From assembly GCF_000503775.1 (NCBI RefSeq), contig NZ_KI629782.1:124001-188000 (forward strand): a DNA stretch of 64,000 nucleotides, read 5' to 3'. Position 1 is the stretch's first letter. The number at the start of each line of letters is the position of its first letter. Below are positions 1 through 64,000 of this stretch, one piece after another. The notes beneath the pieces were generated by a model that did not search any database, was not told the origin of the DNA, and saw only the letters and a list, made by a program, of their open reading frames with translations. This stretch comes from Brevibacillus panacihumi W25. GTDB lineage: Bacteria; Bacillota; Bacilli; Brevibacillales; Brevibacillaceae. A program made the translations under genes and the position numbers.

Positions 1-314
1 ATTGTAAACTCGATCGTCCTATTGTCCGGCTGGCTCCATTCTTTGGCCACACCCGGAATGATGTTGAAGTCATTGTCAAACTTGATAAAGGTATCGTAGA
101 CATGGTACATGATGGTGGATGTGTCCAAGGAATTGGCTTCCGCCGGGTCGAGGTTATTGCCAATTTTGGTCAATACGACAGAAATATCTGATTTTGGACC
201 AGCTGCGTTGCCATTGGATGCACTTCCTTGTGATGTAGTGCTTTGCGAGCAGCCGCTGATCAAGAGGACCATGCTGATGGCCACCGACAAGACCAGTGAA
301 CATGTTCTTTTCAT
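1..314 (-). CDS. Peptide/nickel-type ABC transporter substrate-binding lipoprotein (3' part cut by window edge)
   Basis: The first 104 codons are visible. Residues 1-22 form a lipoprotein signal (basic MKR start, hydrophobic core) ending in the lipobox LISGC, so the protein should be anchored outside the membrane. After a Ser/Asn/Gly-rich linker the mature part has the pattern of family-5 solute-binding proteins: an 'NNLDPAEANSLDTSTIMYHVYD' type opening and then 'GVAKEW', as in DppA/OppA/NikA. The ATG at 314 has a GGGGGAAAGG ribosome site. It is the last gene here of an ornithine-cyclodeaminase-like / dipeptidase / binding-protein run on the minus strand, so import and hydrolysis of small peptides is a fair guess. 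Permease and ATPase genes, if any, lie outside the window. Confidence 0.85.
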   Translation of the reverse strand, partial: MKRTCSLVLSVAISMVLLISGCSQSTTSQGSASNGNAAGPKSDISVVLTKIGNNLDPAEANSLDTSTIMYHVYDTFIKFDNDFNIIPGVAKEWSQPDNRTIEFT

Positions 315-345
315 AGCCTTTCCCCCATTTTTATATGTTGTACGA

Positions 346-1506
346 TTATTTCCATACTTCTTTGAAGACTCTCATCCAGTTGCCGCCGATGATTTTGATG
401 ATTTCTTCATCCTGATAGCCTCTTGCCAAGAGTCCTCTCGTGATATTGAGAAAGGACCGGTAGTCTTTCAGTCCTTTGACATATTCGGTTGAAGGACCAT
501 CTCCTGGCTTGAAGCCGATGCTTGGCGCAAACAGCTGCTTGAACGCGACTGCCATCCACTTGGTCTGCGGCATCGGCCAGTCTGTTCCGATTCCCACATG
601 ATCTACCCCTGCGAGCTTGACCACATAGTCGATATGATCGAGGAAATGTTCGATTGTGGTATGTTCCGGATCCTCGGCGATAAACCAAGGCATCGCGAAA
701 ATGCCCACCACACCACCAGTGTTTGCGATGGCTAGGATTTCCTCGTCAGATTTGGACCTGGAATGGAAATAGACATTTTCAGCTCCCGTATGAGAGGCAA
801 TGACTGGCTTGGTGGAATATTTGCAGGCATCCAGCGTTGTTTGTTGGCCGCAGTGCCCCGTGTCTACGACGATTCCAAGCTCATTGAGCTTTGCTACGAA
901 TGATTTGCCGAATGTGGACAGTCCTGCGTTGTTTTCCTCCATGCAACCTGCGCCGATCTGATTGTGATTGTTGTAGGTAAGCTGAACGACCCGAAGTCCA
1001 AAATGGTACATCTGTTCCAACAGATTGAGATCCTTTTCAAAACCGTCTGTTTCCTGGCAGGTGACAATGCCGGCTTTGAGATTATGCTGGTGGGCGTACT
1101 CGATATCTTCTGCACTTCTCACCTTGATCAGCCATGGCTTCTTGTCGAATTCTTCCTGCAGGTCGATCGCAGAAGAATACAAAGTGTTTTTATTCGCCAC
1201 ACTGAGCTGTCTGTTTCCGGCAGTCAGTCCGCTTTCGTACCAGCATTCTTTGTACAAGTCCTGAAGCTTGCCGTCGACATACCATCTCTTGATCTGTTTT
1301 TGAGCAAATTGGACGCGCTGCACCATGCTGTCCGGATATTTGTCGAGAGCCAGCTGCTCAGTTTCACGCTCCATCTCCTCGCCCAGGGAGTATGTGCCGA
1401 TCGGGCCCTGAAACAGCATGTCGATCACGATATTGCCAAAGTGAAGCTCCTTTGCCCGTCTCTCTTGTTCCTCTGTCAAACCGAAGTTGTACAGCTCTTC
1501 AATCAT
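346..1506 (-). CDS. Peptidase M19 (membrane/renal dipeptidase family) protein
   Basis: A 386-residue member of the M19 zinc dipeptidase family, which splits dipeptides with a two-metal centre. The core motif run is clear: 'CQETDGFEKDL' (bridging Glu region, about 153), 'GLRVVQLTYNNHN', then 'VVDTGHCG' and 'VIASHTGA' with the two metal-binding histidines, and 'VGIGTDWP'. At the N-terminal site where the family has HxD the sequence reads V27-I28-D29, so the first histidine ligand is missing; activity may differ from a classical dipeptidase. ATG at 1506 follows AGGGGGATAAAAAC. It lies 37 bases after the cyclodeaminase-like gene and 31 bases before the binding lipoprotein, consistent with one operon. 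Confidence 0.85.
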   Translation of the reverse strand: MIEELYNFGLTEEQERRAKELHFGNIVIDMLFQGPIGTYSLGEEMERETEQLALDKYPDSMVQRVQFAQKQIKRWYVDGKLQDLYKECWYESGLTAGNRQLSVANKNTLYSSAIDLQEEFDKKPWLIKVRSAEDIEYAHQHNLKAGIVTCQETDGFEKDLNLLEQMYHFGLRVVQLTYNNHNQIGAGCMEENNAGLSTFGKSFVAKLNELGIVVDTGHCGQQTTLDACKYSTKPVIASHTGAENVYFHSRSKSDEEILAIANTGGVVGIFAMPWFIAEDPEHTTIEHFLDHIDYVVKLAGVDHVGIGTDWPMPQTKWMAVAFKQLFAPSIGFKPGDGPSTEYVKGLKDYRSFLNITRGLLARGYQDEEIIKIIGGNWMRVFKEVWK

Positions 1507-1543
1507 GTTTTTATCCCCCTTGCGATCACCGATTCATGACTGT

Positions 1544-2497
1544 TCACTGATTTTGTGCAGCCCGATTGATGACAAAATCAGCGGCTGCCAAATCTTCCAC
1601 TGCCAGTCCAAGTGCTTCAAAAACTGTGATATCTTCTTTCATTTCCCTCCCTTTGATTTTTCCGAGAAGAAGCTCGCCGATTTCACCCAGGATGTGGTCC
1701 TTGCCAATCACCCCTTCTTGGAATGGGATTAAGAAATCTCCAGCTTCATGGATAGCTGACTCGATGCGGTCGGTGTAGAATTTGCTGTTTTTTACAAGTT
1801 CAGTATCCAGTTCTCGGCAATCAGGGGTGCAGGCACCGACAGCATTGATATGTGCCCCCTTTTTGACATGCTTTCCAAAAAGGATCGGTTCTTTAGCGGC
1901 TGTAACGGTGCAGATGATATCGGCATCTTTTACGGCTTCTTCGGATGTCGGACAAGCTGTGATGGCGATGCCGAATTTTTCGCTCATCTCTACCGAATAC
2001 TTCAGTGCGGAAGCCATGTTTCGATCCCACACATAGACTTGTTCAATATCTCTGACAAGTCTGATCGCCTCCAGGTGCATCCTGGCCTGAACGCCTGTCC
2101 CCAGCACGGCAAGCGACTTCGCGTCCTGGCAGGCAAGTACGTCCGTCGCTACAGCGCTAACAGCGGCCGTACGGATGGCCGTAATCTCATTTCCCTCCAC
2201 AACCGCTTTCAAGGATCCCGTCTCAGCTTCAAAAACAACGACGACCCCCTGATGGGAAGGCAATCCTTTGTATAAATTCTCGGGCAAGACGGTAATGATT
2301 TTGGTTCCGGCAATGTTTTGAGAGAGCAAGGCAGACGGCATCACCCCCAGAACATTTCTTCCTTCCAGCTTCATGGCCGTTCGAAGCACCTGGATGGCCT
2401 CTCCCCGAGACAAAGCGGAAAGGGTCTCGCTCATTAGCCGAATGCAGGTTTGCATATCCAGCAGTTCCTTGACCTGTTTTCCTGAAATATAAATCAA
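1544..2497 (-). CDS. Ornithine cyclodeaminase / mu-crystallin family protein
   Basis: A 317-residue NAD(P)-dependent protein of the ornithine cyclodeaminase/mu-crystallin/alanine dehydrogenase (AlaDH) family. Members deaminate or reduce amino and imino acids. Visible marks: 'NEITAIRTAAVSAVATDVLA' helix (about 104-123), Rossmann motif 'VLGTGVQARMHLEAI' (about 133-147), 'GAHINAVGA' and 'GEIGELLLGK' near the C-terminus. The start is TTG at 2497, placed by the family N-terminus ('YISGKQVKELLDM'); upstream ribosome site is weak. It is the first gene of the minus-strand run with the dipeptidase and binding lipoprotein, divergent from the regulator at 2665. Substrate cannot be told from sequence. 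A second, different member of the family is at 54983-56107. Confidence 0.85.
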   Translation of the reverse strand: MIYISGKQVKELLDMQTCIRLMSETLSALSRGEAIQVLRTAMKLEGRNVLGVMPSALLSQNIAGTKIITVLPENLYKGLPSHQGVVVVFEAETGSLKAVVEGNEITAIRTAAVSAVATDVLACQDAKSLAVLGTGVQARMHLEAIRLVRDIEQVYVWDRNMASALKYSVEMSEKFGIAITACPTSEEAVKDADIICTVTAAKEPILFGKHVKKGAHINAVGACTPDCRELDTELVKNSKFYTDRIESAIHEAGDFLIPFQEGVIGKDHILGEIGELLLGKIKGREMKEDITVFEALGLAVEDLAAADFVINRAAQNQ

Positions 2498-2605
2498 ATA
2501 TTCTCACACTCGCTTTCTGCAGGATGTAGAAGAAGAACCACAGCTTTTGATGATCGGCTAATGGTAGGTTAGCTCGATTCTAAACCTTTTCCCCATGACC
2601 GTATA

Positions 2606-2633
2606 TTGACTTTAAATTGTCCCTATATAAAGA
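2606..2633 (+). promoter_or_regulatory. Candidate sigma-A promoter of the divergent regulator
   Basis: TTGACT at 2606-2611 and TAAAGA at 2628-2633 are 16 bases apart. Transcription would begin near 2640, downstream of the TTG at 2617, which supports translation starting at the ATG at 2665. The -10 match is only moderate. Confidence 0.4.
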
Positions 2634-2664
2634 TGTAAGTAACTACTCCTTAGGGGGAACTCGG

Positions 2665-3993
2665 ATGAATTTCAAGCTGGCAGTCATTGGACATGCTTCC
2701 TCTGTAGAGGAAATAGAGGAAATCGTCACACACAAGTTCACCAATATTGATGTGTACAAAATCGAATTCAATAATGACGAGGATGTAGACAGGGCCCTCG
2801 CCGAATTGAAGAAAATCATCCATATCTGCAATGGAATCCTTTACACCAGAAAAGAGCCCTATAAGCTTCTCTCGAGCAGAATCGAACATCATAATACCGT
2901 CCGATATGTGGATATCGATACTTCCAACTTCATTCACAGCCTGCTGCGGGCGTCCTACCATTTCGGAGTTGACATCAGACGAGCCAGTGTAGACACGCTT
3001 GACTATGCTTCCATCATGAGCGCCTATAAATCTCTTGGCATACCAGCAGAGGGGGTAAGCCCGCAAATCGTACAGATCGATACCAATTCCAGTCATTTCG
3101 TACAGCGAGCCAAAGAAGAACACCTGAAAAACTACGAAAGCGGGCTCAGTGAGTTTTGCACAACCAACATGCGCCAGGTCAGCGACTACCTGACCGAAAA
3201 AAAGGTCCCCTGTGTCTTGATCGCTCCCAGCACAGATACGTACATCTATGAAATTCGCCGCATTCTCCTGAGCCATAAACTGAAAAAACTGAACGAAAAC
3301 AACATTGCCTGCGTCTGCATCTCTGTCAGTCCCCGTGACGACTTTTACGTGTTTCATAATACCGTTCTGCAAGAAGTGCTGGAGCTTAACAAAATTGCTG
3401 AGAAAATCGCGATCTTCGCGCAAAAGATCGACGGTGCTCTCATCACCGTCAGCAATGTCGAATACGTCTTGATGTGCAACAGCTCCAATCTCGAATTTGC
3501 AACAGACAATTTCGCTCGGATCGATATACTGACGAGTGTATACACAAATACAGCACACGTACTCAGTATCGGAATTGGCTACGGCGAGACTGTTAAGATG
3601 GCAAAGGCTAATGCAGTCATAGGCATGCATAACGCGAAAATGGAGGGTGGCAACAGAGCGTACGTCGTATACAGCCCAGACGAAATACTGGGACCGATCG
3701 AGCCAAATGAAACGAATGACGTCAACCCCACGATCTTTGACATGCATCTGGTGCAGATTGCAGAGACCTCTGGGCTTAGTATTAACACAATATTTAAAAT
3801 AGATTGTTTAGTAAAACAAAAAAACAAGCGCAACTTTACTTCCGTTGAGCTCTCGGAGCAGCTCGGGGTCAGCGTACGAACGGCCAACCGAATTATCGTT
3901 AAGCTGGAACATTGCGGCTATATCGTAGAAGTCGGCCGGCATGTGATTCACGAGAGAGGTCGCCCCAGCCGTGTCGTGCGGCTGTTGTTTTGA
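2665..3993 (+). CDS. Transcriptional regulator with GGDEF-like core and C-terminal helix-turn-helix
   Basis: About 442 residues from the ATG at 2665, preferred over the TTG at 2617 because it follows a strong AGGGGGA ribosome site. The N-terminal two thirds have no motif I can name with certainty. Around residues 275-345 the pattern 'DILTSVYTNTAHVLSIGIGYGETVKMAKANAVIGMHNAK' resembles the fold of GGDEF or GTP-cyclohydrolase-III-like domains, but the GG(D/E)EF signature is absent, so it probably binds a ligand rather than making c-di-GMP. Residues about 385-442 hold a winged HTH ('FTSVELSEQLGVSVRTANRIIVKLEHCGY'). Its divergent position suggests it controls the cyclodeaminase-dipeptidase-lipoprotein run. 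The ligand is unknown. Confidence 0.7.
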   Translation: MNFKLAVIGHASSVEEIEEIVTHKFTNIDVYKIEFNNDEDVDRALAELKKIIHICNGILYTRKEPYKLLSSRIEHHNTVRYVDIDTSNFIHSLLRASYHFGVDIRRASVDTLDYASIMSAYKSLGIPAEGVSPQIVQIDTNSSHFVQRAKEEHLKNYESGLSEFCTTNMRQVSDYLTEKKVPCVLIAPSTDTYIYEIRRILLSHKLKKLNENNIACVCISVSPRDDFYVFHNTVLQEVLELNKIAEKIAIFAQKIDGALITVSNVEYVLMCNSSNLEFATDNFARIDILTSVYTNTAHVLSIGIGYGETVKMAKANAVIGMHNAKMEGGNRAYVVYSPDEILGPIEPNETNDVNPTIFDMHLVQIAETSGLSINTIFKIDCLVKQKNKRNFTSVELSEQLGVSVRTANRIIVKLEHCGYIVEVGRHVIHERGRPSRVVRLLF

Positions 3994-4017
3994 TTGAAAA
4001 GTATACTGAAAGCAAAA

Positions 4018-4052
4018 AAGGCCTACTGTCTCTTTACCAGACAGTAGGCCTT
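4018..4052 (-). terminator. Rho-independent terminator between convergent genes
   Basis: A perfect 14-base stem (AAGGCCTACTGTCT pairing with AGACAGTAGGCCTT) with a 7-base loop. On the minus strand it is followed by a run of Ts, so it ends the CNNM/CorC gene; it may also stop the plus-strand regulator. Confidence 0.85.
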
Positions 4053-4067
4053 CATCGATGCAAACTC

Positions 4068-5384
4068 TTACGCTTCCAGTGGTTGATGAACCAGTTGATG
4101 ATCCGTTTTTCGAATCTCGATTTTTCGTATGCGATGCTTTTCTTTCTTGCGGATCGTAAAGACCAGCTTATCGTACTGCCACTGGACCCCTTCCTTGAGC
4201 GTCGGATTCTGACTGTATAGCCAGCCACCGATGGTATCCAGTTTGTCTTCATCGATATGAACATCCAGCAGATCGTTCACCTCGGAAAGGAGTACCTTCC
4301 CGTCTACAATCACATGATTTTTTTGCTCCATGATCTCGATCTCGGCTTTTTCTTCATTATCAAATTCATCCCGGATCTCACCTACGATTTCCTCAAGAAT
4401 GTCTTCAATGGTCACCATCCCCGAGGTTCCGCCATACTCATCCACCAGAATCGCGATGTGCGTCCCTTGCTTTTGCATTTTCTTCAACAGGTCCTTTACC
4501 GGCATGGCTTCGGAAACTGTGAGAAACGGACGAATGAGCGTGGCGATGTCCAAATTCGGATTGTCTGCGTACTGGAGGAAAAATTCCTTGGTGTGAATCA
4601 TCCCGACGATATGATCCTTGTTCTGCGAGACAACGGGAAAGCGAGTATATTGCTCATCTTTTATGATTCGCAAATTTTGTTCAAGCGGGTATTCCAGGTG
4701 CAGGCAGCTCATATCTGTTCGCGGCACCATGATCTCGCGGGCCAGCAATTCGTCAAACGCAAAGATGTTGCGAACATATCCATACTCGGATTGATTGATC
4801 TTTCCGCTTTGGTAGCTCTCAGCCAAAATGATCCGCAATTCTTCCTCTGAATGGCTTTCCTCATGTTCCTTGGTAGGCTTCATACCGAATGAACGGACAA
4901 GGATCGCTGCTGATCCGTTGAGCAGCCAGATGGCAGGATACATGAGCTTGTAAAACCAAATGATCGGTTTCGCACAAAGCATGCTTACAGCCTCTGCCTT
5001 TTGGATCGCTACGGTTTTGGGAGCTAATTCCCCCACCACCACGTGCAGAAAGGTAACGATGGAGTAGGCGATCACAAACGACAAGATCGCAACGACTTGT
5101 TCAGGCAAAAACGGCTGCAGAACGGGGCCAAGTATCGTTTCAACCGTGGGTTTCCCCAAAACCCCCAATCCGATGGCAGTCAGTGTAATCCCCAGTTGAC
5201 ACGCGGACAAATATCCATCCAGGTTACTGATTACTTTCTGAACGGCAAGCGCGTTCTTCCGTCCTTCCATGACCAATTGGTCGACACGACTTGGACGGAG
5301 CTTTACAATAGCAAATTCCGTAGCTACGAAGAAAGCAGTAGCAACGATCAAAAAAGCGATCAGCAACAAATTGATGGTCAGCAA
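4068..5384 (-). CDS. CNNM/CorC-type membrane protein (HlyC/TlyC family)
   Basis: 438 residues. Residues 1-190 are a CNNM (DUF21) membrane domain with three to four hydrophobic segments. Residues about 205-330 form a CBS pair ('VPRTDMSCLHLEYPLEQNL' and 'VSEAMPVKDLLKKMQKQGTHIAILVDEYGGTSGMVTIEDILEEIVGEI'), and residues 340-430 are the CorC/HlyC C-terminal domain. Such proteins act in the cell membrane in Mg2+/Co2+ homeostasis or efflux; 'hemolysin' is a legacy name. The start is TTG at 5384 after GAGGGG. It stands alone, with its own candidate promoter at 5421-5450 and terminator at 4018-4052. Confidence 0.9.
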   Translation of the reverse strand: MLTINLLLIAFLIVATAFFVATEFAIVKLRPSRVDQLVMEGRKNALAVQKVISNLDGYLSACQLGITLTAIGLGVLGKPTVETILGPVLQPFLPEQVVAILSFVIAYSIVTFLHVVVGELAPKTVAIQKAEAVSMLCAKPIIWFYKLMYPAIWLLNGSAAILVRSFGMKPTKEHEESHSEEELRIILAESYQSGKINQSEYGYVRNIFAFDELLAREIMVPRTDMSCLHLEYPLEQNLRIIKDEQYTRFPVVSQNKDHIVGMIHTKEFFLQYADNPNLDIATLIRPFLTVSEAMPVKDLLKKMQKQGTHIAILVDEYGGTSGMVTIEDILEEIVGEIRDEFDNEEKAEIEIMEQKNHVIVDGKVLLSEVNDLLDVHIDEDKLDTIGGWLYSQNPTLKEGVQWQYDKLVFTIRKKEKHRIRKIEIRKTDHQLVHQPLEA

Positions 5385-5420
5385 TCGTCTATCCCCTCTT
5401 CATTTTGGCTCTATACGTTC

Positions 5421-5450
5421 ATTGTACGAAACCTCACATATACATATCAA
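5421..5450 (-). promoter_or_regulatory. Candidate sigma-A promoter of the CNNM/CorC gene
   Basis: Read on the minus strand, TTGATA and TACAAT are separated by 18 bases. It lies 37 bases upstream of the TTG start in the gap after selO. Confidence 0.5.
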
Positions 5451-5534
5451 CGTTCACTTATATGCGTTTTCATCGATTTTGTTACAATGATATCTCGTAT
5501 TTTGCCAAATAGAGCTTCGAGGAGGGATTGTTTT

Positions 5535-7010
5535 TTACGTTCCGCAATAGGTGCGATACGCACAATTCGAATCCGCTGGCAAGGTAGCATACTCTTCCTG
5601 TTCGGGGGAATACGCGAAGGGATCGGACAGCACATCCAAAAGCCGCTCCATCACACGGTAGTCCCCTTGATTCACCGCAGCTTCCAAAGCTTCTTCTACC
5701 CGATGGTTGCGCGGAATGATCGCGGGATTACTGCTTTGCATCAATTGCTGTGCAGCAGCTTTTGATTCCTGCTGACTGGCAAGTCTCGCCTGCCATCTCT
5801 CATTCCACTCGGTAAATTCTGCCGTTCCATACATGACCGTATCCTCTGGTTTACCCAGTGTGAATGCGCGGAACGTATTGGTATAATCCGCCTGATACTT
5901 GTGCATCATGCTGAGCAGGTCTTCTACAAGGGATTGATCCTGTTCTTCCTCGTGAAAAAGCCCCAGCTTTGCTCTCATTCCAGCTAGCGAATACTGCTTA
6001 TAGAGATCGGAAAAACGGGAGAGCTCTTCTTCTGCCAGCTCGATTGCTTTCTTTTCGTTTTCATGAAGCAATGGCAAAAGGGTTTCCGCAAATCTGGCGA
6101 GATTCCACACCCCGATATACGGCTGATTGCCATAGGCATAACGGCCCTGCGTGTCGATGGAACTGAATACCGTGGCCGGATCATAGACATCCATGAAGGC
6201 GCACGGACCGTAGTCGATGGTCTCGCCGCTGATCGTCATGTTGTCGGTGTTCATCACCCCGTGTATAAAGCCGACGAGCTGCCACTTGGAGATCAGCATC
6301 GCCTGCCGTTTGATTACCTCCTGAAGCAGTTTGAGATATCGGTTCTCTTCCTCCTCCAGCTCCGGAAAATGCCGATGCAAGGCATAGTCCGCAAGCGCAC
6401 GGAGTTCCTCGGGTGTCCCCCATCTGGCCGCGTACTGAAAGGTGCCGACACGCAAATGGCTGGCTGCCACACGAGTCAGGATGGCACCGGGCAGCTCTGT
6501 CTCGCGAATGATAGACTCACCGGTCAGCGCTACGGCAAGGCTGCGGGTGGTCGGAATCCCCAGCTCATGCATGGCTTCGCTGATGATGTATTCCCGAAGC
6601 ATCGGTCCCAGTGCCGCCCGTCCGTCCCCACGGCGGGAGTACGGTGTCCTGCCTGAGCCTTTCAGCTGGATGTCAAATCGTTGCCCGCTCGGTGCGATTT
6701 GTTCGCCCAGCAAAATGGCCCGTCCGTCCCCCAGCATGGTAAAATGCCCGAATTGATGACCCGCATACGCTTGAGCCAAGGGCATAGCCTGGTCGGGTAT
6801 CTTATTGCCCGCAAATACTTCTACGCCCTCCTCGCTTTGCAGAGCCTGAATGTTCAACCCCAAGGATGCTGCAAGCGAAGCATTCAGAATGACCAAATCC
6901 GGCTCGCTTACCGGTGTAGGGTTCTGTTTTGTAAAAAAAGTCTCCGGTAGACGGGCGTAACTATTGTCAAAGTTCCAGCCTGCCTCATGTATCGCTTTAT
7001 TTTCTGTCAT
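5535..7010 (-). CDS. selO: Protein adenylyltransferase SelO (YdiU/UPF0061 family)
   Basis: 491 residues, the usual length. SelO is a pseudokinase-fold enzyme that transfers AMP to Ser/Thr/Tyr of target proteins. Seen here: '[14 protein letters not shown]' N-terminus, the nucleotide-binding '[20 protein letters not shown]' (about 115-135), '[21 protein letters not shown]', and the catalytic segment '[26 protein letters not shown]' with N and D metal ligands. The protein ends in YCGT, the position where some family members carry selenocysteine; here it is Cys. ATG at 7010 with GGTGATCCC just upstream. No obvious partner gene; the next gene in the same direction has its own promoter. Confidence 0.95.
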
Positions 7011-7151
7011 GGGATCACCTTGTTCTTTTGACTTATGGTAAAGTTTGTACTACTGCTCATCCATTATACCCTTTCCTCATGGGGTTCCTTCTATCATTTC
7101 CTGACATTTCACGACAATTCTCATCGAATTCGCTGGTACGTTTTCTTTCCA

Positions 7152-7173
7152 TTTGGAATATTTTCTTTCCAAA
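7152..7173. promoter_or_regulatory. Candidate activator-binding dyad upstream of the sigma-54 promoter
   Basis: TTTGGAA, 8 bases, then TTCCAAA: a perfect 7-base dyad, with an extra TTTCCA half-site at 7146-7151. Its centre lies about 86 bases before the predicted start of transcription, where enhancer-type activators usually bind. Binding by the TyrR-like protein at 8567 is an inference. Confidence 0.4.
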
Positions 7174-7222
7174 ATAGATGGCAATATCGCAAAACATCTC
7201 GTGATAGCGGCTTTTTCCCTGT

Positions 7223-7238
7223 TGGCATGCATGATGCA
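7223..7238 (+). promoter_or_regulatory. Sigma-54 (-24/-12) promoter of methionine gamma-lyase
   Basis: TGGCATG-N4-ATGCA matches the sigma-54 consensus TGGCACG-N4-TTGCA, with GG (7224-7225) and GC (7236-7237) exactly 12 bases apart. Transcription would start near 7249, about 30 bases before the ATG at 7279. The next gene downstream encodes a sigma-54 activator, which supports the call. The local sequence is rich in GCATG, so chance is not excluded. Confidence 0.6.
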
Positions 7239-7278
7239 TGTATGCGCTTACAACATCATTTCACGAGGTGATTCCCGA

Positions 7279-8475
7279 ATGAACAACCGTCAAACCAAGA
7301 AAAAGCACGGCCTTTCCACAACAGCGATTCACGCTGGCCATAAGAGCGATGTACAAACCGGCTCATTGACTACTCCCATTTATCAAACTTCTACCTTTGT
7401 TTTTTCCTCTGTCGAAGAAGGAGCCAGACGCTTTGCTGGTGTAGAGGCTGGTTACGTCTATTCTAGACTTGGCAACCCCACGGTACAGGTATTGGAAGAA
7501 AAAGTGGCTGCCTTGGAAAAAGCAGAAGCAGGTCTGGCCTTTGCCTCAGGAATGGCAGCGGTATCCTCGGTCCTCATGGCTCTGGTTCAAACAGGCGATC
7601 ATATACTCGGAACCAAAGGTCTTTACGGCTGTACGTATGGCTTGCTGAATCTGATGAAAGACCGTTTTCATGTGGACTATACGCTATGTGACATGACGGA
7701 TGAGGACGCAATCCGCGCAAAACTTCGGCCGACCACTAGGGTTATCTATGTGGAAACGCCGATCAATCCGACCATGAAGCTGGTTGACTTGCAGCTTGTC
7801 GCGAAAGTTGCCAAAGAAGCAGGCGCATATGTCGTCGTTGACAACACCTTCCTGTCGCCTTATTTACAGCGCCCCATCGAGCATGGCTGCGATCTCGTGA
7901 TACACAGCGCCACGAAGTATATTGGCGGACACGGTGATGTCATCGCTGGCATCGCGGTTGGCCCCAAACCTATTTTGGACACGATACGCATGACTACGCT
8001 AAAAGATATGGGCGGTATTCTGGCACCCTTTGACGCCTATCTGCTGATCCGAGGACTGAAAACCTTGGGTGTACGGATGGAGCGCCATTGTGAAAACGGA
8101 ATGAGAGTAGCGGAATTTCTGCATCACCATCCCAAGGTAGCAGCCGTGTACTACCCGGGATTGCGCCATTTTTCCCAGCACAATCTCGCCTGCAGGCAAA
8201 TGGACGGCTTTGGGGGAATTCTTTCCTTCGAGTTAAAGGGCGGCCTGGAATCGGGTATTCGCATGATGAACCACGTTCAACTATGCAAAAGAGCCGTGAG
8301 CCTCGGTGATGTGGACTCTCTGATCCAGCATCCTGCTTCGATGACTCACTCTGTCATCCCCCCGGAGGAAAGAGCTGAAATGGGCATTACAGATGGACTG
8401 ATTCGTTTGTCGGTCGGCATCGAGGATGTGGAGGATATAATCGACGATTTGGACATGGCCCTCTCCCAGGCCTGA
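7279..8475 (+). CDS. mdeA: Methionine gamma-lyase (PLP trans-sulfuration family)
   Basis: 398 residues from the ATG at 7279, chosen for GAGGTGATT upstream and the family N-terminus 'STTAIHAGH'. A fold-type I PLP enzyme that breaks methionine into 2-oxobutyrate, methanethiol and ammonia. The PLP lysine is in 'SATKYIGGHGDV'; 'YVYSRLGNPT' and 'VDNTFLSPYLQ' are family motifs. The segment 'GLYGCTYGLL' has Cys where cystathionine lyases and synthases usually have Gly; that Cys is typical of methionine gamma-lyase, so I prefer this over cystathionine gamma-lyase. It has a sigma-54-type promoter at 7223-7238 and lies 91 bases before the TyrR-like activator. Confidence 0.85.
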   Translation: MNNRQTKKKHGLSTTAIHAGHKSDVQTGSLTTPIYQTSTFVFSSVEEGARRFAGVEAGYVYSRLGNPTVQVLEEKVAALEKAEAGLAFASGMAAVSSVLMALVQTGDHILGTKGLYGCTYGLLNLMKDRFHVDYTLCDMTDEDAIRAKLRPTTRVIYVETPINPTMKLVDLQLVAKVAKEAGAYVVVDNTFLSPYLQRPIEHGCDLVIHSATKYIGGHGDVIAGIAVGPKPILDTIRMTTLKDMGGILAPFDAYLLIRGLKTLGVRMERHCENGMRVAEFLHHHPKVAAVYYPGLRHFSQHNLACRQMDGFGGILSFELKGGLESGIRMMNHVQLCKRAVSLGDVDSLIQHPASMTHSVIPPEERAEMGITDGLIRLSVGIEDVEDIIDDLDMALSQA

Positions 8476-8483
8476 GTTTAGGC

Positions 8484-8510
8484 GCCCGGTACATATCGTA
8501 TCGGGCTTTT
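8484..8510 (+). terminator. Rho-independent terminator after methionine gamma-lyase
   Basis: A short GCCCGGTA / TATCGGGC hairpin followed by TTTT on the plus strand, eight bases after the stop codon. It may limit read-through into the activator gene. Confidence 0.6.
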
Positions 8511-8566
8511 CTTTGCTATGATGAAGATACAGGTACAAGGAGAATCATGGGTTAGGTGGGATTGCT

Positions 8567-10129
8567 CTGCGGGGGATTACTTTAGAGATCAAGGGCGTAA
8601 ATCGAGTTGGCATTACTCATGAAGTCATTGCGTGCTTAGCCGTCAACCAGATAGACATCATCGGCATGGAAGTTCGGCCTCATTATATTTATGTCAAAAT
8701 TCCTTCGGTGCCAGCGGAAGCGATCGCAGCAATGATCGAGATGATTGCACAGGTGGCAGGCGTCGAACAGGCGAAGATCGTCCCATGCCTCCCTGCCGAG
8801 GAACGCGAAAATCGAATTCATACGATTCTGACTACTGTTTCGGAAGGAATTCTGCTGCTGGACGAACACCTGCGCGTCACTGCGGTTAACCGTGCAGCTC
8901 AGATCATGCTGCAAATGGAACCCAGTCAGTTGCTGCACAACTCCATCGAGCAGCTGTGGGGCGAGGCTGCATCGGAAATAAGGCGATGCATGCAGGAAGC
9001 GATTGATCTTCCGAGTGTTCAAGTACATTTGTCGGCAGCTCAAAAAAGCCCGATGACCTTCGTTTGCAGCTATCACCCTATCATTCCAGCTGAAAAAGGA
9101 CAGCAACAAGGCGTCGTCATCGTGCTGCGGGACAGAAAACAGATGCAGGAACTACTCTCTTCTGTACAAAAAAGCGAGTTGTTTACGTTTGAGGATATCA
9201 TACAGCAGAGTGCGAACATGAGATCTTGCATCGAGACGGCAAAACGTGTAGCCAAGAGTGATGCAACGGTCTTTTTGCAAGGAGAAAGCGGTACTGGAAA
9301 AGAGCTGTTTGCCAAAGCCATTCATTTTGAAAGCCATCGCGCTGCAGGCCCATTTGTTCCGATCAACTGTGCTGCCATTCCGGATACTTTATTGGAAAGC
9401 GAGCTTTTCGGATATGAGCAAGGGGCATTTACAGGCGCCCTGAAAAGCGGCAAGCGCGGATTATTTGAAATCGCCCAAGGAGGAACGCTCTTTCTCGATG
9501 AAATCGGGGATCTCCCCCTGCATCTGCAAGCAAAGCTTTTGCGGGTTTTGGAGGAACGCAAAGTGCGCCGGGTGGGCGCGAGCCAAGCGAATCCGATTGA
9601 TGTGCGAATCATCACAGCGACCAATCGGAATTTAGCCGAGATGACGAGCAAGGGACATTTTCGCGAAGACCTGTACTATCGTTTGCATGTCATCCCCATT
9701 CATATTCCGCCACTCCGAGAACGGATTCATGACATCCCGATGCTCGCGCAGTTTTTCATGCAAAAAATATCACGGATCTCCAATCGGCCCAACATGCTGT
9801 TGTCCCACTCTGCCATTCGTGCGTTGCAAGCCCATCATTGGCCGGGAAACGTGCGAGAGCTGCAAAATGTACTGGAGCGCGCAGTCTACCTTTGCCCTGG
9901 AAATGAAATTTTGGCGGAGCATCTATTTCTTGATCTTCAGCAAGAAACATTTGAACATCACGATCATATCCCGACGTCCTCCCATCTTCTCCGCGAGCAG
10001 ATGGATTCCTATGAAAAAGCCCTTTTACGCCGTGCATTGGAGAAGCACTCATCCATTCGGCAAACGGCAGCCTATCTGGGTATCAGCCATACGGCGGTAT
10101 TGCAAAAAATGAAAAAGCATGGGTTGTAG
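8567..10129 (+). CDS. TyrR-like sigma-54-dependent activator (ACT-PAS-AAA+-HTH)
   Basis: About 520 residues from a CTG at 8567; the first ATG (8666) would delete half of the ACT domain. The upstream codons read '[25 protein letters not shown]', a typical ACT opening, and AGGTGGG lies 6 bases before the CTG. Order: ACT 1-70 (amino acid binding), PAS about 85-185, AAA+ about 210-440 with P-loop GESGTGKE (239-246) and GAFTGA (286-291, sigma-54 contact), and a TyrR-type HTH at the end ('[21 protein letters not shown]'). Such proteins bind enhancer sites and drive sigma-54 promoters in response to amino acids. Its likely target is methionine gamma-lyase just upstream; the effector could be methionine or an aromatic amino acid. 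Confidence 0.85.
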
Positions 10130-10160
10130 ACTGTGGCTCACCAAACATAAGAGTACGTTT

Positions 10161-10691
10161 TCACGGAAATAGTTTGTAGTATTCTTCTGCTGTCAGTGCA
10201 AAGTACTTGCTGCTTACACCGTCGTGTTCCCTTTTACAAACATACTTGAGTCCGATTTTCTCAGCTACCCGCACGGATGGTCTATTGCGGGAATCGATAT
10301 CTGCGACAATCCGAGCTACTTTCACTGTTTGAAAGGCGTGCTCAAGTATTACACAGGCGGCCTCGGTCGCGTAGCCCTTGCCCCACGCAAGACGGTTTAG
10401 CCGCCAACCGATTTCGATCTGAGGCTCCATCTCCTCGGTGGGAATCAACAGAATCCAGCCGACGAACCGAGTTGGCTCGTCCTTTTCAAAGATTGACCAA
10501 TAACCCAATCCATCGCCCCAGGATTTTTGGAGCCTCTCTGATAGAAATTGTCTATGCATAGCTGGATCATGCCACGGCCCCCGGATATACTTGGTCACCT
10601 CGGGGTCTCGATCCATCTCATAGCAAGCATCAAAATCAGCCATGACACGAGGCCTAAGGGATAGGCGTTGTGTCTCAAAATTTGGCAACAT
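10161..10691 (-). CDS. GNAT N-acetyltransferase (RimJ/RimL type)
   Basis: 176 residues. 'ETQRLSLRPRVMADFDACYEM' opening, 'EIGWRLNRLAWGKGYATEAACVILEHAF' with the acetyl-CoA binding R/Q-x-x-G-x-G/A pattern (about 100-115), and 'RNRPSVRVAEKIGLKYV' are standard for the Acetyltransf_3 subgroup, which acetylates protein N-termini or small amines. ATG at 10691 follows GGAGGAGT. It sits 30 bases downstream of lpdA on the same strand and may be cotranscribed, though nothing ties it functionally to the dehydrogenase operon. Confidence 0.9.
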   Translation of the reverse strand: MLPNFETQRLSLRPRVMADFDACYEMDRDPEVTKYIRGPWHDPAMHRQFLSERLQKSWGDGLGYWSIFEKDEPTRFVGWILLIPTEEMEPQIEIGWRLNRLAWGKGYATEAACVILEHAFQTVKVARIVADIDSRNRPSVRVAEKIGLKYVCKREHDGVSSKYFALTAEEYYKLFP

Positions 10692-10721
10692 TCGTACTCC
10701 TCCATGGGTGCTGAGGTATGT

Positions 10722-12167
10722 TCAGTCGGTCGTGCTTGCTTTTCCTTTATTAACGATATAAATCGCATGTCCCAATGCAGCCTCCGCCGCTTCCAGCCAC
10801 CCTTCTGTCAAGGTGGGGTGCGGATGCATGGTCAGCGCTATATCCTCCACACGTGCTGCCATTTCCAGGGCGAGAACTCCTTCGCCTATGAGATTGGAAG
10901 CGTCCGCGCCTACGACGTGCAGCCCTAGCAAAACATGTGTCTGTGCATCCACAATCACTTCGGCAAACCCTTCTGTTTCATTTGTCGCCAGCGCACGTCC
11001 GTTTGCGCGGAATGGGAACGTCCCGACTTTTACCTCATGCCCCTGCAGCTGCGCTTCCTCGCGGGTGTACCCGACTCCTGCAATCTGCGGATCAGAAAAA
11101 ATCACATACGGAACATGTGGGGAATCGATCGCGCTGGGCAAACCGCCAATCACTTCTGCGGCCACAATCCCTTGCTTGGAAGCACGGTGGGCGAGAGCTG
11201 GTCCCGGGGTCACATCGCCAATGGCGTAGATATGGGGGACTTGTGTGCGACACTTGCTGTCTACGGCGATATACCCCTTCTCATCTGTCGTGATGCCCGC
11301 TCGATCTAGACCGATACCCTGTGTATTCGGCACTCTGCCGATGGTGACCAGTGCTTTGTCGCTAAAAAGGATTTCTCCTACCTGCAATTCCGAGGACAGA
11401 TGAAGATGGACTTCTCTTTCTTCGATGCTGGCCTTTTCCACGCGAGTAGAGGTTTTGATCGTGATTCGCAGCTTTTTTGCCTTGCGCTCCACTTCTCGTA
11501 CCAGATGGCCAGCCACCTGCGGCAATATACGGTCTGCCAATTCGATGATCGTGACCTGCGAGCCCATTTTGGCATAGGCCATTCCCAATTCTACACCAAT
11601 ATAGCCGCCTCCGATAATCGCCAATCTCTCGGGGATCTGAACCAACGCAAGAGCAGAGGTGGAATCCAGAATGTATTCCCCGTCCACCTCTAAAAAAGGC
11701 GGGATAAAGGGTCTCGATCCCGTTGCAATTATGGCTTCCTTGAACTTATAGGTCTCGAAATCACCGCCGGTCTCCACCCCGATGCGATCCTCCGATAGAA
11801 AAGCAGCGTGGCCTGTCACCACTGTCACACCGTTCTCTTTGCATAGATGTGCGATCCCCTGGTTTAGTTGCGAGACAATACTTTCTTTCCACATTTGCCA
11901 TGTTCCGAGGTCGACCGTTGCCTCTTTCTCCGGGAGATGGATTCCCATTTTTCTGAAGTGAGTAAATCCGTGAAATTGCTCCGCTGTATGAATCAAAGCC
12001 TTGGACGGAATACATCCCCGGTTGAGACATACTCCGCCCAACTGATCCTTTTCGATCAACACAACCGACTTGCCCAATTGCCCCAGGCGAATCGCAGCGG
12101 CATATCCGCCAGGGCCACCTCCGATTACGACCACATCTGTCTCTACTGCTACTTCGCCTACTACCAT
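10722..12167 (-). CDS. lpdA: Dihydrolipoamide dehydrogenase (E3)
   Basis: 481 residues. Reoxidises dihydrolipoamide on E2 and passes electrons through FAD to NAD+. FAD-binding 'VVVIGGGPGGYAAAIRLGQLG' (about 12-33), redox disulfide 'GGVCLNRGCIPSK' (Cys47, Cys52), NAD-binding 'AIIGGGYIGVELGMAYAKMG', second FAD motif 'YAIGDVTPGPALAHRA', and the C-terminal active-site base in 'MHPHPTLTE'. Its ATG follows the E2 stop codon directly, so translation is coupled. It is the last gene of the four-gene 2-oxoacid dehydrogenase operon. Confidence 0.95.
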   Translation of the reverse strand: MVVGEVAVETDVVVIGGGPGGYAAAIRLGQLGKSVVLIEKDQLGGVCLNRGCIPSKALIHTAEQFHGFTHFRKMGIHLPEKEATVDLGTWQMWKESIVSQLNQGIAHLCKENGVTVVTGHAAFLSEDRIGVETGGDFETYKFKEAIIATGSRPFIPPFLEVDGEYILDSTSALALVQIPERLAIIGGGYIGVELGMAYAKMGSQVTIIELADRILPQVAGHLVREVERKAKKLRITIKTSTRVEKASIEEREVHLHLSSELQVGEILFSDKALVTIGRVPNTQGIGLDRAGITTDEKGYIAVDSKCRTQVPHIYAIGDVTPGPALAHRASKQGIVAAEVIGGLPSAIDSPHVPYVIFSDPQIAGVGYTREEAQLQGHEVKVGTFPFRANGRALATNETEGFAEVIVDAQTHVLLGLHVVGADASNLIGEGVLALEMAARVEDIALTMHPHPTLTEGWLEAAEAALGHAIYIVNKGKASTTD

Positions 12168-13373
12168 CTATCTCAACTCCGCGAATAATAGATTGGGATT
12201 CTCCAGCAATTCCTTGATCCGGTTCGTAAAACGGACGGCAGTGACGCCATCGATCAGGCGATGGTCGAAGCTTAAAGACATGTTCATCATCAGACGTATC
12301 ACACCTTCCCAATTCCGAACAACCATGCGAGGCTCCATCTTGTGCAGAGCCAGAATCGCCACTTCTGGATGGTTGATGATCGGTGTGGCCTGCAACCCGC
12401 CTATTGGACCTACGTTGCTGATCGTAAAGGTGCCGCCGCTGATTTGATCAAGAGTCAATTTGCCTTCCCTCGCCAGAAATGACAGTTGGCTGATTTCGGC
12501 CGCGAGCTCCAGAATTGTTTTTTGATCGGCATGCTTGATGACGGGTACGATGAGTCCATCTTCGGTATCTGTCGCGATCCCAATGTGATAGTAATGCTTG
12601 AGGACGATTTCATTCGTCTCGTCATCGATCGAAGCATTCAGCGTTGGGAATTCTTTCAGGGCTATGACAATCGCTTTGATAAAGAAGGGAAGGAACGTCA
12701 GCTTGATATTCTTTCGATCGGCATATTCCTTGATCCGGTCTCTCCATTCCTTTACAGCGTCCATTTCCAGTTCATCCACATGGGTTACATGCGGGATGAT
12801 TGTAGCTGATTTGGTCAAATGTTCGGCTATTTTTTTGCGGATCCCCTTCAAAGGAATTCGCTCTTCTGATTCTCCCAAAAGCAACGGTTTCACAGATGCC
12901 GCCTCTGTTTTTGCCTCCTGCTCTTTTGGACGATTATCTGGAGTCGGACCCGCTTTCTTTCGCTCCGCGTACTGAATCAGATCGGACTCCACTACTCTTC
13001 CCGCGGGTCCTGTACCGGCCACATCATCCAGATCGATCGACATTTCCCTCGCCATTTGACGGACATACGGTGTTGCAAGTGCCCGTGCTTGTCTCGGAGC
13101 AGCAGGAGGTACTGCTGCGGGCTTCTTCTCTTCCTCTCCTTCTGGTTGGATCACGTAGAGGGTAGCCCCCACTTCCACCGTGTCCCCTACCGCGAAGAAC
13201 ATCTTGTTTACAACTCCTGTAGCGGGTGACGTCAATTCAGCATTTACTTTGTCCGTTTGTACCTCCACGACGGGCTGATCCCGCGTGACGAAGTCTCCTT
13301 CTTTTACCAGCCATCTGGTAATTTCCCCTTCATGCATGCCTTCGCCTACATCAGGGAGCTTGAATTCCACCAT
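12168..13373 (-). CDS. 2-oxoacid dehydrogenase E2 (dihydrolipoyl acyltransferase)
   Basis: 401 residues forming the core of the complex. One lipoyl domain at 1-76 with the lipoylated lysine in 'VQTDKVNAELTS' (K43 region), an Ala/Pro-rich linker, an E1/E3-binding domain at about 97-135 ('YVRQMAREMSIDLDDVAGTGPAGRV'), then the catalytic domain to the end with active-site 'SFDHRLIDG' (His about 371, Asp about 375). A single lipoyl domain and this size fit pyruvate or branched-chain E2 equally. ATG at 13373 follows GGAGGGAGTAGC. Lies between E1 beta and lpdA with short gaps. Confidence 0.92.
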   Translation of the reverse strand: MVEFKLPDVGEGMHEGEITRWLVKEGDFVTRDQPVVEVQTDKVNAELTSPATGVVNKMFFAVGDTVEVGATLYVIQPEGEEEKKPAAVPPAAPRQARALATPYVRQMAREMSIDLDDVAGTGPAGRVVESDLIQYAERKKAGPTPDNRPKEQEAKTEAASVKPLLLGESEERIPLKGIRKKIAEHLTKSATIIPHVTHVDELEMDAVKEWRDRIKEYADRKNIKLTFLPFFIKAIVIALKEFPTLNASIDDETNEIVLKHYYHIGIATDTEDGLIVPVIKHADQKTILELAAEISQLSFLAREGKLTLDQISGGTFTISNVGPIGGLQATPIINHPEVAILALHKMEPRMVVRNWEGVIRLMMNMSLSFDHRLIDGVTAVRFTNRIKELLENPNLLFAELR

Positions 13374-13403
13374 GCTACTCCCTCCTTTTGGTCCTTGAGT
13401 CGA

Positions 13404-14387
13404 TTAAAAAGAAAGCGTTTCCACAATTCCGCGTTGAACGCGCTCCACTGTCGGCAAATAGGCATCTTCTACAGAAAACTGCGGTACGGGTATGTCAAAG
13501 CCGGTCACTCGCTTCACCGGTGCCTTCAGATAGATCAATGCCTCGTCGTTGATCAAAGACACGATCTCTGCACCCAAGCCGGCTGTCCGATGAGCCTCAT
13601 GAACAATGATGGCACGGCCCGTTTTTTTCACAGATGAAAGGATCGTATCCCGATCCAGCGGATAAAGCGTGCGAAGATCGACGACTTCACATTTCCAGCC
13701 CTGTTCTTCTTCTATTTTTTTGGCTGCCTGCATGGCTTCACGCAGCATGGCGCCCCAAGCAAAAATCGTCACATCGTCTCCCTCCGAAACGACCTTGGCT
13801 TTCCCGAGAGGCACGCGGTATATTTCTTCCGGGACATCTTCTTTAAAGGCGCGATACAGCTTGGTCGGCTCCAGGAAAAGGACCGGATCACGGTCTTCCA
13901 TGGCGGCGATCAACAGACCTTTGGCGTCATAAGGATTGCTCGGAGCAACGACCTTCAGTCCAGGGGTATGCGCAAAATAGGTTTCCACGCTTTCTGAGTG
14001 AAGCTCGGGACCGCGTATGCCGGCACCATAAGGCGTGCGAATCACCATTGGCACCTCAAACTGCCCGCGTGTACGATAGCGCATCCTCGCTGCATGGGAG
14101 ACGATCTGCTCAAAACCCGGATAGATAAAGGCGAGAAACTGAATCTCCACTACCGGAATCATCCCATTCATTGCCAGTCCGATGGCAGAACCAATGATTC
14201 CGGCCTCTGCCAGCGGGGTATCCACTACTCGTTCAGGCCCATACTTTTCCACCAAGCCTTCTGTTGCCCGAAAGACCCCGCCATTGATGCCAATATCTTC
14301 TCCCAGAAGCATGACGCGGGGATCTTGGGCAAGCATCTGATCCATGGCTTCCGTAATGGCTTGAATCATTGTCAATTTTCTGCTCAT
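13404..14387 (-). CDS. 2-oxoacid dehydrogenase E1 beta subunit
   Basis: 327 residues from the ATG at 14387, preferred because it overlaps the E1 alpha stop by four bases (ATGA) and gives the usual start 'MSRKLTMIQAITEAMDQMLAQD'. Together with E1 alpha it forms the thiamine-diphosphate dehydrogenase that decarboxylates a 2-oxoacid and acylates lipoyl-E2. Motifs: 'VMLLGEDIGINGGVFRAT', 'DTPLAEAGIIGSAIGLAMNGMIPVVEIQF', and the C-terminal transketolase domain 'GWKCEVVDLRTLYPLD'. Whether the substrate is pyruvate, a branched-chain 2-oxoacid or 2-oxobutyrate is open; the last would fit the methionine gamma-lyase product made nearby, but that is speculation. Confidence 0.92.
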   Translation of the reverse strand: MSRKLTMIQAITEAMDQMLAQDPRVMLLGEDIGINGGVFRATEGLVEKYGPERVVDTPLAEAGIIGSAIGLAMNGMIPVVEIQFLAFIYPGFEQIVSHAARMRYRTRGQFEVPMVIRTPYGAGIRGPELHSESVETYFAHTPGLKVVAPSNPYDAKGLLIAAMEDRDPVLFLEPTKLYRAFKEDVPEEIYRVPLGKAKVVSEGDDVTIFAWGAMLREAMQAAKKIEEEQGWKCEVVDLRTLYPLDRDTILSSVKKTGRAIIVHEAHRTAGLGAEIVSLINDEALIYLKAPVKRVTGFDIPVPQFSVEDAYLPTVERVQRGIVETLSF

Positions 14388-15511
14388 GAGATCTTCACGT
14401 CCTTCTTGAAGAATGAACGGCACTCTTCCTGCTGCTCGCGGATGTTCCATGGCATTTCGGCGTATACGTGCTCAAACATGCCAACCGGATCTGCCTTTGG
14501 ATAACGTTCTGCCTTTTCCAGATGCAAATCGATTTGCTCGTTCATCTGCGCAAGCCATTGCTCCTCCAGCTTCTCATTCCAGATGCCCCTTTTTTGCAGC
14601 AGCTTTTGCAGGCGTGCCAGCGGATCGCGTTTTTCCCGCCACTCCTGGGAAAGTGTCTCCTGATCGCGGTATTTCTTCGGATCATCTGCTGTGGTGTGGG
14701 CGCCGTAGCGGAAGGTGATCGCTTCGATCAAGGTTGGTCCTTCCCCGCGCAGGCCCCTCTCGACAGCTTCCTTCACCATCAAATAGACTGCAAAAATATC
14801 GTTTCCGTCCACGCGAATACCCGGAATATCATATGCTGCGGCGCGCTGGGCAATCGTTTTGGAAGCGGACTGCTTTTCAAAAGGAACGCTGATCGCGTAG
14901 CCGTTATTCTGGCAAAAGAAGATGGTCGGCGTTTTAAAGACACCTGCAAAGTTCAAAGCCTCATGAAAATCGCCTTCCGATGTCGCTCCGTCCCCGAAAT
15001 AGGCGATGCTGGCCGTTTTTTCACCTTTTCGCTTGCTTGCCCATGCGGTGCCGACTGCGTGGACCATTTGCGTTGCGATGGGAACACATGGCGGCATGAT
15101 TCGCTTGCCTTCAGGGCAGATCGAGCCTTCAACATGGCCCATCCAGTACAGGAAGATGCGATACAAATCCTGTCCATGGACGATAGCCGCTGCATGATCG
15201 CGGTAGGTCGGGAACATCCAGTCCCCTGGCGAGAGCGCCAAAGCGCTGCCTACCTGGGATGCTTCCTGACCTTCAAAAGGCGCGTACGTACCCATTCTTC
15301 CCTGGCGTTGCAGGTTTACGGATTTGCGGTCAAACAGCCGGACCAAAAGCATCTTTTCGTACATGTGAAGCATCAAGGAATCATCGATCTTTCCATCCAG
15401 GGATGAAAGCAGATCACCCTGCTCTGACAACACCTGGTACATGTCCGCACTGATTGTGGTTTCGTCGAAGGATTTTCTCTGGTTCTCAGAATAAACCATC
15501 ATGTCAGTCAC
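14384..15511 (-). CDS. 2-oxoacid dehydrogenase E1 alpha subunit
   Basis: 375 residues. The thiamine-diphosphate motif 'GDGATSEGDFHEALNFAGVFKTPTIFFCQNN' is at about 185-215, and the phosphorylation-loop-like 'RYGAHTTADDPKKYR' at about 290. 'MFPTYRDHAAAIVHG' and 'MPPCVPIATQMVHAVGTA' resemble PdhA of Bacilli, yet the gene set plus a divergent Lrp regulator also resembles bkd operons. First gene of the operon E1a-E1b-E2-E3. ATG at 15511 follows AAGGGG. A sigma-A-like promoter with overlapping direct repeats lies at 15555-15605. Confidence 0.92.
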   Translation of the reverse strand: MTDMMVYSENQRKSFDETTISADMYQVLSEQGDLLSSLDGKIDDSLMLHMYEKMLLVRLFDRKSVNLQRQGRMGTYAPFEGQEASQVGSALALSPGDWMFPTYRDHAAAIVHGQDLYRIFLYWMGHVEGSICPEGKRIMPPCVPIATQMVHAVGTAWASKRKGEKTASIAYFGDGATSEGDFHEALNFAGVFKTPTIFFCQNNGYAISVPFEKQSASKTIAQRAAAYDIPGIRVDGNDIFAVYLMVKEAVERGLRGEGPTLIEAITFRYGAHTTADDPKKYRDQETLSQEWREKRDPLARLQKLLQKRGIWNEKLEEQWLAQMNEQIDLHLEKAERYPKADPVGMFEHVYAEMPWNIREQQEECRSFFKKDVKIS

Positions 15512-15554
15512 CCCTTATCAAAATGTAGGATTAGAGTGAGTGTTCCAATTTTTC

Positions 15555-15605
15555 TGTATACGCTTTCATGATAAAACAAGACAAGGTGGGAATGACATGA
15601 TAAAA
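15555..15605 (-). promoter_or_regulatory. Promoter and direct repeats upstream of the 2-oxoacid dehydrogenase operon
   Basis: Read on the minus strand, TTGTCT and TATACA (15584-15555) are 18 bases apart. CATGATAAAA occurs twice in the same orientation, at 15567-15576 and 15596-15605, so one copy sits between -35 and -10 and the other just upstream. Regulation through these repeats, possibly by the adjacent Lrp protein, is an inference. Confidence 0.45.
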
Positions 15606-15646
15606 TGAATAGAATACGAGCGTTTCTCATTACAATATGAATCATT

Positions 15647-15689
15647 ACACGATTCTTTTCCTTCACTTTGCAACAAACGCGAATCGTGT
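15647..15689. promoter_or_regulatory. Inverted repeat in the operon/Lrp intergenic region
   Basis: ACACGATTC at 15647-15655 and its exact complement GAATCGTGT at 15681-15689, with a 25-base spacer. It lies between the divergent E1 alpha and Lrp genes and is a plausible Lrp-family operator. Confidence 0.4.
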
Positions 15690-15751
15690 GAAATGGGGCT
15701 GAAAAGTTCCAATCACACTCAAAAAACCCAGATAGAAAGCGGGGCTTATTC

Positions 15752-16207
15752 ATGATGGATCAAACCGACATCCGCCTTTTGGAGCTTCTTCAACTTGAAG
15801 GTCGAATCTCTATCAGCGATTTATCCAAAAAGCTTTCTCTCAGTCGCCCAAGCATCTCGGAGCGGCTCAATCGGCTTGAGGAAAAAGGGGTCATCGAAGG
15901 CTTCTCGGCTAGAGTTTCGCCGAAGGCTATCGGCAGGGACGTGCTTGTCTTTATTCAATTGAGCCAACTGCGCATTCATTCTTATTCCGATTTTGAAAAG
16001 TCCATCCAGGAAAATCCCGATATTATCGAATGCCACCGGCTGACCGGAGAAGTCAGTTACCTGCTCAAAGCGGCCGTGACTGGCATGGAGCATCTCAGTC
16101 AATTGATCGATTCCCTCCTGCCCTACGGAAATGTAAATACGTCGCTCGTATTGTCTTCGCCCGTATCGTTTCGCTGCATTACCCCTCATCCTTCGAGTGG
16201 CGTATAA
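15752..16207 (+). CDS. Lrp/AsnC family transcriptional regulator
   Basis: 151 residues. The N-terminal HTH is 'LLELLQLEGRISISDLSKKLSLSRPSISERLNRLEEKGVI' (about 8-47), followed by the RAM/ligand domain with 'RLTGEVSYLLKAAVTGMEHLSQLI'. Lrp-family proteins form octamers that respond to amino acids. Two start codons lie in tandem (15752, 15755) with only a weak AGCGGGG upstream. It is divergent from the dehydrogenase operon, as BkdR is from bkd genes in many bacteria, so it likely controls that operon and perhaps itself. Confidence 0.9.
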   Translation: MMDQTDIRLLELLQLEGRISISDLSKKLSLSRPSISERLNRLEEKGVIEGFSARVSPKAIGRDVLVFIQLSQLRIHSYSDFEKSIQENPDIIECHRLTGEVSYLLKAAVTGMEHLSQLIDSLLPYGNVNTSLVLSSPVSFRCITPHPSSGV

Positions 16208-16248
16208 GGCAATAAAGCTTTGTAAAGGTTAAAAACGGGTCGACTTCA

Positions 16249-16267
16249 CGAACATTTGTTCTATAAT
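16249..16267 (+). promoter_or_regulatory. LexA-like box overlapping the -10 of the alpha/beta hydrolase gene
   Basis: CGAACATTTGTTCT (16249-16262) contains the perfect dyad GAACA-TT-TGTTC and differs at two positions from the Bacillus SOS box CGAACRNRYGTTYG. It runs directly into TATAAT (16262-16267), whose -35 is poor. A repressor bound here would block the promoter. Confidence 0.4.
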
Positions 16268-16323
16268 CGGAGTTAGAATGTCTCCACAGGATTTGTGATT
16301 ATTTCAATGGCGAGGTGTCCCAT

Positions 16324-17154
16324 ATGCGCTGTCTTTCCTACGGTGTTCAGGTTTTTTATGAAGATATTGGTACTGGACTTCCTGTTGTCATGCTGCATGG
16401 TTTTTCGCTGGATCATCAAATGATGAAAGGCTGCATGGAACCTGTTTTTACTAATCTTCACGGATTTCGCAGACTGTATGTCGATCTGCCAGGCATGGGA
16501 CTTTCAACACACTATCACCACATCGCAAATTCGGATGAAATGCTAGAGGTTATCCTCCACTTTATCGACCAGGTCCTTCCCGAAAAACCTTTTTTAATCG
16601 CTGGAGAATCATTTGGAGGATATCTGGCAAGAGGTGTGATTGAAAAACGCCGAAGCCAAGTAAAAGGCGCTCTATTTTTATGTCCGATGGTCGTCCCTGA
16701 TAAGGAAAAACGTGATTTGCCCCCCAGAACCTTGTTAATGGAGGACAAACACCTATGGGACAAACTGACACTGCAGAAACAAGAGGACTTTACAGCCATG
16801 GCGGTGGTCGCAAACGAGTATACGTGGAGCCGCTATAAAAACGAAATTCTTGCCGGCTGTGAATTGGCGGACTATCCCTTTTTGGAAAAAATAAAAACAG
16901 CCTACGGATTTTCTTTTGAATTGGATACAGTCTGTTTTCCATATCCCAGTTTATTTGTCGTTGGCAGACAAGACTCATCTGTAGGGTTTAAAGATGCATG
17001 GCATCTGATCGATAACTATCCTCGTTCCTCTTTTGTTGTTCTTGACTGTGCCGGTCATAATCTGCAAATCGAGCAACCACATTTGTTTACAGAGCTTGTA
17101 CATGACTGGTTAGGCAGAGTAAGCGATTATTTGAATGAACCAGCGAGACCATAA
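16324..17154 (+). CDS. Alpha/beta hydrolase
   Basis: 276 residues from the ATG at 16324 (GAGGTG eight bases upstream; the GTG at 16315 overlaps that site). Alpha/beta hydrolase fold: oxyanion 'VVMLHGFSLDHQMM' (about 22-35), nucleophile elbow 'IAGESFGGYLA' (Ser about 98), acid residue in 'VVGRQDSSVGF' and the catalytic His in 'DCAGHNLQIEQP'. No signal peptide, so cytoplasmic. The substrate is not predictable. It stands alone after the Lrp gene. Its promoter region contains a LexA-like dyad, which would make it damage-inducible if real. Confidence 0.85.
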   Translation: MRCLSYGVQVFYEDIGTGLPVVMLHGFSLDHQMMKGCMEPVFTNLHGFRRLYVDLPGMGLSTHYHHIANSDEMLEVILHFIDQVLPEKPFLIAGESFGGYLARGVIEKRRSQVKGALFLCPMVVPDKEKRDLPPRTLLMEDKHLWDKLTLQKQEDFTAMAVVANEYTWSRYKNEILAGCELADYPFLEKIKTAYGFSFELDTVCFPYPSLFVVGRQDSSVGFKDAWHLIDNYPRSSFVVLDCAGHNLQIEQPHLFTELVHDWLGRVSDYLNEPARP

Positions 17155-17205
17155 CAGGCCGACATCCGCCTACTTGAAGTCCTTCAATATGGAGAGAAAG
17201 CAAAA

Positions 17206-17251
17206 AAATAGACCGGACTGCAAACGGAAAACGTTGCCTTCCAGTCTATTT
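17206..17251 (-). terminator. Terminator after the acyl-CoA ligase operon
   Basis: AAATAGAC pairs with GTCTATTT, with further imperfect pairing inside. On the minus strand it ends in a T run. It sits between convergent genes and could serve both. Confidence 0.65.
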
Positions 17252-17256
17252 GCTGA

Positions 17257-18747
17257 TTATGATGTCCGTAAAGATCGTCTCAAGATCTTCCCCGTACTGT
17301 TCTTAGGTAGCTCATTGACGATTTCCACCTGCCGCGGCACTTTGTATTTTACCAGCTTGTCGCTGCAAAAAGAGAGAATCTCTTCTTCCGATACTGCTTC
17401 TCTGCATGCTATATACGCTTTGACAGCCTCTCCGTGCATTTCGTCAGGGATTCCGATCACCGCCGCCTCGATGATGGCAGGATGCTGATACAGCACCTCC
17501 TCTACCTCGCGCGGATAGACATTGTAGCCATCTACGAGAATCATGTCTTTCTTCCGGTCTACGATATACACATACCCGTCTTCGTCCATCCGCGCCAGAT
17601 CACCGGTATAAAGCCAGCCGTCCTGCAATACGGCCTTCGTATCTTCCGGCAGACCGAGATACCCCATCATCACATTGGGACCATGGACCACGAGCTCCCC
17701 GACTTCGCCACGGGGCAGTTCATTCCCTTCCGGATCGACCACCTTGTTGATGACTCCCGGAATATCGACACCGACAGAACCTGGCTTGCGGACCCCTCGG
17801 ATCGGATTGAAGGCCGTAGCCGGGGCCGCTTCTGACAGGCCGTATCCTTCCATGATCTTTACATCGAATTTTTCCTCGAACCTGTGCAACAATTCGACAG
17901 GCATGGATGCCCCACCGGAACAGCAGACACGAATGCTGGCCATATCTTCTCTTGTCGCTGCCTGAAGCTGAAGCATGTAGTTGTACATCGTCGGCACCCC
18001 GGCAAAACAGGTTGCCTTTTGAGTACGAATGAGATCTAGTATCTCTGCAGGATGAAACCTTGGAGCAATCAAGATGGTTGACCCGTACCGAATGGGTCCA
18101 TTTACGCAAACCGACATGCAAAAGACATGAAACATGGGCAGGACCGCGACCATCCGATCCCTGGCCTCCAGCTCCAACAGGATCCCCAACGCCTCCGCAT
18201 TGGAAGCCATATTCCGATGGGACAGCATCGCGCCTTTTGGCTGTCCAGTGGTCCCGGACGTGTAGAGGATGACAGCCAGATCGTTCTCATCCTTCTCCGG
18301 CTGTTCATAGCGGTATCCACTCTCCAGTTGTTTCAGCGAAAGCTCGTTGTTTACCGGTTCGGTGTAGACAGCCAATTTCACATGATCCAGCCGCTCCTTC
18401 ATGGGGCTCAAAACAGGCTCCAATGCTGATAGGGCAATGACCGCTTTCGCTTTGCTGTTGGATAATAGGAATTCGATTTCTCTGGGTGTATAACTCGGAT
18501 TCATCGGAACAACTGCGGCACCGACACGCAAAATTGCATAGTAAGCCTGGATGAATTCCGGTCTGTTATCCATCAGGAGGGCTACAGCATCTTCCTTGCC
18601 TATCCCCCGTTCAGCCAGTCCGGCAGCGATCAAGTCTACCTTTCGATCCAATTCAGCGTAGGTGATACTCACATCAAGAAACACATAAGCAGGCTGCTGC
18701 GGGAATTTTTCTGCGCTTATTTTCAAATTTCTGTCCAAATGGTACAT
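17257..18747 (-). CDS. AMP-dependent acyl-CoA synthetase (FadD-like)
   Basis: 496 residues from the ATG at 18747, which has GGAGGGAAG upstream; that site lies inside the longer frame beginning at 18762. Activates a carboxylic acid as acyl-AMP and then acyl-CoA. ANL-superfamily motifs: P-loop 'YTSGTTGQPKGAMLSH' (about 156-171), 'EGYGLSEAAPAT', 'GWLYTGDLARMDEDGYVYIVDRKKDMI' and the C-terminal lysine in 'NSTGKILRR'. Size and motifs fit medium/long-chain fatty acyl-CoA ligase, though aryl acids are possible. Last gene of the RpiR-CapA-hydrolase-MFS-ligase run. Confidence 0.9.
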   Translation of the reverse strand: MYHLDRNLKISAEKFPQQPAYVFLDVSITYAELDRKVDLIAAGLAERGIGKEDAVALLMDNRPEFIQAYYAILRVGAAVVPMNPSYTPREIEFLLSNSKAKAVIALSALEPVLSPMKERLDHVKLAVYTEPVNNELSLKQLESGYRYEQPEKDENDLAVILYTSGTTGQPKGAMLSHRNMASNAEALGILLELEARDRMVAVLPMFHVFCMSVCVNGPIRYGSTILIAPRFHPAEILDLIRTQKATCFAGVPTMYNYMLQLQAATREDMASIRVCCSGGASMPVELLHRFEEKFDVKIMEGYGLSEAAPATAFNPIRGVRKPGSVGVDIPGVINKVVDPEGNELPRGEVGELVVHGPNVMMGYLGLPEDTKAVLQDGWLYTGDLARMDEDGYVYIVDRKKDMILVDGYNVYPREVEEVLYQHPAIIEAAVIGIPDEMHGEAVKAYIACREAVSEEEILSFCSDKLVKYKVPRQVEIVNELPKNSTGKILRRSLRTS

Positions 18748-18796
18748 GAAACTTCCCTCCATTTCTTTGCACCAAATACCGAATCTTCCGACGCCT

Positions 18797-20059
18797 TTAG
18801 GACGCTTGTATCAGTGGAGATGACGCATCGATTCTCTCCTCCTTCTTTTTTGCGAAGAGCAGGAACAGGATGCCAAAAACCAGGCAAATCAATCCGTTCA
18901 GAATCATGGCATTGTTAAAGCCCGTAGCCAGATTAGGCGCATTTTGGACGATGGAACCAGTGACCAGCGGAGATATGATACCCGCGAGTGTGACCAGGCT
19001 CGACAACACTCCGACGAGCAACCCCGTCCGAAGTGGCATCATGCTGCTGACGATGACGGACGCTGCAGTCCCTACCGAAAATGCAAATCCTTTTGCCAGA
19101 CATAACGCGATCAAGACGAACACAGTAGATTGGAACCATGTAACAGAATAGAAGAAAATTCCGCCGAGAATAATCGATATGCCGCCAATTCGCACATAAG
19201 ATTTGCGATAGCTGCGATGTTTTTTATACAGCCGATCCCCTCCCCAGGATATCAGGATCGTCATCAAGCCCGCTACCAGACCCGTACCCGCGATCGAATA
19301 CGCCATCTCTTGATTGGTTAATTGAATGACTTGAACCAGATAGGCTGGTTCCCACACCGAAGCAAACGTAGTGCCCCAGATTTGCGCGAAATAGACAAGG
19401 AAACACAGAACAAAGGTCAAGGATAGGAAAACACCAGAAATCTCGGACCACGTAACTTTTGGCAGGGGTGTGGCAGCAGCAGACTTGCTAGCTTCCACGC
19501 TTTGGGCTGGTCTTTCTTTTCCCACCCACAGCCAAATCAAAAACCAAATCAGGCTCAATGCCCCCATGAATCCCCAAGAAAAGCGCCAGCCATAGGTATC
19601 AATCAAATAGACCAGGAGCGGAGCTGACGCAACCGCGCCGACGAATGCGCCAAAGTTGACAGTCGAATAGACTAGTCCGCGTTTTTCTTCGGGAAACCAT
19701 TTGTTCAAGTGACTGACGACCGTTGCCCAAAACGGACCTTCCCCGATACCAAGAAGAACCCTGGCTACGACCAGCATCGGCAGACCGGCGATCGCATAGG
19801 CACCAAACTGCACCACGGTCCACGATATCGCCATGATCGCCAGCATTTTTTTCGTCCCGATCTTATCCGACAGGGCAGCACCCAAGATACCCGCTATCGC
19901 GAAAAACCAGAAGAAGCTGCTGCCGACAAGCCCCCACTCCTCCTGCGTCAAGGAAAATTCCTTTATGATCGGGACGGCGGAATAGCCTGCGATCGTCTTG
20001 TCAGCATAGTTGATCATGTACAACACAAACAGCATTACCATCGTAATTCTGGCCATCAT
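18797..20059 (-). CDS. MFS transporter (anion:cation symporter-like)
   Basis: 420 residues from the ATG at 20059 (AGGAG nine bases upstream). Twelve hydrophobic segments; the N-terminus 'VLYMINYADKTIAGYSAVPIIKEFSLTQEEWGLVGSSFFWFFAIAG' and 'RVLLGIGEGPFWATVVSHLNKWFPEEKRGL' are typical of the ACS family that carries organic anions such as hexuronates, phthalate or pantothenate-like acids. Lies between the serine hydrolase and acyl-CoA ligase genes, so the carried acid may be the ligase substrate (inference). Confidence 0.88.
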   Translation of the reverse strand: MMARITMVMLFVLYMINYADKTIAGYSAVPIIKEFSLTQEEWGLVGSSFFWFFAIAGILGAALSDKIGTKKMLAIMAISWTVVQFGAYAIAGLPMLVVARVLLGIGEGPFWATVVSHLNKWFPEEKRGLVYSTVNFGAFVGAVASAPLLVYLIDTYGWRFSWGFMGALSLIWFLIWLWVGKERPAQSVEASKSAAATPLPKVTWSEISGVFLSLTFVLCFLVYFAQIWGTTFASVWEPAYLVQVIQLTNQEMAYSIAGTGLVAGLMTILISWGGDRLYKKHRSYRKSYVRIGGISIILGGIFFYSVTWFQSTVFVLIALCLAKGFAFSVGTAASVIVSSMMPLRTGLLVGVLSSLVTLAGIISPLVTGSIVQNAPNLATGFNNAMILNGLICLVFGILFLLFAKKKEERIDASSPLIQAS

Positions 20060-21473
20060 ACCCAACCACTCCTATGGGAAAATATGATTTTACATGCGTG
20101 TAAAACGAATCTCCTTTGCTTTCTCGGCAGGCTCCAGCTTTGCTGCAAAACCGACGATGCCGCCTTCTAAAGGTGAGTCTATTGTCGAGCATCTTCATCT
20201 GCAGGCTGTTCTCCGTGTGGGCAATAGAAACGATTCCGTAACCGGGGTGATGGTAATTCCCCTCATAACGGCCATATTGTCGGGAGGATAGCGGATGATC
20301 ATGGTCATCCATGCTGTCGATGCTCTTTTTGAAGTTTTGCAGCTGTTCTTCCATCTTTTTGGCTTCCTCTTGGACCTCCTGCTTCAATCTGCCATGCCAA
20401 TCGAGTGGCGCCAGATCCAGCAGCCGATCGTAAATTTCATAGGTCAATGCCACTGGGAGGCGAGACTGATCCACTTGGCTCAGGACGACAATTCCGAGCT
20501 TCTGTTCGGGCAAAAAACTGACGAAAGAAGTAAAGCCCTGAAGATTGCCAGGATGAAAAATCATGTTATGTCCGCGATAGCTTTGAACAAACCATCCCAA
20601 TGCGGAGCAAACAAACGGGATCTCTGGATACAGAGTTTGCGTCGATGAGACCATTTGAGGTTGATGCATTTCCAACAAAAGCTGCTGTCCGACGAGAGGC
20701 TGACCATCTGGCAGCACGCCACGAAGCTGGAAGGTAAGCCATTTGATCATATCCTCTACGCATGAGATCATTGAACCCGCAGGACCAATCGCTTCGTTGT
20801 TCAAAAAAGGAACTTCCGTCACACTGCCCGCTTTCCACATATACGGCAACGCAATCGGTCCGGCGTGCCGAGCATTCTCCACGGTGAAATAGCTGTGATC
20901 CATCCCCAGCTTAGTCAGGATGCGTTCTTTTACAAAATCCTCCCAACTCAAGCCACTCAAGCGTTCAACAAGATGACCCGCAGCCGTATACAACAGATTT
21001 TGGTATTGATAGGAGTGGCGAAAATCCACAGTAGGCTCTAAATAGCGAACACGTTTTACCAATTGCTCACGTGTAAGTCTCGTATTGTACCAGACCAGAT
21101 CATGCCTCGGCAGACCGGATCGATGACAGAGGATATCGCGAACCGTGATTTGTACGCTCGCAATCGGGTCGAATAGACGAAATGCTGGCCAGTATTGCTG
21201 CAAGGGAACATCCCAATCCAGCTTTCCCTCCTCCACAAGCAGAGCAAGACTCATGGCTGTGAATGATTTGGTAGCTGATGCGATGGGGAACAGGGTATGT
21301 GGCGTAACCTCTGAATTCTCCCCTATGCGGTGGTGGCCAAAGCCAGCCGAGAAAAGGACTTTGTCATCGTATACGATGCCAACCGCACTTCCAGGAAAGC
21401 CCCATTCTTCCCGTATTCGATCTGCATGTTGCGTCAGATCTCTTAAGCGATTTGTGGTTAACCCTATTGACAC
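20001..21473 (-). CDS. Class C beta-lactamase-like serine hydrolase with damaged 3' end
   Basis: From a GTG at 21473 (GAGG upstream, just after the capA stop). The catalytic domain is complete: nucleophile Ser-x-x-Lys in 'PIASATKSFTAMS', 'YQYQNLLYTAAG' with Tyr-x-Asn, and 'HPGNLQGF'. The C-terminal beta domain begins normally ('EGNYHHPGYGIVSIAHTENSLQMKMLDNRLTF') but then turns into basic, out-of-family sequence that overlaps the MFS gene by 59 bases. In another frame the same DNA encodes 'EGGIVGFAAKLEPAEKAKEIRF' and a TAA at 20090-20092, a normal end for this family. An internal deletion with frame change therefore probably fused the two. The enzyme may hydrolyse peptides, esters or D-amino acid bonds. 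Confidence 0.8.
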   Translation of the reverse strand: MSIGLTTNRLRDLTQHADRIREEWGFPGSAVGIVYDDKVLFSAGFGHHRIGENSEVTPHTLFPIASATKSFTAMSLALLVEEGKLDWDVPLQQYWPAFRLFDPIASVQITVRDILCHRSGLPRHDLVWYNTRLTREQLVKRVRYLEPTVDFRHSYQYQNLLYTAAGHLVERLSGLSWEDFVKERILTKLGMDHSYFTVENARHAGPIALPYMWKAGSVTEVPFLNNEAIGPAGSMISCVEDMIKWLTFQLRGVLPDGQPLVGQQLLLEMHQPQMVSSTQTLYPEIPFVCSALGWFVQSYRGHNMIFHPGNLQGFTSFVSFLPEQKLGIVVLSQVDQSRLPVALTYEIYDRLLDLAPLDWHGRLKQEVQEEAKKMEEQLQNFKKSIDSMDDHDHPLSSRQYGRYEGNYHHPGYGIVSIAHTENSLQMKMLDNRLTFRRRHRRFCSKAGACRESKGDSFYTHVKSYFPIGVVGYDGQNYDGNAVCVVHDQLC

Positions 21474-21486
21474 CTCTTCCACCTCG

Positions 21487-22797
21487 CTATTTTTGATTGC
21501 AAGGAATCCGTATTTTCCCGATCCCCCCTTCAATCTCCATTCGTGTGCCGAATGGCTCGCTTAAGGTTTGGAGCTTCTCTAGTATGTGAGGCTCCTTGCT
21601 CAGCTTCGGCCATCCCATGCGGTGAACGGGCAATTCATACCCCAGTTCAATCGGATGGAGTTCGATTTCCAACAGTTCTCCATCCTGCATCTTCCAGATC
21701 GGGATGACCGCCTCCCAGACCTCCCGATGCACACAGAGTCCCCGGGTATAATTCGCACTCATCGCCTCTAATGCATCTGCGACATTATGGCGATGATCCA
21801 GACCATAGTGTTCATAAAAATCTGCCGGTTGGCTCGTCACGGCCTCCGTCTGGAAAATAAAATCTCCCAGGCTGTAAAAAATGGGACGGTTTTTATAGAT
21901 TTCGATTCCCCGCAACAGATGAGGTCCATGGCCCACCACAGCATGCGCTCCGGCATCGATACACGCTTTTGCAAATACCTTCAGAAAATCTGCGGGATCC
22001 TCCTTGTCTTCCCCCTTCATTTCGTGTGCATGGATGCTGATGATGACGTAATCAGCCCGGCGCTTTGCCTCTTCAATCGTCTGGATGATCCGGTGCAGGT
22101 CCCGGGGATGCGGCTCAGTAGTCGTATAATCTCTATCCGCTTCCCGAAAACGAGAGGTGCCGAAGAGAAAAATATCGTCGCCTGGCGAATTCATAAATCC
22201 TTCTTCAATCAAGACCTTGCTAAAGGCATTGATGTCGATGCTGTCGGCTATCTTTTTGAGAGCCTCCAACTTCTCTTTTGTTACATGATGCGTCATGATG
22301 TAGCGCATCGGGTTGATTCCTGGCCTTCCCGCGCAATCCGGTCTTTGGTCGCCAGCCGCCCACCAGGGATGAAACGTAGAGGTAGCAGCAATCAATGCGA
22401 CGCGGGCTTGTTCACATTCCAGATAGCGAGGAGCTCCTGCTTCAGCCAGGTTTTTACCTGCTCCGGCATGAACAAAGCCGTATTGGTTCAGATACCGCTC
22501 TGTTGCCTCCAGGCCGCCGTAGAGATAATCCAAGGTATGATTGTTGGCCCAGCCGATCATGTTGAACCCATACTCTTTCATTACTTGCAAGACTGCGGGT
22601 GGCGACATCGCCCATGTGCCGCCGCTTTGCGCGCTTGGATATCCTTCCTGTTCGTGCACCGTCGTCTCCAGATTGGCGATGCGGACATCTGCCTGGTGAA
22701 GCAGCTGCGATACCTCCTGAAAAGCCTGGTCCTTGTAAGGAAGGACGCGAGTAATGAAGCTGTCTCCTGTTGCTGCAAAAAGCAGAGGTTTTGTCAT
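21487..22797 (-). CDS. CapA family protein (poly-gamma-glutamate synthesis/metallophosphatase-like)
   Basis: 436 residues. PGA_cap (CapA/PgsA) domain: 'FAATGDSFITRVL' (metal site), 'VRIANLETTVHEQEG', 'MIGWANNHTLDYLYGGLEAT', 'GHGPHLLRGIEIYKNRPIFYSLGDFIFQ'. No signal peptide or membrane anchor is visible, so unlike PgsA of capsule operons it should be cytoplasmic, and no capB/capC genes are nearby. A hydrolase role in catabolism is more likely than capsule synthesis. First structural gene after the RpiR regulator, 13 bases before the serine hydrolase start. Confidence 0.88.
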   Translation of the reverse strand: MTKPLLFAATGDSFITRVLPYKDQAFQEVSQLLHQADVRIANLETTVHEQEGYPSAQSGGTWAMSPPAVLQVMKEYGFNMIGWANNHTLDYLYGGLEATERYLNQYGFVHAGAGKNLAEAGAPRYLECEQARVALIAATSTFHPWWAAGDQRPDCAGRPGINPMRYIMTHHVTKEKLEALKKIADSIDINAFSKVLIEEGFMNSPGDDIFLFGTSRFREADRDYTTTEPHPRDLHRIIQTIEEAKRRADYVIISIHAHEMKGEDKEDPADFLKVFAKACIDAGAHAVVGHGPHLLRGIEIYKNRPIFYSLGDFIFQTEAVTSQPADFYEHYGLDHRHNVADALEAMSANYTRGLCVHREVWEAVIPIWKMQDGELLEIELHPIELGYELPVHRMGWPKLSKEPHILEKLQTLSEPFGTRMEIEGGIGKIRIPCNQK

Positions 22798-22836
22798 GAT
22801 CCTGATTCCTTCCTCTCTACGAGATGATAGGCGGGA

Positions 22837-23718
22837 CTAATAGAATGGAAAATCGTCCTCTTCCCCGACGAACGAGTAAAGCTTCGAACTGATCTCATCA
22901 TAATGCTGCAGCCGCTTTTGCACATTGGCAGCATCATGTACCATCACCCCCTTGATCAGCACATTCAGCAAGGAAAAGAGAGTAGGCATACCACTGGTGG
23001 CAACCGGCTGAGGAGTCGTTACCTTCAGTAGATAGTCGGCAGCCTGGCTGATCGGTGACAGCTCCCCTTCTGTAATGGCCAGAACTTTTGCTCCCAGTGA
23101 TTTTGCAGACTGGACAAGCCCAATCGTCTCAGCCGGATGGCGCGGAAAGGAGATCGCGATCACCAACCACTCCTGATCCCGCTCGGTCAAAAAGTAATCG
23201 GCATTGTCGACGGCCCCGGTGTACAAATGCGTGTTTCCCTTGATCGCATTCAAGGTGGAGAATAGCCATTTTGCCGGGATGTGACACCATCGAAGACCAA
23301 CTACGACAATTCTGTTCGCACGGATAATGCTGTCAATCGCCTGCTGGTAAAGTTCGTAATCGAACTGCTCCAAGCCATGCTGCAAAAAGGCGATATCCGT
23401 CTCGATGACTTGGTGGGCATAGTTATCCCTCGTAACTGCATCCTCGGTGGCGCGGTATTTTTGGATCGGACCTTTTCGTTGATCCACCATCAACAGGGCC
23501 TTTTTAATCTCATCTTGCAGCTCCGAATAGCCGGAATACCCCAAGGAGTGGCAAAAACGAATCACCGTCGCTTCGCTCGTGTTCGTCAGCTCTCCGATTT
23601 TTTTGGCTGTATGGATGGCGATCAGACTAGGCTTGTCGACAGCGACCTTGGAGATGATTTTCTGACTGGCGGTAAGATTGCCAAATTGCTTTCTGATTCG
23701 TTCCTTTACCTGCTCCAT
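22837..23718 (-). CDS. MurR/RpiR family transcriptional regulator
   Basis: 293 residues from the ATG at 23718 (AAGGAG nine bases upstream). N-terminal RpiR HTH ('QKIISKVAVDKPSLIAIHTAKKIGELTNTSEATVIRFCHSLGYSGYSEL') and C-terminal SIS sugar-isomerase fold domain about 130-260 ('IIRANRIVVVGL' ... 'WLVIAISFPRHPAETIGLVQSAKSLGAKVLAITEG'). SIS domains usually bind phosphosugars. It heads the minus-strand run with CapA, serine hydrolase, MFS and ligase, 40 bases before capA, and probably controls that run. Confidence 0.92.
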   Translation of the reverse strand: MEQVKERIRKQFGNLTASQKIISKVAVDKPSLIAIHTAKKIGELTNTSEATVIRFCHSLGYSGYSELQDEIKKALLMVDQRKGPIQKYRATEDAVTRDNYAHQVIETDIAFLQHGLEQFDYELYQQAIDSIIRANRIVVVGLRWCHIPAKWLFSTLNAIKGNTHLYTGAVDNADYFLTERDQEWLVIAISFPRHPAETIGLVQSAKSLGAKVLAITEGELSPISQAADYLLKVTTPQPVATSGMPTLFSLLNVLIKGVMVHDAANVQKRLQHYDEISSKLYSFVGEEDDFPFY

Positions 23719-23755
23719 TTCAGTAGCTCCTTTGTTAAACGGAAAACGTAATTTT

Positions 23756-23790
23756 GTGAATATTATATCTTTTGACACATTTCACTTCAA
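23756..23790 (-). promoter_or_regulatory. Sigma-A promoter and possible operator of the RpiR operon
   Basis: On the minus strand TTGAAG and TATAAT are separated by exactly 17 bases (23790-23762). GTGAA (23756-23760) and TTCAC (23781-23785) flank the -10 as an inverted repeat, a plausible autoregulatory site. Confidence 0.6.
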
Positions 23791-23853
23791 TACACATCAG
23801 AAAATGTAGTAAATCCTTCATTTTGATACTCTGGAAGAGGTGGTCTTGGAATG

Positions 23854-23886
23854 AAAAACCCGCCTTTTCAGATACGAAAAGGCGGG
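23854..23886 (-). terminator. Terminator with no adjacent minus-strand gene
   Basis: CCCGCCTTTTC pairs perfectly with GAAAAGGCGGG around a 6-base loop, followed on the minus strand by TTTTT. The nearest upstream gene on that strand ends at 25111, beyond the plus-strand EamA cassette. It may be the original terminator of the amidohydrolase operon, now separated from it. Confidence 0.7.
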
Positions 23887-23963
23887 AAAGTTCAGTATGT
23901 AGATACTTTTTCAAATCGGTTTGTAGTAAAATAAAATACAGATTTGAAAGGAGAAGAAAGCTA

Positions 23964-24017
23964 ATGATGTATTCACCACTTTTTGAAAATGATGTACCTG
24001 TAATTATTCTCCCTTAA
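23964..24017 (+). CDS. 17-codon leader peptide upstream of the EamA transporter
   Basis: Reads MMYSPLFENDVPVIILP and stops with TAA at 24015-24017. An AAAGGAGAAG ribosome site lies ten bases before the first ATG, as good as that of any gene nearby. The last codon and stop lie inside the left arm of a 10-base stem (24012-24021). The C-terminal Pro-stop is a slow termination context. Position, ribosome site and overlap with competing stems point to a regulatory leader peptide. No experimental precedent for this exact peptide is known to me. Confidence 0.6.
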   Translation: MMYSPLFENDVPVIILP

Positions 24018-24074
24018 CGGAAGAATGATTACGTCTCCGTTAAGGACATACACGAATGTCTATAAAACGGAGGG
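24012..24074 (+). promoter_or_regulatory. Alternative RNA stems controlling eamA translation
   Basis: Arm A (CCTTAACGGA, 24012-24021) pairs perfectly with arm B (TCCGTTAAGG, 24036-24045). Arm B can instead pair, through CTCCGTT (24035-24041), with AACGGAG (24066-24072), the ribosome site of eamA. The two pairings exclude each other, so whether arm A is covered by a ribosome on the leader peptide decides whether the ribosome site is open. Confidence 0.6.
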
Positions 24075-24079
24075 CAGCA

Positions 24080-24979
24080 ATGAAAAATACCTTACTTGGT
24101 TCTTTATATTTATCACTCGCCGCTAGTATCTGGGGCGGAATGTATGTTGTTGTTAAAGTTGTAGTCGATATTGTACCACCACTTGAGTTAGTATGGCTTC
24201 GGTATGTAATTGCTCTTTTAGCATTACTAATTATCGGAGCACTAACAAAACAATCATGGCGTGTCGCGAAACGTGACTGGCTACTCATCATTTTGATTGG
24301 ATTTATTGGGAATACGATTTCAATCGTAACCCAAGAGGTCGGAACGATGCTTTCATCTGCGCAAATGGGAGCCATTATTACATCCACAACACCTGCTTTT
24401 ATGGTCCTGTTTGCACGATTGATCCTTAAAGAAAAAATTACTGCAAAGAAAGCCATTTCTATCGTTTTAGCAACAACTGGTGTGTGTGTTATTGTCGGAA
24501 CTGCTCAAATTGATACCTCTAATCAGCTTGGTGGTATATCCCTGATTGTCGCAGCACTAACTTGGTCACTAATGTCTGTCCTTGTAAAACGTGTACCAGG
24601 CCAATATTCGCAAATTGTCTTAACAAGTTACAGCATCCTTGTAGCCATTGCCTTTCTATCGCCTTTTTCACTTGGGAGATTAACGAAGCTTGATCTTCAA
24701 GCGATCATGCAGCCTTCTATCTGGGGAGGTCTGCTGTACTTGGGGGTCATTTCTACTGCGTGTGGCTTTTTGCTGTGGAATCGAGGCTTACAGAAGCTTA
24801 ATGCTTCTAGTGGAGGATTATTTTTCTTTTTCCAGCCGATAGTTGGTACTTTTTTAGGATGGTTATTGCTAGGTGAACAGATTGGTTTGTCTTTCTGGAT
24901 GGGTACAATATTAATATTTATTGGGGTACTATTAGTCATTCGTAACGAGAAACCCCAGGAAGAAACCGTAAGCGTATAA
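24080..24979 (+). CDS. EamA/DMT family transporter
   Basis: 299 residues from the ATG at 24080 (CGGAGGG upstream). Ten hydrophobic segments in two EamA repeats (about 8-140 and 155-290), e.g. 'SIWGGMYVVVKVVVDIVPPLELVWLRYVIALLAL' and 'GVISTACGFLLWNRGLQKLNASSGGLFFFFQPIVGTFLGWLLLGE'. Family members export amino acids, drugs or other metabolites across the cell membrane. Codon use is clearly more AT-rich than in neighbouring genes, suggesting transfer. It is preceded by a leader peptide and switching stems, so expression is probably induced or repressed at translation. Confidence 0.9.
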   Translation: MKNTLLGSLYLSLAASIWGGMYVVVKVVVDIVPPLELVWLRYVIALLALLIIGALTKQSWRVAKRDWLLIILIGFIGNTISIVTQEVGTMLSSAQMGAIITSTTPAFMVLFARLILKEKITAKKAISIVLATTGVCVIVGTAQIDTSNQLGGISLIVAALTWSLMSVLVKRVPGQYSQIVLTSYSILVAIAFLSPFSLGRLTKLDLQAIMQPSIWGGLLYLGVISTACGFLLWNRGLQKLNASSGGLFFFFQPIVGTFLGWLLLGEQIGLSFWMGTILIFIGVLLVIRNEKPQEETVSV

Positions 24980-25000
24980 ATTAATAGAGAAGCTGACAGA

Positions 25001-25042
25001 AACAGCGACAGTCTTGGATTTTTTTCCTTGACTGCCGCTGTT
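25001..25042 (+). terminator. Terminator after eamA
   Basis: AACAGC-CAGTC pairs with GACTG-GCTGTT across a two-base internal mismatch, with a T-rich loop, followed by TTATTATTT on the plus strand. It lies between the convergent eamA and amidohydrolase genes. Confidence 0.5.
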
Positions 25043-25110
25043 ATTATTTGGTCGGATTAGTCTAAATCGTTATTTTCGCAGAACACGTGGCACAGACGAC
25101 ACTTCTTTTT

Positions 25111-26730
25111 TTATTGTGTACTGAAACTGCTCGCGCTATTGCGCTCGTAACGAATCTCTCCCCCGATGATCGTCATCTCGATATCGGTAGACAAGATTTC
25201 ATCCGGCTCGATCTCCAGGAGGTTTTTGGAATACACGGTCATATCCGCATACTTTCCGCGGCTGATGGTTCCTTTGACCGCTTCTTCGTTGGTTGCCAGC
25301 GCTCCGCCATAGGTAAACAAGCGAAGAGCCTCCTCTACCGTCAGATTTTGTGCGGGGTTGTATCCCTCATGAGCGTCTGCCGGCGCCTTTCTCGTCACCG
25401 CAGCGTGAATCCCCAGCAAAGGTGCCAATGGTTCCACGGGAGCATCGGAACCGCCAGCACACATAATGCCAGCCTCCAGCATGTTTTTCCAGACGTAGGT
25501 TTGCGACGCCCGCTCGGCACCGATCCGATCGGCTACCCAGGGGAAATCGCCGACGACAAATCGCGGCTGAATATCGGCCACAATCGATGGACTCTTCAGG
25601 CGCTCCAGCAAATCAGGGCGAAGCAATGACGTGTGAATCATGCGATCCCGATACGCGACTGGCGGGAACTGCTCCAAGGTGTCCAGCACCATCTCCAAAG
25701 CCTCGTCGCCAATGGTATGCACCGCAATCGGCATCTGGGCATCCCGTGCTTCTTTGAACAGCTCGTAGAGGGTTTGCGCATCATGAATGTAACTGCCGAC
25801 GTTATCCGGATCATCGGTGTATGGCGCGGATAAATAGGCTGTCCGACCGCCAAAGCTGCCGTCTGCAAAGATTTTTACGGCACCAATCTGCAGCGTTTCA
25901 TTCCCGAATCCTGCATACATGCCCCGTTCCACCAAACGTTTGACATGCGGATAGTAAATGAGCAGATTGCAACGCAAGCCCAGCTTTTCCCCGTTCAGCA
26001 GCTCGTCGTACAACTGCCAGGTCTGATCCAGTCCTCCGAAGGTCCGCAGATCCTCAGTATGGACACTGGTTAACCCGCCTTTCATCGCCAGCTGGATCGC
26101 TTGTCTCAACAGATCCTTAAACTGTTGGTAGGTTGGTTCCGGGATATGCTTGGTTACAATGTCTGCTGCCGTTTCTAACAGAAGGCCTGTCGGTTTTCTT
26201 GTTTCCGGATCCAGAACAACCGTTCCTCCAGATGGAATTTCCATCTCTTCCGTATAGCCTGCCAACTCCAAGGCCTTGCTGTTCACCAATGTGACATGGC
26301 CGCAAACGCGCGATAAAAATACAGGGCAATGGGGTGCCACTTGATCCAATTCCTCGATCGTAGGCAACCCACCGTCGGCAAAGCGGTTTTCATCCCATCC
26401 CCTGCCTTGCAGCCACTCATTTGGAGCCGTCTGCTCAGCCCGTGACTGAATCGCTTGCAAAAGCTCCTGCCTGGAGGTGATCCCCGTCAGATCGAGGTTC
26501 ATCAAATTCGTGGCGATAGAAGACAGATGCAGGTGACTGTCAATCAAACCCGGTGTCACCATTTTTCCTTCCAAATCTCGTACAATCGCGTCGGGGCTTC
26601 CCCATTGCAGGAGCATTTCCTGATGACTGCCCAAATCAATGATTTTCCCTTCTTGAACGACTACGGCTTCCACGACGGGGTGGGATGGATCGAATGTATA
26701 AAACTTGCCATTGGTATAAATCGTTGTCAT
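25111..26730 (-). CDS. Amidohydrolase (YtcJ-like)
   Basis: 539 residues, the length of the YtcJ/amidohydrolase_3 group. Metal site His-x-His in 'MVTPGLIDSHLHLSS' (about 58-72), 'FADGSFGGRTAYLSAPYTDDPD', 'AVHTIGDEALEMVLDTLE' and the acid metal ligand in 'MCAGGSDAPVEPLAPLLGIHAAV'. It should hydrolyse a C-N bond in a small molecule; the substrate is not predictable. Its ATG overlaps the stop of the upstream deaminase-like gene by four bases. End of the operon that starts with the amidinotransferase-family gene. Confidence 0.88.
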   Translation of the reverse strand: MTTIYTNGKFYTFDPSHPVVEAVVVQEGKIIDLGSHQEMLLQWGSPDAIVRDLEGKMVTPGLIDSHLHLSSIATNLMNLDLTGITSRQELLQAIQSRAEQTAPNEWLQGRGWDENRFADGGLPTIEELDQVAPHCPVFLSRVCGHVTLVNSKALELAGYTEEMEIPSGGTVVLDPETRKPTGLLLETAADIVTKHIPEPTYQQFKDLLRQAIQLAMKGGLTSVHTEDLRTFGGLDQTWQLYDELLNGEKLGLRCNLLIYYPHVKRLVERGMYAGFGNETLQIGAVKIFADGSFGGRTAYLSAPYTDDPDNVGSYIHDAQTLYELFKEARDAQMPIAVHTIGDEALEMVLDTLEQFPPVAYRDRMIHTSLLRPDLLERLKSPSIVADIQPRFVVGDFPWVADRIGAERASQTYVWKNMLEAGIMCAGGSDAPVEPLAPLLGIHAAVTRKAPADAHEGYNPAQNLTVEEALRLFTYGGALATNEEAVKGTISRGKYADMTVYSKNLLEIEPDEILSTDIEMTIIGGEIRYERNSASSFSTQ

Positions 26731-28154
26731 AAATACCCCTCACTCATCATGTGATAGATGTCGCTATTGCTTGCTGCGATATCTCGTTGGGAGCGACGGC
26801 TGATTTCTTCCGCAGCCTCTTGTGCTTTTTTCAAGGCCTCTTTCTCATCCACAGTCATCAACTGACGGTTTTCCATGATGAACCGTCCGTCTACAATCAC
26901 AGTCTCCACTTCGTGGCCTCTAGCCGCATATACGAGATTGGGAACGATATTGCGGACTGGATTCGTATAGATGGGAGCCAAGCCGGGATCTTGCATCGTG
27001 AGGATGATCATGTCAGCTTTCTTCCCTGCTCGCAGGCTGCCGATCTCCTTCTCCAGGCCAATCGCTTTGGCAGACTCAATCGTAGCCAGCCGAAGGGAAA
27101 GCCACGCAGGAAACACAGTCGGGTCGGAGCGTTTCACTTTGTTTAGAATGGCGGCAAACTTCATTTCGTTAAACATATTGTGGCAATTGTTGCCTGGCGC
27201 CTGATCCGAGCCGAGCGCCGCCTGCCCCCCTGCTTCCAGGAAATCGAGGATGGGCGGCACCAAGCCGTCGATGATGCCGATGCTTCCGGCGCAAAAAATC
27301 ATGGAGGCTCCCCGTTTGGCCACAAGCTGCGCCTCTTCTTTCGTCGCTTCGGTGAGATGGACAGCCATCAGACGGGAATCCAGATAACCGATCTCCTCCA
27401 GGAACGGGATCGAGCGCTTGCCGTAGCGTTTCAGCATTTGATCGATCTCCCGGTCCCCTTGGGCGACATGCATATGAATGCGGGTATCGTACTTTTCTGC
27501 CAATGCCTTGACCTCCAGCATCAGCTCGGTTCTCATCATGTCGGGCCCCTGTGGTCCAAAGAGGCAGGTAATTCGCCCGTTTGCCTGACCATGCCATTTT
27601 TCATACAGCTGCATGTTGGCAGACAGCTTTCTTTGTCCAATCGCAGGATCCAAGGGATACAGTTCCCCTACTGGCACCAATCCCATGTCATCCGGGAGCT
27701 CGTTTACCGTCTCCGCGACTCTTGCGCGAACACCAACCTTCACATAATGCTCCACAATCTCGTTCATCGAATGGTCATAATCGCAAAAAGTGGTGGTTCC
27801 GGCCTTCACCCCCTCGATGATCGCCATGAGCGAACCCGCCAAGGCTTCATGCTTCTTCGTATTCTGCATAAGTGGCCACAACCCTTTTTGCATCCAGTGA
27901 GACATGTCCTGGGCCATACCTCTGAAGATCGCCAGGCCCGTATGCATATGGGCATCGATGAGTCCCGGCATAACCAGCTTTCCAGTCCCATCTATCATTC
28001 GCTCAGCCTGATACGCTTTCCCTATCTCTTCGGTCGGTCCGACAGCGAGGATCGTATCTCCTTTCACTGCGATCGCCCCGTTTTCGATCATGCCGACGCC
28101 CTTGCCTTCCATCGTCAAAACAAAGGCATGGCTGATGATCCAATCTGCTTTCAC
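26727..28154 (-). CDS. Amidohydrolase of the Atz/Trz, cytosine deaminase family
   Basis: 475 residues. Metal-dependent deaminase or chlorohydrolase group: 'VMPGLIDAHMHTGLAIFRGMAQDMSHWMQKGLWP' (His-x-His, about 60-92), 'RIHMHVAQGDREID' (third His), 'LMAVHLTEATKEEA' (fourth His) and 'AALGSDQAPGNN' (metal Asp). Close relatives include SsnA, guanine deaminase, S-adenosylhomocysteine deaminase and TrzN. Its four-base overlap with the YtcJ-like gene and 33-base gap to the ABC ATPase place it firmly in this nitrogen-compound operon. Confidence 0.88.
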   Translation of the reverse strand: MKADWIISHAFVLTMEGKGVGMIENGAIAVKGDTILAVGPTEEIGKAYQAERMIDGTGKLVMPGLIDAHMHTGLAIFRGMAQDMSHWMQKGLWPLMQNTKKHEALAGSLMAIIEGVKAGTTTFCDYDHSMNEIVEHYVKVGVRARVAETVNELPDDMGLVPVGELYPLDPAIGQRKLSANMQLYEKWHGQANGRITCLFGPQGPDMMRTELMLEVKALAEKYDTRIHMHVAQGDREIDQMLKRYGKRSIPFLEEIGYLDSRLMAVHLTEATKEEAQLVAKRGASMIFCAGSIGIIDGLVPPILDFLEAGGQAALGSDQAPGNNCHNMFNEMKFAAILNKVKRSDPTVFPAWLSLRLATIESAKAIGLEKEIGSLRAGKKADMIILTMQDPGLAPIYTNPVRNIVPNLVYAARGHEVETVIVDGRFIMENRQLMTVDEKEALKKAQEAAEEISRRSQRDIAASNSDIYHMMSEGYL

Positions 28155-28187
28155 ATCCGTTTCCCCCGTTCCTCATAGGACAAAAGA

Positions 28188-28916
28188 TTAATGGTTCAGC
28201 ACCTTCGAGAGGAAATCCTTCGCCCGATCGGTCTGCGGATTGGTAAAAAACTGTTCTGGCGGCGCGACCTCTACAATGCGCCCATCCGCCATGAAGACGA
28301 TCTGATTGCAAATCTCCCGCGCAAATCCCATCTCATGCGTAACCACGACCATTGTCATTCCCGTAGAAGCAAGATGGCGAATAGCATCGAGCACTTCCTT
28401 GATCATTTCCGGATCGAGCGCGGAGGTCGGCTCATCGAACAGCATCACTTTGGGGTCCATCGCCAACGCACGGGCAATGGCGACACGCTGCTGCTGCCCT
28501 CCTGAAAGCTGGCCGGGATAGGATGCGAACTTATCGCCCAACCCAAGTGAAGTCAACAGTTTCTTTGCCTTTTCTTCTGCTTCCTCCTTCGCCACCTTTT
28601 TCACCTGAATCGGAGCGATGGCGACGTTTTCCACGGCAGTCAAATGCGGATATAGGTTAAAGGACTGGAAGACAAAGCCGATGTTCGAGCGAACCTTGTT
28701 GATATCCGTCTTGCTGTCATGCACGGATATGCCATCTACCAGGATTTCTCCAGCCTGGATGGACTCCAGCGCATTGATACTGCGAATCAGGGTGCTTTTC
28801 CCGGCGCCGCTTGGACCGATCAGGGCATAAATATGGGATTCCGGCACTTCGAGATGAATATCTTTCAGCACGTTCACATGTCCAAAGCTTTTGCTCACCT
28901 GTTTGATCTGGATCAC
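28188..28916 (-). CDS. Polar amino acid ABC transporter ATPase (GlnQ type)
   Basis: 242 residues from the GTG at 28916 (GGAGGAGAG upstream); the longer frame to 28979 would run into the permease gene. Walker A 'GPSGAGKSTLIRSIN', Q-loop 'VFQSFNLYPHLTAVENV', signature 'LSGGQQQRVAIARALA', Walker B 'VMLFDEPTSALDPEM', H-loop 'VVTHEMGFAREI'. Powers the adjacent permease and binding protein for a polar amino acid or similar nitrogen compound. Gene order binding protein - permease - ATPase is standard for this family. Confidence 0.95.
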   Translation of the reverse strand: MIQIKQVSKSFGHVNVLKDIHLEVPESHIYALIGPSGAGKSTLIRSINALESIQAGEILVDGISVHDSKTDINKVRSNIGFVFQSFNLYPHLTAVENVAIAPIQVKKVAKEEAEEKAKKLLTSLGLGDKFASYPGQLSGGQQQRVAIARALAMDPKVMLFDEPTSALDPEMIKEVLDAIRHLASTGMTMVVVTHEMGFAREICNQIVFMADGRIVEVAPPEQFFTNPQTDRAKDFLSKVLNH

Positions 28917-28950
28917 AGACTCTCCTCCCCCCACTAATCTGATCGCTTCA

Positions 28951-29607
28951 TCACTCGGATACTCGATAGCGTCGTTCAATTACATTGATGAGCTGGGAAA
29001 GAAAGAACGTGACGCAGAAGTACATGATCGCGACGAAGGTCCATACTTCCATGGCTCGAAACGAAGTCGCGACCACGTTCTTGGCAATCAAGGTCAAATC
29101 CACTACCGAGATCACAGATACCAGCGAGGAGTCTTTAATCAATGTGATAAATTGCGACGCCATGGGCGGCACTACCTTGCGAAACGCCTGAGGCAGAATG
29201 ATAAAACGCATCGCCTGAAAGTAGGTCATCCCAGACGAACGCGCGGCCTCCATCTGTCCTCGGGGAACGGCTTGTATGCCAGCACGGACGATCTCGGCAA
29301 TAAATGCGGCGGAAAATAACCCCAGCCCGACAACTCCGGATAAAAATGGCCCCATCTTCAAAATTTTGCCGAGAACAAAATAGATCCAAAACAGCAGAAC
29401 GAGCAGCGGAACGCCCCGGACAAACTCTACATAACAGACCGCGATGAAAGATACAAAACGGTTGCGGGAGATCCGACACAGTCCCAGAATAATCCCGACT
29501 GGAATACTTACGAGCAAGGCACATGCTGATATTTGCAGCGTCATCCACAGACCGTCCAGCAGAATCGGCATATGTTCAGGAATTACACGCCATGAGCCCA
29601 TTGCCAT
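28951..29607 (-). CDS. Polar amino acid ABC transporter permease
   Basis: 218 residues with about five membrane segments. HisM/GlnP-type motifs: 'LLDGLWMTLQISACALLVSIPVGIILGLCRI' and the cytoplasmic loop 'EAARSSGMTYFQAMRFIILPQAFRKVVPP' that contacts the ATPase. ATG at 29607 with GAGGAGG five bases upstream. Only one permease gene is present, so it probably works as a homodimer with the ATPase at 28188 and the lipoprotein at 29647. Confidence 0.93.
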   Translation of the reverse strand: MAMGSWRVIPEHMPILLDGLWMTLQISACALLVSIPVGIILGLCRISRNRFVSFIAVCYVEFVRGVPLLVLLFWIYFVLGKILKMGPFLSGVVGLGLFSAAFIAEIVRAGIQAVPRGQMEAARSSGMTYFQAMRFIILPQAFRKVVPPMASQFITLIKDSSLVSVISVVDLTLIAKNVVATSFRAMEVWTFVAIMYFCVTFFLSQLINVIERRYRVSE

Positions 29608-29646
29608 CCAACCTCCTCAAGACTGTCTCGTGCTTCGCGTTGGCGC

Positions 29647-30474
29647 TTAGTAATTGTCCTGTTGAACATTGTTGATCCATTCATTCGACTTGAACCATTT
29701 TTGAATGGAAGCCTGATCGGCAGGGCCATTGCGGTAAGAAGCCAGGAATGAGTTGACCCACTGGATCGTGGCGTGGTCATTGAGCGGCAGGGCGATCCCC
29801 AGGTTCTCGCTGGACAAAATATCATAAATCCCCCTGACCGAATCTCCGTTCATGATTTCGTATACGGCAATCCCTGGCTCATCAAAGACGACGGCATCCG
29901 CCTGGTTTTGCTTGACTGCCAATGCCGCATTGGCAAAGCCGTCAAAATCCATGATTTGCGCATTCTTGAACAATTGCTTGGCCAACAAAGCACCTGTCGT
30001 ACCTTGGGATACAGCAATTTTCTTTCCAGTCTGGTCCAGGTCTTGCCAGTTTTTTGTGGTGGTATCAGACTTGGGGACCATGACGACTTGTCCCGAGGAG
30101 TAATACGGGTCGGAGAAGCTTACAGCCAAGGCACGATCACCACGGATGGTCATACCAGAGATGACCATGTCAATATCGCCGGTTTGCAGTGCCGGGATGA
30201 GTCCGCTAAATTCAAAATCCTTGAACTCGACTTCTACTTTCAGCGCATCGGCGATTGCTTTTCCTAAATCCATGTCGTAGCCGACATTCACGCCCTGCTT
30301 ATCTTTCATCTCAAAAGGGAAATAACCCGGCGAGGTGCCGATGATCAGCTTATTTCGGTCGATAATCTTCTGAATCGTAGACGGACCGCCAGTTCCCCCG
30401 TCTCCAACATCTTGGGAACAGCCTGTTATCAGCATGAGTAAAAACGTCAGGAACAAAAACGACAACCTTTTCAT
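29647..30474 (-). CDS. Polar amino acid ABC transporter substrate-binding lipoprotein
   Basis: 275 residues from the ATG at 30474 (GGGGGG ribosome site). Lipoprotein signal with lipobox LITGC, then the family-3 solute-binding fold: 'LIIGTSPGYFPFEMKDKQGVNVGYDMDLGKAIADAL', 'FSGLIPALQTGDIDMVISGMTIRGDRALAVSFSDPYYSSGQ', 'KIAVSQGTTGALLAKQLF'. Ligands of this family are polar amino acids, opines and guanidino compounds. The amidinotransferase-family gene 30 bases upstream suggests a guanidino ligand, which is an inference. Confidence 0.93.
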   Translation of the reverse strand: MKRLSFLFLTFLLMLITGCSQDVGDGGTGGPSTIQKIIDRNKLIIGTSPGYFPFEMKDKQGVNVGYDMDLGKAIADALKVEVEFKDFEFSGLIPALQTGDIDMVISGMTIRGDRALAVSFSDPYYSSGQVVMVPKSDTTTKNWQDLDQTGKKIAVSQGTTGALLAKQLFKNAQIMDFDGFANAALAVKQNQADAVVFDEPGIAVYEIMNGDSVRGIYDILSSENLGIALPLNDHATIQWVNSFLASYRNGPADQASIQKWFKSNEWINNVQQDNY

Positions 30475-30504
30475 TCCGATCCCCCCCTTAGTAAACAAAA
30501 CAGA

Positions 30505-31452
30505 TTAGCTCCCAATTGGATCCCTGCGCAGAAACACAGTCATACAGTGCAGCGCGCCCCACCCTTTCATGATTTCATCCACGGGCGTCTCGATTACAGT
30601 GATGCCTGCCTGCTCCATCTTCTCCTTCGTCTGGGGATTGCCGGCAGGCAGGACGATTTTTCCCGGCTCCAACGCGACAAAGTTGGTGCAGAAGGTTTCC
30701 TTTACCTCATAGGGATCGGTAGCTTCGATCACGGTAAAGTCTTTGTCCAGCAATGGGTTTACAACATCGTAGGGCACTTGCCAGGGAAACAGAACGACTG
30801 TCCGCTTGTCCGCAATATTCAGCAAGCCATCGATATGAGCATGACCATATGGAATCGGGAAGCGAATAAAGTCAGTAACCCCGATATTGCGCAATTCAGC
30901 TTCGACTTGTGCCGCACCTGCTTCATTGGCACGTGCTCCTGTCCCGATGATCACCGTCTGTCGATCTACCCACATCAGGCAGGCGCCATCAAAAAATCCA
31001 TCTCCGTTAATCGTCTTGATGATGGGAACCCCCAGCTTGGCCAATTGTTCGGCAACATAACGCTCCTCTCCGCGACGCGCTTCAATCGCTGGGCGGCAAA
31101 CAATCGCTCCTTCCGGTGTCATGGCGACCAGATCCCGCAAATAGAGGGCGTTTGGTTTGTCCCCCCGCATGTTCTCGACATAATGAACTTCAATTCCATG
31201 CTCCTGGTAAATCTGAACCAGAGCATCCTGCTGCGCGCGCGCCTGATCTGGATTCATCGGTGCCTTCCAGCGATAGCGGGAAACGTTCTCCTCCGACACG
31301 ATTTCGATCTCGCTGCCTGGTCTTCTCATCAAGACGGAGCGAAGCTTGCCTACTTCCGAGTCACAGTACCAGTTGCCCCAGCAGTCAGGCATGTCCTCTG
31401 AAAAAACCTTCTCCGACGGAAACCAGCGCTCACCCTGCACATGTAAAGTCAT
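30505..31452 (-). CDS. Amidinotransferase/dimethylargininase-family hydrolase
   Basis: 315 residues of the guanidino-group-modifying superfamily (arginine:glycine amidinotransferase, arginine deiminase, dimethylarginine dimethylaminohydrolase). Expected catalytic features are visible: Asp in 'ALYLRDLVAMTP', His in 'YGHAHIDGLLNI' (about 217) and the nucleophile Cys in 'GWGALHCMTVFLRR' near the C-terminus. The enzyme should attack a guanidino carbon; whether it transfers or hydrolyses cannot be told. First gene of the operon with an ABC importer and two amidohydrolases, so catabolic hydrolysis is likelier. Confidence 0.85.
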   Translation of the reverse strand: MTLHVQGERWFPSEKVFSEDMPDCWGNWYCDSEVGKLRSVLMRRPGSEIEIVSEENVSRYRWKAPMNPDQARAQQDALVQIYQEHGIEVHYVENMRGDKPNALYLRDLVAMTPEGAIVCRPAIEARRGEERYVAEQLAKLGVPIIKTINGDGFFDGACLMWVDRQTVIIGTGARANEAGAAQVEAELRNIGVTDFIRFPIPYGHAHIDGLLNIADKRTVVLFPWQVPYDVVNPLLDKDFTVIEATDPYEVKETFCTNFVALEPGKIVLPAGNPQTKEKMEQAGITVIETPVDEIMKGWGALHCMTVFLRRDPIGS

Positions 31453-31496
31453 AGCGAAAGTGATTCCTCCCCTTGAGTATTAATGATTTATATAAA

Positions 31497-31515
31497 CCAA
31501 GAAGCTTGGATTATA
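31497..31515 (-). promoter_or_regulatory. Candidate -10 and overlapping dyad of the guanidino/amidohydrolase operon
   Basis: On the minus strand TATAAT (31515-31510) is followed at once by the dyad CCAAG-CTT-CTTGG (31509-31497). No convincing -35 is present, which suits an activator-dependent promoter; a dyad right after the -10 would suit a repressor. Confidence 0.35.
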
Positions 31516-31646
31516 TGAGAAAATGACTTGTGATCGAGGGCGTTTCACTTTATGGAAAAGTATAAGAAAAGATAGGTTAAAATATTCTGAATAAATAAAA
31601 TTTAGTGATCAGAGCTTGTTTCTTTTCCGTGATCTTTCAAATAAAA

Positions 31647-31704
31647 AGAGGCAAACCTGGTGGCTGAAACCTCAATTCGGTTTCAACTATCCTGGTCTGC
31701 CTCT
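31647..31704 (-). terminator. Terminator after rtcB
   Basis: A long imperfect hairpin (AGAGGCA..ACCTGG with CCTGGTCTGCCTCT) with an inner GAAACC/GGTTTC stem, followed on the minus strand by TTTTTA. Confidence 0.7.
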
Positions 31705-31736
31705 GTGCTGATTCTCTTTTCACACGCCTATCATCT

Positions 31737-32960
31737 CTAGTCTTTATAAGGATCGAATTCGTCTGCCCCGGCCATGCAGACGCCAATCGGCTTTAACACA
31801 TGCATGACATCGAGTGTTTCTTTGTGCGCTTCGAGAACCTGCTCCAGTTTTTTGTAGACAAAAGGACTTTCATCCGTGCCTGCTCCGCGCAGAATGACAC
31901 CATAATCACGAATCGCTTCCTGCATTTGCTCCACGGATATTTTTCCGCCGCTGCGTTTCTTCGTCTTCCAGTTCATTTTTCCGGCTGCCTCCGTACGGCT
32001 CATGATGCGGCCCGCTCCATGAACAGTACTGTAATAGGCATCCTTGTTCTCCTGCGAATCCTTCCCTTTTACAATGACGGAGATATCCCCCATGCTGCCG
32101 CCGATAAAACCCAGCTGACCGGGTGCAGAAGGCGTTGCCCCTTTTCGAACCACCACATACTCCTTGCCGTCATGCACTTCTTTCCAGGCAAAATTATGGT
32201 GGTTATGCACTTCAAAGGTAGCATGCGCATCCAAGATATCCAGCACTTGATGGATGACATAATCACGACCCGCGTAGGCATACTTGCCTGCCAACGTCAT
32301 CGCGCGGAAATACATGTCTCCGACCTCGCTATGCAAATCCAGCAGCGTCGGGGGCTGATCCATACTCTCTCCCGCTGCCTTGTCGGAGAATTTTTTGCCT
32401 TGCGCCAGGTTTAAGAAGCCGCTTGCCGTCTTGTGCCCAAATCCTCGGCTTCCAAAATGGTTGGCAATCCATACATCCCCGGACACTTGCTCCACGAACA
32501 GATCCACAAAATGATTGCCGCTCCCAACGGTACCCAATTGATTGCGGGCCAACGCTTTGAGTGAATCATGCTCGTGCTTACCAATGTTCTGATAGACGCT
32601 CCAGTCCGCATCGTCAAACAGCTCATGGTCGACCTTTTCATTGTTCGACCGCCCGATCCCGAACGATATTCTGCGGGAAATCTCATCCATGATCGCAGGC
32701 AATCTGTCTTTGATTTCATCGTATTTCAAATTGGTGCGGACAGCCTTGTTTCCGCAGGCAATGTCATAGCCGACACCGGATGGGGAAATCTGCCCATCGT
32801 AAACCACAACTCCGCCTACCGGCTGCGAATATCCTTTATGATGGTCGGCCATAAGCAAGACCTGTACCACATTGCCGTACTTGGAGCAGGTTACGGCCTG
32901 GGATACTGCATTATCCAATGGTGTACCCCAAACTCTGACGTTTTCGATGATTTGATACAT
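31737..32960 (-). CDS. rtcB: RNA-splicing ligase RtcB
   Basis: 407 residues. RtcB joins RNA 2',3'-cyclic phosphate or 3'-phosphate ends to 5'-OH ends using GTP and Mn2+. Family signatures: 'SPSGVGYDIACGNKAV' (metal Cys, about 60-75), 'NQLGTVGSGNHFVDLFVEQ', 'HNHHNFAWKEVH' and the guanylated histidine in 'YSTVHGAGRIMSR' (about 315-320). ATG at 32960 with AAGGAG upstream, 54 bases after the pnkp frame. Together with Hen1 and Pnkp it forms an RNA-repair operon with two sealing routes. Confidence 0.95.
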   Translation of the reverse strand: MYQIIENVRVWGTPLDNAVSQAVTCSKYGNVVQVLLMADHHKGYSQPVGGVVVYDGQISPSGVGYDIACGNKAVRTNLKYDEIKDRLPAIMDEISRRISFGIGRSNNEKVDHELFDDADWSVYQNIGKHEHDSLKALARNQLGTVGSGNHFVDLFVEQVSGDVWIANHFGSRGFGHKTASGFLNLAQGKKFSDKAAGESMDQPPTLLDLHSEVGDMYFRAMTLAGKYAYAGRDYVIHQVLDILDAHATFEVHNHHNFAWKEVHDGKEYVVVRKGATPSAPGQLGFIGGSMGDISVIVKGKDSQENKDAYYSTVHGAGRIMSRTEAAGKMNWKTKKRSGGKISVEQMQEAIRDYGVILRGAGTDESPFVYKKLEQVLEAHKETLDVMHVLKPIGVCMAGADEFDPYKD

Positions 32961-33014
32961 GGGTTTGCACTCCTTTAAAATCGCCCTCTTTACAGTCGAG
33001 GGTCTATTTCTTTT

Positions 33015-33773
33015 TCATTCGACACTTCCCATAACAACTGGGATACCACACTCTGATACTGCGTATTGTCTTCCGAAATGCCGGAAAACGGAATGGCCAG
33101 CATCTGCCTTCCAAGCTGATATTCCTTCACGGAGGTTCGCAGCTTTTGACCGATTTTCTTTTTGTTTGATCAGCTTTCGATACTTGTGAGGGAAGCGGTA
33201 ATCGTAGCCGTAGATGATAGATAAATACTCAGGGTTGCGAACCTTCATGTAAGGAACGGCTTTATCATCTATGATTTCTGGCTTGATGACCACGCCTTCC
33301 ATCTGCTTTTCCATCGTCAGCAAAGAATAGTAGCCATGAGCTAGATCGTACCAATCGGGCGCATCTAAATCTAGACATCGATATTCATCATCCGTTACAA
33401 ACCTGTACATGTCAGAAGTTTTCCAGTTTGGAATCTGCTCTTCTCCGCTTTCATATACCAGCTTTAATAGCCCAAATGGTTTGAATTCGAGTTCTTGGTC
33501 GGCGGCATATATCTCAAGCTGCTTCTGATAGATCTGACTGGCTTGTACGTGTTCCTCTACAGGCACATACGTTTCAGCAAATTGGCAGAGATTCTTGAAA
33601 TTTTGATAAGTATTCCCGCCGTATTTTTCGATCAATGCCTGCTTGGAATGATGATATTGATCTTTTTCAAACCCGCTTTCCTTGTAGGCCTGAAGCAGCT
33701 TTTGATAGGCTTGATCAAAATCATTTTGTTTTAAAAATGCCAGTTCACTCTCCAGCGCTTTTTGGATCGGCTT
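33015..33773 (-). pseudogene. pnkp: Detached C-terminal part of the Pnkp RNA ligase domain
   Basis: In the same frame as 33774-35573 and separated from it only by the TAA at 33774-33776. It encodes about 252 residues that continue the ligase domain without loss: 'KPIQKALESELAFLKQND' immediately after the stop, then 'LLKLVYESGEEQIPNW', ligase motif IV-like 'MEGVVIKPEI' and motif V-like 'YMKVRNPEYLSIIYGYDYR'. Together the two parts are about 850 residues, the size of full bacterial Pnkp. No ribosome site precedes the first usable start (TTG at 33635), so separate translation is doubtful. Read-through, recent mutation or a sequencing error are the options. Confidence 0.75.
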
Positions 33774-35573
33774 TTATTGTTTTTCAATCAGCCCTTCGCC
33801 CAGCGCCTTCCACGGCATTAATTCGCCATCTAGAATCATCATTTGAACCTGATGCTGTTCCATGAAACCATGAAAACGTTGCAAAAGATTCTGATAGATG
33901 TTAGAGAGGTCGATGTTCTTGATTGGATGACCATTACGACTGACAGCAAAACATTTGCTGACATCCTTGAACAGGTATACATTACATCGCGAGCCCATAT
34001 ACTTCGGCTGCAAAACAACATGCTGCACTCCTTGATCTTTAAAGTACTGCAATGCCTTTTCCAAGGACTCGAGTTGATTTGCCGCTTCATCCTTATCTGC
34101 TGGTGGCATGGTCCCTGATATAAAATTGATCTGATTTTGCGTGTACGAGAGCAATGTTCGCTTTTGTTCGTCGTTCATCTCTTGAATCGATCTTATTTTA
34201 TCATCATCTTGAAAAAGAATGGGCAAATCTTCCTGAATCACACCGTGTGCTGAGGGATACGTATGGGTAAATAGCTTATGAGAGACTGTCGCAGACGTCA
34301 ATGCGTTGCCGTGTACGCATCCAGTATCGAGATGAATCTTGTTTTTGATTCGAAAAGATTGCTTGGCAGCGATATGACCAAACAAGTGATACGGATGATT
34401 TTTTACGGCCTCTGTTTTCAAAAAAGCTAATTGATCTTCATATGGCTCTGTGCGAATGATCCTGAAATTGCGTTGGTGTCGTACCGAATTGCTGTCCAGC
34501 TTTCCAATGTATTTATTCTTGCAAGGTGCGTGAGTGACATAAAAAGATGGCCCCGTAATGCCGTGACGTTTGTAAAATGGTTTGGACAAGCGGTACAAAT
34601 CAATAAACTTCTCTCTTAACGATTCATCAGCTGACAGAATCTGTATGGAATCAAAGTAAAGAAGCTCTTCATCGACTTCGTTGATTTCTCCATGAAGATA
34701 TTTATAGACAAAGTTCTCGTGATTCCCAGTAACAAAATAGAACCATTCACGGTTTTCATACAAAAACTCGATTGTCTCCTTGGTTTGCTTCCCTTTGTCA
34801 ATCCAGTCCCCAGCCAGGATGATCTTCGTTTGTTTTCCTTTTCCTTGAGCCATCAGCTTGTTTTCGTTCAATTCAAAACCATGTCGGACCAAAAGACCTT
34901 TTAACTCTTTCACACATTCATGAATATCACCGATGATCAAGTAGCTTTGGTCAGGCGGCAGAAGGGTTGATACATACTCATCCTTGTCGGATATGACGAC
35001 CGAATACACAGGATTTACCTCGAGTGTTGCCGGTGAGTAAAAATCCTTGCTGCGAATGCGGTGGATTCTTGCATATCTTTCGCCCGCAAGTGAACGGATG
35101 ACTTCTTTTTTCAAGCGATTGATATGCGAAGTGATCAGTTTTTTAGAACGCTCCGAAGCGTAATAATCTTCTCGATTACGGTAATCAAAGAGGATTACTT
35201 CCACTCTGTAGTTGTTCTCTCTCGCGATCTCACGTACCTTGGTGCGAAAATCTTCTGCCAATCCCGTAGTGTCCACCACAACAAACTCTGCATTGATAGG
35301 AAAGCTTGTTACCATTCTCAGCTTTTCAAACAGCAGATGAAATGCTTGCTCACTAGTCTCCAGCATGACTTGGTCGTATTTGTCATGTTCATGACCAAGC
35401 AGTTCTTGTCGGATGGCATCGGAGGACAGATATTGAACATTTGCCTTCATTTGAATATTTTCATCAGAAAATTGAAGCGCAGGAATCAGAACCTTTTTAG
35501 CGAAGGTTGTTTTTCCGCATTCGGTCGGCCCTACCATTAAAAAGACAGTATGAACATTCGTTTGTATCTCCAT
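33774..35573 (-). CDS. pnkp: Polynucleotide kinase-phosphatase Pnkp, interrupted in its ligase domain
   Basis: 599 residues before an in-frame TAA. Order: 5'-OH polynucleotide kinase with P-loop 'MVGPTECGKTTFAKK' (about 12-26); metallophosphatase about 215-430 with 'IIGDIHECVKEL', 'LAGDWIDKGKQTKE', 'VTGNHENFVYK', 'LFGHIAA' and 'LDTGCVHGNAL'; then the ligase (nucleotidyltransferase) domain with motif I lysine in 'LQPKYMGSRCNVYLF'. In known systems Pnkp heals broken RNA ends and works with Hen1. The stop falls after 'EGLIEKQ', between ligase motifs I and IV, so this product could keep kinase and phosphatase but not seal. ATG two bases after the hen1 stop. Confidence 0.9.
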   Translation of the reverse strand: MEIQTNVHTVFLMVGPTECGKTTFAKKVLIPALQFSDENIQMKANVQYLSSDAIRQELLGHEHDKYDQVMLETSEQAFHLLFEKLRMVTSFPINAEFVVVDTTGLAEDFRTKVREIARENNYRVEVILFDYRNREDYYASERSKKLITSHINRLKKEVIRSLAGERYARIHRIRSKDFYSPATLEVNPVYSVVISDKDEYVSTLLPPDQSYLIIGDIHECVKELKGLLVRHGFELNENKLMAQGKGKQTKIILAGDWIDKGKQTKETIEFLYENREWFYFVTGNHENFVYKYLHGEINEVDEELLYFDSIQILSADESLREKFIDLYRLSKPFYKRHGITGPSFYVTHAPCKNKYIGKLDSNSVRHQRNFRIIRTEPYEDQLAFLKTEAVKNHPYHLFGHIAAKQSFRIKNKIHLDTGCVHGNALTSATVSHKLFTHTYPSAHGVIQEDLPILFQDDDKIRSIQEMNDEQKRTLLSYTQNQINFISGTMPPADKDEAANQLESLEKALQYFKDQGVQHVVLQPKYMGSRCNVYLFKDVSKCFAVSRNGHPIKNIDLSNIYQNLLQRFHGFMEQHQVQMMILDGELMPWKALGEGLIEKQ

Positions 35574-35575
35574 GT

Positions 35576-36841
35576 TTACTCACCCCTCTTCTTGAGAATG
35601 GCACCTTGCGTAGTTTGTATGTCGTTGACGCAGTCCCCAATTCCAATAAACTCACAGTGCACTTGTATATCCGAAGTCACATCATTCAGCCATTGCCGAA
35701 ACGCTGCTTCCCCCATCTCCCATTTGTGATCATCATGACGATAGGTGTTTAGCGCATAAAAGCGATTAAAGTCTGCGTTGGGTGTCGTAATGACAAAATA
35801 TTCGAATCGAACCTCTTGGCATATCTGCCTAATCAGCTTTGCCGCTTCCTCCAGACTCATGTGTTCGATCACTTCGGTGAGAATGACATCTACCAGTTCA
35901 CCGTTATACTCCTTTAAAAACTGATCAATCGAGAGCATGGGTATTACGTTTTCCAGTTCTTTTTTCTCTGCTTTCCTCTTCACCGCTTGCACTACTTCCT
36001 CATTAATATCAATTGCGTAATAACTGGCTTCCAGCTTTCCAGCAAACGGGATCGCATAGAAGCCTTCCCCGCAGCCAACGTCCAGAATTGATTTATCAAA
36101 CGGAAGAATATTCTCGATAAAGGCCCTTCTTTGCTGCGCTGTACTTCCAAATTCGAAGCGAATGACTTCGCGTGTCGATTGTTCCAAGCTTCTTTTGTAT
36201 CTGTGATAGAGCTCCCTCGTCAGTAAGAAGTTCCTGGAGAAAAGGCTTCGGATATAGAAAGGCGCTTCCATCACTTGCAGGCTCTTGATGTATTTCTCCA
36301 AAAGACTGTCGGATATGTGAAAACGTTCATTTCCGATGATGGCCAAAAATACACAGAGCACACTAGTGACATGAAGCAGTTGATACAAACTCTTTTGTGT
36401 CTTTACTGTCAGAGAGTAGCTTTTATGCGCTAGTTGTTGGATTTCAAACGAAAAGTCATGCAAGTGATTCGAAAAGAACTGGATATAATGACTCCGCTCG
36501 ATATGGATCATGTTGATAAACAAAGAATGTTCGTACCCTTCCTCGTCTCGCTCATCTTGCGCACGAAGAGTCGCTGAAAAAAATTCATTTAAGGCATTCA
36601 AGGGAAACAAAGGTGTGTTATACCTTGATACATTTAAATATTCAAAGTTATCATCTTCTGACTGTTTATAAGAAACTTCATTCTCCGCATCCTTGAAATA
36701 GATGTTGAACGTATGATTGTCAGAATACCAGCCAAAAGCAGTTCCTTTCCTGATCGTTCGCAGAATCATTCCTGAGTCGGGATTCTTCTTGATCAGAAAT
36801 GAGAACTGAGGATTGGCAGATTGCAATTGAAGAATTGCCAT
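35576..36841 (-). CDS. hen1: RNA 3'-terminal 2'-O-methyltransferase Hen1
   Basis: 421 residues from the ATG at 36841 (GGAGGAG nine bases upstream). The N-terminal half is the bacterial-specific Hen1 domain that activates the Pnkp ligase; the C-terminal half is the methyltransferase with SAM motif 'ILDVGCGEGFYAIPFAG' (about 275-290) and the metal motif Glu-x-x-Glu-His in 'ILTEVIEHMSLEEA'. Hen1 methylates the 2'-OH of the 3' end during repair of cleaved tRNA, so that the repaired RNA resists a second cut. First gene of the hen1-pnkp-rtcB operon and divergent from the WYL genes. Confidence 0.92.
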   Translation of the reverse strand: MAILQLQSANPQFSFLIKKNPDSGMILRTIRKGTAFGWYSDNHTFNIYFKDAENEVSYKQSEDDNFEYLNVSRYNTPLFPLNALNEFFSATLRAQDERDEEGYEHSLFINMIHIERSHYIQFFSNHLHDFSFEIQQLAHKSYSLTVKTQKSLYQLLHVTSVLCVFLAIIGNERFHISDSLLEKYIKSLQVMEAPFYIRSLFSRNFLLTRELYHRYKRSLEQSTREVIRFEFGSTAQQRRAFIENILPFDKSILDVGCGEGFYAIPFAGKLEASYYAIDINEEVVQAVKRKAEKKELENVIPMLSIDQFLKEYNGELVDVILTEVIEHMSLEEAAKLIRQICQEVRFEYFVITTPNADFNRFYALNTYRHDDHKWEMGEAAFRQWLNDVTSDIQVHCEFIGIGDCVNDIQTTQGAILKKRGE

Positions 36842-36987
36842 GTTACCCATCTCCTCCACTACATATTGTGCAGCCGTGGTTTGTAACCCTATCATCACGC
36901 ATCACAGGTTTATCGAACATGGCAAAAGTATTACGACATTGGAGTATAATGAGAAAAAGACCATCGATATGGGAGCGGAGTAATTGA

Positions 36988-38313
36988 ATGGCAAAAGAAA
37001 GCTTTGACAAAGAAATCCAGTTCTTGCGCATGCTGCTGCTCACCAGCGGAGCTTTCAGCAGAAAACAGTTTGCAGAGCGCTTGGGGATTTCCGTACATAC
37101 GTTCGACAAAACAGCAAGACGTTTGAAAGACATACTCCTTTCGATTAAGAAAGAACAAGCCCAGCAAGACAACTTGGAGCTGAATCAGTTCACCAGGTTC
37201 AATTATTATGAAACATCAGAGCCGCTTCTCTTATTTTTATTCCGAGCCAAATCACTGAAAGAATCGGAAAGCTATCGTCTATCCGTGTTGCTCGCTGCAA
37301 TGCAGGAACAAGCCCTCTCAGCCACAGAACTGCTGGAGGTATGCAACAGACTTTTTCCCGCTGAAATCGTCTTGCCTGACGAAAAAACCATCCGTTCTGA
37401 TCTGAAGTATCTGGAGGAAGTAGCCGTCATAACTCGGGAGCCAGGTGGACGCCCTACTCGCTATCGACTACATAACGAAATGGTTACGCAGTTGACGGAA
37501 GAAGAATTACTGGACTTGTATGATTTTGTTGATGTCATGGCAAACACTCAGGTGCCTTCCGTACAGGGATACATGCTTCGGGATAATTTAAAAAAAGTGG
37601 TCAAGCAGACCCACCCTGCGCCTGTTTTTACGGAGAGATTTCTCTATAAATACCATTTTCATTCACGCATCTTGGATGAGGCGCATCTTTACACATTGTT
37701 CCAAGCCATCCACCAGAAGCGGAAAATCAGCTTTGACTACTTCACACCAAGATCAGGGACAAAATACGCAGCACAAAACACCAACCCTTTATTCGAAAAA
37801 AAATCTGCAGGAAGAAAAGAGCTTGTCCTACCGCTGAAAGTGATTTACGACCATCAATATGGCAGATGGTATTTACTTGCTCACAAACATGGCAAAGGAA
37901 TGGTGAAATATCGGCTGGAGGGAATCACCCAAATTACAGAGGAAGATGTCGTTTCGGTTGATGTATTTATGCAGCAACAGCAGCAGTTGGCAGAAAGCAT
38001 CCGTTATAGCTGGTTGATAGATACGGGGCGTCCTCTAAAAGTCAAAGTACGTTTTTTCAATCCTGACGGCTACCAGCCCAACTTTGTCAAAGAAAGAGTA
38101 TCTCTTCAAGGACAGTGGGGAGTCATCACGGAAGAGTCTGATGATTCCTTTATTTATGAAATCATGGTCAACGGCATAACGGAGATCAAGCCCTGGCTTC
38201 GCAGTTTTGGTTCGAGCTGCGAAGTTCTAGAGCCCGCTTTTCTGCGCAGGGACATGATCAAGGAATGGAAGGAGATTTTGTCCTATTATGAATCCGTTCG
38301 AGAAAATCTTTAA
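36988..38313 (+). CDS. WYL-domain transcriptional regulator
   Basis: 441 residues. HTH-like segment at about 20-50 ('SGAFSRKQFAERLGISVHTFDKTARRLKD') and another possible one near 125-160; the WYL domain follows at about 240-330 ('ISFDYFTPRSG' ... 'VLPLKVIYDHQYGRWYLLAHKHGKGMVKYRLEGI'), and a WCX-type C-terminal part. WYL proteins bind nucleic acid ends or nucleotides and are common regulators of defence and RNA- or DNA-repair loci. Good GGAG/CGGAG ribosome site. Divergent from hen1 with 146 bases between, so control of the repair operon is likely. Confidence 0.85.
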   Translation: MAKESFDKEIQFLRMLLLTSGAFSRKQFAERLGISVHTFDKTARRLKDILLSIKKEQAQQDNLELNQFTRFNYYETSEPLLLFLFRAKSLKESESYRLSVLLAAMQEQALSATELLEVCNRLFPAEIVLPDEKTIRSDLKYLEEVAVITREPGGRPTRYRLHNEMVTQLTEEELLDLYDFVDVMANTQVPSVQGYMLRDNLKKVVKQTHPAPVFTERFLYKYHFHSRILDEAHLYTLFQAIHQKRKISFDYFTPRSGTKYAAQNTNPLFEKKSAGRKELVLPLKVIYDHQYGRWYLLAHKHGKGMVKYRLEGITQITEEDVVSVDVFMQQQQQLAESIRYSWLIDTGRPLKVKVRFFNPDGYQPNFVKERVSLQGQWGVITEESDDSFIYEIMVNGITEIKPWLRSFGSSCEVLEPAFLRRDMIKEWKEILSYYESVRENL

Positions 38314-39112
38314 CTATCAAATTATCAGCAGATTGGAAGAATCGGGTACGATTGCCATCACATCTCATGAACGGACCTGGTTAAAAACCGTGCTGGCCCA
38401 TCCCGAAGCCAAGCATGCCTTTTCAGATGAGACGCTCACGAAATTAAACGGCATACTCGAGCAGGTGGAGCCCTACGACCTGACGGGCAGCTTCGTGGAG
38501 AAGGCCAAATCGCAAGAGAAACAAATCTATCACCCGCTCCTCCGCAAATTTCGAGGAATACTTGTACGAAAACAGGGAATGCACATTACTTATCAAAACA
38601 GAAATGGCAAAACACATCTTGAGCAACGCGGATTTCCCTACAAACTCGAATACTCCATGGTAAAACGCGAGTGGTATTTGCTATGGTACCATTTTCGCAT
38701 CAAATCCTTCATGTCGACGCGATTGCAGCATGTTTTTTCTGTGAGGGAACACCCTGTATCGAGCCAAGTAGCGGAAGAAACGATCGCAATCATTGAGGCA
38801 TCTCTCGAAATGAGAAAAGAACAGGCAGTCATCGAGGTACTCCCCGCCTACAACCAGGAACTGACACGAATCCTATACGCCTTTTCTTGCTTTGAAAAAG
38901 AGGTGGAGTATCTGGATCAGGCAGATACGTATCGAATCAAGCTTTTTTACCTGGAGGATGATCGGGAATACATCCTTTCCAAAATTCGCTTCCTCGGTAC
39001 TCGCATTCGTGTCATAAAGGGAAAGAAATTGCAGCTGCGGATGTACGAATCTGCCCAAAAGGCTCTAATGCGCTACGGAATATCAATGCACAGACCGGAG
39101 CAATCAGAATGA
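38288..39112 (+). CDS. WYL-domain protein without HTH
   Basis: 274 residues, overlapping the upstream WYL gene by 26 bases. The central segment 'FRGILVRKQGMHITYQNRNGKTHLEQRGFPYKLEYSMVKREWYLLWYHFRIKSFMSTRLQHVFSV' (about 80-155) is WYL-like with 'WYLLWY', and a WCX-like C-terminal region follows. No DNA-binding domain is visible at the N-terminus, so it may act as a partner or ligand sensor for the first WYL protein. AAGGAG lies 13 bases before the ATG. Tandem overlapping WYL genes next to RNA-repair genes are notable. Confidence 0.75.
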   Translation: MNPFEKIFNYQIISRLEESGTIAITSHERTWLKTVLAHPEAKHAFSDETLTKLNGILEQVEPYDLTGSFVEKAKSQEKQIYHPLLRKFRGILVRKQGMHITYQNRNGKTHLEQRGFPYKLEYSMVKREWYLLWYHFRIKSFMSTRLQHVFSVREHPVSSQVAEETIAIIEASLEMRKEQAVIEVLPAYNQELTRILYAFSCFEKEVEYLDQADTYRIKLFYLEDDREYILSKIRFLGTRIRVIKGKKLQLRMYESAQKALMRYGISMHRPEQSE

Positions 39113-39124
39113 CTTTAAAAAAAA

Positions 39125-39152
39125 CAAGCTAGCTGCCAGTCCAGCTAGCTTG
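39125..39152 (-). terminator. Terminator between the WYL genes and ubiD
   Basis: CAAGCTAGCTG pairs perfectly with CAGCTAGCTTG around a 6-base loop. A run of As precedes it on the plus strand, so it works for ubiD on the minus strand and perhaps both ways. Confidence 0.8.
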
Positions 39153-39160
39153 CATCGTAT

Positions 39161-40990
39161 TTACAACAATCCGCCAAGAACAGCGCCCTTCACAAAAAAT
39201 CGCTCGATTCTCTTCTCCACAGCGGGATCGGGAATAAGAGGAGGCGCGTGATGCGGCTTGATCCGTGCATCGATGATCACGTTGTCGCAGCCCCAGTGCT
39301 TGTAGGAATAATAGCTGTTGACCCCGTATATATCGTGTGATGGATTGCTTCTCGTAAAGGTGGCCCAGAGGAAGTTTTTAAGATCTGCACTCAAAAACGA
39401 GCTGTCATCGCACAAAATGATCAACGGACACGTATCGATGCCCCCCTTTTCCCCAAGCGCGCTACTGAGCTGTTCCATTTCCGTCTGCTCGATTTTGTAG
39501 TCGGTAAAGGATGGCCCTTGCAAGGCGACTACTCCAGGCATCACCAGCTGTGCATTGCCATAACCCCGGATTTCCTTCAATGCCTCAGGAACCTCTGTAC
39601 TCAGATCCCGCTTCTTGTCACCGCATGCTGCAAATACCACTTTGCTTCCAGTATTCAGCCCTGTACCCGAATAATCCAAGGTATCAATCGTCGTATTGGT
39701 CTGGAAGTGAATGTCCCGGTGCAGATCGATTCGCTCCAGAATATAGCTCAGAAATCCTACTTCATCATGCGTATCCAGCGGACGATCCTCCTCCGCCGCA
39801 ATAAACAGGTATTTTGCCAGACTAAGCTGTCCGGTTCCCAGAATGCGATTGGCAATCGTGAGAATTTCGGAAGGCTGTTTGACCGGTTGGTATGGCGTAT
39901 ACCGTTCGCTGCCGATGGCAAACAGCAGCGGATGAACGCCAGCCGCGTCGACTGCATGCACTTCCTTCACGCCTGGGATCTCCTGCTTCACCGCATCGCC
40001 TGTCAATTCATGAATCAATTGACCGAAGGAAGTGTCCTCCTGAGGCGGACGGCCTACGACGGTAAACGGCCAGATGGCATTTGGCTTCGCATACACCTTA
40101 TGGACCCGCATAACGGGAAATGGATGCGTCAGGCTGTAGTACCCCAGATGGTCGCCGAAAGGCCCTTCCGGTTTGGTCTCGTTCGGATAAATTTCTCCCG
40201 TAATTACGAAATCAGCGTCATTGCTGATGCAATAGCCGTCGATATAGCTGTATTGAAAACGTCGTCCCGCAAGCAAGCCGGCAAAGGTCAGCTCGCTCAT
40301 GCCCTCTGGCAGAGGCATAACAGCCGATATGGTGTGGGAAGGCGGCCCCCCCACAAAGCAGCTAACCTTGAGCGGCTTGCCCAGTTTGTTTGCCTTGGCC
40401 TGGTGGATGCCAATGCCACGGTGAATCTGGTAATGCAATCCGACCTCTCGATTCACCTCGTACTCGTTTCCGGTCAATTGGACGCGATACATCCCCAGAT
40501 TGGAATTCATGATCCCTGGCTTCTCTGGATCCTCACTGTAGATTTGCGGCAAGGTGACAAAAGCACCGCCGTCCATCGGCCAGCTTTGGATCAGCGGCAG
40601 ATCTGTGATCTTGATCTCTTGAGCAGTGACGGGCTCGCTCGATGTTTTTTGCATTGGCAGGGCTTTCCATGCTGCTAGGCCACTGCCCACATGCTTGAAT
40701 GGATTTTTTAAGGCTTTCATGGGATCGTTGCGAAGAGCGATGATGTTCTCCGCGGCTTGCCACGTATCGCGAAAGATGAAACGGCTGCGCTCGATCGTGC
40801 CGAAAAGATTCGATACTGCGCGGAATTTCGAGCCTTTTACATTTTCAAACAACAGCGCAGGCCCCTGCGCTTCATATACTTTCAAATGAATAGCCGCCAT
40901 TTCAAGATACGGGTCTACTTCTTCTTTTATGCGAACTAAATGCCCATTTTTTTCCAAATCAATAATGCACTCTTCCAAATTGCTGTACAT
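39161..40990 (-). CDS. UbiD family decarboxylase, long form
   Basis: 609 residues from the ATG at 40990 (GGAG ten bases upstream). UbiD enzymes carry out reversible (de)carboxylation of aromatic or unsaturated acids with prenylated FMN made by UbiX. Family landmarks: 'EAQGPALLFENVKGSKFRAVSNLFG', 'YRVQLTGNEYEVNREVGLHYQIHRGIGIHQAKA', 'GEIYPNETKPEGPFGDHLGYYSLTHPFPVMRVHKVYAKPNAIWPFTVVGRPPQED' (with the catalytic Glu region). About 610 residues is longer than the 470-490 of phenolic acid decarboxylases and fits the group often labelled menaquinone-biosynthesis decarboxylases. No ubiX is in the window. Confidence 0.9.
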   Translation of the reverse strand: MYSNLEECIIDLEKNGHLVRIKEEVDPYLEMAAIHLKVYEAQGPALLFENVKGSKFRAVSNLFGTIERSRFIFRDTWQAAENIIALRNDPMKALKNPFKHVGSGLAAWKALPMQKTSSEPVTAQEIKITDLPLIQSWPMDGGAFVTLPQIYSEDPEKPGIMNSNLGMYRVQLTGNEYEVNREVGLHYQIHRGIGIHQAKANKLGKPLKVSCFVGGPPSHTISAVMPLPEGMSELTFAGLLAGRRFQYSYIDGYCISNDADFVITGEIYPNETKPEGPFGDHLGYYSLTHPFPVMRVHKVYAKPNAIWPFTVVGRPPQEDTSFGQLIHELTGDAVKQEIPGVKEVHAVDAAGVHPLLFAIGSERYTPYQPVKQPSEILTIANRILGTGQLSLAKYLFIAAEEDRPLDTHDEVGFLSYILERIDLHRDIHFQTNTTIDTLDYSGTGLNTGSKVVFAACGDKKRDLSTEVPEALKEIRGYGNAQLVMPGVVALQGPSFTDYKIEQTEMEQLSSALGEKGGIDTCPLIILCDDSSFLSADLKNFLWATFTRSNPSHDIYGVNSYYSYKHWGCDNVIIDARIKPHHAPPLIPDPAVEKRIERFFVKGAVLGGLL

Positions 40991-41121
40991 GATCAAGTGG
41001 CTCCAATCTCTAGAGTCTACATTCTGTCTTCCTATTCTACCAAGAATTTATTGACTTTCCCACTAAACCGCCTCCCCTTCGATTCTCAAAAACCAATTCA
41101 AATGGGTGGCAAAAATATAGT

Positions 41122-41805
41122 TCATTTTCGTTTCATTGCACGTATCCTTTTTTTCGTATCCGCATCCACCCGATGAGACTCCGTGATTTTTTGCAGGGTT
41201 TTGTTGTAGGTAAAATCATCGAGGGAGCATTGCTGCAGGTATGCCAGTGTGGCATGCGCGTCCTTGACATAGCAGACCGACAATGCCCACGCAACGGCCA
41301 TTTTGACATAGTAACCTTCATGCTTGATCATATCCAGCTTCTCGAATACGCGCTGGATATAAACAGGGTCGACATAGAAGTTAAGGAGCATGACAACGCC
41401 AAAACGAAGCTCGTATTCTTTGTTTGATTGGAGATATGGCTGTAGAAAGTCCCACACGCGTTCCTGATTGGATTTTGTGAAGGTCAGTCCGACGCAAAAG
41501 CTGTCGCATACAGACCAGTTGTCGATCTTGGGCACAAAGTCAGATACGTAGAGAAGCTTTTCCTCCAGGTCACAACGGACACAGCCAATGACCATCCCCT
41601 GCAGCATGATTTCTTCAAAATAGTCGTTTTCCGCTTGCTTCAGGTATGTACGCCAGTCCCCTTTTGCGATGGTTTTTGCCATTTTGCGCAGCAAGGGCAA
41701 TCGCACGCCCAGCACATTATCGATTGTCGGGAGCAACGAGGAGGCAAATCGCTGGTAGTTTTCCTCCGCCAATTCCAAGAGCTGCTCTTTTACCGTCTTG
41801 TCCAC
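41122..41805 (-). CDS. DNA alkylation repair protein (AlkD-like, HEAT-repeat)
   Basis: 227 residues from the GTG at 41805 (GAGAGGA upstream). An ATG at 41832 is possible but overlaps the alkA stop and has a poorly spaced ribosome site. Alpha-helical HEAT-like DNA glycosylase that removes bulky or positively charged alkylated bases without base flipping. Motifs: 'NVLGVRLPLLRKMAKTIAKGDW', 'MVIGCVRCDLEEKLLYVSDFVPKIDNWSVCDSFC' with the catalytic Asp in WxxxDSF, and 'VKMAVAWALSVCYVKD'. Sits directly downstream of an AlkA-type glycosylase gene, giving a two-enzyme alkylation repair unit. Confidence 0.88.
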   Translation of the reverse strand: MDKTVKEQLLELAEENYQRFASSLLPTIDNVLGVRLPLLRKMAKTIAKGDWRTYLKQAENDYFEEIMLQGMVIGCVRCDLEEKLLYVSDFVPKIDNWSVCDSFCVGLTFTKSNQERVWDFLQPYLQSNKEYELRFGVVMLLNFYVDPVYIQRVFEKLDMIKHEGYYVKMAVAWALSVCYVKDAHATLAYLQQCSLDDFTYNKTLQKITESHRVDADTKKRIRAMKRK

Positions 41806-41834
41806 TTCATCATTCCTCTCTCGGTTTGACATCC

Positions 41835-42458
41835 TCACGCAAATGAGATTTCCCACAGGTAGATGGAAGCAATTGAGCCAAGTGGTGAATAGCGGTGACG
41901 GTACTTTTCAAATTGCTCCTTCGTAATCGAATCGAGACCGTACAGCTTCATCATCCCGCGTCGAATCGCGATATCTCCCCAGCTGACAACGTCTCTGCGC
42001 TCCAGGCAATTGATCAGCAGCATTTCTGCCGTCCATGTTCCCACGCCGTGCAATTGAGTCAGTTTTTGAATCACTTCCCGATCGGATAAATCCCTGACTT
42101 CTTCCAGCAGAAAAGCTCCTTCCGCAATGCTCGAAGAAATCGCATGAATGCAGTTCGCCTTTTTCATCGTCAACCCGCATGCTTGTATTTCATCTATTGT
42201 CTGCCTCGCCAGGTTGTGCGCCGAGATTTCGCCAAGACGATTCTGCATTCGTTCCCATACTGTCGCAGCTGCTTTTGCTGAAATGAGTTGACCGACGATG
42301 GCATGGATGAGTGCAGCGAACAAATCAGGGATGATCACACGCTCGATTTTTCCCAAGCGTGCCATGGCGGACCCAAGCTGGGGATCGGCTTTTGTGAGGT
42401 AATCCACCTCATCTTGGGTGAACTCAAAAAACTTGGTCCGAACAGGTCCCACTTTCAC
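41835..42458 (-). CDS. alkA: DNA-3-methyladenine glycosylase II (AlkA family)
   Basis: 207 residues, the short form without the N-terminal AlkA domain. HhH-GPD fold: 'IHAIVGQLISAKAAATVWERM', hairpin 'LTQLHGVGTWTAEMLLINCLERRD' and the catalytic Asp in 'VVSWGDIAIRRGMMKLYG'. Excises alkylated purines. The start is GTG at 42458 or 42452; GGAGG is three and nine bases upstream respectively, so 42452 has better spacing. First gene of the alkA-alkD pair. Confidence 0.88.
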   Translation of the reverse strand: MKVGPVRTKFFEFTQDEVDYLTKADPQLGSAMARLGKIERVIIPDLFAALIHAIVGQLISAKAAATVWERMQNRLGEISAHNLARQTIDEIQACGLTMKKANCIHAISSSIAEGAFLLEEVRDLSDREVIQKLTQLHGVGTWTAEMLLINCLERRDVVSWGDIAIRRGMMKLYGLDSITKEQFEKYRHRYSPLGSIASIYLWEISFA

Positions 42459-42558
42459 AAGCCTCCTGATCTCTTCATGTCTTTGCTGTTTCCACTATAT
42501 CGCAAGTAAGAGGAATGACGAAGAGATTGTGCAATAAAACAGCAAGATATTGAATATG

Positions 42559-43752
42559 TTATGCCACCATTCTGCTCTTTCTGGCCGCACGCAAGGACAG
42601 AAGAAAACAAGCAAACAGCACCAGTGCTGCTGCTAAATACGGGTAATCAATATGAATATCGAAGAGCAGACCAGCTATGACAGGACCAGCGATGTTTCCC
42701 AAACTCGTAAAGGCGGAATTCAGGCCCGCGACATACCCTTGCTGGTCATGCGCCATTTTGGACATCTGCGTGCCAATCGCTGGTCGCAGAATATCGATCG
42801 ACAAAAACAGGATGAAAGTAACCAGGGTGATAGCCCAGAATTGCTGTACGAAAAGGGTCAGCACGATGAATAAGCTGGCTATAATCAAACAGGTCGTGAT
42901 GACTCGTTCTTCCCCAAAACGGTTCAGAATCCAGCCAAAGATCGTGACCTGCACGACTGCCCCTGAAATCGATCCAAACGTAATGATAAAAGCGATGTCT
43001 TTCGGTGTAAAACCAAACTTGTGGTCCACGAACAAGCCAAAAATCGTCTCATAGTTCGCCAGACCGAATGACATGACAAATACGATGATCAAACTCAAAA
43101 AATACGGCTCGCGATACGAAGACATCAGCTGCGTGAGCAGGTTTTGTTTGTTCTTTGGCACGGATTCAGCAGATGTTCTGGTTTTCGGCCGAGCGGATTC
43201 TGGCAGGATCAGCAAGGTGATTAGCGCTGCTACAGCTGCAGCCGCCGCCGCCGCGTAAAAAGGAACGCGAACCCCGTACTCCGCTAAAAATCCCCCGATC
43301 CCCGGGCCAATGATAAAACCGGTGGTTATCGCGGCGTTAATGAATCCCATCCCTCCGGCACGTTCTTCATCGGTGGTGACATCTGCGGTATAAGCCATGA
43401 CAGCTGGCATGGTCAGTGCTGCACCAATCCCGCCGATCATTCGGGAAGCAAATAACAAAAAGGGACTGCTGGCGAAGCCAAACAACCATTCCGAAAATGC
43501 AAAGACGAGCATCCCGGCGATAATGATCTTTTTTCTTCCCCACGAGTCGGACAATTTTCCTGCCAATGGTGAAAAAAGAAGCTGTGTCAGGGAAAACGCC
43601 GCTACCAGCAGTCCCAAAATGCTCCCATTGATATGAAGGATGTTCATATAGGTGGGCATGATGGGGATGACCAGACCCACTCCTGTGAAAATCAGAAAAA
43701 TATTGAGCATGAGGAGCAACATCGCTCCTCGATTTTTCAATAATAACGACAT
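42559..43752 (-). CDS. MFS multidrug efflux transporter (NorA/Bmr-like)
   Basis: 397 residues, twelve membrane segments. MFS motif A in 'GKLSDSWGRKKIIIAGMLVFAFSEW' and motif C-like 'TGFIIGPGIGGFLAEYG' mark a drug:H+ antiporter with 12 segments. Preceded by a TetR gene on the same strand with a 55-base gap, so it is probably the efflux target controlled by that repressor. ATG at 43752 follows GGAGGT. Confidence 0.9.
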   Translation of the reverse strand: MSLLLKNRGAMLLLMLNIFLIFTGVGLVIPIMPTYMNILHINGSILGLLVAAFSLTQLLFSPLAGKLSDSWGRKKIIIAGMLVFAFSEWLFGFASSPFLLFASRMIGGIGAALTMPAVMAYTADVTTDEERAGGMGFINAAITTGFIIGPGIGGFLAEYGVRVPFYAAAAAAAVAALITLLILPESARPKTRTSAESVPKNKQNLLTQLMSSYREPYFLSLIIVFVMSFGLANYETIFGLFVDHKFGFTPKDIAFIITFGSISGAVVQVTIFGWILNRFGEERVITTCLIIASLFIVLTLFVQQFWAITLVTFILFLSIDILRPAIGTQMSKMAHDQQGYVAGLNSAFTSLGNIAGPVIAGLLFDIHIDYPYLAAALVLFACFLLSLRAARKSRMVA

Positions 43753-43807
43753 ACATAACCTCCATTCCCTTATACGGGAGAGCTAACATCTTGCGAATTA
43801 ACTAGAC

Positions 43808-44407
43808 TTAGTCAGAATCTATAGCAATTCCAAAAAGAAAGGCCTGCACAGCTGACTGATAAAGCTTCCCTACATCCTCGGATGAGGCTGCTCGCGACAT
43901 CTGACTCAGACCGACAAACATGCTTTCCAATCCAATAGCCAAGTGTTTGGCATTCACATGCTTGAATTCTCCCTGATCGATTCCGCGCTGAATAAATGTC
44001 TCGAAGAACTGGAAGTGGTTTTGATAGATAGCTTTGATCCGCTCTTCCACGTCATTTGATTTCTCTTCCATGTGAAAAAACTCTTCTGCTGCCCGGTTAA
44101 GAGGATGGTTCAGATCCTCAAGAGCTAATTGTTCAGCCATCCCGAAAAGCTTTTCTTTCATTGTTTGATACTGCCATTGTTTTTTCTCCCAATTCTCTTC
44201 CCACTCACGATCCCATTCATCAAACAGATAGAGAAATAGCCCTTCTTTACTTTTGAAATGATAATAAATATTCCCTTTGCTGCTTCCCGTAGCCGCTACG
44301 ATATCCTCAATCGAGGTTGCTTTGTAGCCCTTTAAGGCAAAAAGGGAGCGAGCGGCTTCGGCAACCCGCTTCTTTGTTTGTTCGCTTTGCATTTGCTTTT
44401 TATTCAA
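43808..44407 (-). CDS. TetR family transcriptional repressor
   Basis: 199 residues from the TTG at 44407, chosen because GGGAGGTGG lies seven bases upstream; the ATG at 44449 lacks a ribosome site. HTH at about 12-55: 'RVAEAARSLFALKGYKATSIEDIVAATGSSKGNIYYHFKSKEGLFLYL', then a ligand-binding helical domain of the type found in YfiR/QacR-like regulators. A perfect dyad TGAACGTTCA (44461-44470) lies in its promoter region, consistent with autorepression and joint control of the MFS pump. Confidence 0.92.
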   Translation of the reverse strand: MNKKQMQSEQTKKRVAEAARSLFALKGYKATSIEDIVAATGSSKGNIYYHFKSKEGLFLYLFDEWDREWEENWEKKQWQYQTMKEKLFGMAEQLALEDLNHPLNRAAEEFFHMEEKSNDVEERIKAIYQNHFQFFETFIQRGIDQGEFKHVNAKHLAIGLESMFVGLSQMSRAASSEDVGKLYQSAVQAFLFGIAIDSD

Positions 44408-44460
44408 GGTGACTCCACCTCCCGTTTCGATATAACGGATGACTCGCATGCATTTTATAC

Positions 44461-44470
44461 TGAACGTTCA
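44461..44470. promoter_or_regulatory. Candidate TetR operator
   Basis: Perfect palindrome TGAACGTTCA, within a longer partial symmetry (ATAC...GTAT). On the minus strand it is followed by TATAAA, a candidate -10 for the tetR gene, so a bound repressor would cover the promoter. Confidence 0.5.
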
Positions 44471-44599
44471 TTCTGTATCATACCAAATCAGAAAGGAGCG
44501 AAGTAGAGTTTTTTTCGCCCAGCACAACACACATTATAAGCCATACGTGGGAGATCGACGCATGGCTTTCATAATGAGATATCTGATCCGAGAGCCTGA

Positions 44600-44773
44600 T
44601 TACCTGCTATTTTGGATGCCACGCCAGCCGTACACATCGCATTGTCCATATGTATGATCGCCCACAGCAACCACCGTGCCGTCCGATGTAAGCCCGACGG
44701 TATGTCGATAACCCGCCGCTATTGTGTCGAATCTTTTGTCCGCAACGGTATTCAAGATCAAATCCCCCTTCAT
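44600..44773 (-). pseudogene. Remnant of an RCC1-repeat protein
   Basis: A 57-codon frame starting ATG at 44773. Residues about 12-50 read 'FDTIAAGYRHTVGLTSDG' followed by 'TVVAVGDHTYGQCDVYGW', an almost ideal bacterial RCC1 (beta-propeller) repeat. It ends at a TAA just where the next repeat should begin; in another frame the following bases still suggest 'IAGNQALGSD', a decayed repeat start. One repeat cannot form a seven-bladed propeller, so this is a fragment of a lost gene. Confidence 0.6.
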
Positions 44774-45081
44774 TCATCATTTTTCGTATTCCAGACACTA
44801 ATTGAATGCTCTGGCAATGGAATTCATTGCTTCTCCTCTATTTAGAGAACACATGATGCAACGAAGCAAGGCTTCCATTCGTCCCATCTCTCAGTCGCTG
44901 CTTTTTGGCTTGAATACGGTCCTAATTTACCTATGATGGGTCGTGGCATCTCTGATTGTTTTTTCGGACCGAGAGCTTCTTGCGCTCAACCGTTTGTAAA
45001 AAATCGAAGAAGAGAACCGAACCTTTTTCTGATAGAGAGACAATATAGGGTGTAAGCAGCTTACTCAGGAGGGCCCTCTTC
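44774..45081. other. Gene-free stretch before the sigma factor gene
   Basis: No coding frame with convincing protein sequence or ribosome site. Just before the sigma gene GAACC occurs twice in tandem (45014-45023), which resembles the -35 of ECF-type promoters and could mean autoregulation; no matching -10 is convincing. Confidence 0.3.
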
Positions 45082-45672
45082 ATGCAAGGTGAACATATGT
45101 ACCAGCTACTCAAAAAAATGAAGGAAGGTGATCAACAAGCGTTTCATGAGATGTATGATGCCACCTTTCAGGACGTCTACCGCACAGTCTCCTTTCTGGT
45201 GGATCACCAACAGGATCGGGAAGATGTCATGAACGAGATCTATATGCAAATGTGGATCTCACTTGACAACTACGATACGAACCGTCCTTTCCACTTCTGG
45301 CTGCACGGCTTGGTAATCCGTCAAGTGCAGAGATTTCGGGTCAAGAACTGGAGGAGATTCCGAATTTTTGAACGCATCCTTGCCTTCTCTCGGGAAGAAT
45401 CTTATTGGGATCAACCTACTGCGTTGATGGATGGAACGCATCAAATGATATCGCAGTCCATACGAAAGCTGACCGACAAACAGCGGGCAGTGATTATCCT
45501 CCGCTTTTTTCACGACTATACGCTTGAGGAAATTGCGACTATGCTCGAGATTCCGCTGGGTACAGTCAAGTCCAGATATCATGCTGGCCTCCAGGCGCTT
45601 CGAAAAGACTTAGGGACTCTCCTCCCAGAAAGGATGGAAACGATCAATGACTATCGAACGCAAAATCCGTGA
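45082..45672 (+). CDS. ECF-type RNA polymerase sigma factor
   Basis: 196 residues; ATG at 45082 with AGGAGGG eight bases upstream. Region 2 at about 20-85 ('FHEMYDATFQDVYRTVSFLVDHQQDREDVMNEIYMQMW') and region 4 at about 128-182 ('IRKLTDKQRAVIILRFFHDYTLEEIATMLEIPLGTVKSRYHAGLQALRKDLG'). It lacks regions 1 and 3, as in extracytoplasmic-function sigma factors. Overlaps the next gene, its likely anti-sigma, by 26 bases, so the two are translationally coupled. Confidence 0.92.
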   Translation: MQGEHMYQLLKKMKEGDQQAFHEMYDATFQDVYRTVSFLVDHQQDREDVMNEIYMQMWISLDNYDTNRPFHFWLHGLVIRQVQRFRVKNWRRFRIFERILAFSREESYWDQPTALMDGTHQMISQSIRKLTDKQRAVIILRFFHDYTLEEIATMLEIPLGTVKSRYHAGLQALRKDLGTLLPERMETINDYRTQNP

Positions 45673-46747
45673 ACATCTACTCAACGAGGCAGAATCGATG
45701 GAGTGTCCTCCGGAAATTTCGAAACGAATCGAACAATCCTATACTCGCTATTTTCAACCAAAAAGGAGAGAAATGACGATGAAAAAAAGAGTAATTGGTG
45801 GAATTGTTGCTGCTGCGATTTTGATTCCAACCGCTGCATTTGCTGCCCCTCCCCTGCTTGAAATGCTTACTAGAACACCATTGACTGCTGAACAAGTCAA
45901 GGTAGATGAGGTTAGCAAAGCAACACTTGAGAAGCTGTATAGCGCATTTCCCGAAACAAAATCGTTTGAGATCATCGAGGCAAGCAACGTTCAAGGTGAT
46001 GCAATCAACCCGAAAGACTCCACTGAGTTATCCAAAGTAAATGTGAACCAAACAAGCATCATCCTGCAGGAAAAAGGCGGAACCGGTAAAAAGATTACCC
46101 TTCATATAAATGGTGGTACAGGTGAGATTGAACACGTGGATCAAGAGAATTGGGAGCCTAAGGAGAAGCCGCTCATTACGTTAACCGATCAGGAAATCAA
46201 GGCGAAGGTAGATACTCTCATTGATAACATGTATGGTAACGTAAATGCATACGAGTTTGCTATGGAACAAATGGAGAACCCGAATCAAAAAGTATTGATG
46301 TTGAATTACATCATAAAAGGAGCAGATACCCCGTTCTACCAAGTATTTGTTCACGACAACGCCATTAATCTTACTCGGGTAGGAGGCGAGCCTGCACCTT
46401 CGCACATCAAAGTAGAAGGTTTGTTCACAAGGGATGGCAAGCCTGATTATACGTATGATTCCATTTTAAACGATGATAAACTGTTTGCTTTGCTACAAAT
46501 CAGCCCGACAGAATTAAAAGAAGAACTGGCAAAAGGCCTCTCTGTTGCGGATATTGCAGCGTCTAAAAATATCACCAAACAACAAGTGCTCGAGGTGATT
46601 GCAAATACACAGGTTGAAATACAGCTGAAAGCTGAACAAAATGGAGTGGTTCCTAAAAGCAATCGCTCAAAAGAACAATTGTTAAAAGATATTGAACCAA
46701 AACTATTGCCAATCCTTGATCACAAAAATGAAACACCACAGAAGTAA
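45647..46747 (+). CDS. Membrane-bound anti-sigma factor
   Basis: 366 residues. Residues 1-45 are a short cytoplasmic part, 46-67 a single membrane segment ('KRVIGGIVAAAILIPTAAFAAPP'), and the rest lies outside the cell. The middle part (about 95-245) looks like the extracellular domain of DUF3600-type anti-sigma proteins; the end is charged and helical with 'SVADIAASKNITKQQVLEVI'. No zinc-binding ZAS motif is visible. It should hold the sigma factor at the membrane until an envelope signal releases it. A strong terminator follows at 46787. Confidence 0.75.
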   Translation: MTIERKIREHLLNEAESMECPPEISKRIEQSYTRYFQPKRREMTMKKRVIGGIVAAAILIPTAAFAAPPLLEMLTRTPLTAEQVKVDEVSKATLEKLYSAFPETKSFEIIEASNVQGDAINPKDSTELSKVNVNQTSIILQEKGGTGKKITLHINGGTGEIEHVDQENWEPKEKPLITLTDQEIKAKVDTLIDNMYGNVNAYEFAMEQMENPNQKVLMLNYIIKGADTPFYQVFVHDNAINLTRVGGEPAPSHIKVEGLFTRDGKPDYTYDSILNDDKLFALLQISPTELKEELAKGLSVADIAASKNITKQQVLEVIANTQVEIQLKAEQNGVVPKSNRSKEQLLKDIEPKLLPILDHKNETPQK

Positions 46748-46786
46748 TCATAAGTCACGGCTGATGAGGTCAGATAAGTAATAAGC

Positions 46787-46822
46787 GGCCGGTATCCTTC
46801 GATGAGAGGATACCGGCCCTTT
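46787..46822 (+). terminator. Terminator after the sigma/anti-sigma operon
   Basis: GGCCGGTATCCT pairs with AGGATACCGGCC around an 8-base loop, followed by CTTTCT. Lies between convergent genes. Confidence 0.75.
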
Positions 46823-46870
46823 CTATTCAATGGGGGCATACCATGAGTTATAAGCAAAGCCTGTCATTTC

Positions 46871-47821
46871 CTAATATCCTGCTTTTCGGTCCACGACGCC
46901 TGTCAACGGCTCGCCTTTTCCATACCGTCTGAGGTTGGCAAGCAAGTACTGTCCCAGCCGCTCTTGGGTGCTGGGCCCTGACATATGCGGGGTTATGTAC
47001 GCTTGCGGCAATGTCCAAAGCGGATTGTCCGCCGGAAGCGGCTCTTGCTCAAATACATCCAGAATGGCCGCCCTCAGATGCCCCGATCGCAATACATCGA
47101 TTAGCTCTTCTTCGGCAATCAGCGAGCCTCGCCCGATATTGACCAAACAGGCGGAGGGCTTCATTGCCAGCAAAACATCGCGGTTGACTGCATGCCTGGT
47201 TTGTTCCGTCAACGGCAAGATCAGGACCAGAACATCCAAGTCTTTGACAAAATCATGCCATTCATTCGGACCGAAGTGGCGATCTACCAAATGCGCTTCC
47301 TTCCCGCTGTAGCTTAGGCCGTATACCTGCATATCAAAAGCACGCGCTTTTCGGATCACTTCTTTCCCTATGGAACCGAGACCGGCGATGCCGATGGTCT
47401 GCCCTTGCAAAAGCTGTGTTAAGAACGGCTGCCAGCTTCTCTCTTTTTGAGCTGCCTGGCTTCTCGCAATATCTTGATAGACATAGAGCAGCTGGGCAAA
47501 TACATATTCAGACATCGGGCCGCCGAATTGATCCACGACACGCGTGATCACGATATCCTCGCGAATGGAGGTAGAGCGCATCAGGTCATCCACACCTGCT
47601 CCCAGGGACTGAACCCACTTGACGGAGCTTGCCTCAGGACGTTCGAGCAGATGCAGCGGAAACTTCCATTGCATTAGGATCTCTGTTTCGGGAAGGTTCG
47701 CCTCTGCCTCTTCCGACGTCGTTGCAGCATGGACGTTCGTAAATCCTTTCTCTTTTAGCATGTCTGCGTATGTACTGGCATCTGACGGTGTATAGATCAG
47801 GATTTTGGCTGCTTTGTTCAT
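46871..47821 (-). CDS. D-2-hydroxyacid dehydrogenase
   Basis: 316 residues. NAD(P)-dependent reductase of 2-oxoacids. Rossmann motif 'QTIGIAGLGSIGKEVIRKARAFDMQVYGLSYSG' (about 138-170), catalytic Arg in 'ACLVNIGRGSLIAEEEL', Glu in 'AAILDVFEQEPLP' and His in 'AYITPHMSGPS'. The N-terminal domain is of the type seen in glyoxylate/hydroxypyruvate reductase A-like members. Stands alone; RBS before the ATG at 47821 is GGGGG. The true substrate is uncertain. Confidence 0.9.
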   Translation of the reverse strand: MNKAAKILIYTPSDASTYADMLKEKGFTNVHAATTSEEAEANLPETEILMQWKFPLHLLERPEASSVKWVQSLGAGVDDLMRSTSIREDIVITRVVDQFGGPMSEYVFAQLLYVYQDIARSQAAQKERSWQPFLTQLLQGQTIGIAGLGSIGKEVIRKARAFDMQVYGLSYSGKEAHLVDRHFGPNEWHDFVKDLDVLVLILPLTEQTRHAVNRDVLLAMKPSACLVNIGRGSLIAEEELIDVLRSGHLRAAILDVFEQEPLPADNPLWTLPQAYITPHMSGPSTQERLGQYLLANLRRYGKGEPLTGVVDRKAGY

Positions 47822-48013
47822 TTTGATTCCCCCACTCTTTTCAAACGCATTTGGTTATGAAAATCAATATTGCGCAAATTCAATCGTCTTGGCTGAGTAT
47901 TCTCCAGCACAGAGCCATTTCGCATGTATTGCGTCGTGTCAGCTTCATTTTAGCCTATTTAATCAAATCTTCAATGTATGATTGGACACACGAGTTCAAA
48001 TTGAACAAAAAGA

Positions 48014-48049
48014 GAGGATAAAATGCTCTGAAATGAACACTTTATCCTC
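48014..48049 (-). terminator. Terminator after the flavin oxidoreductase gene
   Basis: GAGGATAAAATG pairs with CACTTTATCCTC (one mismatch); on the minus strand it is followed by CTCTTTTTG. Confidence 0.65.
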
Positions 48050-48069
48050 GAATCAAAGAACTCTATATC

Positions 48070-49089
48070 CTATCTGACATAACCGGGGTCCTTCGCTTGC
48101 TGCTGAAAGGCAGGCATGACCTCCCGGGCGACGAGCTCCATCGATTTCATCACTTTCTCATGCGGCAGAGCGCCAAAGTTCATCAGCATCATCACATGAT
48201 CCATCCCGATCTCCTGGTATCTGCGAATCATTTGGATCACATCCTCGGGAGAACCGATCAGGAGCTGTTCTCTCGCTTGCAGATCCTCGAAGGCCGCTCC
48301 TTTCCCATATTGCCGGGTTGCCAGATAGAGATTCAAATGCTCCCTCGCTGTCTCGATCGCTTCTTCACGCGTTTCCGCGACGTACGTATGCAAAGCCAGC
48401 GGGATATTGATCCTGCTCTCATCATGGCCGGCACCCCGATACGCAACCTTGAAATCCTGAATGATCCCTGCAAGTTCCTGAATCGAGTTGGCTGCCACAT
48501 ACGGAACACCCATGATGTTGTACCCCATCGCCCCTACATATTTGACCCCCTGAGGACGAAGCGCGCCAATCCAGAGCGGCACTTCTTTTTGCTTGGGCAA
48601 AAGCTTCAACTGAACATCCGAAAACTGATAAAACTCGCCTTGATGGCTAAACCCCTCTCCCTTCCACGCTTTTTCGATTACAGCCAATGCGTCATTAAAA
48701 CGAAACGCTTTGTCTTTTCCATCTAGGTTGAACCCGGCGAACTCATGCGGCAAATATCCGCTACCGAGACCGAGATTCAGCCGGCCATTGCTGAACACGT
48801 CCGCCAACGCATAGTCCTCTGCGACGCGCAAGGGATTGTGAAAAGGCAGTGAGACGATGGATACGCCGAGACGTATCCGATTTGTGCGCTGCGCGGCTGC
48901 GGTGATCAGCATATGCGGCGAGGTCAAGATGCCGTACTCGCTGAAATGGTGCTCAGCGTACCAGACGGAGTCGTAGCCCAAGCGATCGGCAAGCTCTGTC
49001 TGCTCCAATACTTCATACAGCATCTCCTCGGCTGTGCGTGCATATCGGTCGGAATAGTTGTCAAAAACAGTGAATAATCCAAATTTCAT
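48070..49089 (-). CDS. LLM-class flavin-dependent oxidoreductase
   Basis: 339 residues of the bacterial luciferase-like fold (TIM barrel using reduced FMN or F420). 'KFGLFTVFDNYSDRYARTAEEMLYEVLEQTELADRLGYDSVWYAEHHFSEYG' at the N-terminus, 'RIRLGVSIVSLPFHNPLRVAEDYALADVFSNGRLNLGLGSGY' (about 75-115) and 'LIGSPEDVIQMIRRYQEIGMDHVMML'. The 'AEHHF' motif favours an FMN monooxygenase of the LuxA type. Last gene of the ABC-importer run with DUF3870 upstream, so it may oxidise the imported compound. Confidence 0.9.
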   Translation of the reverse strand: MKFGLFTVFDNYSDRYARTAEEMLYEVLEQTELADRLGYDSVWYAEHHFSEYGILTSPHMLITAAAQRTNRIRLGVSIVSLPFHNPLRVAEDYALADVFSNGRLNLGLGSGYLPHEFAGFNLDGKDKAFRFNDALAVIEKAWKGEGFSHQGEFYQFSDVQLKLLPKQKEVPLWIGALRPQGVKYVGAMGYNIMGVPYVAANSIQELAGIIQDFKVAYRGAGHDESRINIPLALHTYVAETREEAIETAREHLNLYLATRQYGKGAAFEDLQAREQLLIGSPEDVIQMIRRYQEIGMDHVMMLMNFGALPHEKVMKSMELVAREVMPAFQQQAKDPGYVR

Positions 49090-49133
49090 AAGTCGTTCCT
49101 CCTAAGATCAGGTGTGGTTGTAGAAAATACAAA

Positions 49134-49176
49134 CCAGCACACCAAAAAGACCTTTCGTCCTGTTTGGATGTGCTGG
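49134..49176 (-). terminator. Hairpin between DUF3870 and the flavin oxidoreductase gene
   Basis: CCAGCACA pairs with TGTGCTGG and pairing continues imperfectly inside. A TTTGTATTTT stretch follows on the minus strand. It could end or weaken transcription from the ABC operon before the oxidoreductase gene. Confidence 0.45.
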
Positions 49177-49238
49177 CGGAAATCCATTTTTTGAAGAAAA
49201 GGTTTGCTTTTCTCCCATGGATAACTCAGCATGTACTA

Positions 49239-49556
49239 TTATTTCAATTCGCAATAGCGGTCATAGGCTTGCTGGATCGCATACTGAATCGCTCCTACGC
49301 CGGGTACCTTGATGGACTCTTTCAACCGCTTCCTCACCTCATCCAATCCATTTCGCAGACTAACTCCGCGAAGCAGATTCGCAAGGAATTGATTGGACAG
49401 CTCCATGACGAAGGTAAAGGAAATATCGTGGATCGTCTCTGTCTCCTTGTCGACAATCATCACACAGCCGATCATGCGGTACACCTCGTGCAAAGACGTA
49501 TCCTTGGGAAACTCGGCAAATCCTGCTGTCATGACCAGGCTGTTGCTCCTACTCAC
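49239..49556 (-). CDS. DUF3870 domain protein (first copy)
   Basis: 105 residues from a GTG at 49556 with GGAGGTG upstream. It matches DUF3870 through 'VMTAGFAEFPKDTSLHEVYRMIGCVMIVDKETETIHDISFTFVMELSNQFLANLLRG' and 'GAIQYAIQQAYDRYCELK'. The function of this family is unknown; it is small and cytoplasmic. A second copy (54468-54800) shares the same pattern 'LY/HEV..VGCV.V.D..T.TI.D.SFTFVM' and the ending 'AYxRYC'. The two copies bracket the ABC importer genes, so a link to the imported compound or its regulation is likely. Confidence 0.8.
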   Translation of the reverse strand: MSRSNSLVMTAGFAEFPKDTSLHEVYRMIGCVMIVDKETETIHDISFTFVMELSNQFLANLLRGVSLRNGLDEVRKRLKESIKVPGVGAIQYAIQQAYDRYCELK

Positions 49557-49576
49557 TTCTCTCTCACCTCCTCACA

Positions 49577-51121
49577 CTAGTGACTGCTCAGGTACGCGTC
49601 CCGAATGCGCGAATCCTGCAATAAGTGTTGCGGGAGCCCTTCCAGCTTGATTCGACCATTTTCCAGGACATAGGCATAGTCTGCGATTTGCAGCGCTGCT
49701 TTGGCGTTCTGCTCGACGAGGATGATCGTCATGTCGGACTGCTTTAGCTGATAGAGACGGTCGAAAATTTCCTCCACGATCAACGGCGCCAAGCCGAGAG
49801 AGGGTTCGTCAAGCAAGAGCACCCTGGGGTGTGCCATCAGCCCGCGAACGATAGCCAGCATCTGCTGCTCCCCTCCGCTCAGCGTGCCAGCCAGTTGCCT
49901 GCGCCTTTCCTTCAGCCTGGGGAATAGCTGGTACATCTGCTCCATCTCTTCCTCGATCCTGCGCTTCTCATTTGCAGGAATCAGCAGGGAGTCAAGCCGC
50001 GGATATGCTCCCAACCGAATGCTCTCTTCGACAGTCAGTTCGGCAAACATGCCCCTTCGCTCCGGCACAAGATTGATTCCCATCCGTGAGACGATTTCTG
50101 CCGGCAGCTTTTCCATCGCCTTGTTCTCGAAAAAAATCGTCCCTTGTTTGGGGCTGTACTGACCAGCGATTGTACCGAGCAGCGTTGATTTCCCGGCCCC
50201 GTTGGCACCGATAACTGCGACGAGAGAGCCCTTGTCGATCTGCAGATCAACGCCTTTGAGGGCGTGAATCGTGGAGCGATAGGTATGGATATCTTTCAAT
50301 GTCAAGATCGGCTCGCGGTCCTCCCGCTTGCTTTCGGGAACTTCGTATTGCTTTTTGACGTCTCGTCCCAGATAGGCTTCGATGACACGTTCATTGCTGC
50401 GCACTTCGTCTGGTTTTCCCTCCGCTATTTTGCTGCCAAAATCAAGGACGATGATGTGGTCGGAAATCTCCATCACTGTCGACAGATCATGCTCGATGAG
50501 GAAGATGGTCAGGCCGTCCTTCTTCAGCTTTTGAATCAATGCTACCATCCCGTTGACTTCCTCGCGGCTCAAGCCAGACAGCGGTTCATCCAGCAAAAGT
50601 AGCTTGGGTCGAAGCGCCAAAGCACGCGCCACCTCGAGCAGACGCTGTTCCCCAAACGACAAATCATTGGCCAAAACCTGCGCCCGATCCGTCAAACCGA
50701 CCAGCTCCAGCATGTCGAGCGCCAGCTTTCGCGCCCGTTCTTCGTCCGCTCTGATCCCGGGCAGGCGAAGCATCGAGGACAAGACGTTGGGCTTTCTCGT
50801 CTCCTTTGCTGCTACCATGACATTCTCCAGCACGCTCAGATTGGTGAAAATCTGCAGGTTTTGAAAGGTTCTTGCGATGCCCAGCTTGGCGATCTTATGC
50901 GGTTTGAGATGGTTGATCTTCTCACCGTTATACCGGACCTCTCCCGCATCTGGCGTGTACATCCCGGTTATGCAGTTAAACGTAGATGTTTTGCCTGCCC
51001 CATTCGGGCCAATCAGCGCTACGACCTTGCCTTTTTCCACTTGAAACGTATTGTTGTTAACTGCAATGACTCCGCCAAAGCTCTTGGTGACGTCTTGAAA
51101 TTCCAATAATGCTTCCGTCAT
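49577..51121 (-). CDS. Fused LivG-LivF ATPase of a branched-chain-type ABC importer
   Basis: 514 residues holding two complete ATPase domains in one chain. Domain 1 (about 1-250, LivG type): Walker A 'GPNGAGKTSTFNCI', signature 'LSFGEQRLLEVARAL', Walker B 'LLLLDEPLSGLS', and the LivG C-terminal 'GKPDEVRSNERVIEAYLG'. A linker at about 250-270, then domain 2 (about 272-510, LivF type): Walker A 'GANGAGKSTLLGTI', signature 'LSGGEQQMLAIVRGL', Walker B 'VLLLDEPSLGLAPLI'. These are usually two genes. Its start overlaps the livM stop by four bases. Confidence 0.92.
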   Translation of the reverse strand: MTEALLEFQDVTKSFGGVIAVNNNTFQVEKGKVVALIGPNGAGKTSTFNCITGMYTPDAGEVRYNGEKINHLKPHKIAKLGIARTFQNLQIFTNLSVLENVMVAAKETRKPNVLSSMLRLPGIRADEERARKLALDMLELVGLTDRAQVLANDLSFGEQRLLEVARALALRPKLLLLDEPLSGLSREEVNGMVALIQKLKKDGLTIFLIEHDLSTVMEISDHIIVLDFGSKIAEGKPDEVRSNERVIEAYLGRDVKKQYEVPESKREDREPILTLKDIHTYRSTIHALKGVDLQIDKGSLVAVIGANGAGKSTLLGTIAGQYSPKQGTIFFENKAMEKLPAEIVSRMGINLVPERRGMFAELTVEESIRLGAYPRLDSLLIPANEKRRIEEEMEQMYQLFPRLKERRRQLAGTLSGGEQQMLAIVRGLMAHPRVLLLDEPSLGLAPLIVEEIFDRLYQLKQSDMTIILVEQNAKAALQIADYAYVLENGRIKLEGLPQHLLQDSRIRDAYLSSH

Positions 51122-52131
51122 TTCGCATTCACCCGCATGTTCGACTTTCTTTTCTGAAACATTCCCATGATTCCATTCGGCAGATAGACCATGATGGCTA
51201 CCAGCAGCACGCCGAAAAAGATCACCTCAATCGCTCCGCCAGAACTGGAATCCTGCAGAATCACCGGAACGTATTGCCGCAGTGCCTCTACCAGCAGCGT
51301 GACGACGACCACTCCAACCAAAGAGCCCCAGATCGAGACAAGTCCGCCCAAAACCGCCATGATGACGAATTTGATCGACATGTCAAAGTTAAAGACAGCT
51401 GGACTGATAAAACTCATGTAGCACGCATACAACCCGCCGCTTAGACCGGTGAAGAGAGCGCTGATCACAAATGCTTGAAGCCGATACCGTCCTGTATGGA
51501 TCCCCATCGATTCCGATGCTGCCTGGCTGGCATGCATCGAACGCAGATTTCGGCCCCAGCCGGAATGGACGAGATTCCTGCACAAAAACAAGCACAGCAG
51601 GACGATTGCCCAGACGAAGTAATACCATGCCGTATCACCGGAGAGGGAGATCGAACCAAATGACAGCCCGGGTATCCCTGACAGGCCGGATGAACCTCCC
51701 GTCCACTCACTCTCCTCAATCAGGACAATATTCAGCACGATTCCGAAGCCAAGTGTAGCGAGGGAAAAATAATGCCCATTCAGATTCCGCGTGATCCAGC
51801 CCAGTCCGAAGGCAAGCAAGCCTGAAAGGAGCACCCCCAGAACAATTCCCAGCCACGGACTGATCCCGAATGAGACCGCCATGACGCCTGTAGCATAAGC
51901 CCCTACTCCCCAGAATGCGGCTTGAGCCAGAGAGACCAATCCGGCGAAGCCCATCAATAAGCTGACGCCGACCGTCGTGATGCAATAGATTCCGATAATC
52001 ACTAGCACGCTGGTCAGGTACGAGTTGACCAAGAGGGGCAATGCGGCCGCGCCGATGACACCCAAGACTACCAATCCCCATCTTTTCATGCCGATTGCAG
52101 CAGGTTTGTGAACTTGCACGATTCTTTCCAC
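51118..52131 (-). CDS. livM: Branched-chain-type ABC transporter permease LivM
   Basis: 337 residues from a GTG at 52131. About ten hydrophobic segments; 'CITTVGVSLLMGFAGLVSLAQAAFWGVGAYATGVM' (about 58-92) and 'MGIHTGRYRLQAFVISALFTGLSGGLYACYMSFISP' are LivM hallmarks. Pairs with LivH to form the channel driven by the fused ATPase. Substrates of this family include branched-chain amino acids, urea, short amides and aromatic acids, so the name gives the family only. Confidence 0.9.
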   Translation of the reverse strand: MERIVQVHKPAAIGMKRWGLVVLGVIGAAALPLLVNSYLTSVLVIIGIYCITTVGVSLLMGFAGLVSLAQAAFWGVGAYATGVMAVSFGISPWLGIVLGVLLSGLLAFGLGWITRNLNGHYFSLATLGFGIVLNIVLIEESEWTGGSSGLSGIPGLSFGSISLSGDTAWYYFVWAIVLLCLFLCRNLVHSGWGRNLRSMHASQAASESMGIHTGRYRLQAFVISALFTGLSGGLYACYMSFISPAVFNFDMSIKFVIMAVLGGLVSIWGSLVGVVVVTLLVEALRQYVPVILQDSSSGGAIEVIFFGVLLVAIMVYLPNGIMGMFQKRKSNMRVNAK

Positions 52132-52146
52132 GTAGCCACTCTCCCC

Positions 52147-53025
52147 TTACACCCGTTTTCCGCTTTTGGCTCCGACAATACCCTGCGGGCGGAAGACGAG
52201 AACCAGGAGCAAGATCAAGAACGCGATCGCATCCTTGTATCCGGATGAAATCAACCCTGCGCCCAACGATTCAGCCAGCCCGAGCAGCAATCCGCCGATC
52301 ACCGCTCCAGGAATGTTGACTAGTCCGCCGATGGTCGCCGCGACAAAGCCTTTGAGCCCGATCATCATGCCCATGTCATAAGTAGCCAATGACACAGGCG
52401 CAATGGCCACTCCCACGATCCCTGCCAAAGCAGCTCCGAGGCCAAATGCCAGTAAGGCCATGCGATTCGGAGAAATTCCCACCAACCGGCTGACTTCGCG
52501 ATTCATCATGCAGGCACGCAGTGCGGAACCCGTCATCGTCTTCTCAAAGAACAGATAGAGAAGGACCATGCTGACCAGCGTGATGCCGGCGATAAAAAAA
52601 TCTTGCCGCGGGACGTAGGCTCCCAAGAAGTGGACAGGCTCGCCTGAGAGAAAAGCCGGCAATGTCAGCGGGTTGCTGCCGAAAGTGATCTGGGCAATTC
52701 CCCGCAGCGCAGTAGAGATTCCGATCGTAATGATGATCAACACCACTTCGCTGCTGAATCGCGCCGGGTGCAAAGCGATCTTTTGGACGATTGCCCCAAC
52801 AACTGCAGCTACTAATATCGCAACGATGCAAGCCAACCAAAGCGGGCATCCCGCCGATACGAGCGATGCAGCGCTCATCGCCCCCACCATGACAAATTCA
52901 CCTTGGGCGAAATTGATCACTCCATTGACGTTGTAGATGGTGACAAAACCGACAGAGATCAATGCGTAGAATCCGCCTACGGTTAGCCCCGATACGATTA
53001 ATTGAATCAAGTCCGCTCCAGACAT
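52147..53025 (-). CDS. livH: Branched-chain-type ABC transporter permease LivH
   Basis: 292 residues from the ATG at 53025 (AGGAGG seven bases upstream); the longer frame would overlap the binding-protein gene. 'LIVSGLTVGGFYALISVGFVTIYNVNGVINFAQGEFVMVGAM' is the classic LivH N-terminus, and 'VAATIGGLVNIPGAVIGGLLLGLAESLG' the conserved C-terminal loop. About eight membrane segments. Lies between the binding protein and LivM with gaps of 11 and 15 bases. Confidence 0.92.
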   Translation of the reverse strand: MSGADLIQLIVSGLTVGGFYALISVGFVTIYNVNGVINFAQGEFVMVGAMSAASLVSAGCPLWLACIVAILVAAVVGAIVQKIALHPARFSSEVVLIIITIGISTALRGIAQITFGSNPLTLPAFLSGEPVHFLGAYVPRQDFFIAGITLVSMVLLYLFFEKTMTGSALRACMMNREVSRLVGISPNRMALLAFGLGAALAGIVGVAIAPVSLATYDMGMMIGLKGFVAATIGGLVNIPGAVIGGLLLGLAESLGAGLISSGYKDAIAFLILLLVLVFRPQGIVGAKSGKRV

Positions 53026-53036
53026 TCTCGATCCTC

Positions 53037-54224
53037 CTATTTCGCGATCACCCATTTGCCATTTTGAACCTGCAGGATGATGACATCCTCCGGTTTCAGA
53101 CCTGTATGATCATTCGGGCTCATGTTGAAAATTCCAGTAGCACCTACTAAGCCTTGAATTTTTTCGAGATTGTCGCGGATGGATTGACGAGTGACATTTT
53201 CTGTGGACATCTCGATCGCTTTGGTCACGAGCAGTGCGGCGTCGTATGCCATCCCGTCGATTGGACTGACACCAGTTTGGAAGCTGCTCTCATAATCCTT
53301 GACGTATTTGGTCAACAACGCTTGCTGCGGATCGTTGCCATCTAGCTGATCGGCAACCCATACCTTCCCGGAAGCGATATAGGTTCCCTCTGCTGCCTCT
53401 TTTCCCGCCAGATCGATGAAGGCATTGGCACCGGCGCCTGCGCTGTAGATCAGCATCTGATCCATTTTCAACTCCCAAAAATTGCGGTTCACGATGGAAG
53501 CTGACGGCGGAATGGCCCACACGATGATGGCATCTGGATTTTTGGCTTTGATGTTGGTCAGCTGTGGTTTCATGTCCTTGTCACCCGCGCCGAATTTTTC
53601 AGCGGCGATGATCGCGATGCCCTCTTCCTTCGCGAGTGCTTCGAAGGCTTGTTTGCCGCTTTCCCCATACGCATTGTTCATAGACAGGAATGCGACCGAC
53701 GTTTTTCCTTTTTGCTTCAAGAAAGACACGATGCTTTTCGCTATATCCCGGTTGTTGCTTGGTGTTTTAAAAATCCACTCCCGTTCATTCACCGGGCTTG
53801 TAATCCCGTCACCGGACCCGACGGATACGAGCGGTACTTGCTGCTGGGTAACGTACGGTACGATCGGCATGGTTGTAGGGGTTGTACCGCCCCCGATAAT
53901 GGCCAGCACCTGATCCTGCTCTACCATTTTCTTCGCAACGATCAAAGCTTGTGTCTCACTGGATTCGTTGTCGTAGACGATCAGTTCGATCGGTACGCCG
54001 TTGATGCCGCCTTTTTCGTTGATCTCCTTTACGAGCATCTCGATTGCGTTCTTTTGCGGGACACCCCAGACGGATGAGCCCCCGGTCAACTCCAGATCCA
54101 CCCCAATCTTATACGTTGCTCCTGCTGTTCCCCCCTCTGTCTTCACCGTCGAGCTGCTGCATCCCAATAAGCTGGCAACAAGAGCTAGACTGAGCCAAAT
54201 TCCCAACCTTTTGCGAAGCTTCAT
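53037..54224 (-). CDS. Branched-chain-type ABC transporter substrate-binding lipoprotein
   Basis: 395 residues. Lipoprotein signal with lipobox SLLGC, then a periplasmic-binding-protein type I fold: 'KIGVDLELTGGSSVWGVPQKNAIEMLVKEINEKGGINGVPIELIVYDNES', 'VAFLSMNNAYGESGKQAFEALAKEEGI', 'MAYDAALLVTKAIE'. First gene of the operon livK-H-M-GF. ATG at 54224 with GGGGG. Transcription must cross the hairpin at 54251-54325 only 26 bases upstream, so expression is probably attenuated. Confidence 0.92.
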   Translation of the reverse strand: MKLRKRLGIWLSLALVASLLGCSSSTVKTEGGTAGATYKIGVDLELTGGSSVWGVPQKNAIEMLVKEINEKGGINGVPIELIVYDNESSETQALIVAKKMVEQDQVLAIIGGGTTPTTMPIVPYVTQQQVPLVSVGSGDGITSPVNEREWIFKTPSNNRDIAKSIVSFLKQKGKTSVAFLSMNNAYGESGKQAFEALAKEEGIAIIAAEKFGAGDKDMKPQLTNIKAKNPDAIIVWAIPPSASIVNRNFWELKMDQMLIYSAGAGANAFIDLAGKEAAEGTYIASGKVWVADQLDGNDPQQALLTKYVKDYESSFQTGVSPIDGMAYDAALLVTKAIEMSTENVTRQSIRDNLEKIQGLVGATGIFNMSPNDHTGLKPEDVIILQVQNGKWVIAK

Positions 54225-54250
54225 ACGAATCCCCCTTTGTTTTTGGCAAT

Positions 54251-54325
54251 AAAAAAACCAGTAGTAATCGAAAGCGAATATGGAGCCCTGATTACGGTGC
54301 TCCTCCGCTTTTGATTTCTACTGGT
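54251..54325 (-). promoter_or_regulatory. Terminator-like attenuator in the leader of the ABC importer operon
   Basis: Two 20-base arms (54257-54276 and 54306-54325) pair with only two mismatches, an inner GGAGC/GCTCC stem adds to it, and on the minus strand seven Ts follow. It ends 26 bases before the binding-protein ATG, leaving no room for another promoter, while a good promoter lies upstream (54412-54440). It must therefore be bypassed for the operon to be expressed. Upstream leader bases CGAAAGC and ACTGG could pair with parts of the hairpin arms as an antiterminator. Confidence 0.65.
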
Positions 54326-54411
54326 GTTTTATCCACTTGCTAGGAACAGGTTTTCAGGCCAATTCTCCGTAGATAAGCCAGTGCTTTCGCTTTGTTTTTT
54401 CTCTTGCTGGT

Positions 54412-54448
54412 ATTTTAGCAAGCTGTGGCAAAAATGTAAACGCTTATA
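54412..54448 (-). promoter_or_regulatory. Sigma-A promoter of the ABC importer operon with overlapping cre-like site
   Basis: On the minus strand TTTACA (54440-54435) and TAAAAT (54417-54412) are exactly 17 bases apart. The -35 overlaps ATGTAAACGCTTATA (54434-54448), which fits the CcpA cre consensus WTGNAANCGNWNNCW at 14 of 15 positions. Transcription would start near 54405, giving a leader of about 180 bases. Confidence 0.6.
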
Positions 54449-54467
54449 TTTGTAAAAGTATCTATTT

Positions 54468-54800
54468 TCAATTAATTTCGTGCATATCGCAGTATCGTTC
54501 GTAAGCAGCCCGCAGTGCTTGAATAATGGCTCTTTGCGGCGGCACCAGAAAACGCTCCTCGATGTCCTGCACAATCGCTTGGATTCCGTTTTCAACAGAC
54601 TTTCCTCTGACCATGGACGAAATAAAATCATTGGTAACTCCCATTACGAAAGTAAAAGAAGCATCCACGATCGTCTTCGTGTCCCTATCGATCACCAGTA
54701 CACAACCGACGACTTTCTGGATTTCATACAAGGTCGTCCCCTTCGGAAGTTGTGCAAATCCTGCGACCAACACGTTTTTTGTATTTGATCCCCAATTCAT
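54468..54800 (-). CDS. DUF3870 domain protein (second copy)
   Basis: 110 residues from the ATG at 54800 (AAGGGTGG upstream). Pattern 'VLVAGFAQLPKGTTLYEIQKVVGCVLVIDRDTKTIVDASFTFVMGVTNDFISSMVRGKSVENGI' and 'IIQALRAAYERYCDM' match the copy at 49239 over the whole length, at roughly half identity by eye. Unknown function. It lies upstream of the ABC importer promoter on the same strand, so the importer genes are bracketed by the two copies. An ancient duplication is likelier than a recent one. Confidence 0.78.
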   Translation of the reverse strand: MNWGSNTKNVLVAGFAQLPKGTTLYEIQKVVGCVLVIDRDTKTIVDASFTFVMGVTNDFISSMVRGKSVENGIQAIVQDIEERFLVPPQRAIIQALRAAYERYCDMHEIN

Positions 54801-54982
54801 CGATCGATCCACCCTTACACAAGTAGTCTTTTGGACCTTAGGAAAGTCCTGGTTGAATTTGTATTATAAATTCTAATTCCTTTTTTTACAATTTGCTAGC
54901 TTGCCAGAAACGTTTTTCTCCACAAAAAAACCTCGACTTCGCCGCCTCTTGCGACTCCATCGAGGATTTCCTGTCTATCGTG

Positions 54983-56107
54983 TTAAGACCAGTGGGCACG
55001 TTCCCACAAATTCAGCTTTTGACCAATCCCTCTCGCCAAGGCTTCCCGATAGACAGCATGCCCCCAAGCGACATCATAGATCGGCATGCCCCCCGTAACG
55101 AACAGGATCCGCTCTGAATCATCCGTTCTGCCTTGTACGCTGCCCAATACGATGTCCCCGAGATTCAGGATATCCTGATGCTTCGCTCTGCCTTGGTCGA
55201 TTAATTGCAGCAGCTGTCCGGTAGGGGTCCATTCCGTAATGCTAGCCATGCCTTTGGGGTGCTCCTTGGCATCATTCATCCATGACTGGTGCATTTTCCA
55301 GTTATCTGCCACGATTTTGCTTTCCAAATAGGTCGAATCATCCAGATCAGCCGTCCCTGTCAGCGTTACTAGACTTCCGGGCTTCAGCCAGTCTTTTTCA
55401 ATTTTCACTTTCGTGTGACCAGAAGTAGCCACACTGATTATGTCAGCGGGAGCGACGGCCTCCTCCATACTGCTGACAGCAATTACATTCAGGTTGAGTT
55501 GTTCGCTCATCTCGTTTGCAAACGCCTCTGCTTTTTCCAAAAACAAGTCATAGACTCTTACTTCCTTTAGCTGCTTCTGCGTTTCGGCGATAGCTTTCAG
55601 ACACGCTCTGCTGATCACTCCAGCCCCCAGAATGCCCGCCACCTCAGAACCGCTTCTCGCGAGGTATTTCGCCGCAACCCCTGGAACCGCGCCTGTTCGC
55701 ATCGCGCTGATCAGATTGCCCGACATATAGGCAAGCGGCTGCCCTGTGTCCGGATCATTCAGCGTAACCATCAGGATGGATCGAGGAAAGCCCCGCTTCG
55801 TATTTTCTATATTGGAGCCGTACCACTTGTCTCCGCAGACGTGGAATTCTCCTCCTACATAGGCGATCATCGACATGAAGCGGCGATCAGGACCCGCTAC
55901 CGGCATCTTCGGCGTGCGCTGTTCCTCCGGAAACCAGAGCATGATGCCATGCTCATTCTCCCGCGGACCTCCCATCAGATAGTCGCCTTTCCCCAGCAAG
56001 GCAAATGTCTTCTCGATGGTCTCCACGCATTTTTCCATATTCAATACCCCTGCCTGGATGACATCCGGTTCGGACAAGTACAAAAAATCGATCCGTGTAT
56101 CAGACAT
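54983..56107 (-). CDS. Ornithine cyclodeaminase family protein (tyramine oxidase subunit B-like)
   Basis: 374 residues from the ATG at 56107 (GGGAGGG upstream). Longer than the member at 1544. 'GNLISAMRTGAVPGVAAKYLAR' is the family helix, 'EVAGILGAGVISRACLKAIAETQKQLKEVRVYDLFLEKAEAFANEMSEQ' the NAD(P) Rossmann fold (about 160-205), and 'ILNLGDIVLGSVQGRTDDSERILFVTGGMPIYDVAWG' the C-terminal signature of the subgroup annotated as tyramine oxidase subunit B. Follows the symporter gene by 27 bases, behind the same sigma-54 promoter, so it likely acts on the imported amino acid or amine. Confidence 0.82.
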   Translation of the reverse strand: MSDTRIDFLYLSEPDVIQAGVLNMEKCVETIEKTFALLGKGDYLMGGPRENEHGIMLWFPEEQRTPKMPVAGPDRRFMSMIAYVGGEFHVCGDKWYGSNIENTKRGFPRSILMVTLNDPDTGQPLAYMSGNLISAMRTGAVPGVAAKYLARSGSEVAGILGAGVISRACLKAIAETQKQLKEVRVYDLFLEKAEAFANEMSEQLNLNVIAVSSMEEAVAPADIISVATSGHTKVKIEKDWLKPGSLVTLTGTADLDDSTYLESKIVADNWKMHQSWMNDAKEHPKGMASITEWTPTGQLLQLIDQGRAKHQDILNLGDIVLGSVQGRTDDSERILFVTGGMPIYDVAWGHAVYREALARGIGQKLNLWERAHWS

Positions 56108-56134
56108 GCTCAATCCCTCCCTGATTTATTTGAT

Positions 56135-57493
56135 TTAGAAATTTTTCTCCGTTCCCAAACGTCCTGTTTGGCGATGGAAACGATTCATGTTGGTAACAAC
56201 CAGCAGCGCAATACCGACCAGAATCGTGATGCTGGTAAACAGCCAGTGCTGACCATTGATGATCAACAGCGGTGACAGCGTAACGACAGCAATCTCTACC
56301 GGAGCCATCGGAATATAGGCGAGGGCAAAATCGTCCAGCGTCTTGCTTTTCAGATCCGGGTCGACGATGCGCAACAGTGCGATGGACATCGCAGTCGTTC
56401 CTGTCGCCCATCCCCAGGAAAAGATGCAGCGCTCAAACCAGTATTCCTTGAAATAACGGGGGCCCAATACTTTGAAGAAGAAAAAGCAGTACAAAAGTCC
56501 GAAAATGAACAGCAAGGCCAATGGAGCCGCATATTTCACGACAATGGGCAGCTTGATGGAAGCGACGCCAAAAGCCACCAGGATATCAGTAGCACTTCCA
56601 CTGATGCGATTCACCATTTTCTTGTCGACATAACGGTCCGATTTAGTCCACTCCATGATCTTCATGCAGAGCAAGGCGACGAGAAAGGCACAGCAAAATG
56701 CAGGAATGCTCAGCTGGGGGAACCATTGCGAACCCAACGTGCTCAAGTAATATCCAGCTGCTGCTGTCAGCCCTACCAAGGTAACATGAAACGCGAGCGG
56801 GTCTATGGAGATCGAGGAAACCGTTCCTTCCCCGACAGATTGGCGATTTTCCTCCGGGACAAGTCCCGTTTTCAGCTCCTTGGGAAGCTGCGCAAAGTCG
56901 GTAATGAATCCCGTATGCCCGTTTCTCGTTCCCCATTTAATAAGAATCAGTCCGCCAACAATAGCGCTTACAATTCCGACCGTAGCGGATGTCATGGCGA
57001 GCGAAGCCGCTTCATCCCAACCAAGACCGTCAAAAGCCTGCCCGATCGCTGCAGCAGTACCGTGTCCCCCTGCAAAGCCGCTTGCCAGCATCAAGCCAAA
57101 TCCGGTGTGCAAATCGCCCCAGATCAAATTGAGTATCAAGAGGCCAAACAGCATGCCGCCGCCCCACTGCATGAGCATGAGCGCTTGGGAATACCCCCAC
57201 ATTTTCCCTACCCGTCTGGTGACGGATCTGAAGGGCACCTTTTCAGAACTGAACGGCAAGGATGCAAATACGAAGGCGATCAGAATGCTTGGATAGGTTC
57301 CGATCAAACTGGAAAACGGCAAGAGTTCAAGGCCGTTCGGACCGAAAATGAGACCGAGTATTCCGGCAATGAGACCGGCAGGCAGGAATAGCTCCTGTAC
57401 CACCTTTACTTTTGCCCTTAGAATCACCCCTATCAAGAACAAAATCGACATAACACCTAAGTCCGTAACGATTGTCCAAGGCGAAAAATTCAT
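56135..57493 (-). CDS. Sodium/glutamate symporter family protein (GltS-like)
   Basis: 452 residues from the ATG at 57493 (AAGGAGG upstream); a longer frame to 57634 would begin upstream of the sigma-54 promoter and is rejected. About twelve membrane segments, with 'ASGFAGGHGTAAAIGQAFDGLGWDEAASLAMTSATVGIVSAIVGG' (GGHGT re-entrant loop) and the second repeat 'FSWGWATGTTAMSIALLRIVDPDLKSKTLDDFALAY'. GltS proteins import glutamate with Na+; relatives carry other acids. Regulated by sigma-54 and cotranscribed with the cyclodeaminase-like gene. Confidence 0.88.
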   Translation of the reverse strand: MNFSPWTIVTDLGVMSILFLIGVILRAKVKVVQELFLPAGLIAGILGLIFGPNGLELLPFSSLIGTYPSILIAFVFASLPFSSEKVPFRSVTRRVGKMWGYSQALMLMQWGGGMLFGLLILNLIWGDLHTGFGLMLASGFAGGHGTAAAIGQAFDGLGWDEAASLAMTSATVGIVSAIVGGLILIKWGTRNGHTGFITDFAQLPKELKTGLVPEENRQSVGEGTVSSISIDPLAFHVTLVGLTAAAGYYLSTLGSQWFPQLSIPAFCCAFLVALLCMKIMEWTKSDRYVDKKMVNRISGSATDILVAFGVASIKLPIVVKYAAPLALLFIFGLLYCFFFFKVLGPRYFKEYWFERCIFSWGWATGTTAMSIALLRIVDPDLKSKTLDDFALAYIPMAPVEIAVVTLSPLLIINGQHWLFTSITILVGIALLVVTNMNRFHRQTGRLGTEKNF

Positions 57494-57576
57494 ACTGAGC
57501 CTCCTTATCTCCCTAGATGGATCAGACCTCTCTACGCGTATTTTCGGGCCCCCCTCCTTTCTGGCAGATTTGTATG

Positions 57577-57592
57577 TGCAAATCGCATGCCA
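57577..57592 (-). promoter_or_regulatory. Sigma-54 (-24/-12) promoter of the symporter operon
   Basis: On the minus strand TGGCATG-CGAT-TTGCA: identical to the consensus TGGCACG-N4-TTGCA except one base, with GG and GC 12 bases apart. Transcription would start near 57566, about 73 bases before the symporter ATG. The gene immediately upstream encodes a sigma-54 activator. Confidence 0.8.
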
Positions 57593-57655
57593 AAAGATTA
57601 AGGGCATCATAAAGCGGACTTTTCTCGTATTCATTTCTCAAAATAAGAAAAATGA

Positions 57656-59488
57656 TCATTTTGATAAGCGATGATTCTCAATTTGATAATGGCGAATTTT
57701 ACGGTACAACGTCGGCAAGCTGATCCCGAGCTGTCGGGCGATCCGCTTTTTGTCGGTGGTGGAGGTGCCCCACTCGGCAAGCAGATGTGTAATTTGCCTT
57801 TTTTCATATTCCTGTTTGCTCAGGATGCTTTGTTCCAGTGGAAAGGGGTGGTCGGGGGTTTCGAGGTGTTCGACGATGGTGTGATTCTGCAAGTTATTTT
57901 TTATCGCGGAAGGGAGCTGTGACAGGCGTAGAATGGTTTCGTCCGGATGAGACAGATTGATCGCATATTCGATACTGTTTTCCAGTTCGCGGATATTGCC
58001 GGGCCAATGGTAGGCTTCCATCGCCAGGCGCGCTTCTTCGGACAAGGCTTGGATATTGCGCTCCAGCAAAACGGAATACCGTCTGATAAAATGCTGCGCC
58101 AACGGTACAATATCCATTTTTCGTTCGCGAAGAGGCGGAATCTGGATGGGGATCACATGCAGCCGATAATAAAGATCTTGGCGAAACGTCCCTTCTGCAA
58201 CCATTTGCTCCAGGTTGTTGTTCGTGGCGGCAATCACTCTGACATCGATCGGAATCGCTTCCGTTCCGCCTACTTTGTCAATTTCCTTGGTCTGCAAAAC
58301 CCGCAACAGCTTGACCTGCAGATAAAGCGGCATCGTTCCGATTTCGTCTAGAAAGATCGTTCCCTTGTTCGCAAGTTCAAATTTTCCCGGCTTTCCTTTG
58401 GCATGTGCCCCTGTAAAGGCCCCCTTTTCATAGCCAAACAGCTCGCTCTCAATCAATGCCTCCGGGATCGCCCCGCAATTGATCGCAATAAACGGATGCT
58501 TGGAACGCGGGCTTTCTTCATGGATCGCCCGGGCGAACATTTCCTTGCCGGTTCCGCTCTCACCCGTGATCAGCACCGTAGAGTTGCTCTGTGCGATGCG
58601 GGAAGCGATTGTCTTGATATGTTGCATGTGCGGCGTCTCACAAATAATCTCCTGGAAGGTAATCTGTCGATTCGGTGTCGCGAAGTCAAACGCAAGCTGC
58701 TTCATGTTCTCATAATCGACTATCGAGACCACGGCACCAGTGACTGCATCATCGGCTGTCACCGGCTTGATGTCTGCAATGTAGCGGTATCCCTTCCCGT
58801 TGACCTTGGCCGCCAGCTCATAGCTTTTGAACTCCTTGGCATTCAATGTCTCAGCCAGCGGAAAATCCGGGAAAACTGACGTCACCAGCATGCCTTCCAT
58901 CGCGGCCGCCTGTTCCGAGCCTCGAAGCATTTGTTCCGCTAGCGAGTTTGCCTGTCGGATTCTTCCCTCCTGATCAATGGAGAGCACGCCGTTGGAGATC
59001 GTGTTGATCAAGGTCAACAGAGCGCTGTTCACGCGTATTTGCTCTTCGTAAAGCTCTTGTTCGGCAATTTTGGAGGTCATCAATTCCGCCATCCTGTTTA
59101 GAAACTCGATGAGACCCGTCTGGTTTTGCTGGAGCACCTGCATCCGTTTCTGATCGTAGGCGACGACGTTAATCGTGCCGATCGTCCGGTTTTTGTAGAG
59201 AATGGGCACGATGATGCCCCCTGTATACGTGCATTTGCCATATCCTTGGCAGGCCAAGCAAAAATCTTCTTGCCCGGGCTGATGAATGACGATAGGTTCC
59301 GTATTTTGTAAAACATGCCGGGTGACCGTCCCGTAAGCCATCGCTGCCCCTATCTTCTTTTTGGCAGAACCAGTAGCCGCGATCCGTTTCACCTCCGCGT
59401 CGATGATTTCCACATCCATTTGAAAAGCTGCTTTTATGGCTTCCGCAACCTCTTGTGCAACCGAGACTATCTTCCGCAGATCGCTCAT
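57656..59488 (-). CDS. Sigma-54-dependent activator with N-terminal sensor, PAS and AAA+ domains
   Basis: 610 residues from the ATG at 59488 (GGAGGGGAACG upstream). Residues 1-145 form a sensor that resembles the sugar-diacid/CdaR-type N-terminal domain and contains 'EDFCLACQGYGKC', a cysteine cluster that could bind metal or sense redox. PAS at about 150-265, AAA+ at about 290-520 with '[15 protein letters not shown]' and the sigma-54 contact 'GYEKGAFTGAHAKGK', and a Fis-type HTH at the end ('DKKRIARQLGISLPTLYRKIRHY'). Sits right upstream of the sigma-54 promoter of the symporter operon and surely controls it. Effector unknown. Confidence 0.92.
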   Translation of the reverse strand: MSDLRKIVSVAQEVAEAIKAAFQMDVEIIDAEVKRIAATGSAKKKIGAAMAYGTVTRHVLQNTEPIVIHQPGQEDFCLACQGYGKCTYTGGIIVPILYKNRTIGTINVVAYDQKRMQVLQQNQTGLIEFLNRMAELMTSKIAEQELYEEQIRVNSALLTLINTISNGVLSIDQEGRIRQANSLAEQMLRGSEQAAAMEGMLVTSVFPDFPLAETLNAKEFKSYELAAKVNGKGYRYIADIKPVTADDAVTGAVVSIVDYENMKQLAFDFATPNRQITFQEIICETPHMQHIKTIASRIAQSNSTVLITGESGTGKEMFARAIHEESPRSKHPFIAINCGAIPEALIESELFGYEKGAFTGAHAKGKPGKFELANKGTIFLDEIGTMPLYLQVKLLRVLQTKEIDKVGGTEAIPIDVRVIAATNNNLEQMVAEGTFRQDLYYRLHVIPIQIPPLRERKMDIVPLAQHFIRRYSVLLERNIQALSEEARLAMEAYHWPGNIRELENSIEYAINLSHPDETILRLSQLPSAIKNNLQNHTIVEHLETPDHPFPLEQSILSKQEYEKRQITHLLAEWGTSTTDKKRIARQLGISLPTLYRKIRHYQIENHRLSK

Positions 59489-59582
59489 CGTTCCCCTCCG
59501 ATTTTTCAGATTATTCAAACTCAATCATACCAAAAATGGAGGGACTGTCGGTGTTGCACGGCGTCTCTTTGTGCATTGAAAA

Positions 59583-59603
59583 AAGACCCTTTGAAAGGGT
59601 CTT
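59583..59603 (-). terminator. Terminator after serC
   Basis: AAGACCC pairs with GGGTCTT (the TTTGAAA between can pair further), followed by Ts on the minus strand, 16 bases after the serC stop. Confidence 0.75.
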
Positions 59604-59619
59604 ATCGGCATGTCTTACT

Positions 59620-60714
59620 TTAGCTATGTTTAGCCTGGAATTGTACCATAAACTGGCTGAGTGCTTTGCAAGCCTCATAAGGAACTGCGTTGTAGGCAGA
59701 TGCCCGGCAACCTCCGACAGAACGGTGTCCGTTGAGCCCGACAAAGCCTTCTTTTTTCGCTTCTGCGAGGAATTGCTTCTCCAGCGCTTCATCTTTGACA
59801 CGGAACGTGATATTCATCAGAGAGCGGCTTTCCGGTTCTGCGTGACCATAGTAGAACCCGTTGCTTGCATCGATCGCATCATAGATCAGCTTCGCTTTTT
59901 CTTCATTGCGCTTGGTCAGCTCAGCCAAACCGCCTGTCTCCTGTACCCAGTTCAGCACTTCTCCCAGCAAGTAGATGCCGAAGGTCGGAGGCGTGTTGTA
60001 CAGGGAGTTGTTTTTGGCGTAGATGCCGTATTGGAGCATCGTCGGAATGTTGGTGTTGGCCTTTTCCAACAAGTCTTTGCGCAGTATCACCACGGTGACA
60101 CCGGATGGACCGAGGTTTTTCTGTGCCCCAGCGTAGATCATCGCAAACTGGTTCACATCAATCGGTTTGCTGAGAATATCGCTGGACATGTCTGCGATCA
60201 GTGGAACGCTGCCTGTATCCGGGAACTCTCTCCATTGCGTACCAAAAATCGTGTTGTTGGATGTCAAATGAACGTAAGCATCGGATTCCTGGAACTTGAT
60301 GTCTTCCAGTTTGGGAATGTAGCGGTAGTTGCTGTCTTTGGAGCTTGCAGCATGATACGGCTCCCCAAAGAGTTTCGCCTCGCCAAAAGCCTTCTCCGAC
60401 CAAGCTCCTGTCATGATATAAGCAGCCGTTTTGCCCGGTTGCAAGAAATTCATCGGCACCATGGAGAACTGCATGCTGCCTCCGCCTTGCACGAACAAAA
60501 CCTCATAGTCATCAGAGATGGACAGCAAATCTTTCAATCGTGCGATCGCCTGATTGTGAACCTCTTCATACACGTCGCCGCGATGGCTTAATTCCATGAC
60601 AGACATGCCGGTTCCCCGGAAGTCCAAAAGCTCTTGTTGCGCTTTCTCCAGCACGGCCAAAGGCAGCGCAGAAGGTCCAGCATTGAAATTGTAGGCACGG
60701 TTTCCCTGATTCAC
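59620..60714 (-). CDS. serC: Phosphoserine aminotransferase
   Basis: 364 residues from the GTG at 60714 (AGGAG eight bases upstream). PLP enzyme converting 3-phosphohydroxypyruvate and glutamate to phosphoserine, also used in pyridoxal phosphate synthesis. 'NFNAGPSALPLAVLEKAQQELLDFRGTGMSVMELSHRG' N-terminus, PLP lysine in 'MIYAGAQKNLGPSGVTVVIL' (about 195), and 'GLNGHRSVGGCRASAYNAVP' near the end. Single gene with its own terminator; serA and serB are not here. Confidence 0.96.
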   Translation of the reverse strand: MNQGNRAYNFNAGPSALPLAVLEKAQQELLDFRGTGMSVMELSHRGDVYEEVHNQAIARLKDLLSISDDYEVLFVQGGGSMQFSMVPMNFLQPGKTAAYIMTGAWSEKAFGEAKLFGEPYHAASSKDSNYRYIPKLEDIKFQESDAYVHLTSNNTIFGTQWREFPDTGSVPLIADMSSDILSKPIDVNQFAMIYAGAQKNLGPSGVTVVILRKDLLEKANTNIPTMLQYGIYAKNNSLYNTPPTFGIYLLGEVLNWVQETGGLAELTKRNEEKAKLIYDAIDASNGFYYGHAEPESRSLMNITFRVKDEALEKQFLAEAKKEGFVGLNGHRSVGGCRASAYNAVPYEACKALSQFMVQFQAKHS

Positions 60715-60849
60715 CGCTCTCACTCCTCAAATATCTCTTTTTACGATCAATGAAAAATGCATGTACTCCAGCACCTTTCTATTGTACCTAGAAATCCGGA
60801 TATTTGCAGTAGAAGAAAGTGAAAAAATGAAAATCTTTTGCCAAAAAAG

Positions 60850-60881
60850 GAACGAGAGCGATTTTTTTACCGCTCCCGTTC
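60850..60881 (-). terminator. Terminator after the acetamidase gene
   Basis: GAACG-GAGCG pairs with CGCTC-CGTTC (one mismatch), followed on the minus strand by CCTTTTTTGG. Confidence 0.7.
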
Positions 60882-60902
60882 GTATTATCGCTAAATTCCT
60901 GT

Positions 60903-62207
60903 TCAGGCATACTGCTCCGCAACCAGATCAAGAATTCCGATCTTCTCCAGCAAATGCGTGGGGGCAAGAAACGTAACCGTCACCACGCCTGGATGCCGAC
61001 CAATTTGGATCGAGCCTGTAATCGTCGCCCGGTTCAAGACTTCGGGGACCGTCAGCCCAAGCACCTGTGCAGCACGAGACAATCCATTCTCGGTCGCTTC
61101 GTTCAAATTGGCACCCGTCCCGATAAAAGAAACGGGCAGCGAATCTTCGATGGCATCCAGCTTCCAGCCTTTCGCGTACTCCAGGACTTTGGCTTTTTCC
61201 TCGGGAGCAAACGGTTTCGCCAGATAAGGCAAATCCTCCTCTACGGGCAACAGAATCGGGCCATCCAGCTTCAGGCCGTGAATGACGTGCACCTGCAAGG
61301 TCACAATGCCTGCCACGTCTGTAGTGTGTCCCGCAATCTCTCCATCTCCCTGCATGGCGTGCATGTCTCCGAGATAGACTCCGCCTCCCGGTACCTTCAC
61401 CGGACAGATCAAGATGGCATCCTGTCTGACGCGGTTAATATCCATATGTCCATCCGTCTTGTGGGTCGTCAATTCCTCTTTGGTCAATGCGTATTCATGC
61501 GGAGCATCGATCAAGAAGGACCCAAAATCCCCGGCATTATGCGAATCGGGCATCGCTTTGGAAGGGGTGGTGCCCAACTGGCCCAGGAACGGACGGACAC
61601 GGGCTACGACTCCTACCAGATCATGAGGAGCAAAAGCAACGATTGGATTTTGTATCGATGCTTCTGGGGTATTCATATAATAACGGCCGTTTTCTGCAAT
61701 TTTTTCTGCCGCTTCTTTGGGCAATGTCACGCCAAATTCTTTCTTGTCGTTAAAAGCGATGGTATAGCCATTGGAAAACGTGAATGGTGTCGTGTCTGCT
61801 CCGCATTCAGAGCAGCGTATCGATTCTGGTCCGATGCCGTCGATTCTGGTCTCGGGGTAAAGCTTCCCGCAGCCCGGACATTTTGCAGCGACGAAAGGAT
61901 CTCCCAAGAACCTGCCTTCCATGGTTCGCTCATTTCCAGAGGCGGTCACCATAGAAGTCACTTCGATGGATTTGATCCGAATCGCAATCGCATCCCCGAC
62001 ATTGGCACCTTCCACGTAGACTGGCTGCGTTACTTCATGGCCGCCACGCAGCGCTGGCGTAATCATCGGGCCCCAGCACCCTGGTGCCGTATTGGCGACG
62101 ATGTACCCGCCATCACGGACGGGACCTAGCATGGGCTGGGCTGGATCAAGAATGCCATTGATAAAGCTGTTCACATATACCGTTTGCTGGGCAACTGTCT
62201 TTTTCAT
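60903..62207 (-). CDS. Acetamidase/formamidase family protein
   Basis: 434 residues from the ATG at 62207 (AGGAG eight bases upstream; another ATG at 62213 is too close to it). FmdA/AmdA family enzymes release ammonia from formamide, acetamide or similar amides. 'GPVRDGGYIVANTAPGCWGPMITPALRGGHEVTQPV' (about 30-65), 'PGGGVYLGDMHAMQGDGEIAGHTTDVAG' (about 275-300), 'ATENGLSRAAQVLGLT'. An inserted zinc-ribbon-like segment 'CPGCGKLYPE...CSECGADT' (about 110-140) is unusual. Single gene with its own terminator. Confidence 0.88.
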   Translation of the reverse strand: MKKTVAQQTVYVNSFINGILDPAQPMLGPVRDGGYIVANTAPGCWGPMITPALRGGHEVTQPVYVEGANVGDAIAIRIKSIEVTSMVTASGNERTMEGRFLGDPFVAAKCPGCGKLYPETRIDGIGPESIRCSECGADTTPFTFSNGYTIAFNDKKEFGVTLPKEAAEKIAENGRYYMNTPEASIQNPIVAFAPHDLVGVVARVRPFLGQLGTTPSKAMPDSHNAGDFGSFLIDAPHEYALTKEELTTHKTDGHMDINRVRQDAILICPVKVPGGGVYLGDMHAMQGDGEIAGHTTDVAGIVTLQVHVIHGLKLDGPILLPVEEDLPYLAKPFAPEEKAKVLEYAKGWKLDAIEDSLPVSFIGTGANLNEATENGLSRAAQVLGLTVPEVLNRATITGSIQIGRHPGVVTVTFLAPTHLLEKIGILDLVAEQYA

Positions 62208-62303
62208 AGCCATCGCTCCTTAATTACGGTGAAATGCTTACAGCTCTATTATAGCGCTGATTTTACCAGATAGAATGATAGGGATGCTGGGAATGTGCAA
62301 TCG

Positions 62304-63044
62304 TTACTCCAAACGGAAACCTTGCCCCTGCACAAACTCCTTCATATGTACTCTGCGAGGCTTGTTCACGTAGTGGGCCATTTGCTTGGTCCAGCCGTCG
62401 GTTTGTTTGCCTTTGGTGCGGCGTTCGTAATAAGCAGCGGAAATTTCCTCGTACTCCTGCAAAGCTTCACGTATTCCGTCTGTATCATACTGCTCTTCAT
62501 GGACGTATGCGCGCATCGGGAGGCGCGGCTTTTGCTCGATATCCTGCGCCGGATAGCCCAAGCACATGCCCATGATCGGGTACGTCAAAGGCGGCAGCCC
62601 CAGTAGCTCAGCGACCTCCCTCGGATTGTTGCGGATTCCCCCGATCATGACCCCGCCCAGACCGTAGGAACGGGCCGCGAGCAAGACATTCTCCGCTGCC
62701 AACGCCGTATCCACCGCCGCTACGAGAAAGCTTTCGACGCCTTCCGCAGCGATCGTTTCCCCATTCATCTCGCAGGCCTGCTGCAGCTTGTAGAAATCGG
62801 CGCAAAAAACGAGAAATACCGGACATTCCTCTACCCACTGCTGGCCGCCCGTCAGAACGGCTAATTGCTGTTTTTTCTCACTTGAGCGGACGACGATGAC
62901 GCTGTAGGCTTGGACATTATGGGAAGACGGAGCCCATTGCCCGCAGGTCAGGATGTCGGTGAGAATTTCTCCGTCGATCGGCTCCTCCGTATATTTGCGA
63001 ATGGATCGATGTGATTGAATCAAGCGGGTTACTTCTGTCGACAT
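62304..63044 (-). CDS. Flavin nitroreductase (NfsA/NfrA-like)
   Basis: 246 residues, the length of NfsA/FRP-type NADPH-dependent FMN reductases. 'LIQSHRSIRKYTEEPIDGEILTDILTCGQWAPSSHNVQAYSVIVV' binds FMN, 'DTALAAENVLLAARSYGLGGVMIGGIRNNPREVAELLGLPPLTYPIMGMCLGYP' is the family core, and 'KPRLPMRAYVHEEQY' the C-terminal signature. Reduces nitroaromatics, quinones or free flavin. ATG at 63044 with AAGGAGG. Confidence 0.92.
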   Translation of the reverse strand: MSTEVTRLIQSHRSIRKYTEEPIDGEILTDILTCGQWAPSSHNVQAYSVIVVRSSEKKQQLAVLTGGQQWVEECPVFLVFCADFYKLQQACEMNGETIAAEGVESFLVAAVDTALAAENVLLAARSYGLGGVMIGGIRNNPREVAELLGLPPLTYPIMGMCLGYPAQDIEQKPRLPMRAYVHEEQYDTDGIREALQEYEEISAAYYERRTKGKQTDGWTKQMAHYVNKPRRVHMKEFVQGQGFRLE

Positions 63045-63058
63045 GATTGCCTCCTTAT

Positions 63059-63766
63059 TCAGGGATGATATGGTTTTCTACCTATCATAACCGAATAAGG
63101 CGTTTGCGGAACACAAATCTCTTGATCTTTTTCACCGAGAATCGTGATGCGAACAGGTGATGCCGTTGCCTCGCGCTGTGTTCCAAACCAAATCCGGCCT
63201 TCCTGGACGAAAATGAACAAGCCTTCCTGATCACCAACTGGAGCAAATGTTTGCGTCGGCGGCCTCCAGGGAACGACACCAAGCTCTTTCTGCACGAAGG
63301 AAAGCATGTTCGGGACATCGGCTACGGGCAAGCCGATTTCATCGATCCCGAGCACCTGTCCGATGTGAAAGGCGTCTTGCTGTTGGTTCTGTAGATCATG
63401 GCGGGCGATCATCTCTACAATGTTTTGATCCGGGTCCAGGAAATAGAAGGAATGAGCGTTCCAGTGAGGAAAATGAACTTCTGATGATACAGTGCCATCT
63501 TCTTCTGGAAACAAGACCAGAGGGACTCTGCTCTCCATCCACGCTCTTGCCTCCTCGTATTTATTTTCCGGAATCGAGAAGGCGAAGTGGTAAAAAGGGG
63601 CAACGCTGTCCGGCTCCATTCGAGTAAAACGAACACTCGTACGGCCTGCTTGAAACGCAAAATGATCATCCGATTGCTCCGTCTGAAGAAAACCCAGAAG
63701 CTCCGTGTAAAAATGCTTCATTTCGTCCATTCGATTGGCTTGAAAATCAACTCCGATGAACTTCAT
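63059..63766 (-). CDS. VOC family (glyoxalase/dioxygenase fold) protein with two modules
   Basis: 235 residues with two vicinal-oxygen-chelate modules. The first (about 1-120) has 'MDEMKHFYTELLGFLQTEQSDDHFAFQAG', 'FYHFAFSIPENKYEEARAWMESRVPL' and 'AHSFYFLDPDQNIVEMIARH', with metal-site candidates His and Glu; the second (about 135-235) is more divergent ('IGLPVADVPNMLSFVQKELGVVPW'). Substrate unknown. ATG at 63766 with GGGAGGGG. Fourteen bases separate it from the nitroreductase gene, so the two are probably cotranscribed. Confidence 0.88.
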   Translation of the reverse strand: MKFIGVDFQANRMDEMKHFYTELLGFLQTEQSDDHFAFQAGRTSVRFTRMEPDSVAPFYHFAFSIPENKYEEARAWMESRVPLVLFPEEDGTVSSEVHFPHWNAHSFYFLDPDQNIVEMIARHDLQNQQQDAFHIGQVLGIDEIGLPVADVPNMLSFVQKELGVVPWRPPTQTFAPVGDQEGLFIFVQEGRIWFGTQREATASPVRITILGEKDQEICVPQTPYSVMIGRKPYHP

Positions 63767-63865
63767 TCCGATCCCCTCCCTTTTCTTTTAACGTTACCTG
63801 ATTATTCATACTTTGTAAATGATTAAGTTTATTAAATTGCTCAAGCAGTGCCTGCAATAAAAAAG

Positions 63866-63885
63866 GCCACTCGTTTACGAGTGGC
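63866..63885 (-). terminator. Terminator after the cut gene at the right edge
   Basis: GCCACTCG pairs perfectly with CGAGTGGC around TTTA, followed on the minus strand by CCTTTTTTATT. Confidence 0.85.
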
Positions 63886-63899
63886 TGCTGCACGATGTC

Positions 63900-64000
63900 C
63901 TAATGCTTTTGATTTTTCGCTTGATTCCATTGCTTGATCTGTTCAATCATGCCCCTGATTTGATCGCGCGCTTCGGCATGCTCGGGTTCGCTCGCCCAAT
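63900..64000 (-). CDS. C-terminal end of an unidentified protein (5' part outside the window)
   Basis: The last 32 codons read WASEPEHAEARDQIRG then MIEQIKQWNQAKNQKH and stop with TAG at 63900. The tail is helical and charged, and is followed by a strong terminator, so the frame is real. Too little is present to name the protein. Confidence 0.6.
   Translation of the reverse strand, partial: WASEPEHAEARDQIRGMIEQIKQWNQAKNQKH

Follow-up and report, generated by a model that had tools for sequence, protein, structure and literature searches.

The leader and eamA in the window

The window, a stretch of 64,000 nucleotides from Brevibacillus panacihumi W25, carries on its + strand the gene eamA (24080-24979), which encodes an EamA/DMT-family exporter of 299 aa (Pfam EamA, 1.8e-49). 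To our knowledge, EamA/DMT exporters are abundant and mostly lack a known substrate. No NCBIfam equivalog scored above cut-off for this protein, the nearest family being a carboxylate/amino acid/amine transporter family well under its cut-off, and a sequence search returned no relative of solved structure. The gene is a single gene with a conserved start at 24080, a GGAGG at 24069-24073 and another in-frame ATG at 24056. Its neighbors, named from reading their open reading frames, are a divergent gene for an RpiR-like regulator (22837-23778) and, on the opposite strand, an amidohydrolase-like gene (25111-26730).

A short leader ORF (23964-24017, + strand) lies before eamA and has its own ribosome-binding site, AAAGGAG (23947-23953, + strand), read from the sequence and beginning about 130 bases upstream of the gene. 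The ORF comprises 17 codons, MMYSPLFENDVPVIILP plus stop, with its start ATG at 23964, a second in-frame ATG at 23967 and a TAA at 24015-24017, and 62 bases separate this stop from eamA. Its core codons, F-E-N-D-V-P, occupy 23982-23999, with the core Pro at 23997-23999. Directly 5' of the leader is a weak sigma-70-like promoter match (23908-23937, + strand; 9/12 matches), and such sites show no excess in 23780-25080 (3 versus a shuffle mean of 3.5). On the minus strand, a strong 12-bp hairpin followed by a T run (23859-23886) adjoins the leader and lies 5' of the start of the RpiR-like gene; it could act as a terminator of minus-strand transcription arriving from the eamA side.

The leader RNA holds several competing pairings, all on the + strand. 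Arm A (CCTTAACGGA, 24012-24021), which contains the leader stop, pairs perfectly over 10 bp with TCCGTTAAGG (24036-24045) in arm B (24035-24045), and CTCCGTT of arm B (24035-24041) can instead pair over 7 bp with AACGGAG (24066-24072) in arm D (24066-24073), which overlaps the eamA ribosome-binding site. The 17-codon frame with its own ribosome site, the stop codon inside the A:B stem and the alternative pairing of B over the eamA site had all been named in the original prediction and can be read directly in the sequence. Overlooked there were a 12-bp helix between arm P (23999-24010), made of the last leader codons, and arm Q (24022-24033), the stretch that separates A and B, and a small hairpin nested within B:D (24044-24061; 24044-24049 with 24056-24061). 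Because the arms are interleaved in the order P-A-Q-B, P:Q and A:B should be mutually exclusive. The minimum-energy fold of the whole leader consists of P:Q, B:D and the nested hairpin (z = -2.56; 3/200 shuffles equally stable), so the eamA ribosome site is predicted to be buried by default.

Leader peptide and RNA arms among homologues

The leader peptide is conserved among close homologues of eamA. Our sample of 110 loci, which are close homologues and not a random sample, comprised the best 80 relatives from a genome collection (best segment 61-90% identical) and 30 from a whole-genome search (45-100% identical). The closest match with a species name among the best 80 is Brevibacillus fluminis, with a protein 90% identical; the 30 include the window's own locus (L081), and one of them, L083, duplicates the gene of L001. 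The core (F/Y)-E-x-D-(V/Q/T)-P stands before eamA in 110/110 loci (108 parsed by script, L049 and L066 by eye), with no locus failing a search pattern that admitted only those residues and required E, D and P. Residues and codons were counted in 107 parsed loci, excluding L083. E, D and P occur in all 107, F in 105 and V in 103, and the x position is held by N (75), H (8), Q (8), C (7), L (5) and others. The core Pro codon is CCA in 49, CCT in 38, CCC in 18 and CCG in 2, and the core Glu codon is GAA in 98 and GAG in 9. Since E, D and P are kept while their codons change synonymously, conservation acts on the amino acids. The core is also found in homologues of 45-51% identity with different RNA arm sequences.

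The distance from the leader start to the core is short and nearly fixed, with 10-11 residues before the core Pro in 93/107 loci according to our start calls, some of the longer of which are probably over-long. The starts were chosen with a loose Shine-Dalgarno pattern in the bases before them, and the homologue ribosome sites were left uncounted. The core lies 3-6 residues from the stop in 105/107 loci, and the tail residues vary in kind, the last one included. This variability in number and kind implies that the terminal Pro-stop, at which the ribosome had been proposed to pause, is not the conserved element of the leader; D-x-P is. At one locus (L066:2948-3004), the leader is fused in frame to the eamA start and the sequence from P through to the ribosome site is absent, which may represent a natural deletion (a possible constitutive mutant) or an assembly fault.

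Covariation was assessed in three alignments: A1 (32/42 group-1 loci) and A2 (40/41 group-2 loci), from which near-identical rows had been removed, and A3 (10 loci of the window's own genus/family, from 19 of the 24 remaining loci, with L087-L095 unaligned). For P:Q, 85.8% of cells are paired in A1 (slid versions at most 54.7%), with double changes in 7/12 pairs, a number that 13/500 shuffles reach, and covariation that 0/500 shuffles reach. The same helix in A2 is paired in 82.5% of cells (slid versions at most 58.3%), with double changes in 6/11 pairs (14/500 shuffles), covariation reached by 16/500 shuffles and pair types not above shuffles (323/500). B:D together with the nested helix is 96.2% paired in A2, with covariation reached by 8/500 shuffles; the counterpart of the nested hairpin, helix 2 of A2, is 89.9% paired. 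A:B is paired in 91.0% of cells in A2 and 89.8% in A3 (slid versions at most 60.2% and 55.7%, respectively) and is almost invariant in A1. The expectation that a conserved leader and covarying stems would accompany eamA homologues was thus borne out for the peptide and for P:Q but not for A:B, whose covariation is not above shuffles in A2 (313/500) and not clearly so in A3 (67/500). RNAalifold, run unaided, returned A:B on A1 and B:D on A2, and P:Q on neither; on A3 it returned B:D and a hairpin formed by the final leader codons, 5/15 pairs showing double changes.

All arms change between lineages, from AACGGAG/CTCCGTT in the window to CCGGGAGG/CCTCCCGG in some rows of A3, the other rows having close variants. 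When arms were swapped among 16 lineages, own A:B combinations had a mean energy of -20.5 kcal/mol compared to -14.8 kcal/mol for swapped ones, a comparison that includes one locus almost without an A arm (L086) and one with a poor A arm (L087). The corresponding values for B:D were -14.7 and -12.6 kcal/mol, a weak test that says little because any anti-site pairs with most ribosome sites. The support for A:B comes from pairing well above the slid controls and from the cross-lineage arm swaps. In 102/107 loci, most of the ribosome-site region pairs with upstream sequence, and in only 66/107 does most of P pair with bases 3' of the stop when folding is unconstrained (criterion, at least 6 of 18 bases). 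Taken across the loci, comparison shows the conservation of the peptide, the covariation of P:Q and the existence of mutually exclusive pairings.

Predicted switch and candidate triggers

The stall position and the ON and OFF states are predictions from folding. A ribosome footprint, from 14 bases before to 15 bases after the first base of the P-site codon, was barred from pairing, and the accessibility of the eamA ribosome site was read out. Without a ribosome, mean accessibility over 107 loci was 0.086; it was 0.26, 0.32 and 0.24 when the P site held the core's D, V or P, respectively, and 0.11 and 0.09 three and five codons past the core Pro. Shuffling the stretch from the core to the ribosome site gave a flat profile of 0.22-0.25. 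A gain of more than 0.1 at V was seen in 79/107 real loci versus 35/214 shuffled ones. The best codon was D, V or P in 73/107 loci and lay elsewhere in 22, and no codon gained 0.1 in 12; default accessibility was at least 0.2 in 16/107 loci. Three other footprints, applied to every second locus (54), gave peaks at P, D and D, i.e., the peak codon shifts by one or two with the choice of footprint. Overall, the occlusion folds argue for a switch that is ON with a ribosome halted at D-x-P and OFF otherwise.

Accessibility in the window rose from 0.09 to 0.39 with V in the P site. In the absence of a ribosome, the best fold consisted of P:Q and B:D. Placing V or P in the P site broke B:D in favor of A:B, and B:D returned once the P site reached the last sense codon. 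In the V fold, two ribosome-site bases are, in our reading, still weakly paired elsewhere. Stalled-state accessibility reaches only about 0.3 because A:B and B:D are nearly equal in energy. As a yardstick, the same folding of ermC from pE194 raised the accessibility of the start codon from 0.00 to 0.44 and 0.54 from V8-I9 on, close to I9, the stall site of the ermC leader. This yardstick is broad, the start codon being open over most later codons, and the Shine-Dalgarno measure was uninformative for it.

We consider the leader quite likely to be an erm/cat-like translational attenuator in which a nascent-peptide stall turns eamA ON, and the kind of switch first proposed, a leader-peptide translational switch of the erm/cat type, is upheld by the peptide kept in all loci and the covarying P:Q. 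By default, P would pair with Q and keep arm A in the loop, while B would pair with D and bury the eamA ribosome site. Upon induction, the ribosome would halt on a nascent ...F-E-x-D-V chain of 10-11 residues, with Pro at or next to the A site; by covering P it would free A and Q, and A:B would form, break B:D and turn eamA ON. Once the stall is relieved, the ribosome would proceed to the stop and the RNA would close again. The stall would depend on the amino-acid sequence of the nascent chain, and its trigger would most likely be a small molecule in the peptidyl-transferase center or the upper exit tunnel, probably a ribosome-binding antibiotic or a toxic compound expelled by the pump. From these data we infer the stalling, the inducer and the substrate of the exporter, and the trigger is far less certain than the switch and its ON logic.

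Other readings of the switch itself fit the data poorly. The logic first proposed, in which a ribosome stalled at the Pro-stop covers A, frees B and closes eamA while A:B keeps the gene open by default, draws on a perfect 10-bp A:B stem that includes the stop codon, on the ability of B to pair with the ribosome site and on the A:B structure that RNAalifold gives for A1. Yet P:Q covaries and keeps A in its loop, the tail and last residue of the leader are variable, and the ribosome site is predicted to be closed by default and similarly closed five codons past the core or at the last sense codon of the window, i.e., near the stop, so that we regard this logic as very improbable. The accompanying proviso, which allowed for an inversion by additional pairings upstream, proved apt, as the P:Q helix inverts the logic. 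That the RNA binds a ligand directly, with the small ORF incidental, is hardly credible. EamA genes do occur under orphan ykkC subtype 2d RNAs according to PMC7266159, but Rfam 15, which may or may not hold a separate 2d model, gave no match in the window at the gathering threshold and none in 23900-24120 at E up to 1, A1-A3 contain by eye no conserved unpaired core beyond the arms and the leader, and the conserved block is a coding core with synonymous changes. Transcription attenuation of the BmrB or MsrDL type was rejected because no + strand terminator-like hairpin lies between the leader and eamA; the sole + strand terminator-like site in 23780-25080 is inside eamA, which makes translational control likelier than transcriptional control. 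An amino-acid attenuator of the trp/ilv type was likewise rejected, as the leaders contain no run of codons for one amino acid and a single Pro at the site.

Two further explanations accept the switch and the ON logic and compete over the trigger only. Slow decoding at D-x-P, through scarce charged tRNA-Pro or limited EF-P activity, would make the leader a reporter of translation stress or amino-acid supply. Pro incorporation is slow, and Pro occupies the predicted stall position in 107/107 parsed loci; however, the site has a lone Pro and no single-amino-acid run, all four Pro codons are used, and the upstream F, E and D are kept as amino acids, which leaves this trigger unlikely. The conserved amino acids, the short, near-fixed chain and the use of any Pro codon instead make a nascent chain reacting to a bound compound likelier than tRNA shortage. 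Such a compound could also be an endogenous metabolite, e.g., cysteine or O-acetylserine, sensed in the tunnel in the manner of TnaC or SpeFL, with the exporter relieving its excess. The distant NCBIfam resemblance to carboxylate/amino acid/amine transporters and the cysteine-synthase-like gene seen nearby by eye in 5 of the best 80 loci, all Paenibacillus, are consistent with this idea, but the other neighbors are hardly common to the loci. The metabolite-sensing arrest peptides known to us, moreover, need longer nascent chains than the 10-11 residues available here, and we hold a metabolite trigger to be possible but rather doubtful. The conserved leader peptide is encoded ahead of this family of pump genes in many soil bacteria, and stalling of the ribosome by it upon some molecule, switching the pump on, is the most likely account.

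Distribution, mobility and known leader systems

The leader is patchily distributed among EamA genes. Among 12 homologous loci from other classes of the phylum, the leader is present in three (L154, L155 and L157) and was not found in nine, and a homologue on a Selenomonas plasmid showed no leader; the pump can therefore do without it. L157 has by eye a divergent core, P-L-N-E-C-D-V-P, which suggests that the aromatic core residue is replaceable while E, D and P stay. The W25 genome holds 12 EamA matches, and of the four with places listed, two have the core upstream according to the pattern, namely the window gene and a 48% identical paralogue. A second EamA subfamily, about 21% identical to that of the window and matched in 43/299 genomes, has the leader in two of 30 loci read (L167 and L168, which are the genes of L133 and L134, respectively) and lacks it in 28. 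The leader appears to have been captured by this second subfamily and has probably moved between EamA genes; its patchy presence indicates that it is not a general property of them. At L134 the gap from leader to gene is only 35 bases, with none of the arms A, B and Q visible, so the leader of L134/L168 is either a decayed switch or has another mode of action. To look for the leader before other kinds of gene, we also read 30 of the loci matching the core pattern, some of them already among the 110. By eye, a short ORF containing the core precedes an EamA-like gene in 20 of them, six of which were compared by BLAST; four short ORFs (L121, L125, L129 and L137) have no such gene downstream and look like chance, and in the remaining six the core is not in a short ORF. 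The reversed pattern also matches, and a pattern match alone therefore means little.

Leader and eamA have probably been transferred horizontally as a cassette. The GC content of 500-base windows starting at 23500-24750, which cover both, is 35-43% versus 48-58% in the flanks, close relatives occur in other families, and leader and gene together are found on plasmids of Priestia megaterium, among them pBM500 of strain QM B1551, and of Bacillus badius. For the best 80 loci, up to 3 kb on each side were searched for ORFs of at least 70 codons, which were clustered by BLAST; the commonest neighbor clusters occur in 5 loci only, all Paenibacillus. Low GC, relatives in other families and on plasmids, and unshared neighbors together point to transfer of leader plus gene, and, with neighbor clusters in at most 5 loci, the gene neighborhood gives no clear lead to the inducer. 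In five Paenibacillus loci (L024, L027, L029, L035 and L064), genes resembling a cysteine synthase and an AraC-type regulator were seen by eye near eamA, a weak hint of sulfur amino-acid export. No phage or virus relatives were found.

The fullest reading of these results, to which we give about even weight for and against, is a new family of arrest peptides in which (F/Y)-E-x-D-(V/Q/T)-P, after 10-11 residues, senses a specific small molecule that binds the ribosome and thereby induces the EamA exporter responsible for removing it, the whole being a portable, horizontally moving sensor-plus-pump cassette of Bacilli and a few other Bacillota. A stalling leader would be a built-in assay, as the compound that stalls F-E-x-D-V-P is probably the substrate of the pump or its companion; if this holds, the leader could serve to identify both the natural inducer and the compound that the pump exports. 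It would also add a motif, conserved across many Bacilli while the RNA switch was rewritten, to the few known nascent chains with which ribosomes sense small molecules.

Among known systems, the leader most resembles ErmCL-ermC of pE194. In both, a short leader carries a ribosome site of its own, alternative helices can form and the initiation region is buried by default; in each, an elongation stall after about 9-11 residues releases the gene (predicted here), and the distance from leader stop to gene is 59 bases in ermC and 62 here. As in the erm and cat leaders, a peptide motif is conserved where a stalled ribosome is predicted to open the gene, D, V or P being the best codon in most loci as described above. 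Differences from these leaders are that the gene encodes an EamA exporter and that arm A is held within the P:Q loop, and we know of no erm or cat leader that the F-E-x-D-V-P core resembles. TnaC and SpeFL likewise control their downstream genes through conserved nascent-chain residues, a likeness to the conserved core before eamA. As described in PMC10314930, release is blocked at termination in TnaC and SpeFL, whereas the stop predicted here mostly falls 3-6 codons earlier, on a chain of 10-11 residues; MsrDL also stalls at its own stop codon, in contrast to the predicted stall within the ORF, and ErmBL, ErmCL and ErmDL stall during elongation. For the trigger, this comparison offers a lead and no proof. 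BmrB-bmrCD and MsrDL share with our locus a leader peptide before a drug exporter or a resistance ABC-F gene in Gram-positives, but they act, according to PMC4191407 and PMC10314930, by transcription attenuation, and the present leader is followed by no terminator-like hairpin before its gene. The uORFC-6-1 motif before hflX, likewise a leader ORF predicted in Bacillales by comparative analysis and accompanied by covarying RNA (PMC8632094), has another peptide (Arg-Leu-Arg) and another gene. The word EamA does not occur in the main text, as far as available, of the comparative RNA surveys PMC8632094, PMC11109978 and PMC6429828, and a literature search of titles and abstract beginnings, mostly outside subscription papers and excluding bioRxiv, gave no report of an EamA/DMT leader peptide, arrest peptide, stalling or uORF among the matches listed. 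As far as our search reached, the leader family is new and belongs to an old kind of mechanism.
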